Assembly (NCBI GenBank): GCA_002723085.1
Contig: PBNK01000003.1
Span: forward strand, 1-50,360
DNA from: Crocinitomicaceae bacterium
GTDB lineage: Bacteria; Bacteroidota; Bacteroidia; Flavobacteriales_D; Parvicellaceae
Reading direction: 5' to 3'
Length of the DNA stretch: 50,360 nt
Shown: positions 1 through 50,360 of the stretch, piece by piece
Layout of the letters: each line of letters opens with the position of its first letter
Position numbering within the stretch: the first letter of the stretch is position 1
Notes under the pieces: model-generated
Seen by the model: only the letters and a program-made list of their open reading frames with translations
The model's database searches: none
Told to the model about the DNA's origin: nothing
Made by a program: the position numbers and the translations under genes

Positions 1-1611
1 GAAAGAATATAAAGCTCTCTGGTATTACATCTTTCATGTATACCGTAGAGGTCATTAGTGCATCTTGTATTCGCTTAGCGTAGTTGATGCTGTCGGTAAT
101 TTCTTGATGTGATTCATTTAGTTTATCATGTGTTTCATTTAGCTTTTGGTGTTGACCTTCTATAACTACTTTTTGAGCTCTAGTCTTTCGTAATTGTACA
201 AATACAAACCCTAAAGACACTAGAACCAATCCTACTATGACAAGCAATCCTGTTCTTCTTTGTTTTTCGCTTTTTAGCTGTTCTTCCTTAGCTAGGTTTT
301 CTGCTTGTTGAATTAGAATTTCATCGGCATGCGCAATACTATCGGCTATAGCCTGTTTCTCGTATTCGTACTTAAATTCTTTTTGTATCATTGCTTCTTT
401 GTTTTCTATTCTAAGTATGCTATCACGCATTTCAATGTATAGCTCGTACATTTCAAGTGCTTGGTTGTTTTTTCCAAGCTTTTTATTGATTTCCCATAAA
501 TATTTAGAAGAATTTCGAATTGCTTCAACTCTACCTATTTCCTTTGCAATACTAAGTGCATTTGTACATTTTTCCAGCGCTTTAGTATAGTATCCCTGTA
601 AATAATAAATATATCCAAAGCTATTTAAAGATATAGAAATGCCATTTTTATCTCCTATTTCTTCTTTTATCTTTATGCTTTTATTGTAATATTCCAAGGC
701 TTTAACGTAATTACCTTGATTTTTATAAATATTCCCAATATTATTTATACAACTAGAAGTAATAAATTTATCCCCTAACTTCTCACTAATTTTTATACTT
801 CTAGAGTAATGTTTAATGGCTTTTCGTCATCGCCCTGATCAAAATAAATACTCCCTAGGTTAATTAAAGTTTTTGAAATGCCATCATATTGTTCTAATAA
901 CTCATATATTTCTAAACTTCTAGAATAATATTTAATGGCTTTATCGTAATTACCCAGATCATTATTGACTATTCCAATGGATGATAAAATGTCAGCAATA
1001 CCTTTTTTATTTCCAACTTCCTCAGCTATTTTTAAGCTCTTAATGTAATAGTCTAGGGCTTTAGCTAGGTCGCCTTTGTCATGATAAATCATTCCTATAT
1101 TAAGTAAAGTATTGCCAATAAATTTTTTATTTCCTATTTCTTCAGCTATTTTTAAGCCTCTAGTATAATATTCCATGGCTTTGGCGTCGTTACCCAAAAG
1201 ATTATAAACAGCACCTATATTATTTAAACAACCAGCGATTCTTCTTTTATTTCCATCTTCCTCAGCTATTATTAAACTTTTGGTATAATAGTCTATGGTT
1301 TTATCATAATCTTGTCTAATATAAAAAGACGTTCCTTGCGTATTTAGTGCATCTGCCATCCATTTCTTGTTGCTAACAGATTCAGCTAGTTTATATTGTA
1401 ACCCAGCAAAATAAAAAGCGCTATCTGGCTGAGAAAACAAATAACCATCCCAAGCTATGCTTTTCATTGCTTTAAGTCGATTGGTATCTGGTTGGGTTTT
1501 GTCGTTCCAAACACCCCATAATGAATCTAGGTTGACTTGAGCTTTGCTGCTGAATGAGATTAGCAGAAAAAGTAGAAAGAGATATTTTTGTAAAGTTTTG
1601 ATTAGTTGAAT
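1..1611 (-). pseudogene. TPR signalling protein with coiled coil, frameshifted and cut by the window edge
   Basis: The reading frame starts with a signal peptide (KTLQKYLFLLFLLISF then SSKAQ) and runs through about seven TPR units of 40 residues. Near base 821 one base is missing. The frame then continues in the -1 register through more TPRs, a membrane helix (GLLVIVGLVLVSLGFVFVQL), a coiled coil and the stretch NYAKRIQDALMTS, open to base 1. In Bacteroidota that last stretch usually leads into a SpoIIE/PP2C phosphatase or histidine kinase domain, so this is probably a membrane signal-transduction protein, but the output domain is outside the window. No ATG precedes the signal peptide in frame; the only upstream candidates are ATT/ATC codons near 1611-1600. 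The first in-frame ATG (1467) would lose the signal peptide. It may be a real pseudogene or a sequencing error. Confidence 0.72.
640..1340 (-). repeat. 120-bp tandem DNA repeats encoding TPR units
   Basis: Six successive copies of the repeat core (atgg or aagg followed by ct/tt) lie at 1295, 1175, 1055, 935, 816 and 696. The spacing is 120, 120, 120, 119 and 120 bases, i.e. 40 codons per TPR unit. The single 119-base spacing marks the frameshift. Such near-identical tandem units are prone to recombination and to misassembly. Confidence 0.8.
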
Positions 1612-1630
1612 ATACTAAATAGTATTCAAC
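1605..1630. repeat. Inverted repeat at the TPR gene start
   Basis: Arms GTTGAATA (1605-1612) and TATTCAAC (1623-1630) form an 8-bp stem with a 10-base loop, between the lipoprotein stop and the TPR signal-peptide codons. No clear T-run follows on the minus strand, so it is a poor terminator. It could be an operator or an RNA hairpin covering the start. Confidence 0.45.
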
Positions 1631-1652
1631 TTTAGATTAAAAATAAAATCAA

Positions 1653-2525
1653 CTATCGCATGTAACTACCATCAGGTAGCACAGTGGGCAAACTATATGT
1701 AGTATCTGTCAATATTGCATATACAGCTGGGTCCATAGATTGCACCAAAGCGGGTGTATTGGCTTTCCATTCGTGGCCTATTTTATCTAATCTACCAGGA
1801 TAATCTTGAGCACCTAATAAAGAAGTTAATGCCCAATAAAAATATTCAGTAACCTGACAATCGTATTCGCAAGTTCTGTCGTCATAACTGTACCATGCAT
1901 CAGACGAATAACTAGAAGGAATGCTGGTATACTGACCACCTCTAGCTAAGTCCATGGCATTAGCAATTTCAGAACCTTGTTGCTCCCCAAAAATCGATGG
2001 GTACACTTGAGAATAACCGCTGTGTGTTATCAAATGCAACACTTCTTCAAATGTTGCATCAAATGGGGCATCGTAATTCCAATTAGGGTATATTTCGCTG
2101 CCGTACAAGTCTTGCAATTTGTATTGGTCTTCTATGTTTCTTCCACTGTTAAATGCTGCGCGTTGATCTTTTGAGTTTTCGGTTCCAAACAACACCATTG
2201 ACGATTGATTTTCAATCATTTTGTCCAAAACCAAGGGATTATCAATAATGCTGTCTTCATCGTTGTCTAAATATTGCGCCATAACGTTAGCTGCATGAAG
2301 TAAATCTTGATCGCTAACAGTTGATGTAGCGTATAGCATTATTCCAAATACATTCACTTTTTTGCAAAACACATTGAATGCTCGCTCAGGAGAATCGTCA
2401 TTACTTACAATGGTGAAATAATCGTTACCTGAATTGGTAAAATCACAAGTACTTGGTGTTTTGGGTGCCTTAGCACACGAACCCACTATGAAACATAAAC
2501 TTAAAAGAAAAGAGGCTTTTTTCAT
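1653..2525 (-). CDS. Putative lipoprotein with ExxHxxxH motif
   Basis: A 290-residue protein with a lipoprotein signal (MKKASFLLSLCFIVGSC, Cys17), so probably membrane-anchored on the periplasmic side. Residues 87-95 (DNDEDSIID) resemble a calcium-binding DxDxD loop. Residues 160-168 (EEVLHLITH) put two glutamates and two histidines in a spacing that could bind a metal, but this is not a canonical HExxH protease site. I do not recognise the family. The start at 2525 is chosen because it gives the signal peptide; a longer frame runs back into trxB. It lies 5 bases after trxB on the same strand and is probably co-transcribed with it. Confidence 0.8.
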   Translation of the reverse strand: MKKASFLLSLCFIVGSCAKAPKTPSTCDFTNSGNDYFTIVSNDDSPERAFNVFCKKVNVFGIMLYATSTVSDQDLLHAANVMAQYLDNDEDSIIDNPLVLDKMIENQSSMVLFGTENSKDQRAAFNSGRNIEDQYKLQDLYGSEIYPNWNYDAPFDATFEEVLHLITHSGYSQVYPSIFGEQQGSEIANAMDLARGGQYTSIPSSYSSDAWYSYDDRTCEYDCQVTEYFYWALTSLLGAQDYPGRLDKIGHEWKANTPALVQSMDPAVYAILTDTTYSLPTVLPDGSYMR

Positions 2526-2530
2526 AACTA

Positions 2531-3484
2531 CTAATGTAGTCCTTTTGCAGCTAAATACCTTTCGGCATCTAATGCAGCCATGCAACCTGTACCAGCTGCT
2601 GTTACCGCTTGTCGGTAAACGTGATCGGCAGCATCGCCCGAAACAAATACACCTTCTATATTGGTTTTTGATGTCCCCGGATTATTTACAATATACCCAG
2701 TTTCATCCATTTCTAACCAAGGGCTAAATACCTGAGTATTAGGTGTATGACCTATTGCAATGAAAGCTCCAGTACAAGCGATTTCGTGTTTAGCTTGTGT
2801 TTGATTATTAACCACTCTAACGCCTGTAACTACATTGCCATCTCCCAATACCTCATCTAATTCTGTATTGTGTAAAATCTCAATATTTTTAATTCCTCTT
2901 ACTCTTTCAGCCATGATTTTAGAGGCTCTAAACTCGTCTCTTCTTACCAACATAGTAACTTTGGTACATATGTTTGATAAATAAGCCGCTTCTTCACAAG
3001 CAGAATCTCCAGCACCAACAATTATGGTGTCTTGACCTTTATAAAAGAATCCATCACAAACGGCACAAGCTGAAACACCACCTCCATTAGCTAGGTAATG
3101 TTGTTCGGACTCAAGTCCTAAGTAACGAGCAGAAGCACCAGTTGAAATAATAATGGTATCAGAATGAATTTCTTTAGTATCGTCTACCCATACTTTATGA
3201 ACTGGACCAGAAAAATCAACTTTTGTTATCATTCCCATTCGAACATCTGTTCCAAATCGTTTGGCTTGGTTTTCTAATTGTACCATCATTTCTGTTCCAT
3301 TAACTCCATCAGGATATCCAGGGAAGTTATCTACATCTGTTGTAGTGGTTAATTGACCACCTGGTTGCATTCCTTGGTACAACACTGGAGCCATATTGGC
3401 TCTTGATGCATAAATAGCGGCTGTGAAACCTGCAGGACCAGACCCTACAATAAGACATTTTACTTTTTCAATAGATTCAGACAT
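2531..3484 (-). CDS. trxB: Thioredoxin-disulfide reductase
   Basis: This flavoenzyme of 317 residues reduces thioredoxin with NADPH in the cytoplasm. The FAD-binding GSGPAG is at residues 14-19, the redox pair CAVC at 140-143 and the NADP-binding GAGDSACEEA near 157-166. A C-terminal FAD motif (VFVSGDAAD) follows. Length and motif order match the low-molecular-weight bacterial TrxB family. A promoter-like box and a palindrome lie just upstream. The downstream lipoprotein is 5 bases away. Confidence 0.96.
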   Translation of the reverse strand: MSESIEKVKCLIVGSGPAGFTAAIYASRANMAPVLYQGMQPGGQLTTTTDVDNFPGYPDGVNGTEMMVQLENQAKRFGTDVRMGMITKVDFSGPVHKVWVDDTKEIHSDTIIISTGASARYLGLESEQHYLANGGGVSACAVCDGFFYKGQDTIIVGAGDSACEEAAYLSNICTKVTMLVRRDEFRASKIMAERVRGIKNIEILHNTELDEVLGDGNVVTGVRVVNNQTQAKHEIACTGAFIAIGHTPNTQVFSPWLEMDETGYIVNNPGTSKTNIEGVFVSGDAADHVYRQAVTAAGTGCMAALDAERYLAAKGLH

Positions 3485-3504
3485 TTTTTAAAATTTTTGA
3501 AGAA

Positions 3505-3512
3505 CAAATATA
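3505..3512 (-). promoter_or_regulatory. Promoter -7 box of trxB
   Basis: On the minus strand the sequence reads TATATTTG, a perfect match to the Bacteroidota TAnnTTTG box, 20 bases before the trxB ATG. Confidence 0.6.
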
Positions 3513-3519
3513 CTATTAT

Positions 3520-3534
3520 TCAAATGTGATTTGA
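3520..3534. promoter_or_regulatory. Palindrome upstream of trxB
   Basis: TCAAATGTGATTTGA is a perfect 6-bp dyad with a 3-base centre, 7 bases upstream of the trxB -7 box. Its position between the -33 and -7 regions suits an operator. The binding protein is unknown. Confidence 0.4.
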
Positions 3535-3540
3535 AAGGAG

Positions 3541-4461
3541 TTATTCACAAATTAACGTATCGTAAGCAACTCCGTAGCCATAAAGAATTCCAATGCCGTC
3601 CCCTTCAACATTATAGGGCAGATTTCCAGGAGAAGAAAAAATACTTCCATTTGAAACTGCAGCATTTTCCATAGCTCTTACATACAAGTATATTGGATAG
3701 GTGGTAGTCGTAGACTTAACCACCACTGTATCGCCTCTTTTAAAAAAACCTTCTTCAATTCCTTCATCGTCAGGCCCTTCAAATATACCGTCTTCACCTC
3801 TAGCAAAAACAAAATCAAAAGTTAATCCATTAAAGAGTTTATCGTCTGTAGAACTGCCTATTGGGGCTAACGGCCTGCTGTCTTTCATCTGTCCAAGAAC
3901 ACTATCGTGAGGAGGTGGATAATTGTATGTATATCTATTTATTCGTTGTGCAAACCAACGATAACAGTTGCCTACCGTATCTGGATCAGTAAATTTTGAC
4001 CAAATAAAGCCTAAAGAATCGTAAGCAGGGTAAGCCTCAAACCATAGGCTGTCTAAGCCTAGTGAATAAGGAATTTTAGTACGTGCAATTAGTTCTTTAT
4101 CTCCCGATTGGACCGTAAGTTTATAATTGGTTCCAAATTCTCCAATCGCTGCAGGATCAAGGCTAGTATAAACAGATATTCCATTGAAAGTTATTTCTTG
4201 AAGTGGAATGTTTTCAGTTCCATTGAACAGAATAACATTGGCATCATGAACAAACACATTTTCGAATGTACTGCTATCAATAGGATCGAAATAACCCTGG
4301 CTATTTGTTAAAAAGATAACAGGAGGTTGGCCACTTTCTAACGTGCCCTCCAAAACTAATGTTTGTTCAACATCAGGCAAATCAAATTCTATCTGTTTTT
4401 GACAAGATAGATTTATAATAAGGACTAAAAGTGTAAACGATATGTTGATTATTGATTTCAT
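3541..4461 (-). CDS. DUF4249 family outer-membrane lipoprotein
   Basis: A 306-residue protein with a lipobox (LIINLSC, Cys20) followed by QKQIEFDLPDVEQTLVLEG, typical of DUF4249. Members are lipoproteins encoded beside TonB-dependent receptors and are thought to act as SusD-like partners, although the substrate is unknown. Its ATG overlaps the stop of the upstream receptor gene by one base (TAATG), so translation of the two is probably coupled. Confidence 0.88.
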   Translation of the reverse strand: MKSIINISFTLLVLIINLSCQKQIEFDLPDVEQTLVLEGTLESGQPPVIFLTNSQGYFDPIDSSTFENVFVHDANVILFNGTENIPLQEITFNGISVYTSLDPAAIGEFGTNYKLTVQSGDKELIARTKIPYSLGLDSLWFEAYPAYDSLGFIWSKFTDPDTVGNCYRWFAQRINRYTYNYPPPHDSVLGQMKDSRPLAPIGSSTDDKLFNGLTFDFVFARGEDGIFEGPDDEGIEEGFFKRGDTVVVKSTTTTYPIYLYVRAMENAAVSNGSIFSSPGNLPYNVEGDGIGILYGYGVAYDTLICE

Positions 4462-6866
4462 TAAAATTTAAAATTCCATGTTATTGATGGTAGAATTGGA
4501 AATAAAGAAACTTGATATGCTCCAAAATCAGCTGTTCCTTGAACAGGGTCTCCACTGTAATCAAAAAAGATAAAATATGGATTTAACCTGTTGTACAAAT
4601 TATAAACTGAAAAATTCCAAGATGAAATTAATTTTTTCTTTCTTAAAATTGTTTCTCCAGTTTCAGGATTAATATCTTCTTTTTTTTCTTTTGCGTCAAT
4701 AGTTAATGACAAATCCATTCTATGATAAGGATCCATTCTGTAAGCATTTCTTTTGCTCCAAACTGTAATTAAACGATTTTCTTGTAAAGAATACCATCTT
4801 CTTTCAGGCAATGAAATTGAATTTCCTGTTGCATAAACAAATACTGCTCCTACGTTAATTCTTGGTGTTATATCGTATTGCAACACTACTGACAAATCGT
4901 TTCTTCGATCAAATTTTGCAGGAAACCATTCTCCATTATCAATATCTTCAAATAGCCTCATGGTTTTAGACCAAGTATATCCTACCCATCCGTTAAAATC
5001 ACCCATTCTTTTTTTAACAAAAAATTCTGCTCCATATGAATATCCATTTCCAAAAGTAAGTTGATTGTCTACATTGTTGTTTAAATTATCTTCAGGAAAA
5101 GAATTTTCTTTGTATTCAATTAGGTTCTTCAAGTCTTTATAATAAAGTTCAACAGATGCTTCGTATTTGTTGTCAATGAAATTCCTGAAATATCCGGCAC
5201 TGTATTGAGTTCCTATTTGTGGCTTAACAACTTCTGTGCTTGGAAACCATAAATCAGTAGGTAAAGAAATAGAAGAAATGGATGCAAGATGTATGTACTG
5301 GTAGTTGTGAGAAATTCCCAATTTTATAGATGAGTTATCGTTAAATAAATATCTGGCAGAAAACCTTGGCTCAGGACCAAAGTAGGTTTTAATGGTTTCA
5401 AAATTTCCGTATTCTTTAATGGAGTCTGTAGTCCCTGTACTGGGGTTTTTGTAATATCTAGTAAAAGGACCTATGTGTTGATACATAGACATTCTAAATC
5501 CTAAATTCACTTTTAAATTTTCAGTTATATCCCATTCATCTAATAGATAAAGGGCAGCTTCATTTCCAAAAATCTTTACGGTTTCACCAGTATCAAACTC
5601 AACATCACCAGAACTAGCGCCTACACTGCTTGGAATAAAACGATGAAGCGTATAATTCCAACCAAATTTTACATTGTGTAAAGAATTTGGATAAAACGTG
5701 AAATCTTGCTTTAAATTTCCATCTCTTATTCCTGATGCTAGTTTAAAATTAAAATTACTTGAACCGCCACCAAATTCGAAATTATAATCTGTAAAAACAG
5801 CTGTAGTATTTACAAAAAGCCTATCGCTAAATAAATGATTCCACCTTAAAGATGCTGTTGCATTTCCCCAAGGGACATTAAATTCAAAATCTAAATCTTT
5901 ATTCTTAAATGAGAAAACATCTCTTCCAAAATATCCACTCAAAAATAAACGGTCTTTGTCAGAAATTCGCCAATTTAATTTAGCCGTTAAATCATAAAAA
6001 AAGTAACCTGAACCTTTAAATGCAGATGAATCTTTTATGAATGGGTTGGTTAATACATCAATGTAAGTTCTTCTTCCAGAAAGTATAAAAGATGCTGTAT
6101 CTTCTTTAATTGGACCTTGAAGCGTTAATCTTGATGCAATTAGTCCTATTCCACCGTCTGCATGAAACGATTTATAATTTCCATCTTTCATTGTTATATC
6201 TAAAACAGATGATAATCTGCCCCCATAATTTGATGGCATACCTCCTTTAATTAAAGAAACGTTTTTTATAGCATCAGCATTAAAAACAGAAAAGAATCCA
6301 AATAAATGTGAGGCATTGTAAACGGTTGCTTCATCCAACAAAATTAAGTTTTGGTCGGGGCCTCCTCCCCTAACATAAAAACCTGTATTTCCTTCACCAC
6401 CTGATGAAACACCAGGTAAAAACTGAATGGTTTTAAGTACATCAACCTCTCCCATAAAAGCTGGGATAGTTTTAATTTTATCCATCGATAAATCTACCTT
6501 ACCCATTTGAGTACTTGTAGTGTTTTCGTCTGTTTGACGAGCTTCAACCACAACTTCATCTAAAACATCTTGGGCTTCTTTTAACTCAATATTTACTCTA
6601 ACATGATCTTGAAAATCTATCGTGCGAATTATATCTTTATAACCAACATATGAATACTTTACTTTATGGTTTCCTGATTCAAGTGTTATAGAATAAAATC
6701 CATAAACATTAGTAGATGTTCCTTTTCCTTCACCTTCAATAAAAATACTGGCTCCAATTAAAGCTTCACCAGAATTAACATCTTTAACATATCCACTTAA
6801 CGTATGTTGTTGACCAAAGGAAAAGCTTGAGACTAATGTAAAATATACGAAAAGAAATTTTTTCAC
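4461..6866 (-). CDS. TonB-dependent receptor with carboxypeptidase-like domain
   Basis: An 801-residue outer-membrane protein. A signal peptide ends near residue 18 (SFSFGQ). A carboxypeptidase-regulatory-like beta domain follows (residues 20-107: LSGYVKDVNSGEALIGASIF), then a TonB plug (near 120-230, with GFYVRGGGPDQNLILLDEA) and a 22-strand barrel to the end. It forms a pair with the DUF4249 lipoprotein directly downstream. The imported substrate cannot be told from sequence. A -7 box and an inverted repeat lie in its leader. Confidence 0.92.
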   Translation of the reverse strand: MKKFLFVYFTLVSSFSFGQQHTLSGYVKDVNSGEALIGASIFIEGEGKGTSTNVYGFYSITLESGNHKVKYSYVGYKDIIRTIDFQDHVRVNIELKEAQDVLDEVVVEARQTDENTTSTQMGKVDLSMDKIKTIPAFMGEVDVLKTIQFLPGVSSGGEGNTGFYVRGGGPDQNLILLDEATVYNASHLFGFFSVFNADAIKNVSLIKGGMPSNYGGRLSSVLDITMKDGNYKSFHADGGIGLIASRLTLQGPIKEDTASFILSGRRTYIDVLTNPFIKDSSAFKGSGYFFYDLTAKLNWRISDKDRLFLSGYFGRDVFSFKNKDLDFEFNVPWGNATASLRWNHLFSDRLFVNTTAVFTDYNFEFGGGSSNFNFKLASGIRDGNLKQDFTFYPNSLHNVKFGWNYTLHRFIPSSVGASSGDVEFDTGETVKIFGNEAALYLLDEWDITENLKVNLGFRMSMYQHIGPFTRYYKNPSTGTTDSIKEYGNFETIKTYFGPEPRFSARYLFNDNSSIKLGISHNYQYIHLASISSISLPTDLWFPSTEVVKPQIGTQYSAGYFRNFIDNKYEASVELYYKDLKNLIEYKENSFPEDNLNNNVDNQLTFGNGYSYGAEFFVKKRMGDFNGWVGYTWSKTMRLFEDIDNGEWFPAKFDRRNDLSVVLQYDITPRINVGAVFVYATGNSISLPERRWYSLQENRLITVWSKRNAYRMDPYHRMDLSLTIDAKEKKEDINPETGETILRKKKLISSWNFSVYNLYNRLNPYFIFFDYSGDPVQGTADFGAYQVSLFPILPSITWNFKF

Positions 6867-6885
6867 ATTGCGAATGTAATTATTT

Positions 6886-6915
6886 TGTTTAACTTATCAT
6901 TATAATAGTTAAACA
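6886..6915. repeat. Inverted repeat in the TonB receptor leader
   Basis: TGTTTAAC (6886-6893) and GTTAAACA (6908-6915) form a perfect 8-bp dyad with a 14-base AT-only loop. It sits between the -7 box and the start codon, so it could be an operator or an RNA stem-loop. Confidence 0.5.
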
Positions 6916-6921
6916 AATATA
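6914..6921 (-). promoter_or_regulatory. Promoter -7 box of the TonB receptor/DUF4249 operon
   Basis: Minus-strand TATATTTG matches TAnnTTTG exactly and lies 47 bases before the ATG. Confidence 0.55.
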
Positions 6922-6945
6922 TTTTTTTAACTTTTTTTGAAAATG

Positions 6946-7287
6946 TTATCCGCCTTTAAATTTAACTTTTGCTCCTAAGTTTTTTAGAAAAGCTCCAACT
7001 TTATCTTTATGATTTCCTTGAATGTATATTTCAGAATCTTTATATCCACCACCCACACCACACTGTTGCTTTAATTTTTTAGCAAGATCTTTAGCATCAT
7101 CATCAGATCCTACAAACCCTTCAACTAATGTTACCGATTTACCTGCCCTATTCTTTTTATCCAGAGAAACATATAATTTTTGCTCATTAAATGGAAGAGT
7201 TTCAATAAACTCATTTTCCTCTTCAAAATCAAAATCAGGATTAGTTGAATAAATTACGTTGAGGCGGTTTTTTTTTGATTTTCCCAA
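6946..7287 (-). CDS. yciH: SUI1/eIF1-family translation factor (YciH-like)
   Basis: A 113-residue protein with a C-terminal SUI1 fold. The conserved CGVGGGYKDSEIYIQGNHKD segment and the terminal KVKFKGG match bacterial YciH, a homologue of eukaryotic eIF1. A role in start-codon fidelity has been proposed for YciH. It lies 4 bases after the DUF389 gene and is probably the last gene of that transcription unit. Confidence 0.9.
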   Translation of the reverse strand: MGKSKKNRLNVIYSTNPDFDFEEENEFIETLPFNEQKLYVSLDKKNRAGKSVTLVEGFVGSDDDAKDLAKKLKQQCGVGGGYKDSEIYIQGNHKDKVGAFLKNLGAKVKFKGG

Positions 7288-7291
7288 AATA

Positions 7292-8734
7292 TTATTGGTT
7301 AAATATTAATACTTTATTGTTGTTTGAGTAAAAAGCTTTTAATTCTTTATTAATAAATTTTTCTACAGTTGACCTCTTTGGATTATCTATTGATTTATTT
7401 TTCCAATTAATTATAAAAACAAAGTTTGTATCCTTTACTCCATCAATTTCTTTAAATGTTTGACCGTAGTTCACAGATTTAATAATCGGGAAATGCGTTA
7501 AAATTCTTTTATTTAATTCATCCAAGTCATTATTCTTTCTTAAAATATTTTGGAGCTCAGATTTATATAAATCTCTTTCATCTGAAATAGACATTATTTT
7601 CTTATCATTATCAACTAAAATTTTATTTAATAATTCTTGCTCATCAATAGCTTTAGATTGAAGATTATTAATTTTCAACTCAACACCACTTAATTCATAA
7701 TTATTAAGTTTTAGTTTCCAATTTTTATTTTTCTCTTCATCTATAAACTTACCTCCAATGCTTAAATTAATTTTGGATAATTCATCATCAAAAATTAATT
7801 CTTTTGCTATGACCTCTATTTCAGGGTCAATTTCTATTTCACTTTTAATAAAATTATCAGCATTTTGAACAAAAATAGACTCTTGAACAATATTGTAAAA
7901 CTTAAAAATACTCGGAATTACAATGAGCAACAATACTATAAAAACATAAATTTTAACCTTCTTTTCGACTTTAGGATCTACATATTTAACCTTAGGAAAA
8001 TTTAGCAATTGAAGAACAATGTAAGTGGCTAAACAAATAAATACACTATTCAATAGAAACAAATAAAATGAGCCAATGAATATTGGCCAATTCCAAACTG
8101 CAATTCCATAACCAACTGTACATAAAGGTGGCATAAGAGCAGTTGCTATTGCCACACCAGGTAATACGGTAAGAGTTCCTGTTTTATCCTTAACTGAAGC
8201 TGCAATTACTCCAGCTAACCCTCCGAAGAATGCGATAGCAATGTCCAAGACATGAGGGTTAGTTCTGCTAAAAAGTTCAGGAAAATCTTTGTAAAAAGTA
8301 TCAGAGTCAACTTCATTTAAAGGATAAATAAAATAAAAGACAAATGAAGCTAAAACACTTGCCCCCACCATTATACCAAAGTTTTTTAATGAAGTAATTA
8401 GCACTTTGAAATTATTAGAGGACAAAGCATAGCCAATTCCTCTTATAGGTCCCATAAGAGGTGAAATTAACATGGCACCAATAATAACTGCTGGAGAATT
8501 ATTAATTAAACCAATGGAAGCAACTATAATTGAACAAATTAATATCCATACGCTAATGCCTGTGAATTCTATTTCATTGTTTATTTCAACTATGGTCTTA
8601 TCTCGATCTACATTATCATAAATTGAAAATAATTTTTTTATAAAACTCTTAAAAGACCCTAAAGCTTGCTTAACTGAAACTTTATCAACTTCAGATTTAA
8701 TTGGATCATAATCAATTTTATTAGGTTCATTCAT
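7292..8734 (-). CDS. DUF389 integral membrane protein
   Basis: A 480-residue protein. Residues 50-250 contain several membrane helices with the DUF389 signature (SPAVIIGAMLISPLMGPI and GVAIATALMPPLCTVGYG). The last 200 residues form a predicted soluble, charged region with one further helix (KIYVFIVLLLIVIPSIFKFY). The function of the family is not established. I chose the ATG at 8734; an in-frame GTG at 8743 overlaps the upstream stop and adds three residues. It lies 8 bases after the patatin gene. Confidence 0.88.
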   Translation of the reverse strand: MNEPNKIDYDPIKSEVDKVSVKQALGSFKSFIKKLFSIYDNVDRDKTIVEINNEIEFTGISVWILICSIIVASIGLINNSPAVIIGAMLISPLMGPIRGIGYALSSNNFKVLITSLKNFGIMVGASVLASFVFYFIYPLNEVDSDTFYKDFPELFSRTNPHVLDIAIAFFGGLAGVIAASVKDKTGTLTVLPGVAIATALMPPLCTVGYGIAVWNWPIFIGSFYLFLLNSVFICLATYIVLQLLNFPKVKYVDPKVEKKVKIYVFIVLLLIVIPSIFKFYNIVQESIFVQNADNFIKSEIEIDPEIEVIAKELIFDDELSKINLSIGGKFIDEEKNKNWKLKLNNYELSGVELKINNLQSKAIDEQELLNKILVDNDKKIMSISDERDLYKSELQNILRKNNDLDELNKRILTHFPIIKSVNYGQTFKEIDGVKDTNFVFIINWKNKSIDNPKRSTVEKFINKELKAFYSNNNKVLIFNQ

Positions 8735-8742
8735 AATAATCA

Positions 8743-11031
8743 CTAATTTAACAACTGAAATTTAATTTTTTCAATAGACTTTAAATTTTCTTCGTTATTC
8801 AATTGTTCATATATCTTGGATTTATCTTTTGACGTTAAATGCCAACTCATAGAAATTTCTTCATTTTCTACTTGTTCAATATTAAAATTAATCATTTGAA
8901 TTGATCCATCATACCAATCCTCAATAGACTCAATTAAATTATCATGGTTGTAATCCTGAATATTTAAAAAGTTACTGTAAACATTTGTTAGAGGTGTAAA
9001 TAATTTTGATATTAAAGAACCTGATTGTTTATCTTTTATTTTATCAGATTTTTGTTTGTCCCTTATTTGAACTACAATTACTCCAGAAGTGTTATTTTTT
9101 ATCCAATATTTAAATTTACTTAAATACTTTATTGATGTACTTAATCCATAATTATCTCTAATTCCAGCATCCATAACTTCAATTTTTGGAGAAGTTGGCA
9201 TAACTACCATAGGTAAAATATATGGGAATGTAGCATTCATTCTAATTGCTGAAGTTATTTTAAGGTTTTGTGGCGAATTGTTAGCAAAGAGCTGATTAAA
9301 TTCAACGTCCTCAAAAGAAGACTTATGGTTTAAATTATTTATGGAGTCTTCATATGTTAAAAACGAAATAGGCTGAGAGCTAATTAATAATCTTCTTCCA
9401 TCATTAACTACAGATGGAGAAAAAATAATAGTTGGAATTATAGAATTATACTCAACTGAATGATAATCTTTTAATCTTTTGTTATGAAAAGCATTTAAGT
9501 TCGAAACCAATTGATTTTCAAAAAACCATCCTCTATCTTTAGTATACTGAAAATGAACATCTTGAAACTTTTTAAATCGCATAAACATATCAGTTGTTGC
9601 AATACTGAAAGCTAAAGGGTTAAGTAAATCTTTACCCATTGAATCTTTTAAATCATTACCATTGATTTTAAATTGCTTGTCTTCTATTTGTTTTAGCTTC
9701 ATTTCTCGGTAAAATGTTGCACCAATCATACCTCCTGAAGCACCTGTAATTAAATGAGTATGATTAAAAAACTTATTGTTTGTTACACTATCTAAATGAT
9801 GCAACAAATGAACAGTCCATAACGCAGCCCTAAGACCCCCTCCACTTGTATTAACTAAAATTAATTTAGGTAAACCTCCAACAACATTATTCTTTTTCTT
9901 CCAATTTTCAAGTGAGTTAATTGCAGCATTATTAGCCTTTTGTAAATTTTCTTGATCAAAAGATATTTCCTTTATTTTATCAAGATTATAATCCACAGGA
10001 TTCGAATAATTAAGTCCATATGCATAATTTCTAAATTCAAACCAATGGAAATGAGTTGACATATAATTAAAGCCAAAAATCAAAACAATTAGAATAGTAA
10101 GTGTCCAACCCTTAAACCAAGAATAAAAAATACTAAAAACCATTATTAACAAAGTAAAAAGAAGGAATATACTTGCTCCAGCAGGGATATTTAACCATTC
10201 TTTTTCTCTAAAAAAACCAAGAACTAAAAACGAAACAAGTAGTGCTAATTCAAAAAAAGAGGCATTTATATGGTTTTGAGAAAAAACTTTTTCTAATAAC
10301 TGTTTTTCATAATGCTTTGTACTTCTTGCTAAACTAATTGAGAAAAAACCAGACAAGTACGTTTCCACATGCCAAGTACGTTTATCAAGATAATTTTTTG
10401 CATTCTTTTGTTTCTTTATGAAATTGGATTGTTTAAGTGAACTTTTCCCTAAATCATCATAGTAATTTTCAGTTTTACCACTTATTGCATAGACATTTTT
10501 ATTAAACTTTACGAAATAAAAAATTGAAATAATATAGAAAATAATTAAACCTAAAAATAAGGACAAAATAAAACCTGTAATTGGCGTATAACTCATCAAC
10601 TCTTCAGCTCTTAAAAAAGATTGTATTTGATATATATAAATGATTAAAAAGACCAATGGAATTATCATATTATTTATACAAAATTTTAAAAAAGGCCTTG
10701 ACAAGGTGGCCAAAAACTTAAATTCATGAGCAAATAATATGTAGGTGTATATGTGAAATGCCATAATAAAACCACCAAAAGAAAAACCTATTATAATAAA
10801 TGAAATAAAACTTATTTCTCCCATATATGTAGGAGCTAAAAATAAAGAATCTACACCATAACTAGCACCTAAATTTCCAGTAACATACAGAGTGAGCAAA
10901 ACCCAAAAAAACAATAGAATATGATTTCTTTTTAGATGAAGTAGAAAAAGCTGAAATGGAAAAAAATAATAAAACCTTACAATGGGTTTACTTTTTATCC
11001 TTCTTTTTGAAACTGTTCCAAACTCACTCAT
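8743..11031 (-). CDS. Membrane-anchored patatin-like phospholipase
   Basis: A 762-residue protein. The first 330 residues hold about eight membrane helices. The C-terminal half is a patatin domain with the oxyanion motif SGGGLRAA (near 396-403), the nucleophile elbow GASGG (Ser near 432) and the catalytic aspartate in MDAGIRDNYG (near 629). Patatins are Ser/Asp lipid acyl hydrolases. The large membrane part suggests it acts on membrane lipids, but the substrate is unknown. It is part of a minus-strand run with the M61 peptidase and small membrane protein upstream. Confidence 0.87.
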   Translation of the reverse strand: MSEFGTVSKRRIKSKPIVRFYYFFPFQLFLLHLKRNHILLFFWVLLTLYVTGNLGASYGVDSLFLAPTYMGEISFISFIIIGFSFGGFIMAFHIYTYILFAHEFKFLATLSRPFLKFCINNMIIPLVFLIIYIYQIQSFLRAEELMSYTPITGFILSLFLGLIIFYIISIFYFVKFNKNVYAISGKTENYYDDLGKSSLKQSNFIKKQKNAKNYLDKRTWHVETYLSGFFSISLARSTKHYEKQLLEKVFSQNHINASFFELALLVSFLVLGFFREKEWLNIPAGASIFLLFTLLIMVFSIFYSWFKGWTLTILIVLIFGFNYMSTHFHWFEFRNYAYGLNYSNPVDYNLDKIKEISFDQENLQKANNAAINSLENWKKKNNVVGGLPKLILVNTSGGGLRAALWTVHLLHHLDSVTNNKFFNHTHLITGASGGMIGATFYREMKLKQIEDKQFKINGNDLKDSMGKDLLNPLAFSIATTDMFMRFKKFQDVHFQYTKDRGWFFENQLVSNLNAFHNKRLKDYHSVEYNSIIPTIIFSPSVVNDGRRLLISSQPISFLTYEDSINNLNHKSSFEDVEFNQLFANNSPQNLKITSAIRMNATFPYILPMVVMPTSPKIEVMDAGIRDNYGLSTSIKYLSKFKYWIKNNTSGVIVVQIRDKQKSDKIKDKQSGSLISKLFTPLTNVYSNFLNIQDYNHDNLIESIEDWYDGSIQMINFNIEQVENEEISMSWHLTSKDKSKIYEQLNNEENLKSIEKIKFQLLN

Positions 11032-11091
11032 ACTAATAAAGAACGAGATTTTTTTTTGAAAAGTTTTATATTTTATGAAATATTTTAGATC

Positions 11092-11565
11092 TCAATTAAG
11101 TTTTTTGTACTGAGTATAAAATAAAAATATATACACCAAATGTATAATAGATGTTGTTATAGGAACAACAATTGTTGAATATTCATCTAATAAAAAGAAA
11201 GGAGACACAATATAGGATAACTGAAAAACTGAGTAAATGATAAACCCTTTTTTAAGCCTAAAGTTTATTAAGGCAACTCCCAATAAAGCCAACACATCAA
11301 TTATAGCCCTAACTAAATAAAATTTTACTAATTTTTGTCTAATAACATCATTAAACTCAAGCCCTTGGTTTTTCCAGTTTGATTTAAGATCCTCCATACT
11401 TTCATAGGCTTCTTGATTATTTTTCAAATCTTCTGTATGGTTAAAGAAAGCCCAATGAGACGCGTCATTACTAATACAGTAAATAAACCCTAATAAACTT
11501 AAAATGCATAGCAATTTTATAGGCCTATACAATTGACCATCTTTAGATTCACTATTTAACTTCAT
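11092..11565 (-). CDS. Small four-helix membrane protein, unknown function
   Basis: A 157-residue protein with predicted helices at about 17-31, 85-101, 109-125 and 131-150. A soluble loop of about 50 residues, rich in charged residues, sits between the first two. I do not recognise the family. Its start overlaps the end of the M61 peptidase gene by 14 bases, which suggests translational coupling and a linked role. Confidence 0.75.
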   Translation of the reverse strand: MKLNSESKDGQLYRPIKLLCILSLLGFIYCISNDASHWAFFNHTEDLKNNQEAYESMEDLKSNWKNQGLEFNDVIRQKLVKFYLVRAIIDVLALLGVALINFRLKKGFIIYSVFQLSYIVSPFFLLDEYSTIVVPITTSIIHLVYIFLFYTQYKKLN

Positions 11566-13207
11566 AGTCGTAATATCTATAATTATTTGGCTTTTCCAAG
11601 GTCAACCTTCTTAATTTTCCATCTCTTTCAAGAGATATAACTATTTCATCATTAATGAAATAACTTAACCAATTTTCAAAATTATTTGTCAATCTAAAAC
11701 CATTAACAGAATGTACAACATCATCTAAAACAATTCCTGACATATCCGCAGCTCCGCCATCTAAAACCCCTACAACTTTTGAAAAGCCATTTGAATTTAA
11801 CACTTTTAACCCATAGTTATGAGAAGAAAGAATTGGTTTTTTTTGACTCATCGACCAACCAAAACCTTTCATAGCAAGTTCTAAATAAGGTGTAAAATCA
11901 GCAGTTCCATAAATTAAATCATTAAAAATATCATCAAATAAAACTCCAGATATTTCCTCTAAAATAGTTTTATATTTTTCTTTATCATAAGATGTTACTT
12001 TTTGCTCATTTGAATACATTTTTCGCATTACATCATGAAGTGACTTTTTATTATTTGTTGCATTTCTTATTCTTGAATCACATATGAATGCTATTAATGC
12101 ACCTTCTACATAAATAGACACCTTTCTTCCTGGTATACCAGCAACATAACCATCTAACCAAGTATCAAAACTTGATGCTGCTACAGAATAATTTTTTCTT
12201 CCATCGTTATGATAATGTCTTTTAAGCAATTTCACTAACTCATTAAAATATTGGTGTTCTGAAAAAACACCCGATTCAAAAAGCATTCTGTCGCCCATAT
12301 ATGTTGTTACACCCTCAGCCACATAACCCAACTCATTATAATTTTCTTTAGAAAAATCATAAGGAGACATTTCTTCTGGCCTAATTCCCTTAATGTTCCA
12401 AACATGATAAAGTTCATGAGAAGACACCCCCAAAAGTTCAATATATAATTTACCAAAAACATCATAAGATGGTCCTAAAAGAATAACCGTTGATTCATGG
12501 TGTTCAACACCGTGATATGCTGAATGTGGTGTAATTTGAAATAGAAAGTAATAATCTTTAAAAGGGAAAGAACCAAAGCAATTAATTTGATATTCAATAA
12601 ATTTTTCAAAATCTGAAAACAATTTCTCCCATTTTGGCCTGATTTCACCCTGAAAACAAAAATGAAATTTAATATCTAAAACTTTTAAGGTTCTTTGTTG
12701 AAGGGATTCACTTGAAATTATTGGAGAATCTGCCAATTCATCAAAATTAATTGCATTGTATGAACCATCATCTTTTAATTTCAATGAAGTGACTGTTTTA
12801 TAAGACTTTGGAACATCTAAATAAACAATACAATTTTCATTATTGTTATTTGAATCATATATAAAACAATTTACAGGGTTTATATAAAGTTGGTGCTCAT
12901 TCAAAAGAGTAGACCCAGCATTTAAAGTATTCGCATAGTATTCATAATTAACAATGACATGATTTTCTTGATCTAAATTTTCTACTAGCCAACTGTCTTT
13001 TGATGTTTTATTAAAGTTTAAAATTTTGCCTTTTTCATCATAAACTTTAAAGTTTCTAATGTTTTTAGCAAAATCCCCTAACTCATATCGACCTGGTCGC
13101 CATGATGGCAATTGTAATTTTAAAAAAGAAGATTCAATGACATTAACTTTAACAGAAAATGAAATGAAATGTTTATGTGCGTCTGTTATTTTTAAACGAT
13201 ATTCCAT
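11552..13207 (-). CDS. M61 family metallopeptidase with PDZ domain
   Basis: A 551-residue protein. The N-terminal beta domain contains LQLPSWRPGRYELGDFAKN, typical of M61. The zinc site HELYHVWNIKGIRPEE provides two histidines and the catalytic glutamate; the third ligand is the glutamate in VAEGVTTYMGD. A PDZ domain occupies about the last 90 residues (NYGLKVLNSNGFSKVVGVLDGGAADMSG region). The family includes glycyl aminopeptidases. No signal peptide is visible. A -7 box lies 19 bases upstream, and the gene appears to head the minus-strand run down to yciH. Confidence 0.92.
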   Translation of the reverse strand: MEYRLKITDAHKHFISFSVKVNVIESSFLKLQLPSWRPGRYELGDFAKNIRNFKVYDEKGKILNFNKTSKDSWLVENLDQENHVIVNYEYYANTLNAGSTLLNEHQLYINPVNCFIYDSNNNNENCIVYLDVPKSYKTVTSLKLKDDGSYNAINFDELADSPIISSESLQQRTLKVLDIKFHFCFQGEIRPKWEKLFSDFEKFIEYQINCFGSFPFKDYYFLFQITPHSAYHGVEHHESTVILLGPSYDVFGKLYIELLGVSSHELYHVWNIKGIRPEEMSPYDFSKENYNELGYVAEGVTTYMGDRMLFESGVFSEHQYFNELVKLLKRHYHNDGRKNYSVAASSFDTWLDGYVAGIPGRKVSIYVEGALIAFICDSRIRNATNNKKSLHDVMRKMYSNEQKVTSYDKEKYKTILEEISGVLFDDIFNDLIYGTADFTPYLELAMKGFGWSMSQKKPILSSHNYGLKVLNSNGFSKVVGVLDGGAADMSGIVLDDVVHSVNGFRLTNNFENWLSYFINDEIVISLERDGKLRRLTLEKPNNYRYYDYEVK

Positions 13208-13225
13208 TTGAAATTAAATTGAAAT

Positions 13226-13233
13226 CAAATTTA
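13226..13233 (-). promoter_or_regulatory. Promoter -7 box of the M61 peptidase gene
   Basis: Minus-strand TAAATTTG matches TAnnTTTG, 18 bases before the ATG at 13207. Confidence 0.5.
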
Positions 13234-13263
13234 GAAATAAATAATTAGCCGAAAATGGTTGAT

Positions 13264-13271
13264 TATATTTG
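13264..13271 (+). promoter_or_regulatory. Promoter -7 box of the ATP-grasp gene
   Basis: TATATTTG matches TAnnTTTG exactly and ends 15 bases before the ATG at 13287. It is divergent from the M61 promoter. Confidence 0.55.
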
Positions 13272-13286
13272 AAACAAAAAAAATTC

Positions 13287-14189
13287 ATGAAAAAATATGA
13301 TGTTGTTATATTGACTGAATCTAGATATTTAAATCCAGAAGTTATTGACGATTATATTCAAAACGTTCTCACTGAAGACGGATTAATTTTAAAAGAACTA
13401 AAAAAACTTGGATTAAAAGCTACAAGAAAAGATTGGGATGATAAACACTTTAATTGGAGTGAAGCTAAAATATTATTAATTAGATCTACCTAGGACTATT
13501 TTCATAGGTTTAAAGAATTCAAAAAATGGATTGAAAAGGTAAAGTCGGATAGTTTGCTCATTAACACTTACGAACAAGTTAATTGGAATTTTGACAAACA
13601 CTACCTTAAAGATTTAGAAAAAGAAAACATCAATATTCCTTCATCAATTTTTATTAAAAAAGGATCTGATGTTTCTCTTAAAGAACACATGAAAAAAAAT
13701 AAATGGGATTGTATTGTAGTCAAGCCCACTATTTCAGGAGCTGGAAGATACACTTACAAAGTTGATAAAAATAATATTGAAAAAATAAACAATAAATATT
13801 TAGAATTAATTAAAGAAGAGGATTTCATTATTCAAGAATTTCAAAAAAATATCGTTTCAAAAGGGGAAGTTGCTGTAGTTCTAATTGATGGCGAATACAC
13901 ACATGCAATTTTAAAATTAGCTAAAAAAGGGGATTTTAGAGTTCAAGACGATTTTGGAGGAACAATTCATGATTATGAACCAAATCAAGAAATGATAGAA
14001 TTTGCTCAAAAATCCATTAAAAGCTTAAATCCAACTCCTGTATATGCAAGAGTTGATATTATTTGGGATAACGAAAATAAAATGGCCGTTTCTGAATTAG
14101 AATTAATAGAACCTGAACTTTGGTTTAGAAATAATCCTAGTTCAGCTGTTAAAATTGCAAAAGTTTTAAAAGAAAAAGTAGTCATTTGA
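13287..14189 (+). pseudogene. ATP-grasp ligase interrupted by an in-frame amber codon
   Basis: Two open stretches lie in the same frame, separated only by the TAG at 13491-13493 (codon 69). The joined protein is 300 codons. The break falls in LLIRST-stop-DYFHRF, and relatives with this ATP-grasp fold usually read RSTWDY here, so a TGG tryptophan codon appears to have become TAG. After it come ATP-grasp features: VVKPTISGAGRYTYKV, FIIQEF, the glycine/aspartate region VQDDFGGT, and ARVDIIWDN with SELELIEPELWF. The family is COG0189-like (glutathione synthetase/RimK type) carboxylate-amine ligases; substrate unknown. The second half stays free of stops and its codons look normal, so the loss is recent, or the codon is read through, or it is a base error. 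Confidence 0.85.
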
Positions 14190-14217
14190 AAAATCATAAA
14201 TAGAATTTTTAACTTCG
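14185..14217 (+). promoter_or_regulatory. Promoter of lpdA
   Basis: A -33-like TTTG (14185-14188) is followed after 21 bases by TAACTTCG (14210-14217), a one-mismatch -7 box. The lpdA ATG lies 30 bases further on. Confidence 0.4.
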
Positions 14218-14247
14218 CAGAACTTATTTATTAATTATACCATATCC

Positions 14248-15636
14248 ATGAATTACGATGTAATAGTTTTAGGAAGCGGACCTGGGGGTTATGTAACTGC
14301 CATAAGAGCTTCACAATTAGGTTTAAAAACAGCTGTGATAGAGAAAGAATCTTTAGGAGGCGTTTGTCTTAACTGGGGGTGTATCCCAACAAAAGCTCTT
14401 TTAAAAAGTGCTAATGTATATGACTACATTAATCATGCTGAAGATTACGGAATTCAAGTAAGTAATTTTAAAGCAGATTTTAATGCTGTTGTTAAAAGAA
14501 GTAGAGGGGTTGCAGAAAAAATGAGTGGTGGTGTTCAATTTTTGATGAAAAAAAATAAAATTGATGTTATAATGGGAACAGGAAAAGTAATTCCTGGAAA
14601 ACAAATTGAAGTGACTAATGATAAAGGAGAAGTAAATAATTACTCTGCTAAAAACATAATTATTGCAACTGGAGCAAAATCAAGACAACTTCCTAATTTA
14701 CCTCAAGACGGCAAAACAATTATAGGTTATAGAGACGCTATGGTTCTACCAAAGCTTCCAAAAAAAATGGTAGTTGTAGGTTCAGGTGCTATTGGAGTTG
14801 AATTTGCATATTTCTACAATGCAATGGGTGTTGAAGTTACAATAGTTGAATATTTACCAAATATTGTCCCTGTAGAAGATGAAGAAGTTTCAAAACAATT
14901 AGAAAGAACTTTTAAGAAAAGTGGAATTAAAATAATGACTAACTCATCTGTTGAAAGTGTTGAAAAACAAAATAAAGGTTGTAAAGTAAATGTTAAAACT
15001 AAAAAAGGCGAAGAAACAATTGACTGTGATATAGTGTTATCAGCAGTGGGTATAGAATCAAATATTAGCAATATTGGTCTAGAAGAAACAGGCATTGTTA
15101 CTGATAAAGGAAAAATTATTGTAAATGAATACTACGAAACAAACATTACTGGTTATTATGCAATTGGGGATGTTGTTCCTGGGCCAGCTTTAGCTCATGT
15201 TGCTTCAGCTGAGGGAATAACTTGTGTAGAAAAAATAGCTGGTCTTAACCCTGAGCCTATTGATTACGGTAATATTCCTGGATGTACATATTGCAGCCCT
15301 GAAGTTGCTTCAGTTGGTATGACAGAAAAAGCAGCAAAAGAAGCTGGACATGATATTAAAGTAGGTAAATTTCCTTTCTCTGCATCAGGTAAAGCCAGTG
15401 CTTCTGGTCACAATGATGGATTTGTAAAGTTAATTTTTGATTCTAAATATGGTGAACTACTTGGTGGCCATATGATAGGTGCTAATGTAACTGAAATGAT
15501 TGCGGAAATTGTTGCTCTCAAAAAGTTAGAAACAACTGGTCACGAATTAATTAAAACTGTACACCCTCATCCAACAATGAGTGAAGCAGTTATGGAGGCT
15601 GCTGCTGCTGCATACGATGAAGTAATTCACATGTAA
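14248..15636 (+). CDS. lpdA: Dihydrolipoyl dehydrogenase
   Basis: This is the E3 flavoprotein (462 residues) of pyruvate and 2-oxoacid dehydrogenase complexes; it reoxidises dihydrolipoamide with NAD. FAD-binding GSGPGG is at 9-14, the redox cysteines are in GGVCLNWGCIPTK (Cys40 and Cys45), the NAD-binding motif is VVGSGAIGVEFA, and the C-terminal catalytic base is in HPHPTMSEAVMEAA. It appears to be a single-gene unit; the next gene is convergent, 12 bases away. Confidence 0.95.
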   Translation: MNYDVIVLGSGPGGYVTAIRASQLGLKTAVIEKESLGGVCLNWGCIPTKALLKSANVYDYINHAEDYGIQVSNFKADFNAVVKRSRGVAEKMSGGVQFLMKKNKIDVIMGTGKVIPGKQIEVTNDKGEVNNYSAKNIIIATGAKSRQLPNLPQDGKTIIGYRDAMVLPKLPKKMVVVGSGAIGVEFAYFYNAMGVEVTIVEYLPNIVPVEDEEVSKQLERTFKKSGIKIMTNSSVESVEKQNKGCKVNVKTKKGEETIDCDIVLSAVGIESNISNIGLEETGIVTDKGKIIVNEYYETNITGYYAIGDVVPGPALAHVASAEGITCVEKIAGLNPEPIDYGNIPGCTYCSPEVASVGMTEKAAKEAGHDIKVGKFPFSASGKASASGHNDGFVKLIFDSKYGELLGGHMIGANVTEMIAEIVALKKLETTGHELIKTVHPHPTMSEAVMEAAAAAYDEVIHM

Positions 15637-15648
15637 AGAGAATAATTA

Positions 15649-16227
15649 TTATTTTTCAACTTGAATTAACTCAATCAATTCTGCATCAGTTTTATCAAAA
15701 ACATTTTCAAGATAAGTCTTTGAATTCTTTGAAAGTGGATGATTTGGATATAACTCAATTAGTTCTTCATAAGCTAGTCGAGCACCTTTTTTGTTACGTA
15801 GCTTATCCTCAATAATTCTAGCTATGTTGTGTAAATATTTTGGTGCATTACTTGACTTTGGAAAATTTCTTTGAGCTTTATGAAAATAAGTAATTGCGTC
15901 ATTATAATGCTCTGAAGCTTCAGCTCCAAGAGCTGCCCATTGATACAAACATTCTTTTAAACTATCTGAAATCACCAATCCTTTATCCTGAATTTTAAGA
16001 GATGATAATTTATATAACTCTCTTCCAAGTTTAATGTTTTGTAATTGTAATTTAGGATCAAATCCGTTATTAATAATTTGTTCCGCCATTAAATTCAAAG
16101 AATCAAAAGAATTCAAAACTTCCATTTCATTCGAGTTTTTATCATTTAATTCTGATTTATTTTGAGATTCCGTTTCGCATGAAGATAAAAACATACAGCC
16201 AATTATTAAAAAATATAAATATTTCAT
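15649..16227 (-). CDS. TPR-containing lipoprotein
   Basis: A 192-residue protein with a lipobox (CMFLSSC, Cys17) and helical pairs that look like TPRs (HYNDAITYFHKAQRNFPKS; AYEELIELYPNHPLSKNSK), similar to YbgF/BamD-type outer-membrane accessory proteins. Its role is unknown. The ATG overlaps the def stop codon by four bases (ATGA), so it is translated with def. Confidence 0.75.
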   Translation of the reverse strand: MKYLYFLIIGCMFLSSCETESQNKSELNDKNSNEMEVLNSFDSLNLMAEQIINNGFDPKLQLQNIKLGRELYKLSSLKIQDKGLVISDSLKECLYQWAALGAEASEHYNDAITYFHKAQRNFPKSSNAPKYLHNIARIIEDKLRNKKGARLAYEELIELYPNHPLSKNSKTYLENVFDKTDAELIELIQVEK

Positions 16228-16814
16228 TTTTTTTGTTTTGGAAATTTCATTTTGTAGTCAACATCTACTTTACCTTTACTAATATCATTAAGTTTTCTTT
16301 TTAGCAATCTTCTTTTAAAAGGGTTTAGGTGATCTGTAAAAAGAATTCCTTCAATGTGATCATATTCATGCTGAATTATTCGTGCAGGAATCCCATTAAA
16401 AGTTTCTTCTATGTAATTCCATTTTTCATCAAAATAACTAATCTTAATTGTATTTTTCCTATCCACATCTTCCCTAATTCCAGGGATACTCAAACAACCT
16501 TCAGAAAAGGACCATTCATTGCCAAATTCTTCTTCTATAATTGGATTAATAAATACTTTTTTAAAATCTTTAAGTTCAGCTAGCTTTTTTGCCTTGTCTT
16601 CATCTTTAGATTCATCTTCGGAAAACGGTGAAGCGTCAACAATAAAAATTCTTAAAGACTCCCCTATTTGAGGCCCTGCCAAACCAACACCTTGAGATCC
16701 ATACATGGTTTCAAACATGTTTGAAATTAACTCATCAATATTTATTCCTTCTTCAATTTCATGACACTCATCTCTTAAAACAGAGTGACCATATGCTAAT
16801 ATTGGTAAAATCAT
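16224..16814 (-). CDS. def: Peptide deformylase
   Basis: This 196-residue metalloenzyme removes the formyl group from nascent proteins. All three signature motifs are present: GVGLAGPQ, EGCLS with the metal-binding cysteine, and QHEYDH with two histidine ligands and the catalytic glutamate. The start MILPILAYGHSVLR is the usual family N-terminus. Confidence 0.96.
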   Translation of the reverse strand: MILPILAYGHSVLRDECHEIEEGINIDELISNMFETMYGSQGVGLAGPQIGESLRIFIVDASPFSEDESKDEDKAKKLAELKDFKKVFINPIIEEEFGNEWSFSEGCLSIPGIREDVDRKNTIKISYFDEKWNYIEETFNGIPARIIQHEYDHIEGILFTDHLNPFKRRLLKRKLNDISKGKVDVDYKMKFPKQKK

Positions 16815-16856
16815 GCAGCAAATATATACATCAAAGTAAATAAGTAGATAAAAAAT

Positions 16857-18596
16857 TTAATATTCTATATCAAGATCAAACTCGTCTTTAAAAAGATTTA
16901 AATCAGGATTTTTTTCAGCCATTTGAAAAAACCTTTCCCTGCTCGTTAGGTGTGTTAATTTTTGAACGTTAGATTCGGAAATTTTAATATCTAATTGAAT
17001 ATGCCCATTATTTAATTCAGTTCTTAAAAAATCTAACAAATCTTGAATTTCTTTTTGAAACTCCATTTGTTGAACTTTACTATCAATTACTACCTCAACT
17101 AGAAAATCCTCATCCATCTTAGACGGAATGCTTTTAGACATTGTTGCGAAAAGGCCATGTTTACCCTCATTTTTTCTTTTTTCAGCATAAGCCAACCATT
17201 TTTCTTTAAGAATAGCAATTGAAAATTTTGAAGAAGACTTGTTTAGTTCTTCTTCTTTTGTCAAAACAACATTTTTATCCTCATTCATTTTGCTTCTTAT
17301 GTTGCTAATTGAAGCGGTAATTGATCTCTTTTTTATTTTTAAAGGTTTAGGCCTAACTACAATTGGTTTTGCCTCATTTTTAGAAATAACATCTTCATAA
17401 CCTTTTGATTCCTGATTTTTTTTCAATGGTTTTTCTTCAGCACTAACATTTAAAGTGTTTTCTACTTTTTCGTTCTTAATAGCTTTAGAAATAAAACTAT
17501 CAGGAGGAAGTATTTCTATATTTTTAGACTTTTTTTTTTCTGAATCTATTGAACAAAGTTTCATAAGAGTAATCTCAACATGCAAACGCTGATTCTTGCT
17601 TGATTTATACTGCACATCTGCTGTTCCAATTTCAGTTAATCCTTCAATTAATAATTTAGTGGAAATCAAATTTGATTGCTCTAAAAATCTAGTTTTTACT
17701 TTTTCAGAAACTTCTAATAAATTTATTGTTAAATTATCTTTTGAAACCAATAAATTTCTAAAATGTGAACCCAAGCCATTAATAAACAAATGTCCATCAA
17801 AACCTTTGCTTAAAATATCATTAAATATGGTTAATGATTCGTGAATTTTATTTTGGATTATAGCATCAGTTATTTTAAAATAATAATCATGATCTAAAAT
17901 ATTGAGGTTTTTTACAACAGAATCATAAGAAATGTTAGAGTCGCAAAAATTAACCATTAAATCGAAACACGATAATGCATCTCTTAAGGCCCCATCTGCT
18001 TTTTCAGCAATGACATGTAATGCATCAGTATCGTATTTAACATTTTCTTTTTCTGCTATGATTGATAAATGATCCACCATATCCTGAATAGAAATTCTAT
18101 GGAAATCATAAACTTGGCACCTTGATAATATAGTGGGTATAATTTTGTGCTTTTCAGTGGTAGCCAATATAAAAACAGCATGAGGAGGTGGCTCCTCTAA
18201 AGTTTTTAAAAAAGCATTGAATGCAGATTGAGATAACATATGAACTTCATCAATAATATATACCTTATATTTTCCAATTTGAGGCGGAATTCTTACCTGA
18301 TCATTCAAATTTCTTATATCATCAACCTGATTATTAGAAGCAGCATCGAGTTCATAAATATTATACGAAAAATCATCAAGTTTATTATCGTAAGCTAGGT
18401 TAATTGATTTAGCAAAAAGTCTTGCAGTGGAAGTTTTACCTACACCTCTTGGACCACAAAATAAATAAGCTTGTGCTAATTGTTCAGATTTAATTGCTTG
18501 TTGAAGAGTTGAGGAAATATTTGGTTGACCAACAATGGTCTCCCAACTATCTGGACGATACTTAAGAGCGGATACGGTATAGGTATTATTACTCAT
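16857..18596 (-). CDS. dnaX: DNA polymerase III subunit gamma/tau
   Basis: The 579-residue clamp-loader ATPase has Walker A GPRGVGKTS, Walker B YIIDEVHML, sensor ATTEKHKI and the SRC arginine finger (ILSRCQ). Domain III and a tau-like C-terminal region follow. The four-cysteine zinc module found in E. coli DnaX after ARLFAKSINL is absent: the segment is short and has no cysteine. The start MSNNTYTVSALKYRPDSW is chosen because VSALKYRP is the normal N-terminus; an upstream ATG at 18632 would run through the promoter. It is divergent from rpsF. Confidence 0.95.
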   Translation of the reverse strand: MSNNTYTVSALKYRPDSWETIVGQPNISSTLQQAIKSEQLAQAYLFCGPRGVGKTSTARLFAKSINLAYDNKLDDFSYNIYELDAASNNQVDDIRNLNDQVRIPPQIGKYKVYIIDEVHMLSQSAFNAFLKTLEEPPPHAVFILATTEKHKIIPTILSRCQVYDFHRISIQDMVDHLSIIAEKENVKYDTDALHVIAEKADGALRDALSCFDLMVNFCDSNISYDSVVKNLNILDHDYYFKITDAIIQNKIHESLTIFNDILSKGFDGHLFINGLGSHFRNLLVSKDNLTINLLEVSEKVKTRFLEQSNLISTKLLIEGLTEIGTADVQYKSSKNQRLHVEITLMKLCSIDSEKKKSKNIEILPPDSFISKAIKNEKVENTLNVSAEEKPLKKNQESKGYEDVISKNEAKPIVVRPKPLKIKKRSITASISNIRSKMNEDKNVVLTKEEELNKSSSKFSIAILKEKWLAYAEKRKNEGKHGLFATMSKSIPSKMDEDFLVEVVIDSKVQQMEFQKEIQDLLDFLRTELNNGHIQLDIKISESNVQKLTHLTSRERFFQMAEKNPDLNLFKDEFDLDIEY

Positions 18597-18603
18597 CTGA
18601 TAA

Positions 18604-18632
18604 CAAATATAAAACAACCAATTTGATATCAA
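18604..18632 (-). promoter_or_regulatory. Promoter of dnaX
   Basis: On the minus strand a TTG (18632-18630), an 18-base spacer and TATATTTG (18611-18604) form a well-matched -33/-7 promoter. Only seven bases separate the -7 box from the ATG. Confidence 0.6.
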
Positions 18633-18713
18633 TAAAAATCACTGAATAATTAAAACTTAAATTTTCTCTTTTATAATAATCACATCAAGTGTTTTAAAAG
18701 TCAATGAAAATTG

Positions 18714-18721
18714 TATATTTG
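18714..18721 (+). promoter_or_regulatory. Promoter -7 box of rpsF-rpsR-rplI
   Basis: TATATTTG matches TAnnTTTG exactly, 35 bases before the rpsF ATG. No good -33 TTG is visible. Confidence 0.6.
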
Positions 18722-18756
18722 CCAACCGAATTTTATAAACAATTAAATAAATAACA

Positions 18757-19095
18757 ATGAATAATTACGAAACTGTTTTCATTTTAACTCCCGTTTTGTC
18801 TGAAAAACAGACAAAGGAAGCAGTAGATAAATTCAAAAAGTCATTGAATTCTAGCGGTGCTAAAATCAATCACGAAGAGGCATGGGGCTTAAAAAAACTA
18901 GCCTACCCTATTCAGAAAAAATCTACTGGTTTTTATTTCTTAATGCAATTTGAAGCTCCAGGTGATGCTATCCAAAAACTTGAAGTTGAATTTAAAAGAG
19001 ATGAAAGAGTAATGAGATTTTTAACCATGAGAATGGATAAAGATCACTTTGAATATGCTGAGAAAAGAAGAACTAAACTTAGCAAAACCGCTTAA
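18757..19095 (+). CDS. rpsF: 30S ribosomal protein bS6
   Basis: A 112-residue protein with the typical start [14 protein letters not shown] and core [23 protein letters not shown] of bS6, which binds the 16S rRNA central domain with bS18. It leads the conserved rpsF-rpsR-rplI operon; rpsR follows after 22 bases. Confidence 0.97.
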
Positions 19096-19117
19096 TTAAC
19101 TTTTAAAAATATTCACA

Positions 19118-19387
19118 ATGGCTGAAAATCAATCAGAAATTAGATACTTAAACCCAATTAATATTGAGGTTAAAAAGACAAAATATTGTAGATTTAAAAA
19201 ATCTGGAATTAAATTTATAGACTATAAAGATCCTGATTTTTTAATAAAATTTATTAACGAACAAGGTAAGCTTCTTCCAAGAAGATTAACAGGAACTTCT
19301 GCTAAATATCAAAAAAAGGTATCTCAAGCAGTAAAAAGAGCTAGACACCTAGCTATTTTACCTTATTTAGCTGACCAAATGAAATAG
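19118..19387 (+). CDS. rpsR: 30S ribosomal protein bS18
   Basis: An 89-residue bS18, identified by [20 protein letters not shown], the [22 protein letters not shown] core and the LPYLADQ ending. It pairs with bS6 on the small subunit. It lies 8 bases before rplI. Confidence 0.97.
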
Positions 19388-19395
19388 AATAAATC

Positions 19396-19842
19396 ATGGA
19401 AGTACTACTTAAAAAAAACGTTGAAAAACTAGGAACAAAAGATGAAATCGTTTCTGTTAAAAATGGATATGGAAGGAATTTTTTAATCCCAAACGGGTTT
19501 GCGATTCTTGCAACTGATTCAATTAAAAAAATGAATGCTGAAACTCTTAAGCAACGTGCTCATAAAGAAAACAAGCTTATAGAGGAAGCAAATGCTCTTG
19601 TTACTAAACTTACAAAAACAAAAATTATTGTTCCTGCAAAAGTTGGTGAGAACGGTAAAATATTTGGCTCTGTAACTAACATCCAGCTTGCTGATGTATT
19701 GAATGAAAAAGGATTTACTGTAGACAGAAAAAACATTAAAATCCTAACTACATCAATTAAATCAATTGGCAAATACGAAGCTGATGTTTCTCTTCATAAA
19801 GAAGTGACTACTAAAATCGAATTTGAAGTAGCTGAAGGTTAA
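19396..19842 (+). CDS. rplI: 50S ribosomal protein bL9
   Basis: A 148-residue protein with the L9 N-terminal signature (VLLKKNVEKLGTKDEIVSVK, GYGRNFLIPNGFA), a long connecting helix and the C-terminal domain (VGENGKIFGSVTN). It is the last gene of the operon, followed 24 bases later by a strong terminator. Confidence 0.97.
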   Translation: MEVLLKKNVEKLGTKDEIVSVKNGYGRNFLIPNGFAILATDSIKKMNAETLKQRAHKENKLIEEANALVTKLTKTKIIVPAKVGENGKIFGSVTNIQLADVLNEKGFTVDRKNIKILTTSIKSIGKYEADVSLHKEVTTKIEFEVAEG

Positions 19843-19866
19843 TTTCAAAACCTCATTATTATATTT

Positions 19867-19896
19867 AAAGCCTCAATTAGTTGAGGCTTTTTTTTT
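19867..19896 (+). terminator. Rho-independent terminator after rplI
   Basis: AAAGCCTCAA and TTGAGGCTTT form a perfect 10-bp stem around a TTAG loop, followed by a T-run to 19896. It is the clearest terminator in the window. Confidence 0.92.
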
Positions 19897-19971
19897 ATTT
19901 GAAATAAATATTTAAATAATTAACAACTTTTATATGTGTAATAATATAACTTTAATGAGATTTTAATTAAA

Positions 19972-21129
19972 ATGAAAACCAGACAAGTACTTATTATCGT
20001 CCTAATTTTTATAATTGGATGTCTTATTTTTTTTATTTCTAGCATAAGTTATGAAGCAGGAGTTAACTATGGAGAATCAAATGCTGAGGAAATACGTTTA
20101 AAAAAAATAAAAGATATAGATTCAACTGAAACTGAAAAATACGCCTCAGCTAAATACTTTACCAATGAATTGATCCCAATAAAAATAAAAAGTTCTGGAA
20201 GAGTAATTGCAGGAAAAATCATTAGTTTATCAAGTGAAGTTCAAGGTAAACTTCAGTCAAATGTTAACCTAAAAAAAGGCATAAAATTTAAACAAGGACA
20301 ACTGCTTTACTCTATAAAAAACACAGATGCTCAATTAATGTTAGCAGCTAGAAAAAGCAATTATTTAAGTGCATGGGTTAAATGCTTACCTGACTTAGCT
20401 ACTGACCATAGTAGTCAGTACAAAAAATGGAATAATTTTTTTAACAACATTAACGTTGACCAACCTCTTCCAAAAATTCCAAAATTTGATAACGCTAGAG
20501 AAAAGAACTTTATTATATCTAGAAACTTACTATCAGAATACCTAAATATTAAAAGTGACGAATTTAAGCTTACAAAATATAATCAATATGCACCGTTTAA
20601 TGGTTCGATAGTAGAAAGCTATACTGATGATGGTGCAGTTATTAACCCAGGTACCCCAATAATTCAAATTTTCAGAACCAATCAACTAGAAATAGAAATT
20701 CCTATATCTATTAATTATATGGAAAACATAAAAATAGGTGATAGCTTAACATTAAATAGTAGTGGAACTAAATTTAAGGGAATTATTAAAAGAAAAGGCG
20801 AGTTTATCAACCCCAACACTCAGAGTATACCTATTTACATAGATCCACTAAATTTTGACCAATTATTTTTTGGTATGTATGTAGATGCCAATTTTAATTT
20901 TCAAGCTTCTGAAAATGGAATAAAGCTTCCAAGAGAAGCCATTTTTGGCAACAATCAAATTTACATGATAAATAAGGATAGTATTCTTATTTCTAAACAA
21001 GTTGAAATCATATCTAAAGAAGAAAAATCTGTAATTGCAATAAACATTAAAGATTCTAGTCTTATAGCTACTGAAGCAATTGTGAATGCAAGAGACGGAA
21101 TGAAAATTACCCCATTAATAAAACAATAA
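19972..21129 (+). CDS. RND efflux periplasmic adaptor subunit
   Basis: A 385-residue HlyD/AcrA-type protein. It has an N-terminal membrane anchor (VLIIVLIFIIGCLIFFISSI), a biotinyl-lipoyl-like half (SGRVIAGKIISLSSEVQGKL), a helical insert, the second lipoyl half (YAPFNGSIVESYTDDGAVINPGTPI) and a beta-barrel/membrane-proximal domain. It would link the inner-membrane pump to the outer-membrane channel. The stop overlaps the pump start by one base (TAATG). The exported substrate is unknown. Confidence 0.92.
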   Translation: MKTRQVLIIVLIFIIGCLIFFISSISYEAGVNYGESNAEEIRLKKIKDIDSTETEKYASAKYFTNELIPIKIKSSGRVIAGKIISLSSEVQGKLQSNVNLKKGIKFKQGQLLYSIKNTDAQLMLAARKSNYLSAWVKCLPDLATDHSSQYKKWNNFFNNINVDQPLPKIPKFDNAREKNFIISRNLLSEYLNIKSDEFKLTKYNQYAPFNGSIVESYTDDGAVINPGTPIIQIFRTNQLEIEIPISINYMENIKIGDSLTLNSSGTKFKGIIKRKGEFINPNTQSIPIYIDPLNFDQLFFGMYVDANFNFQASENGIKLPREAIFGNNQIYMINKDSILISKQVEIISKEEKSVIAINIKDSSLIATEAIVNARDGMKITPLIKQ

Positions 21130-24100
21130 TGGAGAGAATAATCTCTTATTTCATAAAGTTTCCAATTTGGGCAAATGCACTGATAATAATTACTGCAATT
21201 GCTGGGTCATTAAGTTTATTTTTAATGCCTCATTCTTTTTTCCCAGAATTGAAACCAAATAGAGTTTATGTAAATGTATCATATCCTGGAGCATCACCAA
21301 AAGAAATTGAAGAAGGCATTACTACAAAAGTTGAAGAATCTCTTAACGGAATTGAAGGGATTAAAGAAATATCTTCAAAATCTTCTGAAAATCTATCCAG
21401 GGTAACAATTACTGGTTATGAAGGAGTTGAAATGGATAATTTATTACAAGACATTAAAAACTCTGTTGACGGAATCAGTCAGTTTCCTGTAGGTGCAGAA
21501 AAACCAATTGTATATGGACAAACCTCCAGGGGAATGGGAGGAATGAGTAATGTGGTAGGCTTTTACTCATTATCAGGAAATGATAATTTATGGAAACTAA
21601 AAGAACAAGCTGAAATAATTGAACAAGATTTACTCAATTCGAAAGCCATAAGTCAAGTTGAGGTTGTAGGTTATCCTCCCGTAATTATATCAATAGACAT
21701 TAGAGAAACTGACTTATTAAGATATGGGTTAACTTTTGATTTTATAGCTAACGCTATAAAGTTAAGCAATATTGATCTTTCTGGAGGTAGTGTAAAGACA
21801 GACAATGAAGAAATTATTATTAGATCAATGAATCGATCTACTGACCCAGAAAAAATTAAAGAAATTGTTGTTTTAGCTAAACCTAATGGTGAATTAATAA
21901 AAGTAAATGACATAGCAAATGTCAAATTAGATTTTTCAGAAATTCCTTTGAAAAACTATATAAATGGCAAAAGAGGAGTAAGCTTTATTGTAAAGAAAAC
22001 ATCTGATGAAGATTTAAATGAAATTGCAGATGAAATGACAAAATACATCAAGGAATTTAATAACTCAAATGATGATTTTGAAATTAAATCTTTATTTCAA
22101 TTTGCAGATTTACTTGACCAAAGAATTGATCTTTTAACAGTAAACCTAATAATTGGACTGCTTCTTGTTTGTATTGTACTGGGATTATTTCTAAGCCTTA
22201 GATTATCACTTTGGGTAGCTTTTGGCATACCATTTTCTTTCATAGGAATGATATCATTTGGATTAATGTATGGAATGACTATAAACATGATATCTCTATT
22301 TGGAATGATATTAGTTGTTGGAATATTGGTAGATGATGGAATAGTTATAGCTGAAAACATTTACTCTCATTTTGAAAGAGGAAAAACCCCAATGAAAGCT
22401 GCTCTTGACGGAACTAAAGAAGTCATGGGAGCGGTTGTTACTTCTGTTCTTACCACTGTTTTTGCATTTTCAACTTTACTATTTGTTGGTGGGGATATGG
22501 AAATGATGGAAGAAATGGCTTTCTGTGTTATTGGTTGCCTACTATTTTCTTTAGTTGAAGCTTTTTTAATCTTACCATCTCACTTAGCTAGTAAAAAAAT
22601 TTTAAAAAAATCATCAAATGATAAAAATAGATTTAGGTCAGCCCTTGAAAATTTCATTAAAAAATTAAGAAATGCTTATGAAAAAATACTTCAATCAGTT
22701 CTTAAGCGCTATAGAATACATGTTTGGGGTCCATTTGTTTTTATTTTAATTGTAGTTGGATTATTCAATTCAGGATGGATTAGATGGACATTCTTCCCTA
22801 GTATTCCTTTTGACAACATTCTTGTAGAATTTTCATACAAACCTGGAGAAAGAGAAACAAGAACAGAAAATTTTTTATGGTATTGTGATTCTATAATAAA
22901 TGATTATTCTGAAGAGTTAATCGAGAAGTATAATGACACATTAATTACTTACTCAGCTTTAAGTGTTGGTAGTACTGAAAACTTAGGTGAGGTTGGAAGC
23001 CATGTTGGATCAATTAGGATATCAATAAAAGAAAATCAACTTATCTCTACTATTGAAATGTCAAACGAGATTAAACAAAGAATTTCTAAAGATTCAATTA
23101 AATTTTTAGAAAAATTTTCTGTAGGTGGACAAGAAAGATTTGGTAAATCTGTATCCATTTCACTTCAAAGTGAAGATGCAAAAAAACTTCAAATTGCAGC
23201 AAATTGGTTTAAGGATCAAATAAGAAACTATCCCGAAGTTAAAGACGTATTAGACAATAGTGGTATTGGAAATAGAGAGCTTCATTTAAAATTAAAACCA
23301 AAAGCATATTTACTAGGATTAAATGAATTAATGATTTCCAACCAAATAAGACAAGGGTTTTTTGGACAAGAAGTCCAGCGTCTCATAAGAGGAAGAGATG
23401 AGATAAAAGTTTGGCTTAGATACCCTTATGATAATAGAAATTCAATTGGTGACATTGAAAACACTAAAATTAAAACATCAACAGGACAAGAGTTTCCTTT
23501 TAATGAATTAGCTGATTATGAAATAATAAGAGGGAAAGTAACCATAAACCATTTTGATAGAAAAAAAGAAATTAGAGTTGATGCTAGTTTATTTGATGCA
23601 GAATTATCAGGTCAAGTTGATGAAAAACTTAACAGAGATTTATTGCCAAATTTAAAAGAAAAATTTCCTGATGTTAAATACAAAATTAAAGGGCAAGCAG
23701 AAAGAGCAGCCGATTCAGGTGCCAGACTAGGTATTGCATTTTTAATTAGCATAGTTCTAATAATGATGACCATTTCTCTAAACTTTAAGTCTTTTTATCA
23801 GGCTAGGCTGATCCTAATGGTGGTTCCTATAGGTGTTTTTAGTGCTTTACTTGGGCATGGTATTGTTGGAAAACCTTTTTCTATTCTTAGTGTTTGGGGA
23901 GTAGTTGCCTTAGTAGGTATTTTAGTTAATGATGCTGTGGTAATGTTAGATCAATTCAATAAAAACCTTGAAAAAGGAATGGATATTAAACTTTCAGTAA
24001 TTTATGCAGGAAAATCAAGATTTAGAGCTATAATATTAACCACTATAACAACTGTTGCAGGATTATATCCACTAATTTTAGAAAAAAGTTTTCAAGCTCA

Positions 24101-24314
24101 ATTTTTAATCCCAATGGCTATTTCTGTTGCATATGGAGTATTATTTGGAACTATAATATTGTTAATTTATTTCCCTCCTTTGATTTTATATTTTAATGAT
24201 ATCCGTAGAGCAAAACGTTGGTTATGGATTGGTGGAAAAAAAGCACCATCATGGGATGAAGTTGAACCTACCATAAAAAACTTAAATCGAATAAAAGAGT
24301 TTGAGGAAAAATGA
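21129..24314 (+). CDS. RND efflux transporter permease
   Basis: A 1061-residue AcrB-type pump with the usual 12 helices and two large periplasmic loops. Helix 4 carries the proton-relay pair in GILVDDGIVIAENIY, and helix 10 has GILVNDAVVMLDQF. Substrate class cannot be read from sequence; it belongs to the hydrophobe/amphiphile side of the family rather than the metal side. Its end overlaps the TolC gene start by four bases (ATGA). Confidence 0.95.
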   Translation: MERIISYFIKFPIWANALIIITAIAGSLSLFLMPHSFFPELKPNRVYVNVSYPGASPKEIEEGITTKVEESLNGIEGIKEISSKSSENLSRVTITGYEGVEMDNLLQDIKNSVDGISQFPVGAEKPIVYGQTSRGMGGMSNVVGFYSLSGNDNLWKLKEQAEIIEQDLLNSKAISQVEVVGYPPVIISIDIRETDLLRYGLTFDFIANAIKLSNIDLSGGSVKTDNEEIIIRSMNRSTDPEKIKEIVVLAKPNGELIKVNDIANVKLDFSEIPLKNYINGKRGVSFIVKKTSDEDLNEIADEMTKYIKEFNNSNDDFEIKSLFQFADLLDQRIDLLTVNLIIGLLLVCIVLGLFLSLRLSLWVAFGIPFSFIGMISFGLMYGMTINMISLFGMILVVGILVDDGIVIAENIYSHFERGKTPMKAALDGTKEVMGAVVTSVLTTVFAFSTLLFVGGDMEMMEEMAFCVIGCLLFSLVEAFLILPSHLASKKILKKSSNDKNRFRSALENFIKKLRNAYEKILQSVLKRYRIHVWGPFVFILIVVGLFNSGWIRWTFFPSIPFDNILVEFSYKPGERETRTENFLWYCDSIINDYSEELIEKYNDTLITYSALSVGSTENLGEVGSHVGSIRISIKENQLISTIEMSNEIKQRISKDSIKFLEKFSVGGQERFGKSVSISLQSEDAKKLQIAANWFKDQIRNYPEVKDVLDNSGIGNRELHLKLKPKAYLLGLNELMISNQIRQGFFGQEVQRLIRGRDEIKVWLRYPYDNRNSIGDIENTKIKTSTGQEFPFNELADYEIIRGKVTINHFDRKKEIRVDASLFDAELSGQVDEKLNRDLLPNLKEKFPDVKYKIKGQAERAADSGARLGIAFLISIVLIMMTISLNFKSFYQARLILMVVPIGVFSALLGHGIVGKPFSILSVWGVVALVGILVNDAVVMLDQFNKNLEKGMDIKLSVIYAGKSRFRAIILTTITTVAGLYPLILEKSFQAQFLIPMAISVAYGVLFGTIILLIYFPPLILYFNDIRRAKRWLWIGGKKAPSWDEVEPTIKNLNRIKEFEEK

Positions 24315-25621
24315 AAAACTTAATTGTAATATTTACATTATTAACCTCCATTTTAATTTCAGGACAAGATTCATTGTCTTTGAGCAATGCAATTAGCATT
24401 GGTTTAATAAAAAACTATGATATTCAATTAACCAATAAAAATGTTTCAATAAATAAGTTATTAAACAATTGGGGTGAAGCTGGAGCATTTCCAAAAGTCA
24501 CTTTAAATAGTGGACAAAATAATAATTCAATGGATCAAATAAATCCTGCTTCATTTTTTGACACGCTTAATCTTCAATCAAACAATATAAGTGGAAATAT
24601 AGCACTAAGTTGGACTATTTTTAATGGTTTTAACGTGAAAGCAAACAAGCTAAAAATGGAACAACTTGTTGCTCAAAGCGAAGGGTCTGCAACATTAGCC
24701 GTTGAGAACACTATACATGGAATAATTTTATCATACTACCAAGTTAAACTTCAAATTGAACAGCTTACATTATTAAAAAATGTATTAGACCTTTCAAGAG
24801 AAAAATACAAACAACAACTTTTAAAAAGTGATTTAGGACTTGGGGTCAAGGTAGAATTATTACAATTTGAAAATGCATATTTAACTGATAGTAGTAATCT
24901 TATAATGCAAGAGCTTTCATATAAAAACTCATTGAGAAACCTTAATTTAATAATGGGGGAAGAAATTAATAAAAATTGGACATTATCAACAGAAATTAAA
25001 CCTATTATAAAGCTCTATAACTTTGAAGATTTAAAAAATGAAATGATATCAAACAATACTAATATTAAGAATCAATTCATCAATATTTCATTACTAAATC
25101 AAGATATTCAAATGGCTAAGTCTGCCTTTTTTCCAATTTTAAATTTAAATGCAGGTTCAAATATTGAAAAGAGTGTTTTAAGAAGTAGCTTGTTTCCTGG
25201 TGTTTCAGGCTCAGGAGAAAACACCAATTATTATGCAAATTTCACATTAAGTTTTAAATTATATGATGGAGGAAAAGTTAGAAGAGGCATTAAAGCACTT
25301 GAAATTCAAAATGAAATTAATGACATTCAATCTTCCCAAATCATTGCCCAACTTACACAAGAATTATCTAACACTTATGATCTTTACAATACAAGACTTA
25401 AAATTTTTGAAATAAACAAAAAAGCATTTCTTGTAGCTGAAGAAAATTTTAATATTGCCAAAATGAGAGAAAACAATGGAGTAATAAATTCTTTTACATT
25501 AAGAGATATTGAGATGTCTTATTTATCGGCTGGATTAGTTCTATTTCAATCAAGTTTCAATTTGTTAGAATCCAATGCTACCCTACTCAAATTAACTGGG
25601 AAAATTATTCAAGAAAATTAA
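24311..25621 (+). CDS. TolC-family outer-membrane efflux channel
   Basis: A 436-residue protein with a signal peptide (IVIFTLLTSILISGQ) and two OEP-type helical repeats; the ALSWTIFNGFNVKANKLKMEQ and SFKLYDGGKVRRGIKALEIQ segments mark the start of the equivalent hairpins. It completes the tripartite pump. No terminator is visible before the next promoter. Confidence 0.92.
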   Translation: MKNLIVIFTLLTSILISGQDSLSLSNAISIGLIKNYDIQLTNKNVSINKLLNNWGEAGAFPKVTLNSGQNNNSMDQINPASFFDTLNLQSNNISGNIALSWTIFNGFNVKANKLKMEQLVAQSEGSATLAVENTIHGIILSYYQVKLQIEQLTLLKNVLDLSREKYKQQLLKSDLGLGVKVELLQFENAYLTDSSNLIMQELSYKNSLRNLNLIMGEEINKNWTLSTEIKPIIKLYNFEDLKNEMISNNTNIKNQFINISLLNQDIQMAKSAFFPILNLNAGSNIEKSVLRSSLFPGVSGSGENTNYYANFTLSFKLYDGGKVRRGIKALEIQNEINDIQSSQIIAQLTQELSNTYDLYNTRLKIFEINKKAFLVAEENFNIAKMRENNGVINSFTLRDIEMSYLSAGLVLFQSSFNLLESNATLLKLTGKIIQEN

Positions 25622-25648
25622 TTTTCCTAAAATTATTCGGCTTCTTTA

Positions 25649-25662
25649 GTATGCATGCATAC
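25649..25662. promoter_or_regulatory. Perfect 14-bp palindrome, candidate MarR operator
   Basis: GTATGCATGCATAC reads the same on both strands. It lies 9 bases upstream of the -7 box, where a repressor would block RNA polymerase, and 38 bases before the MarR gene. Confidence 0.65.
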
Positions 25663-25671
25663 ATTTTTATT

Positions 25672-25679
25672 TATATTTG
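25672..25679 (+). promoter_or_regulatory. Promoter -7 box of the marR-fadNAE operon
   Basis: TATATTTG is an exact TAnnTTTG match, 20 bases before the MarR ATG. Confidence 0.6.
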
Positions 25680-25699
25680 TTTATTCAAAATAAGTTAAA

Positions 25700-26140
25700 A
25701 TGAAACCAGAGGATACAGTAGACTTTCACATTAGGTGGTCATGGTATAACATTTCTAGAATGTATAATGTAAAAGCTACAGAATATGGCGGAACTATGGC
25801 TATTGGTTATGCCCTACTTAACATAGATAAAGAAGGAACTCCATCAACTAAGCTAGGACCAAAAATGGGAATGGAGCCAAGAAGCATGACTAGAATGATT
25901 AAATCATTAGAGAAAAATGGATTGATTGTTAAAAAATCAGATGAAAAAGATAAAAGAATGGTTAGATTATTTTTAACAGAATCTGGTAACGAATTAAGAA
26001 AAAAATCTAGAGATGTTGTAATAAAATTTAATGAGAAAATTTTTGCAACTATAAAAGATAAAGAACTTAATACTTGTTTTAAAGTTCTAAAAGAAATCAA
26101 TTCACTTATTGATGAAAATCACATTTTCAAAACAAAATAA
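25700..26140 (+). CDS. MarR-family transcriptional regulator
   Basis: A 146-residue winged-helix protein. The recognition helix region is KMGMEPRSMTRMIKSLEKNGLI and the wing is KKSDEKDKRMVRLFLTESG. It is the first gene of a fatty-acid oxidation operon, 3 bases before fadN, so it probably represses this operon and responds to an acyl-CoA or fatty acid. That ligand is inferred from context only. Confidence 0.93.
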   Translation: MKPEDTVDFHIRWSWYNISRMYNVKATEYGGTMAIGYALLNIDKEGTPSTKLGPKMGMEPRSMTRMIKSLEKNGLIVKKSDEKDKRMVRLFLTESGNELRKKSRDVVIKFNEKIFATIKDKELNTCFKVLKEINSLIDENHIFKTK

Positions 26141-26143
26141 AGC

Positions 26144-28528
26144 ATGAAAAGAAACATTAGAAAAGTAGCTGTTTTAGGATCAGGAATTATGGGTTCAGGA
26201 ATTGCTTGTCATTTAGCCAATGTTGGGATAGAAGTATTATTGCTTGATATAGTACCTAAAGATTTTGAAAATTCTGAAAATAAAGAAAAAAGAAATTCTA
26301 TAGTTAATAATGCACTAAAAGCATCTCTTAAATCAAAACCTTCTCCCATTTATAAACAGGCATTTTCTAAAAGAATTTCTACAGGAAATTTTACTGACGA
26401 CATGTCTAAAATTGCTTCCTGCGATTGGATAATTGAAGTGGTGGTTGAAAGATTAGATATAAAACAAATCATTTTTGAACAAGTAGAAAACTTCAGAAAA
26501 AAGGGATCAATAGTTTCCAGTAACACTTCTGGAATTCCAATATCATCTATGCTTGATGAAAGATCAATAGACTTTAGGGAAAACTTTTTAGGCACTCATT
26601 TTTTTAACCCTCCTAGATATCTAAAACTTCTTGAAATTATTCCCACAAAATACACTAAAAAAGAAAACATTGATTTTCTTATGAATTTTGGAGAAAAAAT
26701 CCTTGGAAAAACAACAGTTCTATGTAAAGACACACCCGCTTTCATTGCTAATCGTGTAGGTGTATATGCTATCCAACAATTATTTCATATAGTTAACGAA
26801 TTAAATTTATCTGTAAGTGAAGTTGATTTTTTAACTGGTCCAATAATGGGGCGACCAAAATCAGCCACATTTAGAACTTGTGATGTAGTTGGACTTGATA
26901 CACTAGTACATGTTGCCAATGGTTTAAATGAAAATTGTAAAAATGATGAAAAGCATGATGTATTTAGTATTCCGCCATTTATTAAAAAAATGGTTGAAAA
27001 CAACATATTAGGAAGTAAAACAAAGAAAGGGTTCTATAAAAAAGATGTAGATAGTAAAGGGAAAAAATCAATTCTTGAACTAAACCTTAACACTTTTGAA
27101 TATCAAGAAACCAATCGATTTAAATACGCCACAACATCAAAAGCAAAACAAACTGACAGCATAAAAAAAAGAATGAAAATTCTTTTTGAAGGGGATGACA
27201 AAGCAGGAAAATTTTATCAAAAAGTTTTTTCTGGTTTATTCAGTTATGCAGCATGTAGGGTTCCTGAAATTGCTGATGAAATTTACAAAATAGATGATGC
27301 TATGAAAGCTGGTTTTGGCTGGGAACTTGGACCTTTTGAAATATGGAACGAGGTTGGTATTGAAAATGGCATAAAAGTAATGCAAGAAAATAAACTTGTA
27401 ATACCAGAATGGATAAGTACCCTTTCAAAAAATAACATTAGCTCTTTTTATAAAAATGAAAATGGGAAAAAATCATTTTTTGACATTTCTACAAACTCCT
27501 TTAAAGATATTCCAGGTACAGACCAACTTATAGAATTAAGTTCAATGAACGATAGCGCAACTATTTGGAAAAATGAGGAAGCTTCTTTAATAGATTTAGG
27601 TGATGGAATTTTAAATGTTGCTTTTCATTCAAAAATGAATACTATTGGAGGAGGAATATTAGCAGCTATTAACAAAGGATTAGATTTAGCTGAAAATGGA
27701 GATTTTAAAGGGTTAGTAATTGGTAATGAAGGAGCTAATTTTTCTGCTGGAGCAAACGTGGGAATGATTTTCATGATGGCAGCCGATCAAGATTTCGATG
27801 AATTAAACATGGCTGTTAAAGCATTTCAAAGCACCACAATGAGGTTAAGATACTCTTCTGTTCCTGTTGTAGCTGCCCCTCATGGAATGACACTTGGAGG
27901 TGGTTGTGAAATCTGCTTACACGCTGATAAAGTAGTTGCTCATGCTGAAACCTATATGGGCTTAGTTGAGTTTGGAGTGGGATTAATCCCTGGTGGTGGA
28001 GGAACAAAAGAAATGGCTTTAAGATTCTCAGATGAACTCAAACAAGGTGATATGAGAATTAATCGATTTAGAGATAAATTTCTTACTGTTGGACAAGCTA
28101 AAGTTTCCTCATCAGGTCACGAAGCTTTTGATTTAGGTTTTTTAAGAGAAGGTATTGATGAAGTTATTGTTTCTAAAGCACATCAAATTGCCTATGCCAA
28201 AAAAGCATGTATTCAATTATTTGAAAAAGGATACAATCAACCTGCCCCAAGAAAAGACATTAAAGTTTTAGGAAATGAAGGTTTGGGTATTGTATATGTT
28301 GGAGCAGATTCAATGTTATCTGGAAATTACATGTCTGAACATGATTTAGTAATTTCTGAAAAGTTAGGTTATGTTCTTTGTGGTGGAGATTTAAGTCAAA
28401 TTACTGAAGTATCAGAAAAATACCTTCTTGATTTAGAAAGAAAAGCATTTGTTGAATTATGTGCAGAAAGAAAAACATTAGAAAGAATTCAAAGTCTGTT
28501 ACAAACAGGTAAAATATTAAGAAATTAA
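26144..28528 (+). CDS. fadN: 3-hydroxyacyl-CoA dehydrogenase/enoyl-CoA hydratase
   Basis: A 794-residue bifunctional beta-oxidation enzyme. The N-terminal NAD-binding motif VAVLGSGIMGSGIA and the GTHFFNPPRYLKLLEIIP segment are from the dehydrogenase; the C-terminal third is a crotonase fold (NFSAGANVGMI, HGMTLGGGCEICLHAD, GVGLIPGGGGTKEMA). The dehydrogenase-first order is that of Bacillus FadN, not E. coli FadB. It hydrates enoyl-CoA and oxidises the 3-hydroxyacyl-CoA. The following genes give the fadN-fadA-fadE order. Confidence 0.94.
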   Translation: MKRNIRKVAVLGSGIMGSGIACHLANVGIEVLLLDIVPKDFENSENKEKRNSIVNNALKASLKSKPSPIYKQAFSKRISTGNFTDDMSKIASCDWIIEVVVERLDIKQIIFEQVENFRKKGSIVSSNTSGIPISSMLDERSIDFRENFLGTHFFNPPRYLKLLEIIPTKYTKKENIDFLMNFGEKILGKTTVLCKDTPAFIANRVGVYAIQQLFHIVNELNLSVSEVDFLTGPIMGRPKSATFRTCDVVGLDTLVHVANGLNENCKNDEKHDVFSIPPFIKKMVENNILGSKTKKGFYKKDVDSKGKKSILELNLNTFEYQETNRFKYATTSKAKQTDSIKKRMKILFEGDDKAGKFYQKVFSGLFSYAACRVPEIADEIYKIDDAMKAGFGWELGPFEIWNEVGIENGIKVMQENKLVIPEWISTLSKNNISSFYKNENGKKSFFDISTNSFKDIPGTDQLIELSSMNDSATIWKNEEASLIDLGDGILNVAFHSKMNTIGGGILAAINKGLDLAENGDFKGLVIGNEGANFSAGANVGMIFMMAADQDFDELNMAVKAFQSTTMRLRYSSVPVVAAPHGMTLGGGCEICLHADKVVAHAETYMGLVEFGVGLIPGGGGTKEMALRFSDELKQGDMRINRFRDKFLTVGQAKVSSSGHEAFDLGFLREGIDEVIVSKAHQIAYAKKACIQLFEKGYNQPAPRKDIKVLGNEGLGIVYVGADSMLSGNYMSEHDLVISEKLGYVLCGGDLSQITEVSEKYLLDLERKAFVELCAERKTLERIQSLLQTGKILRN

Positions 28529-28539
28529 AATCAAAAATG

Positions 28540-29721
28540 ATGAAATCAGCTTATATAGTTGGCGGTTACAGAACTGCTGTTGGAAAGTCAGGAAGAGGAA
28601 TGTTTAAATTCACTAGACCTGATGAATTAGGTAAAGATGTCATTCAGCACCTTATGAAAGATTTCCCAAATTTGGATCCAGAAAGAATAGATGATGTAAT
28701 TGTAGGAAATGCCACACCTGAAGCAGAACAAGGACTTAATGTTGCAAGAATGATATCGTTAATGAGTCTAAATACTGACAAAGTTCCTGGAATGACTATT
28801 AATCGATATTGTTCATCGGGACTACAAAGCATTGCATTAGCACATTATCAAATTCAATCTGGGGCTGCTGATTGCATAATTGCTGGAGGTGTTGAAACAA
28901 TGTCACCAATTCCCTTTGGTGGATGGCGGATAGTACCTCATGCTAAAGTGGCTAAAAAGAATCCTGATTGGTATTGGGGAATGGGATTAACAGCTGAAGC
29001 TGTTGCTGAAGAATTTAATGTAAGCAGAGAACAACAAGATCAATTTGCCTATGAATCTCATAATAAAGCTCTAAATGCTTTAGAAAAAGGAATTTTTGAA
29101 AAAGAAATAGTTCCAATAAACATCAATCAAGTTTACTTAGATGATAAAGAACAAAGACAAAAAAAATCATTTATTGCAAAAGTGGATGAGGGCCCAAGGA
29201 AGGGAACTAATATGGAAGCTTTAGCAAGGTTAAGACCTGTATTTAAAAATGGTGGAACAGTAACGGCTGGAAATTCTTCTCAAACTTCTGATGGTGCAGC
29301 ATTTGTAATGGTAATGTCTGAAGATTTAGTTAAAGAGTTGAAAATTGAACCTATTGCAAGATTAGTATCCTACAGTGTTGTAGGAATTCCACCAAAAATA
29401 ATGGGAGTTGGCCCTCTTTATGCTATTCCTAAAGCATTAAAAAATGCTGGATTAAAACTTAATGATTTAGAACAAATTGAACTTAATGAAGCATTTGCTT
29501 CACAGTCTGTAGCAATTATTGATGGATTAAAATTAGACCCGTCAATAGTTAATGTAAATGGAGGTGCAATAGCGCTTGGTCATCCACTAGGATGTACAGG
29601 AGGAAAATTAACTGTACAACTTTTACATGAAATGGAAAGAAGAAAACAAAAATATGGGGCTGTAACCATGTGTGTTGGTACAGGTCAAGGAGCATGCGGA
29701 ATTTTTGAAAAATTAAATTAA
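28540..29721 (+). CDS. fadA: Acetyl-CoA acyltransferase (thiolase)
   Basis: A 393-residue thiolase that cleaves 3-ketoacyl-CoA in the last beta-oxidation step. The nucleophilic cysteine is in [12 protein letters not shown] (about residue 91), the histidine in [15 protein letters not shown] and the second cysteine in [10 protein letters not shown]. Two ATGs are adjacent (28537 and 28540); [17 protein letters not shown] matches the family start. It lies 8-11 bases after fadN. Confidence 0.95.
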
Positions 29722-29732
29722 AAAATTAGAGA

Positions 29733-31532
29733 ATGGAAATAAAAGAAGAGAAAAAACAAGCCATTAAGGGTGGAGAATTTATTGTAAAAGAAACTCATTA
29801 TAACGACATTTTTATACCAGAAGAGTGGTCCGAAGAACAAATGATGATTGCCCAAATGTGTAAGGATTTCATAAAAGCAGAATTAACTCCTAGACTTGAC
29901 GAAATAGATAGCATGAAAGATCCCAATTTAATGCCTTCTCTTTTAGAAAAAGCTGGAGAGCTTGGTTTACTTGGCCTTTCAGTACCTGAAGATCTTGGTG
30001 GAATGGGTGTTGATTTTAAATCATCTATGTTAGCTACTGAAGCATTAGGAGCTGGACATTCTTTTTCAGTTGCTTATGGTGCCCATACTGGAATCGGAAC
30101 CCTTCCGCTTCTTTATTATGGAAATGAAAGTCAGAAAGCTAAATACATTTCAAAATTAGCAAATGGCCAATGGAAAGCTGCTTACTGTTTGACTGAACCA
30201 AGTTCAGGTTCAGATGCCAATTCTGGAAAAACTAAAGCTAAACTTTCTTCAGATGGTAAACATTACATTATTAATGGTCAAAAGATGTGGATCACTAATG
30301 GCGGATTTGCAAACTTATTTACTGTTTTTGCAAAAATTGATGACGATAAAAACTTAACTGCTTTTCTAGTTGAGGGCGATAGTGAAGGAATAACTTTAAA
30401 TGCTGAAGAAAAGAAAATGGGCATTAAAGGCTCTTCTACTAGGCAAGTATTTTTTAACGATGTAAAAGTTCCAGTAGAAAATCTTTTATATGAAAGAGAA
30501 AAAGGCTTTAAAATTGCAGTCAACATTTTAAATATTGGTAGAATTAAGCTTGCAGGAGGAGTAATGGGCGGAGCAAAAGCAGTTATTAACGAAACTGTAC
30601 AATACGCTAATGAAAGAGAACAATTCAATGTTCCAATATCATCATTTGGGGCAATAAAATACAAATTAGCTGAACAATGCATTAGAACTTATGCATGTGA
30701 AAGTGCTACATACAGAGCTACACAAAACATTGAAGATGCCATTCAAGATTTAATTTCTAATGGGATGAATAAAGGGGAAGCTACTTTAAAAGGAATTGAA
30801 GAATTTGCTCCAGAATGTGCAATTTTAAAAGTTATTGGATCAGAAGTTCTTGACTATGTTTCGGATGAAGGAGTTCAAGTACATGGTGGAATGGGGTATT
30901 CAGCAGAAAAAAACATTGAACGATCTTACAGAGATTCAAGAATAAATAGAATTTTTGAAGGAACAAATGAAATCAACAGATTATTAACTGTAAGCATGAT
31001 TTTAAGAAAGGCTGCAAAAGGGGAAATCAACTTATTAGGACCCGCAAAAAATGTAGCAAAAGAACTTTTATCCATCCCTGATTTTGGCAATGCTAACGGA
31101 TCTTTTCTGTCAGAAGAAATTAAATGCATAAAAAACTTTAAAAAAGCTTTGCTTATGATTGCAGGAGCAGCTGTGCAAAAGTTTGAAACTAAATTGCAAT
31201 TTGAACAAGAAATTGTAATGAATATTGCCGATTTAATAAACATCATTTATTTAAGCGAATCTACCCTTCTCAGAGTTCAAAAAGCAGTTGAAAAAATAGG
31301 TTCTGAAAATTATCAAGAGCAAATAGATATTTTAAGAGTTATGGTATATGATAGTTGCGATCAAATAAATAAAGCTGGAAAAGATGCTATCAATTCCTTT
31401 GCAACAGGAGATGAAGCTAAAATGATGTTAATGGGTTTAAAAAGATTTACAAAACACCAAGGAATAAACGTCAAGGAATTAAGACAAAGAATAGCTAAAA
31501 AACTTATTAATAAAAATGAATACTGCTTCTAA
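29733..31532 (+). CDS. fadE: Acyl-CoA dehydrogenase
   Basis: A 599-residue flavoenzyme for the first beta-oxidation step. It shows AYCLTEPSSGSDANS, MWITNGGFANLFTVFAK, VQVHGGMGYSAEKNIERSYRD and the catalytic glutamate in RIFEGTNEIN. The C-terminal 170 residues extend beyond the roughly 380-residue core, as in long-chain FadE and VLCAD types. It closes the operon; no clear terminator follows. Confidence 0.95.
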   Translation: MEIKEEKKQAIKGGEFIVKETHYNDIFIPEEWSEEQMMIAQMCKDFIKAELTPRLDEIDSMKDPNLMPSLLEKAGELGLLGLSVPEDLGGMGVDFKSSMLATEALGAGHSFSVAYGAHTGIGTLPLLYYGNESQKAKYISKLANGQWKAAYCLTEPSSGSDANSGKTKAKLSSDGKHYIINGQKMWITNGGFANLFTVFAKIDDDKNLTAFLVEGDSEGITLNAEEKKMGIKGSSTRQVFFNDVKVPVENLLYEREKGFKIAVNILNIGRIKLAGGVMGGAKAVINETVQYANEREQFNVPISSFGAIKYKLAEQCIRTYACESATYRATQNIEDAIQDLISNGMNKGEATLKGIEEFAPECAILKVIGSEVLDYVSDEGVQVHGGMGYSAEKNIERSYRDSRINRIFEGTNEINRLLTVSMILRKAAKGEINLLGPAKNVAKELLSIPDFGNANGSFLSEEIKCIKNFKKALLMIAGAAVQKFETKLQFEQEIVMNIADLINIIYLSESTLLRVQKAVEKIGSENYQEQIDILRVMVYDSCDQINKAGKDAINSFATGDEAKMMLMGLKRFTKHQGINVKELRQRIAKKLINKNEYCF

Positions 31533-31573
31533 GTCAATTTAAGATATAATTACTATATTTAAATGGGATTTTT

Positions 31574-33721
31574 ATGAAAAGATTTAAACAAAAATTATTA
31601 TTATCAGTTATATTTATCAGTTTTCTAACCAAAGATTATTTGGCTCAGTTACCTGTAAATTATACAGTTGAGATTGTTAATTTCAGCCAAACTGGTTGTG
31701 GAGAAGGTAACTTAACTGCTCAAGAAGAACCCACATGGAAACTGTGGTCTAAAGACAACATAAACTCATCTTGGGATGGAGGGTTCTGTCATTGGGACAA
31801 TAATAATGTTCCTTTTACTTATGTCCCAACCTCAAATTTAATGGTTAGTACTAGAAGCAATACAATTGCAACATCAGTTATCTTAAAATTTGAAGCTTGG
31901 GAAGACGATTGTGGAGCAAGATGCACTTTTAATTCTTCTTGTGGGCTTTTTGGAATAGATGAAGATGACGACCGTGAATTCCAAGACCCAATTGCAAGTA
32001 TACCATTTAGGAATGACCCTGCATGTACATGGAATAGCTACTCCTACAGCTCTGGTTGTTTTGCTTTTACAATTCGTATTAAATGGGAATATGCATTATT
32101 TAATGCTGGTAATGATCAAGCTCTTTGTGACGATTCAACTGTTTTAAGTGCTATTGGAAATGGACAATGGTCTGTATTTAATGGGGCTGGCGGATCTTTT
32201 TCTAATGGATCTGATACTAATGCTATCTTCTATGGATTAAGTGGAAATACATATACATTGATTTGGGAAAGCCCATCCAATTTAAGTTGTATTACTACAA
32301 ACAATACAGATACTGTTGAAATTGAATTTTATAATGACCCTGATCCAAATTTAACAACTAGTGTTCCAACTATTTGTGATGGAGAACCCATTATTTTTTC
32401 AGCTTCTGGCGGAATACTTTATGAGTGGCAAATTGGAACAAATGGAATTGATTTTCAATCTGGAATTTCAAATAGCTATACTACTGACTCCTTAACAAAT
32501 TTAGATACAATTTTTGTAACCGCTACTGATATAAATGGGTGTATTGGTGAAGATTCAATTAACATCAATGTTTCGCCATCTCCAACAAACCAATTAGGTC
32601 CTGACATAACGGTTTGCCCAAACGAAACGGTTATAATTGATGGAACAAATCCTGATCCTGTAACTTATCTTTGGAATAATGGATCATCGGCTTCAACTAT
32701 AACAGTAACTCAGGTTGGAGTATATGAACTTACTGTAATTAATAATGATGGTTGTAGAGCATACGATTCAATTGAAATATTTAATTATCCTCAAACCATA
32801 ATTAATATTGGAAATGACACATCCATCTGTGTTGGAGGGACATTATCTCTATCCCCAGGAAATGGTTTCTCATCCTATTTGTGGTCAACAGGTGAAACTT
32901 CAAGTAGTATTGATGTTGGTTCTGGTTCATATGATGTTGCCATTACAGACGCAAACAATTGCCCTGCTTATGATACTATATTAATTGGTGACTTTTTATC
33001 CAACTTTATTGACCTTGGAAATGATTCTTTAATATGTGAAGATCAACCTATACTTATTGATGCTGGTTCTGGTTATACAAGCTACTTGTGGTCAACTGGA
33101 GAAAACACATCATCTATTTCAATAAATACAATTGAACCTTTCTGGGTGGAGGTAGTTAATAGTGATGGCTGTGTTGATTACGATACTGTTTACTTTGACA
33201 CATTGGTCAACACTTTTGCCTTATCACCAGACACCACCATTTATATGGGTGCTTCTATTGACTTAACTGCTTCTGGAGGAATTTCATACTTATGGGACAA
33301 CTACGACACCTCCAGTTCAATTTCTTTAGCTCCTACCAATGACATTACCGTATGGGTAATAATTGATAACGGCAATGGCTGTTACGATAGTGCTTATGTA
33401 AACATATTAGTTAATGATGAATTCAACATATTTATCCCAAATATGTTTTCACCAAATTTAGATGGAAATAACGATCAATTTAAAATATACGGATATGGGT
33501 TAGAAGAAGAAATTGAATTCAAAATTTACAATAGATTAGGAAATTTAGTATATGAAACTATTTCTTTAACTGATTTATTAAATGTAGGATGGGACGGAAA
33601 GTATATGGGGCAGGATCAACCAGATGGTGTTTATTTATGGACATTATCCGCTACTGATTTAAATGGCTTTCCTATTTCAGATAATAGCCTTAAATCTGGA
33701 TCAATATTGTTAAATCACTAA
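31574..33721 (+). CDS. T9SS type-B sorting domain protein with repeated modules
   Basis: A 715-residue secreted protein. A signal peptide ends near residue 25 (KDYLAQ). A cysteine-rich N-terminal domain (residues 30-180) is followed by about four Ig/PKD-like modules of about 75 residues, three of which begin LGPDITVC, IGNDTSIC and LGNDSLIC and carry YLWSTGE-type cores. The C-terminus (FIPNMFSPNLDGNNDQFKIYG through WDGKYMGQDQPDGVYLW) is the gliding-motility-associated type-B signal (TIGR04131) for type IX secretion. It is probably a surface adhesin-like protein. The stop is immediately followed by the PorP/SprF-OmpA gene. Confidence 0.9.
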   Translation: MKRFKQKLLLSVIFISFLTKDYLAQLPVNYTVEIVNFSQTGCGEGNLTAQEEPTWKLWSKDNINSSWDGGFCHWDNNNVPFTYVPTSNLMVSTRSNTIATSVILKFEAWEDDCGARCTFNSSCGLFGIDEDDDREFQDPIASIPFRNDPACTWNSYSYSSGCFAFTIRIKWEYALFNAGNDQALCDDSTVLSAIGNGQWSVFNGAGGSFSNGSDTNAIFYGLSGNTYTLIWESPSNLSCITTNNTDTVEIEFYNDPDPNLTTSVPTICDGEPIIFSASGGILYEWQIGTNGIDFQSGISNSYTTDSLTNLDTIFVTATDINGCIGEDSININVSPSPTNQLGPDITVCPNETVIIDGTNPDPVTYLWNNGSSASTITVTQVGVYELTVINNDGCRAYDSIEIFNYPQTIINIGNDTSICVGGTLSLSPGNGFSSYLWSTGETSSSIDVGSGSYDVAITDANNCPAYDTILIGDFLSNFIDLGNDSLICEDQPILIDAGSGYTSYLWSTGENTSSISINTIEPFWVEVVNSDGCVDYDTVYFDTLVNTFALSPDTTIYMGASIDLTASGGISYLWDNYDTSSSISLAPTNDITVWVIIDNGNGCYDSAYVNILVNDEFNIFIPNMFSPNLDGNNDQFKIYGYGLEEEIEFKIYNRLGNLVYETISLTDLLNVGWDGKYMGQDQPDGVYLWTLSATDLNGFPISDNSLKSGSILLNH

Positions 33722-33730
33722 ATGATTTAT

Positions 33731-35839
33731 ATGAAAAAAAGCATAGTATTTTTACTCTCACTTATTTTAACAACTATAGTGTATTCGCAAGATGCATATT
33801 TCTCTAATTTTTATAGATCTTACTCATTAAGCAATCCATCTGGAATTGTTCTTCAAGACGATATCAATCTAACTGTTCTTCATAGGAGCCAATGGACTAG
33901 TATAGTTCAACCTTTTAGCACCTCACAATTCGAAGGTTATTATGGTGTAAAAAAGGCAAATACAAATGAAAAATTGTTTTCTATTGGCTTTTCATTTATA
34001 AACGAGCGACTTGGAAATAACGGTTATTTAAATAGAAATAATCTTTCTTTAACTGGAGCCTACAATATTAAATTAAGCAATACACAACATTTATCTGCTG
34101 GATTAAAGTTAGGGTATTTCAATGGCTCAACAGATATCAATGCTTTAACATCTGGATCTCAGTTTCAAAATGGATTTTTTCAATCCTCCAATCCATTAGG
34201 TGAAAATATATCAAACCCTATTGTAAATGGGTTAGAAATTTCACCTTCTGTAACATGGTACCAACATGATGCAGAAAATCACTACAAACATTTTATAGGA
34301 ATTACTGCTTTTAACATTAATAACCCAAGGTTATCAAGTCAATTTCAAGGATATAATCTTCCTCCAAGATTTGCAATCAGTACAGGTAGTAGAGTTTACA
34401 TAAAAGACATTACTCTTTTGCCAAGAGCAATGGCTTCTATTCAAGGAAATCAAACTCAAATAATTGCTGGTTCAGATGTTGTATATTCAATTAGTGAAAA
34501 CTCAAAAACTTCAATAGGATTAGGAGGTTATTACAGATTAGGAGACGCAGCAATTTTGAGTTTAAAATATCTTTCAAAATTTATAGACGTAGGTATAGCT
34601 TATGATTTTTCAACGTCTCCGATTTCAGACCCTTTAAACACAAATGGAAATTCATTTGAACTTTTTGCAGATTATAAAATAAAACAAAAAGATAAAATCC
34701 GACAATTTGAATTACTAATTGAGGTATTTGACGATGAGACCAAGGAAAGTATAAAAGCAAATGCTACATTTAAAAATTTGGATACAAAAGAAAAAGGAGT
34801 CCTTTTTAAAGATAAAGAAAGACATTATGCAACTCTAAACGAAAAACAAGAATTTGAGATTGAAATTAATAAACCTGAATATGAGAACAAAAAAATAATT
34901 ATTACAGGATTAATTAATCAAGAAATTAATGAGAAAGTATATTTAAGCAAATTGATAAAACTTTTTGATTTTGAATTAGACATATATGACAAAGAAACTA
35001 ATGAACCTTTAGAAGCAGATATAACACTTCTTGATCAAAATACAGGAGAAAAGAAATTATTAGAACATACAAGTGAATTCAGAACACAATTTGAAGTAGG
35101 AGAAAAATATACATTATCATTAGATGCTGAAGAATATGACAATTCAATCGTTGAAATTAGATATAACAAATACGGTACACTTTCAAAAACAGCTTATTTA
35201 AGCAAAACCAAACCAAAAATAGAATCGAGTAAATTAGTATTGATTGTTAAAGATGAATCTACATTAGAATTATTGCCTTCTACCATAATGGCAATCAACA
35301 CCAGTGACCCTATTAACCATTCAAGTTCTTTAATTGCCTTAAATGAACTTCCTCCAAAATCATTTGATCTAGAGGTAGGACAACAATATGAAATACTTTT
35401 TTCAAAAGAAGGATATTTTAATAAAACCATCAAAATTGACAACATGGTAAAAAATGATATTCTTAAAGAAGTTCTTCTAACACCAATTGAAGTTGGTAAA
35501 AGCATCATTATAGAAGATTTATTATTTAAAACAGGTAAAAACGAATTAGATAAACGTTCTTATAGATTGTTAGATCAAATGGTTGATTTTATGTCTCATA
35601 ATAGCACAATAAGAGTAGAAATTGCAGGACATACAGATAGTGATGGAAGTGAAAGTTTCAACCAAAAACTTTCAGAAGGTCGAGCACAATCCGCGGTAAA
35701 TTATTTAATATCAAAAGGTATTTCAGAAGCTAGATTAGTAGCTAAAGGATATGGTGAAACTATACCACTTGAAGAAAACGATACTAACGAACATAAAGCA
35801 AAGAACAGAAGGGTTGAACTCAAGATTATAGGTAAATAA
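33731..35839 (+). CDS. PorP/SprF-like protein fused to an OmpA domain
   Basis: A 702-residue protein with a signal peptide (FLLSLILTTIVYSQ). Residues 20-320 are a PorP/SprF beta-barrel (YFSNFYRSYSLSNPSGI; LRQ-free core with SLKYLSKFIDVGIAYDFS). Then come three carboxypeptidase-like units, each starting LxxxVxDxxT/ExLE or similar (near 327, 410 and 500). The C-terminal 120 residues are OmpA-like and peptidoglycan-binding (IEIAGHTDSDGS, AKGYGETIP, NRRVELKI). PorP/SprF proteins partner type-B T9SS substrates, so it probably serves the upstream gene. An ATG at 33722 adjoins the previous stop; the one at 33731 gives the cleaner signal peptide. Confidence 0.88.
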   Translation: MKKSIVFLLSLILTTIVYSQDAYFSNFYRSYSLSNPSGIVLQDDINLTVLHRSQWTSIVQPFSTSQFEGYYGVKKANTNEKLFSIGFSFINERLGNNGYLNRNNLSLTGAYNIKLSNTQHLSAGLKLGYFNGSTDINALTSGSQFQNGFFQSSNPLGENISNPIVNGLEISPSVTWYQHDAENHYKHFIGITAFNINNPRLSSQFQGYNLPPRFAISTGSRVYIKDITLLPRAMASIQGNQTQIIAGSDVVYSISENSKTSIGLGGYYRLGDAAILSLKYLSKFIDVGIAYDFSTSPISDPLNTNGNSFELFADYKIKQKDKIRQFELLIEVFDDETKESIKANATFKNLDTKEKGVLFKDKERHYATLNEKQEFEIEINKPEYENKKIIITGLINQEINEKVYLSKLIKLFDFELDIYDKETNEPLEADITLLDQNTGEKKLLEHTSEFRTQFEVGEKYTLSLDAEEYDNSIVEIRYNKYGTLSKTAYLSKTKPKIESSKLVLIVKDESTLELLPSTIMAINTSDPINHSSSLIALNELPPKSFDLEVGQQYEILFSKEGYFNKTIKIDNMVKNDILKEVLLTPIEVGKSIIIEDLLFKTGKNELDKRSYRLLDQMVDFMSHNSTIRVEIAGHTDSDGSESFNQKLSEGRAQSAVNYLISKGISEARLVAKGYGETIPLEENDTNEHKAKNRRVELKIIGK

Positions 35840-35847
35840 AATAACAG

Positions 35848-36960
35848 ATGAGTAAAGATGATATTAAAGAACATCAACTATATATCTCTAGCACCTATCT
35901 AATAACTAAACTTTTATTTCAAAACAGAATATCAAAAAATAAAAGAAAAAAAGTAATTTATATTGCTTTATTCTCAATAGCAAGTCTTCCTTTTAGATGG
36001 ATTCAAAATATTTATTTATTACCAAAAAAATTATTCAAAAGAGAAATTTCTAAAGACCCAATATTTATTATTGGTCATTGGAGAAGCGGTACCACTCACC
36101 TACACTATTTAATGTATAAAGATGAAAAATTTATCACATTAGAAGCATTTCAAGCATTTTTCTATAGAATAGCTTTCATATCTAAAGGTTTTATTCGCCC
36201 TCTTCTTGATCGTTTAATGCCTCTTAAAAGACCTCAGGACAATGTTGAAATTAATGCATATGCTCCAACTGAAGAAGAGCACCCTCTTACAAACATCACT
36301 GAAAAAAGTGGAATGCAAAGCTTTTTTTTTCCAAAAAACTGGAGTTACTTCAACAGATATAATTTGTTTGAAAACATTTCTCAAAAAAAAATTGATTCTT
36401 GGCTAAACACTTATAATAAAATGCTTCTTCAAATTGAATGGTTTAATAAAAAAAACAAACAACTTTTATTAAAAAACCCTCATAACACAGCAAGAATATC
36501 TGAACTTATAAAAAAATACCCCTCTGCTAAATTTATTTACATCCATAGAAACCCCTATGATGTATATCAATCGATGATGCACTTGTATAATAAAACCATA
36601 AAATCACAGTTTTTACAAGAAGTATCAGATGAAGAAATCAAATCAAAGATAATTGAATGCTATAAAAAGACTCTTAAGTATTATATAGAAAGAAGAGAAC
36701 AAATACCAAAAGACCAATTAATAGAATTAAGCTATGACAGCTTATCTAATGAACCTTTAGAAGCTATAAAAAAAATTTATAAAAAATTAAGCATTAAAGG
36801 AATTGAAAAATTAGAACCTAAAATCATTGATTATTTAAATTCATTAGGCAATTATAAAAGAAATAAATTTAATAATTTATCTACTGAAGAATTACAAAAA
36901 ATAAATGAAAAATGGGATTTTAGTTTTAAAGAGTGGAAGTATGAAAAAATTGAAAACTAA
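35848..36960 (+). CDS. PAPS-dependent sulfotransferase
   Basis: A 370-residue protein with the 5'-phosphosulfate loop PIFIIGHWRSGTTHLHYL (near residues 71-88) and the 3'-phosphate motif KFIYIHRNPYDVYQS (near 225-240). These place it in the sulfotransferase family that moves sulfate from PAPS to hydroxyl groups. A hydrophobic stretch near residue 30-50 may associate it with membrane. The acceptor is unknown. It follows the PorP/SprF-OmpA gene by 8 bases and converges on the next receptor gene with overlapping stop codons. Confidence 0.88.
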   Translation: MSKDDIKEHQLYISSTYLITKLLFQNRISKNKRKKVIYIALFSIASLPFRWIQNIYLLPKKLFKREISKDPIFIIGHWRSGTTHLHYLMYKDEKFITLEAFQAFFYRIAFISKGFIRPLLDRLMPLKRPQDNVEINAYAPTEEEHPLTNITEKSGMQSFFFPKNWSYFNRYNLFENISQKKIDSWLNTYNKMLLQIEWFNKKNKQLLLKNPHNTARISELIKKYPSAKFIYIHRNPYDVYQSMMHLYNKTIKSQFLQEVSDEEIKSKIIECYKKTLKYYIERREQIPKDQLIELSYDSLSNEPLEAIKKIYKKLSIKGIEKLEPKIIDYLNSLGNYKRNKFNNLSTEELQKINEKWDFSFKEWKYEKIEN

Positions 36961-39218
36961 AAAGAAATAGTTCCTCCAATAAAAGCATTTATTCCTTGAA
37001 ATGATGCGTACATGTAAGAAGCATCAAAAGTATACCCATTTGGGTTATCAATTGGGTCATTAATATTTTGATCAAATGGATCATTTGCTCTAAGTATTGA
37101 ATAGTTTGGAGGAGTGAAATTTAAAAAATTTCTAACCCCAATATAACCAGATATCTTATCCCCAAAATTTCTTGAAATTTTAAAATTTTGTATGCTAAAT
37201 GTAGATGAATATTCAGGCCTAAAATCATTTTCCAAAATCGGAAGTTTCATAGGACCATATAAATTAGCAGTGTAATCAAAAGAAATTTGACTTTTAGAAT
37301 GAGTATATGACAAAGACCATTTAACAGAATAGTTCTCAGCAAAAAGTTGTTTTTCTTTGACCCATTGCAACCCATCAACAAGTGAATAATTTGAGACATC
37401 TAAAATTGTAGCATTTATAGTTGCTTTTAAAGGAACTTTAAATAACATTCTCATTTCTAGAGAAGCTCCTTTTGAAATTCCATATCCATTAAGATTACTG
37501 TATATAATTTGATTATCATTAGTAAGGTAATCAGGTATTATTTTATTAGAAAACCTTGTGTAAAAAAGAGAAGTTTCAAGATCTAATCTGAAATTCTTAT
37601 TTTGAATCTTTTTAACCAAATTAAAATTTAGATTATTAGATTTTTCAGGATTTAAATCCTCTAAAAAAACCAATTCTCTAGCTCCAGTTAATGCGGCATG
37701 ATCTTCAGTAAAAACATTAACCACTCTAAACCCATTTCCATAACCAAATCGTATTATAAAAGATGGATCAAAATTCAATTTAACATTTAAACGAGGCGTA
37801 TAAATAAATCCATGATTAGAATGGTAATCAACCCTGATGCCTCCTAGTAGCATTTTGTTTTCATCAATTTTTATTCTGTCTTGAAAAAACAAACCTGGCA
37901 ACAACCATTTATTTGGTTGATTAAACACATTGCTATCAAGAGTTAAAGTTTGAGTGGCTTGAGTGTTGTCATCATAAAAATTATATCTTAAAGCTAAACC
38001 TGAAACTGCTTGATGGGATTTCCATTTTTTATGCCACACAAATTGACCAAACCCAATATGTTGTTGTGCCATATATTCTGAATTACCATACCAAGATTTT
38101 TGATCATGTAAACTGGCAGAGGATTGGAAATATATTTTCTCTTTAGTTGGCAATTGATAATTGGCTGAAACTTCAAATCTATTGGTAAGAATAGATTCTC
38201 CATAAATGCTATCGCTTCCTCTATATAATTCATTCCAATTCATTTGGCCTCCCCACCTATTTTCATTAAAATATCTTGTAGAGATTATAAAAGGTTTATT
38301 TTCTTTTCTAACAAACTCAAATTTATTATAAAAAGAATACCTCTTTTTAAGAGTTAAATCAGTAAAATAATCGCCATTATTATCGATAGGATTGTCGTAA
38401 TGATGTAAATCAATAGCCGTAACTGCTTTTAATTTTTTGCCATCAATACTTTTAAATAAAACATCTGCTTGCAATTCATTCCAAGAAGACAAATTAAAAC
38501 TCATGGATAAATCAGGTACACAAGATGCCTTTTTTGTAATTACATTAATTAAACCAGCCATTGCTTCAGAACCATATAGCGTAGATGCTGGACCTTTAAC
38601 AACTTCTAACCTTTGAATTAAACTAATAGGAATACCTTGTATACCATAAATAGTTGACAACCCACCAACAATAGGCATTCCATCCATAACTACCATGGAA
38701 TAAGCGCCTTCCATTCCATTAATATGTATATCTCCTGTATTGCATACTGCACAATTTAATTGTGGACGTAATCCACTAATTTGAGAAGAAGCTTCCATTA
38801 AACTTGGAACAGGTATTTTTTTTAAAAATTTTGAGCTATAAACTTCTACAGAAATAGGGCTATCTTTTTTCTTAACTTCTTCAAGATTAGCGCTTATAAC
38901 AACTTGATCTAATACATCATTTTGTTCCTTTAAAGTAAATCTTAACGTACCATTATTTGATTTAATTAGTTTAGTTATCGAGTTAAACCCAACTGCACTA
39001 ATGTTTATAGTTAATGGGAATTGAATATCATTTAAAGAAAAAACACCATTTTCATCACAAGCGGTTTTATAAGATGACTCTATCACCTTAACATGTGCAT
39101 AAGGAATTGGAGAATTAAAATCATCAACAACAATTGCTTTAAAAAAAGCATTTTGGGCACTTAAACAATTGCTCAAAAAAAAGAAAATAGAAATTGAAAT
39201 GAATTTAATGTAATGCAA
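36957..39218 (-). CDS. TonB-dependent receptor, probably metal uptake
   Basis: A 753-residue outer-membrane receptor. Signal peptide (FFFLSNCLSAQ), carboxypeptidase-like domain (residues 25-100), a plug containing CAVCNTGDIHINGMEGAY with cysteines 156 and 159 and VVKGPASTLYGSEAMAGLINVIT, and a barrel to the end. The CxxC in the plug may bind a metal. It is divergent from a DtxR regulator and ZIP transporter, which supports a role in Fe, Mn or Zn uptake. Which metal, or a metal chelate, is not clear. Confidence 0.9.
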   Translation of the reverse strand: MHYIKFISISIFFFLSNCLSAQNAFFKAIVVDDFNSPIPYAHVKVIESSYKTACDENGVFSLNDIQFPLTINISAVGFNSITKLIKSNNGTLRFTLKEQNDVLDQVVISANLEEVKKKDSPISVEVYSSKFLKKIPVPSLMEASSQISGLRPQLNCAVCNTGDIHINGMEGAYSMVVMDGMPIVGGLSTIYGIQGIPISLIQRLEVVKGPASTLYGSEAMAGLINVITKKASCVPDLSMSFNLSSWNELQADVLFKSIDGKKLKAVTAIDLHHYDNPIDNNGDYFTDLTLKKRYSFYNKFEFVRKENKPFIISTRYFNENRWGGQMNWNELYRGSDSIYGESILTNRFEVSANYQLPTKEKIYFQSSASLHDQKSWYGNSEYMAQQHIGFGQFVWHKKWKSHQAVSGLALRYNFYDDNTQATQTLTLDSNVFNQPNKWLLPGLFFQDRIKIDENKMLLGGIRVDYHSNHGFIYTPRLNVKLNFDPSFIIRFGYGNGFRVVNVFTEDHAALTGARELVFLEDLNPEKSNNLNFNLVKKIQNKNFRLDLETSLFYTRFSNKIIPDYLTNDNQIIYSNLNGYGISKGASLEMRMLFKVPLKATINATILDVSNYSLVDGLQWVKEKQLFAENYSVKWSLSYTHSKSQISFDYTANLYGPMKLPILENDFRPEYSSTFSIQNFKISRNFGDKISGYIGVRNFLNFTPPNYSILRANDPFDQNINDPIDNPNGYTFDASYMYASFQGINAFIGGTISF

Positions 39219-39243
39219 AATCCTGATTTAAATAATATTTTAG

Positions 39244-39251
39244 CAAATCTA
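39244..39251 (-). promoter_or_regulatory. Promoter -7 box of the metal TonB receptor
   Basis: Minus-strand TAGATTTG matches TAnnTTTG exactly, 25 bases before the receptor ATG at 39218. Confidence 0.6.
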
Positions 39252-39281
39252 ATTTATTTTTTTTGATTATCTAATTAAATA

Positions 39282-39297
39282 TTTAGCCGTGTCTAAA
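39282..39297. promoter_or_regulatory. Candidate DtxR-family operator
   Basis: TTTAGCCGTGTCTAAA has perfect 5-bp arms around a 6-base centre. The TTTAG...CTAAA form resembles operators of DtxR/MntR-type regulators. It sits upstream of the divergent receptor and regulator genes. Confidence 0.5.
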
Positions 39298-39303
39298 AAT
39301 TTA

Positions 39304-39311
39304 TATATTTT
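39304..39311 (+). promoter_or_regulatory. Possible -7 box of the DtxR gene
   Basis: TATATTTT differs from TAnnTTTG at the last base. It ends only six bases before the ATG at 39318. Confidence 0.35.
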
Positions 39312-39317
39312 AGCAAA

Positions 39318-39968
39318 ATGGCCAGTCAATCTAAAGAAGATTACATTAAAGTTCTATACAAGCTAGAACAAGAAAATAAGGTAGTGTCAACAAATGACAT
39401 TGCATCATTTCTAAAGATGAAAGCTTCAAGCGTAAGCGATATGCTTAAAAAATTAGCAATGGAAGAATACATTGACTATACGAAATACAAAGGGGCTAAA
39501 TTGACTAAAAAAGGAGTTTCAAAAGCATTAAGTATAATAAGGAAACATAGGTTGTGGGAAACATTTTTAGTTAACCATTTAAAGTTTAAATGGGATCAAG
39601 TGCATGATATTGCCGAACAATTAGAACACATTGATTCAGATCAATTAATTGATAAATTAGATCATTTCCTAAACTATCCAAAAAGCGACCCTCATGGAGA
39701 CCCTATTCCAGGAAAAAATGGAGAAATAATTAATTTAGGACATACCCCTTTAAACGAGCTAAACTTAATGGATAATGGAAGTATAGCAGCTATAAAAAAA
39801 GGAACACCTAGTTTTTTACAATATATGGACAAACTGGGAATTGAATTAGGCACTAAAATAAAAGTTATTGATAAAATTGAATTTGATAAATCTTTAGAAA
39901 TCAAAATTCATAATAAATCAATTCATTTAAGTCAAGAGGTCGCTCAAAACATTCTAATTAAAATCTGA
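39318..39968 (+). CDS. DtxR/MntR-family metal-dependent repressor
   Basis: A 216-residue protein. The N-terminal winged helix is VVSTNDIASFLKMKASSVSDMLKKLA (residues 22-47). The dimerisation and metal-binding domain holds the usual histidines and glutamates (IIRKHRLWETFLV, HDIAEQLEHID, PHGDPIPGKNG). The C-terminal 75 residues look like a FeoA/SH3 domain. It is probably an iron- or manganese-responsive repressor of itself, the ZIP transporter 2 bases downstream and the divergent receptor. Confidence 0.92.
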   Translation: MASQSKEDYIKVLYKLEQENKVVSTNDIASFLKMKASSVSDMLKKLAMEEYIDYTKYKGAKLTKKGVSKALSIIRKHRLWETFLVNHLKFKWDQVHDIAEQLEHIDSDQLIDKLDHFLNYPKSDPHGDPIPGKNGEIINLGHTPLNELNLMDNGSIAAIKKGTPSFLQYMDKLGIELGTKIKVIDKIEFDKSLEIKIHNKSIHLSQEVAQNILIKI

Positions 39969-39970
39969 AG

Positions 39971-40831
39971 ATGGAAGAATTATACAACTGGTTCATAAAC
40001 CAACCCCCTATTCTACAAGCATTGCTTGCTGGTATTTTCACATGGTTGTTAACAGCCATTGGAGCAGCATTGGTTTTTTTATTTAACTCTTCCAACAGAA
40101 AAGTACTTGATATGTCACTAGGTTTTACTGGTGGAGTAATGATTGCAGCAAGTTTTTGGTCTTTACTATCTCCAGCTATTGAGTATGTGGAAATGCAAAA
40201 TGAAATGGGATTGAGCAACACCCCTTCTTGGATACCTCCAACAATTGGATTTTTCTTAGGAGCATTATTTTTATTTGGTTTAGATAAAGTAATTCCGCAT
40301 TTGCATTTATTTAATAAAAGAGATGAAGCTGAAGGAATGGAAACCAATTGGAGAAAAACAGTTTTATTAGTTCTTGCCATTGCATTACATAATATTCCAG
40401 AAGGTCTTGCTGTAGGAGTTGCATTTGGCGCATTGGCCTCTCCTGAAATAATGGGATTAGGCGCTAACAGCATATTTACTATGGGTTCAGCCATTGCGCT
40501 TGCCATTGGAATAGGAATTCAAAATTTTCCAGAAGGTTTTGCCGTTTCTATGCCTCTTCGAAGACAAGGAGTTAGCAGGTGGAAATCATGGCAATGGGGA
40601 CAATTATCAGCTATAGTTGAACCTATTTTTGCTGTAATTGGAGCAGCTATTGTTCTTCAAGTTCTACCTATTCTTCCTTATGCACTATCATTTGCAGCAG
40701 GAGCAATGATTTTTATTGTTGTTGAAGAAGTAATTCCAGAAAGTCAAAAAGGGGGCCATACCGACTTGGCTACTATGGGCTTAATATTAGGGTTTATTGT
40801 TATGATGAGCCTTGATGTTTCATTAGGATAG
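39971..40831 (+). CDS. ZIP-family metal transporter
   Basis: A 286-residue inner-membrane protein with eight predicted helices. The metal-path motifs are ALHNIPEGLAVGVAFGAL and IGIQNFPEGFAVSMPLRR, with VVEEVIPES later. Related to ZupT, it would import Zn, Fe or Mn. It lies two bases after the DtxR gene and completes a receptor-transporter-regulator set. Confidence 0.92.
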   Translation: MEELYNWFINQPPILQALLAGIFTWLLTAIGAALVFLFNSSNRKVLDMSLGFTGGVMIAASFWSLLSPAIEYVEMQNEMGLSNTPSWIPPTIGFFLGALFLFGLDKVIPHLHLFNKRDEAEGMETNWRKTVLLVLAIALHNIPEGLAVGVAFGALASPEIMGLGANSIFTMGSAIALAIGIGIQNFPEGFAVSMPLRRQGVSRWKSWQWGQLSAIVEPIFAVIGAAIVLQVLPILPYALSFAAGAMIFIVVEEVIPESQKGGHTDLATMGLILGFIVMMSLDVSLG

Positions 40832-40832
40832 T

Positions 40833-41135
40833 TTACCTAACTATTACATCTTTTAAAAAATCAACTTTTAATTTTTGATTGATTTGTTGAACTAAAGTTG
40901 TTTTTTGCATTTTAATTTCTTCCTTAAATGGCGCACTTGTTAATTGAAGAAATAGTTTTTGATTATTTACATAAACAGATTTCACTTTTTTCATTAAAAA
41001 AGGCCCCATAATTTCACTGAAAACCTCAATCACTTCATGTTCTTTAAATCGTTTTGTGTATCCAAATTGTGAAATAAATTTATCAACGACCTTGTCTATT
41101 TTCTCCTCGCTTGAATTGCGCTTCTTAATCTTCAT
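40833..41135 (-). CDS. DUF721 / DciA-like protein
   Basis: A 100-residue protein with the DUF721 (DciA) fold; DciA loads the replicative helicase in bacteria that lack DnaC. Its VVDKFISQFGYTKRFKEHEVIEVF start and LQLTSAPFKEEIKMQKTTLVQQIN core are typical. It starts on the last base of the recF stop (TAATG), a common Bacteroidota arrangement. Function here is inferred from the family. Confidence 0.8.
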   Translation of the reverse strand: MKIKKRNSSEEKIDKVVDKFISQFGYTKRFKEHEVIEVFSEIMGPFLMKKVKSVYVNNQKLFLQLTSAPFKEEIKMQKTTLVQQINQKLKVDFLKDVIVR

Positions 41136-42232
41136 TAATTTTTTATTTCTCCATTTTCAATAATAAACTTATTGAAATTAACATTAAATGTATTTAATAT
41201 TTCTGGTACTTTATTTACATCTGTATCAGTTATAAATGTTTGCCCAACATCTCCTTTTTCAATAAGTTTTAAAATATACCCTACTCTATCGTTATCTAAT
41301 TTATCAAATATATCATCTAATAACAAGATGGGTTTGAATCCTTTTTTTATAGTGATGTATTCAAACTTGGCCAATTTTAATGCAATTAAAAATGTTTTTT
41401 GTTGACCCTGAGAACCAAACTTTTTAATTGGAAATCCATTAATCATAAACTGCAAATCGTCTCTATGAACTCCAGCTGAAGTGTAAGTTAACATTCTGTC
41501 TTTATCATAATTAATCTTCAACAACTCTTCCATAGAATGATCATGCAAAGAGGAAGAATAAATTAAATCCACATCTTCTTTTCCTGCAGAAATATCTTGA
41601 TAATATTTATTAAAAATGGGGGAAAATTCTTTAATAAATGAATTTCTTTTTTCAAAAATAATTTTAGACTTTTCTACAATTTGAATTTCGTAAATATCCA
41701 ATAAGTCATTAATGGATGATGATCCTTTCATTCCCTTTAGAATAGAGTTTCTTTGCTGAATAAGCTTATTGTATTGAATTAACTCATTCAAATAATTTTT
41801 ATTGAATTGTGAAATAAGAGCATCAATAAATTTTCTTCTTGTTTCGCTTCCGTCTAAAACCAAATTAATATCATAAGGCGTTATCATTACCACAGGAAAC
41901 AAGCCAATATGATCAGCCAACCTTGAATAGTTTTTTTTATTTTTTTTAAATATTTTTTTGTCGCCTTTTTTTAACCCACAATACAATGAAAAAACATCAT
42001 CTTCTTGGCTTACCTCTCCTTGAATAACATAAAAAGGAGTTTCAAACTTTATATTTTGACTATCAATAGAATTAAAATAACTTTTGGTGTAACTCAAATG
42101 ATGAATAGCGTCTAACACATTGGTTTTCCCCTGTCCATTGTTACCTAAAAAGCAATTTACCCTTTCTGAAAAATCAAAATTTGCTTCAGTAATGTTTTTA
42201 AAATTTAGAAGTGAAATGTTTTTTAAATGCAT
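41135..42232 (-). CDS. recF: DNA replication and repair protein RecF
   Basis: A 365-residue SMC-like ATPase that helps load RecA at gapped DNA. Walker A FLGNNGQGKTNVLDAI is near residue 30, the signature motif is FGSQGQQKTFLIALKLA and Walker B is ILLLDDIFDKLD. It is divergent from the TPR-ribH pair and may have a leaderless mRNA (see promoter). Confidence 0.95.
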   Translation of the reverse strand: MHLKNISLLNFKNITEANFDFSERVNCFLGNNGQGKTNVLDAIHHLSYTKSYFNSIDSQNIKFETPFYVIQGEVSQEDDVFSLYCGLKKGDKKIFKKNKKNYSRLADHIGLFPVVMITPYDINLVLDGSETRRKFIDALISQFNKNYLNELIQYNKLIQQRNSILKGMKGSSSINDLLDIYEIQIVEKSKIIFEKRNSFIKEFSPIFNKYYQDISAGKEDVDLIYSSSLHDHSMEELLKINYDKDRMLTYTSAGVHRDDLQFMINGFPIKKFGSQGQQKTFLIALKLAKFEYITIKKGFKPILLLDDIFDKLDNDRVGYILKLIEKGDVGQTFITDTDVNKVPEILNTFNVNFNKFIIENGEIKN

Positions 42233-42236
42233 TTTT

Positions 42237-42244
42237 CAAAAATA
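42237..42244 (-). promoter_or_regulatory. Promoter -7 box of recF
   Basis: Minus-strand TATTTTTG matches TAnnTTTG exactly. Only four A residues separate it from the recF ATG. Confidence 0.5.
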
Positions 42245-42261
42245 CGATATTAAAGAAAGCA

Positions 42262-42290
42262 TTGAAAATTTATAAAAAAAACTATTTTTG
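42262..42290 (+). promoter_or_regulatory. Promoter of the TPR-ribH unit
   Basis: A TTG (42262-42264), an 18-base spacer and TATTTTTG (42283-42290) fit the Bacteroidota -33/-7 consensus, 42 bases before the ATG at 42333. Confidence 0.55.
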
Positions 42291-42332
42291 CAGACTTAAA
42301 CTAGTAATCAACTTATTGAAAAAAAAATATTC

Positions 42333-43121
42333 ATGTCAATAGAAGAAAATAAAACACCAGAATCTGTAGATAATAATAATGAAACACCAGATTCAAAATC
42401 TGGTCTATTAGGCAATATCGATTTGGAAAGTATTTTAGGAGAATCAGCCTATACCTTTTATACAAATCACAAACAAAAAGTTAACATCGTTGGTATTATT
42501 ACACTTATTACTGTAGTTGGACTACTAGGATACTTTGTGGTTTGGAAAAACATGTTTGTTTTACCAAAAGAAACCAAATCTTACGAAGAGCAATGGAGAG
42601 CAGAATCAGAAGCGTATGATAAAAACAATTGGTCTAATGCAATAAATGGTGATTCTTTGGGAGATTATAAAGGGCTTAGTTTTATAAGCAAAGAATATGC
42701 TGGCTATTCAGGTGGTAATATTGCTTTGTACAATCTTGGAATTTCATATCTCAATAATGGTGAAAATAAAAATGCAATTGAAACCTTTAAAAAAGTATCT
42801 TTTGAAGATGAATTATTAGGAACTATTGCTATCGGAGCCATAGGTGATGCTCATATGCAAGATGGATCAGTTTCTGACGCATATACATTTTACACAAAAG
42901 CCTACAGTAGAAAAGATAACGAACTAACCTCACCTATATACATGATGAAAGCTGCTTTTTGTTTAGAAATTGAGGGTAAATTTAAAGAAGCAATAAACTT
43001 ATACGAAAAAGTTCGTCTAAAGTATCCTGCATCCGAACTTTCTTTCAAAGCAGAAAAATACATGGAGTCTTTAAAATTAGGCAATCCTATTTATACACCT
43101 TTAAAAGGCACTTCTGAATAA
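42333..43121 (+). CDS. YfgM-like TPR membrane protein
   Basis: A 262-residue protein with an N-terminal polar tail of about 50 residues, one membrane helix (VNIVGIITLITVVGLLGYFVV, near 50-70) and TPRs in the remaining periplasmic part (IALYNLGISYLNNGENKNAIETF; AINLYEKVRLKYPASE). It resembles YfgM-type proteins that assist the secretion machinery, though its role in Bacteroidota is not known. Its stop overlaps the ribH ATG by one base (TAATG). Confidence 0.82.
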   Translation: MSIEENKTPESVDNNNETPDSKSGLLGNIDLESILGESAYTFYTNHKQKVNIVGIITLITVVGLLGYFVVWKNMFVLPKETKSYEEQWRAESEAYDKNNWSNAINGDSLGDYKGLSFISKEYAGYSGGNIALYNLGISYLNNGENKNAIETFKKVSFEDELLGTIAIGAIGDAHMQDGSVSDAYTFYTKAYSRKDNELTSPIYMMKAAFCLEIEGKFKEAINLYEKVRLKYPASELSFKAEKYMESLKLGNPIYTPLKGTSE

Positions 43122-43636
43122 TGGCAACTGCCAAAAAAAACTTATCAGATCTAGAATTGGTTAAATTAAATAACCCTTCTAAAATTAAAATTGGAATTGT
43201 TGTTTCTGAATGGAATAAGACAATTACTGAAAGACTCACTAAAGGAGCAATTGAAGCACTAAATGAAAATAAAATTCCTGAAGAAAACATAGTCATTCAT
43301 AAAGTGCCAGGAACATTTGAACTTCCTTTAGGGGCTCAATATCTTTTAGAAAACAACTTAGTTCACGGTGTAATTACTATAGGCTGTGTAATTCAAGGTG
43401 AAACCAAACATTTTGATTATGTATGCCAAGGAGCGACTAACGGAATAGCTCAAGTAGGGTTAAGATATAACAAGCCCGTAACATTTTGTGTTTTGACTGA
43501 TGAAAATGAACAACAATCCATTGACAGATCAGGTGGAAAACACGGAAATAAAGGCATAGAATGCGCTATCTCATGTTTAAAAATGATTCACCTTAAAGAT
43601 GAAGTAAAAAAACCATCTTCAAACATTGGTTTTTAA
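43121..43636 (+). CDS. ribH: 6,7-dimethyl-8-ribityllumazine synthase
   Basis: A 171-residue enzyme of riboflavin synthesis. Motifs include IGIVVSEWNKTITERLTKGA, VPGTFELPLGAQYL, GCVIQGETKHFDYVCQ with the catalytic histidine, and FCVLTDENEQQS. Its start overlaps the stop of the TPR gene by one base. The stop codon overlaps that of the convergent MazG-like gene. Confidence 0.95.
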   Translation: MATAKKNLSDLELVKLNNPSKIKIGIVVSEWNKTITERLTKGAIEALNENKIPEENIVIHKVPGTFELPLGAQYLLENNLVHGVITIGCVIQGETKHFDYVCQGATNGIAQVGLRYNKPVTFCVLTDENEQQSIDRSGGKHGNKGIECAISCLKMIHLKDEVKKPSSNIGF

Positions 43637-44037
43637 CTTTCTAAAATACCACCAATATCAGGTTTAAAATATAAAGAAGATTTTAAAATCTTACCGTCTT
43701 CTCTATATATAGCCTTCCCATTTTCATCAAGTTTACTCATATTGCTACGTTGAATTTCTTCAAAAACTTCTTCAATTTTATGTTGAAGACCATGTTTTAG
43801 AATGGTACCGCACAATATATATAACATATCTCCTAAGGCATCAGCAATTTCTACTAAATCGCCTTCTTTTGCAGCATCTAAATATTCTTCATTTTCTTCT
43901 TTCATTAAATTATATCTTAAAACATAATCAGATTCATTAATAGAAGATACAGGAGCAAGTTCATTTTTAATACCAAAAGATTCATGAAAAACCTTTACAG
44001 CATCAATACAGTCCATAAATTGTAATTTTTTTTCCAT
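43633..44037 (-). CDS. MazG-like nucleotide pyrophosphohydrolase
   Basis: A 134-residue all-alpha NTP pyrophosphohydrolase-like protein. The metal-binding pattern appears as LMKEENEEYLDAAKEGDLVEIADALGDMLYI, with ExxE...ExxD carboxylates. MazG and phosphoribosyl-ATP pyrophosphohydrolases share this fold. It may clean up aberrant nucleotides; the substrate is unknown. Confidence 0.83.
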   Translation of the reverse strand: MEKKLQFMDCIDAVKVFHESFGIKNELAPVSSINESDYVLRYNLMKEENEEYLDAAKEGDLVEIADALGDMLYILCGTILKHGLQHKIEEVFEEIQRSNMSKLDENGKAIYREDGKILKSSLYFKPDIGGILES

Positions 44038-44173
44038 TTTATAAAATTAACTTTTGATTGAATTGAATCTCAAAAATTTAATTAAAAAACCTTAACATAT
44101 ATTAACAATATATCTGTAAAACAGTTGAAAAGTTTTTAGATTTTTACTTTGCAAACGATCAAATTAAATAATT

Positions 44174-45199
44174 ATGGAAGATGTAATAGATACTGAAGCT
44201 AAAAGCAACAGTGTAAACATTAAAGAAATAAACGACTTAATTCAATCTGAAAGTTCTTTTATTGACCTATTAAACTTAGAAATGAAAAAAGTAATAATAG
44301 GTCAAAATCACATGTTGGAGAGTTTACTTATAGGATTACTATCTAACGGACACATTTTACTTGAAGGAGTCCCAGGTCTTGCCAAAACTTTAGCCATTAG
44401 TACTCTATCTAAGGTTATTGATGTAGACTTTAAAAGATTGCAGTTTACTCCAGACTTGCTTCCTGCTGATTTATTGGGAACAATGATTTACAATCAAAAG
44501 AAAGAAGAATTTATTTCTAGGAAAGGACCAATATTTTCAAATTTTATTTTAGCTGATGAAATCAACAGGTCTCCTGCAAAAGTTCAAAGTGCATTATTAG
44601 AAGCAATGCAGGAAAGACAAGTTACAATAGGCGATAAAACACATAAACTTCCCGAACCATTTTTAGTAATGGCAACTCAAAACCCTATTGAGCAAGAAGG
44701 AACTTATCCTCTTCCTGAAGCACAAGTTGATAGGTTTATGATGAAAATTGTACTTCCTTACCCTAAAATTGAAGAAGAACAATTAATTCTTAGAGCTAAT
44801 GTTTCTCAAAATAGCTTTCCAGAACCAGAAAAAATAATAGAACCTAAACAAATCTTAAGAGCTAGGGAAATAGTGAAAAAAATATACATGGATGAAAAAA
44901 TTGAAAAGTATATTGTAGATATAGTTTATGCCACTAGAAAACCAGAAAATTACCAATTAGATGAAATTAAACCTCTCATCTCATTTGGTGGATCTCCTAG
45001 AGCAAGCATCTCCTTAGCAAATGCTGCAAAATCATATGCTTTTCTTAAAAAAAGAGGATATGTTATTCCAGAAGACGTAAGGGCTGTTTGTCCTGATGTC
45101 TTAAGACATAGAATTGGTTTATCCTATGAAGCTGAAGCTGAAAATATTTCAGCTGAAGACATTATAACTACCATTCTTAATAAAGTAGACGTACCATAA
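44174..45199 (+). CDS. MoxR-family AAA+ ATPase
   Basis: A 341-residue AAA+ protein. Walker A is GVPGLAKTLA, Walker B FILADEINR, followed by MATQNPIEQEGTYPLPEAQVDRFM, the MoxR hallmark. MoxR proteins act as chaperones with VWA partners. It heads the operon of a DUF58 protein and Bat genes. A possible promoter (TTG at 44125, TTACTTTG ending 44151) lies upstream, but is imperfect. Confidence 0.94.
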   Translation: MEDVIDTEAKSNSVNIKEINDLIQSESSFIDLLNLEMKKVIIGQNHMLESLLIGLLSNGHILLEGVPGLAKTLAISTLSKVIDVDFKRLQFTPDLLPADLLGTMIYNQKKEEFISRKGPIFSNFILADEINRSPAKVQSALLEAMQERQVTIGDKTHKLPEPFLVMATQNPIEQEGTYPLPEAQVDRFMMKIVLPYPKIEEEQLILRANVSQNSFPEPEKIIEPKQILRAREIVKKIYMDEKIEKYIVDIVYATRKPENYQLDEIKPLISFGGSPRASISLANAAKSYAFLKKRGYVIPEDVRAVCPDVLRHRIGLSYEAEAENISAEDIITTILNKVDVP

Positions 45200-45210
45200 C
45201 CCATTTTTTT

Positions 45211-46074
45211 ATGGATACCAAAGAGTTATTAAAGAAAGTACGAAAAATTGAAATTAAGACTAAAGGTCTTTCAAATCAAGTGTTTTCTGGTGAATACCAT
45301 TCTGCATTTAAGGGAAAAGGAATGGCATTTTCAGAAGTTAGAAATTACATTCCTGGTGATGAAATTAGAACTATAGATTGGAATGTAACAGCTCGATTTA
45401 ACGACACTTATGTTAAAGTATTTGAAGAAGAAAGAGAGTTAACAGTAATGTTAATTGTTGATATTTCTGGTTCAGAAGCATTTGGGTCCGATAAACAATT
45501 AAAAAGAGAATTTATTGCTGAAATTGGTGCTGTTCTAGCATTTTCTGCTACTCAAAATAACGATAAAATTGGGGCTATTTTATTTTCAGATAAAATTGAG
45601 TTGTTTATACCCCCTAAAAAAGGAAGAAAACATATTTTAAGAATAATTAGAGAGCTTATAGAATTTACTGCAAACAGTAAAAAAACCGATTTAGGTTTTG
45701 CTTTAAAACACTTTAACAACATTATAAAGAAGAGAAGTATTGCTTTTGTTATTTCTGATTTTATAGACAATAAATTTGAAGAAGCCTTAAAAATAACTTC
45801 TAAAAAACACGATTTAATAGCTTTAAGAGTTTCAGATAAAAGAGAAAAAGAATTAACAGATGTTGGCCTATCCCTATTTATAGATCCTGAAAATGGTCAA
45901 AAAAAATGGATCAATACTAGCAATAAAAAAGTAAGAGAAAAATATAGAAGCAATGCCTTATTAAGAGAACATTATATAAGTGAATTATTTAAAAAGTCAA
46001 ACGTTGATTATGCCAACATCAATTTGCAAGACGGATATATAAAATCTTTAATGCAGTTATTCAAAAAAAGATGA
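45211..46074 (+). CDS. DUF58 protein with VWA-like MIDAS
   Basis: A 287-residue protein with the DUF58 core SEVRNYIPGDEIRTIDWNVTA and a MIDAS-like LIVDISGSEAFG. It belongs with MoxR in the family arrangement. Its stop overlaps the next ATG by four bases (ATGA). Confidence 0.92.
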   Translation: MDTKELLKKVRKIEIKTKGLSNQVFSGEYHSAFKGKGMAFSEVRNYIPGDEIRTIDWNVTARFNDTYVKVFEEERELTVMLIVDISGSEAFGSDKQLKREFIAEIGAVLAFSATQNNDKIGAILFSDKIELFIPPKKGRKHILRIIRELIEFTANSKKTDLGFALKHFNNIIKKRSIAFVISDFIDNKFEEALKITSKKHDLIALRVSDKREKELTDVGLSLFIDPENGQKKWINTSNKKVREKYRSNALLREHYISELFKKSNVDYANINLQDGYIKSLMQLFKKR

Positions 46075-47021
46075 AAAAATTTCTATTATTCGTTTTGCTA
46101 TGCCCATTGTTTGGTTTAACTCAAGAATTTAGTGTTAAAGCAAATAAAACTAACCTGTTGATAGGTGAACCTTCAATTATAGAATTAAATTTTTCTGTGC
46201 CTTCAAATATTAAATTTGATACGATTTTTTTTAAGTTAATGGGAGAAGATAAAAACTTAGGAAACAATTGGGAAATATGGAGTAAATCCCCAATAGATAC
46301 TTTATATAAAAATGGCAATTTCACCTCCTACATTCAAAAAATAGAAATTGCAAATTTTGATACAGGGAAATTCGAATTTCCACCATTAATAGCCTATGTA
46401 GACCAAAAAAAATACTTTTCAAATTCCTTGTATTTTAATATTAAACTTCAAGAGACCGAATCAGATGAAATTAAACCGATAAAATCCATAAAACATATTG
46501 ATTTATCCTGGATAGATCATATACTGTTTTTTATAAAATGTTATTGGATATGGATGTTAATTTTTATTGCTTCTATTATACTCGTTATAGCAATTATTAA
46601 AAAATGGTTTAATAAAACTGTTAAAATCAAAGAAAAAGTAAAAATTCCACTTTCGATAACCCTATTAAAAGAACTAGATAAGTTGGAAAAAAAAGAATAT
46701 TGGCAAAATGGAAATTATAAAAAATACTATAGTGATTTAGCCGAAATAATTTGGCGATTTATCGAAGACAGATATGATGTTTCTACATATGAAAAAACTA
46801 GTAATGAAATTTTAAATAGTTTAAAATGGAAAAACATTTCAGATGATTCATTAAAAAAAATTAAATATTTCTTTTCAATATCAGATGAAGTAAAATTTGC
46901 AAAACAAATTCCAAACCAAAAAGACAATGTTGAATCATTTAATATGATAAAGCATTTTATAGAAAATGAGAGATTAGATATTCAAATTAATGATGACGAA
47001 AAAAATATAAGTGATGCTTGA
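46071..47021 (+). CDS. Bat-operon membrane protein, unknown function
   Basis: A 316-residue protein with a signal peptide (FLLFVLLCPLFGLTQ), a beta-rich periplasmic domain to about residue 150, one membrane helix (WIWMLIFIASIILVIAIIKKW, near 160-180) and a cytoplasmic helical tail of about 130 residues. It occupies the position between the DUF58 gene and batA seen in Bacteroidota Bat operons. The family has no established function. It overlaps the batA start by eight bases. Confidence 0.8.
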   Translation: MKKFLLFVLLCPLFGLTQEFSVKANKTNLLIGEPSIIELNFSVPSNIKFDTIFFKLMGEDKNLGNNWEIWSKSPIDTLYKNGNFTSYIQKIEIANFDTGKFEFPPLIAYVDQKKYFSNSLYFNIKLQETESDEIKPIKSIKHIDLSWIDHILFFIKCYWIWMLIFIASIILVIAIIKKWFNKTVKIKEKVKIPLSITLLKELDKLEKKEYWQNGNYKKYYSDLAEIIWRFIEDRYDVSTYEKTSNEILNSLKWKNISDDSLKKIKYFFSISDEVKFAKQIPNQKDNVESFNMIKHFIENERLDIQINDDEKNISDA

Positions 47022-48039
47022 TTTATTTAATTCATATCATTTTAAGGATGCATGGATTCTTTGGTTTATTCTTATAATACCTCTATTTATATTACATTTC
47101 ATTTTTTCTAAAAAAACGAAACATGAAACTATTAAAACATCTTCTTTAATTTTGTTTCAAGGAATAAAAGGGGAATATGGAAATTGGTATAATTATATAA
47201 AGTTTTCTCTTAAAATGTTAGGATTGTTTTTTTTAATTGTTGCTAGTGCAAGACCACAAGAAAGCATAGAATCTGCTACTAAAAAAGAAATGTTTAAAGA
47301 AGGAATTGACATTGTAATATCTATGGATGCTTCAGGAAGTATGATGGCAAAAGATTTTTCACCTGACAGGTTTCAAGCCTCAAAATATTTAGCAAAAGAA
47401 TTTATTGAAGATCGAAAAAATGATAGAGTTGGATTAGTAATTTTTGAAGGTGAAGCATATACTCAATGTCCGCTCACTTCTGATAAGAACATTCTTTTAG
47501 AGCTTATAGAAGATGCAAAACAAGGAATTGTTGAACCTGGGACTGCTATAGGAACAGGCCTTGCAACTGCAATTAATAGATTAAGAGAAAGTTCATCACC
47601 CAGTAAAGTTGTTATTCTTTTGACTGATGGTGTAAACACTCATGGAAAAATACACCCCTTAAATGCTGCTGAAATGGCCAAAGAACTACAAATTAGAGTA
47701 TATACAATCGGTGTTGGCACAAATGGAAAAGCTAAAACACCAGTTGCAATTGATCCTTTTAGTGGTCGTTACATTTATGATTATGTTGATGTGGAAATTG
47801 ATGAATCAACTTTAAAAGAAATTGCATCCGAAACTGGAGGTAAATACTTTAGAGCTACTGATAACGACAAGTTAAAAGAGGTTTATAAAGAAATTAATCA
47901 ACTAGAAAAAGCTAAAATTAAAACCATTGAGTTTGAAGTAGATTTACCTGAAAAAAGTTCATTATTTATACAATTAGGTTTATTATTTTTTTGCATTGAA
48001 TTCTTATTATCAAAACTCATAATTAAAAGCGTTTCTTGA
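47014..48039 (+). CDS. batA: BatA-like VWA membrane protein
   Basis: A 341-residue protein with a membrane helix near each end and a VWA domain between. The MIDAS is ISMDASGSMMAKDFSPDR, and FEGEAYTQCPLTSDK and LLTDGVNTHGKIHP complete the fold. Bat proteins were linked to oxygen tolerance in Bacteroides fragilis. The ATG at 47014 is chosen over the GTG at 47011. Confidence 0.9.
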   Translation: MLDLFNSYHFKDAWILWFILIIPLFILHFIFSKKTKHETIKTSSLILFQGIKGEYGNWYNYIKFSLKMLGLFFLIVASARPQESIESATKKEMFKEGIDIVISMDASGSMMAKDFSPDRFQASKYLAKEFIEDRKNDRVGLVIFEGEAYTQCPLTSDKNILLELIEDAKQGIVEPGTAIGTGLATAINRLRESSSPSKVVILLTDGVNTHGKIHPLNAAEMAKELQIRVYTIGVGTNGKAKTPVAIDPFSGRYIYDYVDVEIDESTLKEIASETGGKYFRATDNDKLKEVYKEINQLEKAKIKTIEFEVDLPEKSSLFIQLGLLFFCIEFLLSKLIIKSVS

Positions 48040-49202
48040 AACAAGAAAATAAAAAATATCATTTACATAAATCAAGTGCAACGTTTACTATAGTTGCAAT
48101 TGAATTGATATTTTGGTCAATATTCTATATTAGTATAGAATATTTAACAATCAATGTTAAAGAATTTAGGTTTCAACATCCAACATTTCTTTGGACATTT
48201 TTAATTATACCTATAATAAATATTGTTTGGTGGACAAATAGAAGTTGGAAAAATAAAGCATTACATAAATATGCTAGTTACTTAGTTATTAACAACATTC
48301 ATAATGGCTTTTCGAATACAAGATCTATTTTAAAGTTTATTCTATTTAGAATTGCAATAGGTTTATTAATCATTTCTTTATCCAATCCTCAATATGGAGA
48401 AAATGAAAGAACTGTAGAATCAAAAGGAATAGATATTATGATTGCTTTAGATATAAGCAAAAGTATGTTAGCAGAAGATATTACACCTGGATACAATAGA
48501 TTAAAAATTGCGAAAATAGGAATCAATAAACTGTTAGATAAACTTCAAGGAGATCACGTTGGAATTGTTGTATTTGCAGGAGAAGCATATAAACAATTGC
48601 CTATTACACCTGATTATTTTGTAGCCAAATTATTTCTTAAAACTATAGAAACACAAATGATATCTTCACAAGGAACGGATATAGGAAATGCCATTAATCA
48701 GTGTTTAACGTCTTTTGATTTTGAAAGAGAGACAAATAAAGCAATTGTCATACTATCGGACGGTGAAGACCATGAAAAACAAGCTATTGAGGCTGCTAAA
48801 ATTGCAGCTGACAGCGGAGTAGTTACATGTACCATTGGAATGGGGACAAATAAAGGAGTACCAATTCCTATTTTCAAAGGTGAAAGAAAAATTGGAAATG
48901 TAAAAGACAAAAACAATGAAACCGTTTTAACTACTCTAAATGAAGAAAATTTAATAAATATTGCTAATGCAGGAGGAGGAACATATACTAGAGCTAATGG
49001 CTTAGATTTACAATTAAAAAAAATAATGGAAAGGATTTCAAAAATTGAAAAATCTACACTTAAAAAAGAAAGGTATTCCACCTACGATGATCAGTTTCAA
49101 TGGTTTTTGATTCCAGGGTTAGCATTGCTTATTTTCAACTTATTAATTAGTGAAAAAAGAGGAAATTTTGAAGATAAAATTAAGTTATTTAAAAATGAAT
49201 AA
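48036..49202 (+). CDS. batB: BatB-like VWA membrane protein, TTG start
   Basis: A 388-residue protein with N-terminal membrane helices, a VWA domain with MIDAS IALDISKSMLAEDI and VVFAGEAYKQLPITPD, and a C-terminal helix. The start is TTG at 48036, overlapping the batA stop (TTGA). No in-frame ATG occurs before the VWA domain, so the non-ATG start with coupled translation is the sensible choice. Confidence 0.9.
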   Translation: MKQENKKYHLHKSSATFTIVAIELIFWSIFYISIEYLTINVKEFRFQHPTFLWTFLIIPIINIVWWTNRSWKNKALHKYASYLVINNIHNGFSNTRSILKFILFRIAIGLLIISLSNPQYGENERTVESKGIDIMIALDISKSMLAEDITPGYNRLKIAKIGINKLLDKLQGDHVGIVVFAGEAYKQLPITPDYFVAKLFLKTIETQMISSQGTDIGNAINQCLTSFDFERETNKAIVILSDGEDHEKQAIEAAKIAADSGVVTCTIGMGTNKGVPIPIFKGERKIGNVKDKNNETVLTTLNEENLINIANAGGGTYTRANGLDLQLKKIMERISKIEKSTLKKERYSTYDDQFQWFLIPGLALLIFNLLISEKRGNFEDKIKLFKNE

Positions 49203-50019
49203 TAATTTTTTAGCCTTTATAATCATATTGATTTACTCCAATATTAATGCTCAAAATATTGATAGTAAATTTAATTTATATCATGGAAACAAGGATTATA
49301 AAAATGGACAGTTTCAAGAAGCATTAAAAAAATTCAATAAAGCCAATTCATTGGACATAAGTAACAATATAAGTTTATTTAACGCAGGCAATGCATCATA
49401 CAGAAAAAATGAATTCGAAGAGGCAACGATGTATTATGAGAAATACATATCAAAATGCGATAATAAAAAAGAAAAATCTGATGGATATTACAATATAGGT
49501 AATTCGAATTTAAAAATATGGGAACGCGAAAGCAATTTATTAGATTTGATAGATAAAGAACTTAGTAATTCGAAAATTGAGGATGACCAAAATATTAAGG
49601 AGAAAATGAAAAACTTTTTAATTACAGATTCATTACTTAAAAAGCAGAAAATATCACTTGAAAATAAAGATAAAGTTTTAAGCATAGCCATTAAAAACTA
49701 TAAAAATGCAATCAGAGAAAACCCTTCAAACAAAGATGCAAGATATAACCTAAGTTATTCAATTAGATTATTGCCTGAAAAAACAGAAGAATACAATAAT
49801 GAATATAACAATGAAGAGAAGAAAAATGAAAATGAAAAACAAAAAACAATTTCAAAAAATGGAGTAGAAATAAAGAAAAAAACCTTGAAATTAATTCAAG
49901 AAAATAAATTTAAAGAAGCATATTCTGTCTTAAACAAAGGAATATCTAAAGATGAATCACTAAAAGAATTAGAAGAATTAAATAAAAAACTAAAAATTTT
50001 AAACGAAATTCTTAAATAA
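49195..50019 (+). CDS. batC: BatC-like TPR protein
   Basis: A 274-residue protein with a signal peptide (FLAFIIILIYSNINAQ) and TPR units (NGQFQEALKKFNKANSLD; ISLFNAGNASYRKNEFEEATMYYEKYI; AIRENPSNKDARYNLSYSI), then a lysine/glutamate-rich segment. The NPxxxxARYNL ending of the TPR region is typical of BatC. The ATG at 49195 overlaps the batB stop; a start at 49150 would extend into batB and lack a signal peptide. Confidence 0.82.
   Translation: MNNNFLAFIIILIYSNINAQNIDSKFNLYHGNKDYKNGQFQEALKKFNKANSLDISNNISLFNAGNASYRKNEFEEATMYYEKYISKCDNKKEKSDGYYNIGNSNLKIWERESNLLDLIDKELSNSKIEDDQNIKEKMKNFLITDSLLKKQKISLENKDKVLSIAIKNYKNAIRENPSNKDARYNLSYSIRLLPEKTEEYNNEYNNEEKKNENEKQKTISKNGVEIKKKTLKLIQENKFKEAYSVLNKGISKDESLKELEELNKKLKILNEILK

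Positions 50020-50360
<341 letters not shown>

Follow-up and report, generated by a model that had tools for sequence, protein, structure and literature searches.

In-frame stop codons inside otherwise conserved genes are the closest described counterparts of the locus reported here. According to the parts of Belinky et al., 2021 (PMC7918605) drawn on here, such stops are found widely across bacteria and are mostly short-lived, which would make the case below an ordinary one. The window that we analyzed, a stretch of 50,360 nucleotides from a Crocinitomicaceae bacterium, carries a gene that resembles those described in these parts of the paper in having one stop, an otherwise conserved sequence, a dN/dS below 1 and no sign that the stop is old. 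The cases analyzed there, as far as the same parts go, were common to two or more genomes, whereas here the species is represented by one genome and the stop occurs in no aligned relative. We conclude that the locus is probably a very recent nonsense allele, that is, an inactivated and apparently non-essential ATP-grasp ligase gene. The locus looks like an ordinary loss of function, or a base error, and not like a new reading of the code; single nonsense mutations in dispensable genes are a common kind of event and already known.

The gene spans 300 codons at 13287–14189 of the forward strand (frame +3), and its sole break is a TAG at codon 69 (Table 1). Translation yields 68 residues, the TAG, 231 residues and a TGA, with no change of frame between the parts. 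Over its full length the gene aligns without gap or indel with an intact 300-residue protein of equal length from a genome of the same genus (G001). This agrees with an earlier reading of the DNA made from its letters alone (hereafter the sequence-only reading), which had placed both halves in one frame with the TAG at 13491–13493 as the only break. Past the internal TAG, the first possible restart codon is a TTG at 13554 (20 codons on) and the first ATG lies at 13689 (65 codons on).

Table 1. Coordinates of the interrupted gene, its internal stop and its neighbours in the window
Feature	Coordinates	Strand	Remarks
5' part of ATP-grasp gene (68 codons + TAG)	13287..13493	+	precedes ATP-grasp domain; aligns with residues 1–68 of the G001 homologue L003
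In-frame TAG, codon 69	13491..13493	+	TGG in 33/33 aligned relatives
3' part of ATP-grasp gene (231 codons + TGA)	13494..14189	+	ATP-grasp domain intact; Pfam GSH-S_ATP and RimK
Neighbour, M61 glycyl aminopeptidase family	11552..13207	-	adjoins gene in 14/33 relatives too
Neighbour, pyridine nucleotide-disulphide oxidoreductase	14248..15636	+	adjoins gene in 15/33 relatives too

Compared with Pfam, the 3' part exceeded the cut-offs of both GSH-S_ATP (PF02955; 33.6 bits, cut-off 23) and RimK (PF08443; 28.1 bits, cut-off 21), a likeness at the superfamily level only, and the 68-residue 5' part on its own matched no Pfam family. With X in place of the stop, the highest-scoring named family for the gene was the D-cycloserine synthetase DcsG (NF058666; 132.3 bits, E 1.8e-38), the match covering residues 33–298 of the protein and positions 21–297 of the 298 in the profile. 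We rejected membership of this family as the score is far below the equivalog cut-off of 360 bits. Only the structure of DcsG (PDB 6jil; E 1.1e-17) matched within an E limit of 0.001 in the PDB, and in this remote relative a tryptophan aligns at the position of the stop. Judged from these likenesses, the product would be an ATP-dependent ligase at the family level, and the gene probably encodes another ligase of DcsG's superfamily and not DcsG itself.

We aligned the gene with 33 relatives, comprising 29 loci from a search of 60 related genomes and four from a separate search; L032 (presumed to be the contig of L003 again), G058 (locus not given) and weak matches were left out. Codon 69 specifies tryptophan in all 33, always as TGG, so that none shares the stop, and the surrounding motif is mostly R-[ST]-T-W-[DN]-Y, the T before the W differing in a few relatives. 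The sequence-only reading had predicted a family tryptophan at the stop, within an RSTWDY motif, and had proposed a comparison with close relatives; the tryptophan was present in every aligned relative and in PDB 6jil, and the copy in G001 proved to be open and 83% identical.

Across the 60 relatives searched, matches at E 0.001 or better were found in 38 and strong matches (E below 1e-40) in 30, and none of these 30 contains an in-frame stop. No match with E below 1e-40 was found in 30 of the 60, several of which are incomplete genomes, and none of the four genomes of genus g2 has a strong match, two of them being 97% and 94% complete. The genome that carries the stop (G000; 2,431,853 bases in 46 contigs, 95.28% complete) has no other match. 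The gene family thus occurs in many members of this order with a patchy presence, and the gene appears to be dispensable because 30 of the 60 relatives, genus g2 (0/4) among them, lack a match at E below 1e-40.

Gene order around the open G001 copy matches that of the window, the two sequences running collinear across 6.7 kb at 80.7% identity. Both neighbours are kept in 14 of the 33 relatives, the oxidoreductase alone in one and neither in 18, counted within the locus DNA examined, in which some loci stop at a contig end. We presume the oxidoreductase to be dihydrolipoyl-dehydrogenase-like. Since the order of M61 peptidase, ATP-grasp gene and oxidoreductase recurs in 14 of 33 relatives, the window gene can be regarded as the ortholog of theirs.

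Relative to G001, dN/dS was 0.112 over the gene in full (0.109 before the stop and 0.113 after it), slightly above the values for the four neighbours with a finite estimate (0.024 to 0.107; one more neighbour had a saturated dS, and 15652–16227, of lower identity at 65.6%, was left out). Because dS is near 1, these ratios mostly reflect the time before the stop arose. The window departs from the relatives at two of the 74 columns with at least 90% agreement, namely at the stop and at I65; stop aside, 72 of 73 strongly conserved columns are kept, and the departure at I65 is common to G001. We saw no other damage in the gene, neither an indel nor a second stop. Together with the Pfam scores, the kept columns bear out the earlier description of the 3' part as an intact and undamaged ATP-grasp domain.

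A premature stop in a gene with intact orthologs, and little or no further decay, are the marks of a recent nonsense pseudogene, and both were found here. Speaking against a recent loss is that selection is not relaxed after the stop (0.113 versus 0.109 before it), so the mutation must be assumed to be very recent; likewise, a gene so well conserved elsewhere can only be a very young pseudogene, if it is one. We simulated neutral evolution by substitutions only (kappa 4) and asked how likely it is that the 72 matched columns stay unchanged and no new stop appears: the probability fell from 0.17 at 1% substitutions per site to 0.03 at 2% and 0.003 at 3%. Under this model the gene, if dead, would have died within about 2% divergence (substitutions per site). 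As a nonsense allele, the locus would have arisen by one substitution turning codon 69 into TAG; RF1 would terminate there, leaving a 68-residue fragment that lacks the ATP-grasp domain. As the first ATG is 65 codons past the stop, useful amounts of the 3' part would not be produced. We observe the single stop, the TGG of the aligned relatives, the otherwise conserved sequence, an RF1 gene and the patchy presence of the gene; a genuine base, efficient termination and inactive fragments are what we infer.

An unlikely alternative, though one that carries real weight, is that the TAG is absent from the living population or present only in part of it, owing to a consensus base error or a strain mixture in this draft assembly. 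The constraint data fit equally well a gene that is intact but for a single miscalled base, as strong constraint and retention of the conserved columns are what such a gene would display; a base from a minority strain in the consensus, or a gene that still functions, would fit them too. An apparent one-base indel in a TPR gene of the window may also be an assembly error. Against this, we compared 32 window genes with their G001 counterparts (some partial), after telling sense genes and antisense shadows apart by visual inspection, and only the ATP-grasp gene has a stop inside; one in 32 indicates that errors are not common. The apparent stops in four other rows of this comparison lie upstream of start codons. 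An occasional broken gene is also, in our judgement, ordinary biology.

The TPR gene lies at the contig end (window 1–1640, reverse strand) and runs in two frames, with an apparent one-base indel, inferred from the neighbouring repeat, at a run of A near 821–824. Its relative in G001 (L096) continues into a further domain, which we take to be a phosphatase-type output domain. Elsewhere, a 400 kb sample outside the window contained one clear in-frame TAA (L125:8281-8283, equivalent to G000:C13:88281-88283), which splits a large secreted protein with DUF7948 before the stop and PKD and a CHU_C type IX secretion signal after it. The underlying coding-score scan covered 450 kb, window included, and returned 84 rows that were judged by eye, most being taken as antisense shadows or neighbouring genes; it detects in-frame stops and not frameshifts, and weakly scoring genes can escape it. 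One candidate split gene, C2:150652, resolved by eye into two neighbouring genes. We also dropped the idea of a TAG-specific excess of internal stops, as the further clear case in the scan is a TAA. The TPR-gene indel and the TAA on C13 therefore indicate that this genome has isolated breaks and that these are not specific to TAG.

Functional readthrough, by which a near-cognate or suppressor tRNA would insert a residue at the TAG so that full-length enzyme is still made in small amounts and expression is reduced rather than lost, is improbable. It would explain why purifying selection in the 3' part shows no relaxation, and Belinky et al., 2021, in the parts drawn on here, argue that in-frame stops accompanied by a dN/dS below 1 occur widely among bacteria; those same parts call such stops mostly short-lived and assume the vast majority to be without functional recoding. 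With the nearest relative as distant as here (dS near 1), an intact 3' frame says little in favour of readthrough, because constraint that predates the stop dominates dN/dS. Conservation of the stop across relatives, by which readthrough is recognized, was not found either, TGG standing in all 33. Nor did the RNA downstream show anything unusual: for 121 nt from 13480 the folding z-score was +0.94, and 163 of 200 shuffles folded at least as well, in a test of structures other than pseudoknots.

Among 244 long ORFs in the 450 kb sample, TAA ends 175, TAG 47 and TGA 22. Both release-factor domains (PF00472 and PF03462) are present in two genes, one of which, over its full sequence, has an intact frame and carries the P-x-T and GGQ motifs of RF1. 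The second (L068) is taken as a putative RF2; the domain search gave it an open frame of 344 aa, whereas its ORF listing held no ORF of 300 aa or more. An RF00005 search with 150 of 264 candidates scored returned at least 30 matches, and ARAGORN called a tRNA in 29 of 30, none with a CUA anticodon, in a list that is incomplete (tRNA-Pro, for example, is absent from it). The tRNA-Trp among the loci listed has a CCA anticodon. A pattern for CUA-anticodon tRNAs with short variable loops hit 24 loci, against 39 in the reversed control, and none of the 24 is a CUA tRNA; ARAGORN found a tRNA in one of them, an Arg TCT tRNA with the pattern out of register. At L066:1501-1572 (reverse strand) there is a degenerate tRNA-like sequence (RF00005 30.0 bits, cut-off 29) with GGC by eye at the anticodon position and no ARAGORN call.

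A dedicated readthrough device or recoding is unlikely and has no support, because RF1 is present, TAG is used as a terminator, these incomplete tRNA searches yielded no CUA tRNA and no downstream structure was detected. The sequence-only reading had offered a very young pseudogene, readthrough or a base error; the first and last fit the evidence, and readthrough gained nothing positive in its favour. Only a slim chance attaches to a TAG fixed throughout the species, at which low, useful near-cognate readthrough would turn a nonsense codon at the invariant tryptophan into a throttle on the expression of an ATP-grasp ligase still under selection. Were a fixed and read-through amber codon shown by reads and peptides, Flavobacteriales would offer a clean natural example of leaky termination.

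We consider it very doubtful that the gene now works in two pieces, with the halves made separately (from a restart at the TTG at 13554 or the ATG at 13689) and acting jointly or alone. The 3' ORF does retain an ATP-grasp domain above the Pfam cut-offs, but no start codon lies close to the stop, a restart would drop the conserved residues that follow the tryptophan, and none of the 30 strong matches among the relatives is a copy split by a stop. Reassignment of TAG to a residue throughout the genome, for which the internal TAG itself is the one argument, has a negligible chance of being correct and was rejected on RF1 and on the 47 of 244 long ORFs that end in TAG, as the sequence-only reading had anticipated from normal TAG stops; besides, the one further internal stop that is clear in the sample is a TAA.

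Returning to the nonsense allele, we considered deamination of 5-methylcytosine at CCWGG, a Dcm-type site, as the cause of the TAG. This candidate was dropped, since the genome had no match to the DNA methylase family PF00145 (0 of 1), against positive results in 10 of 14 controls. A TGG at codon 69 in the window's own context would make a CCWGG site; in G001, where ACA precedes the TGG, no such site exists. The internal stop itself lies within a CCTAGG palindrome at 13489–13494.
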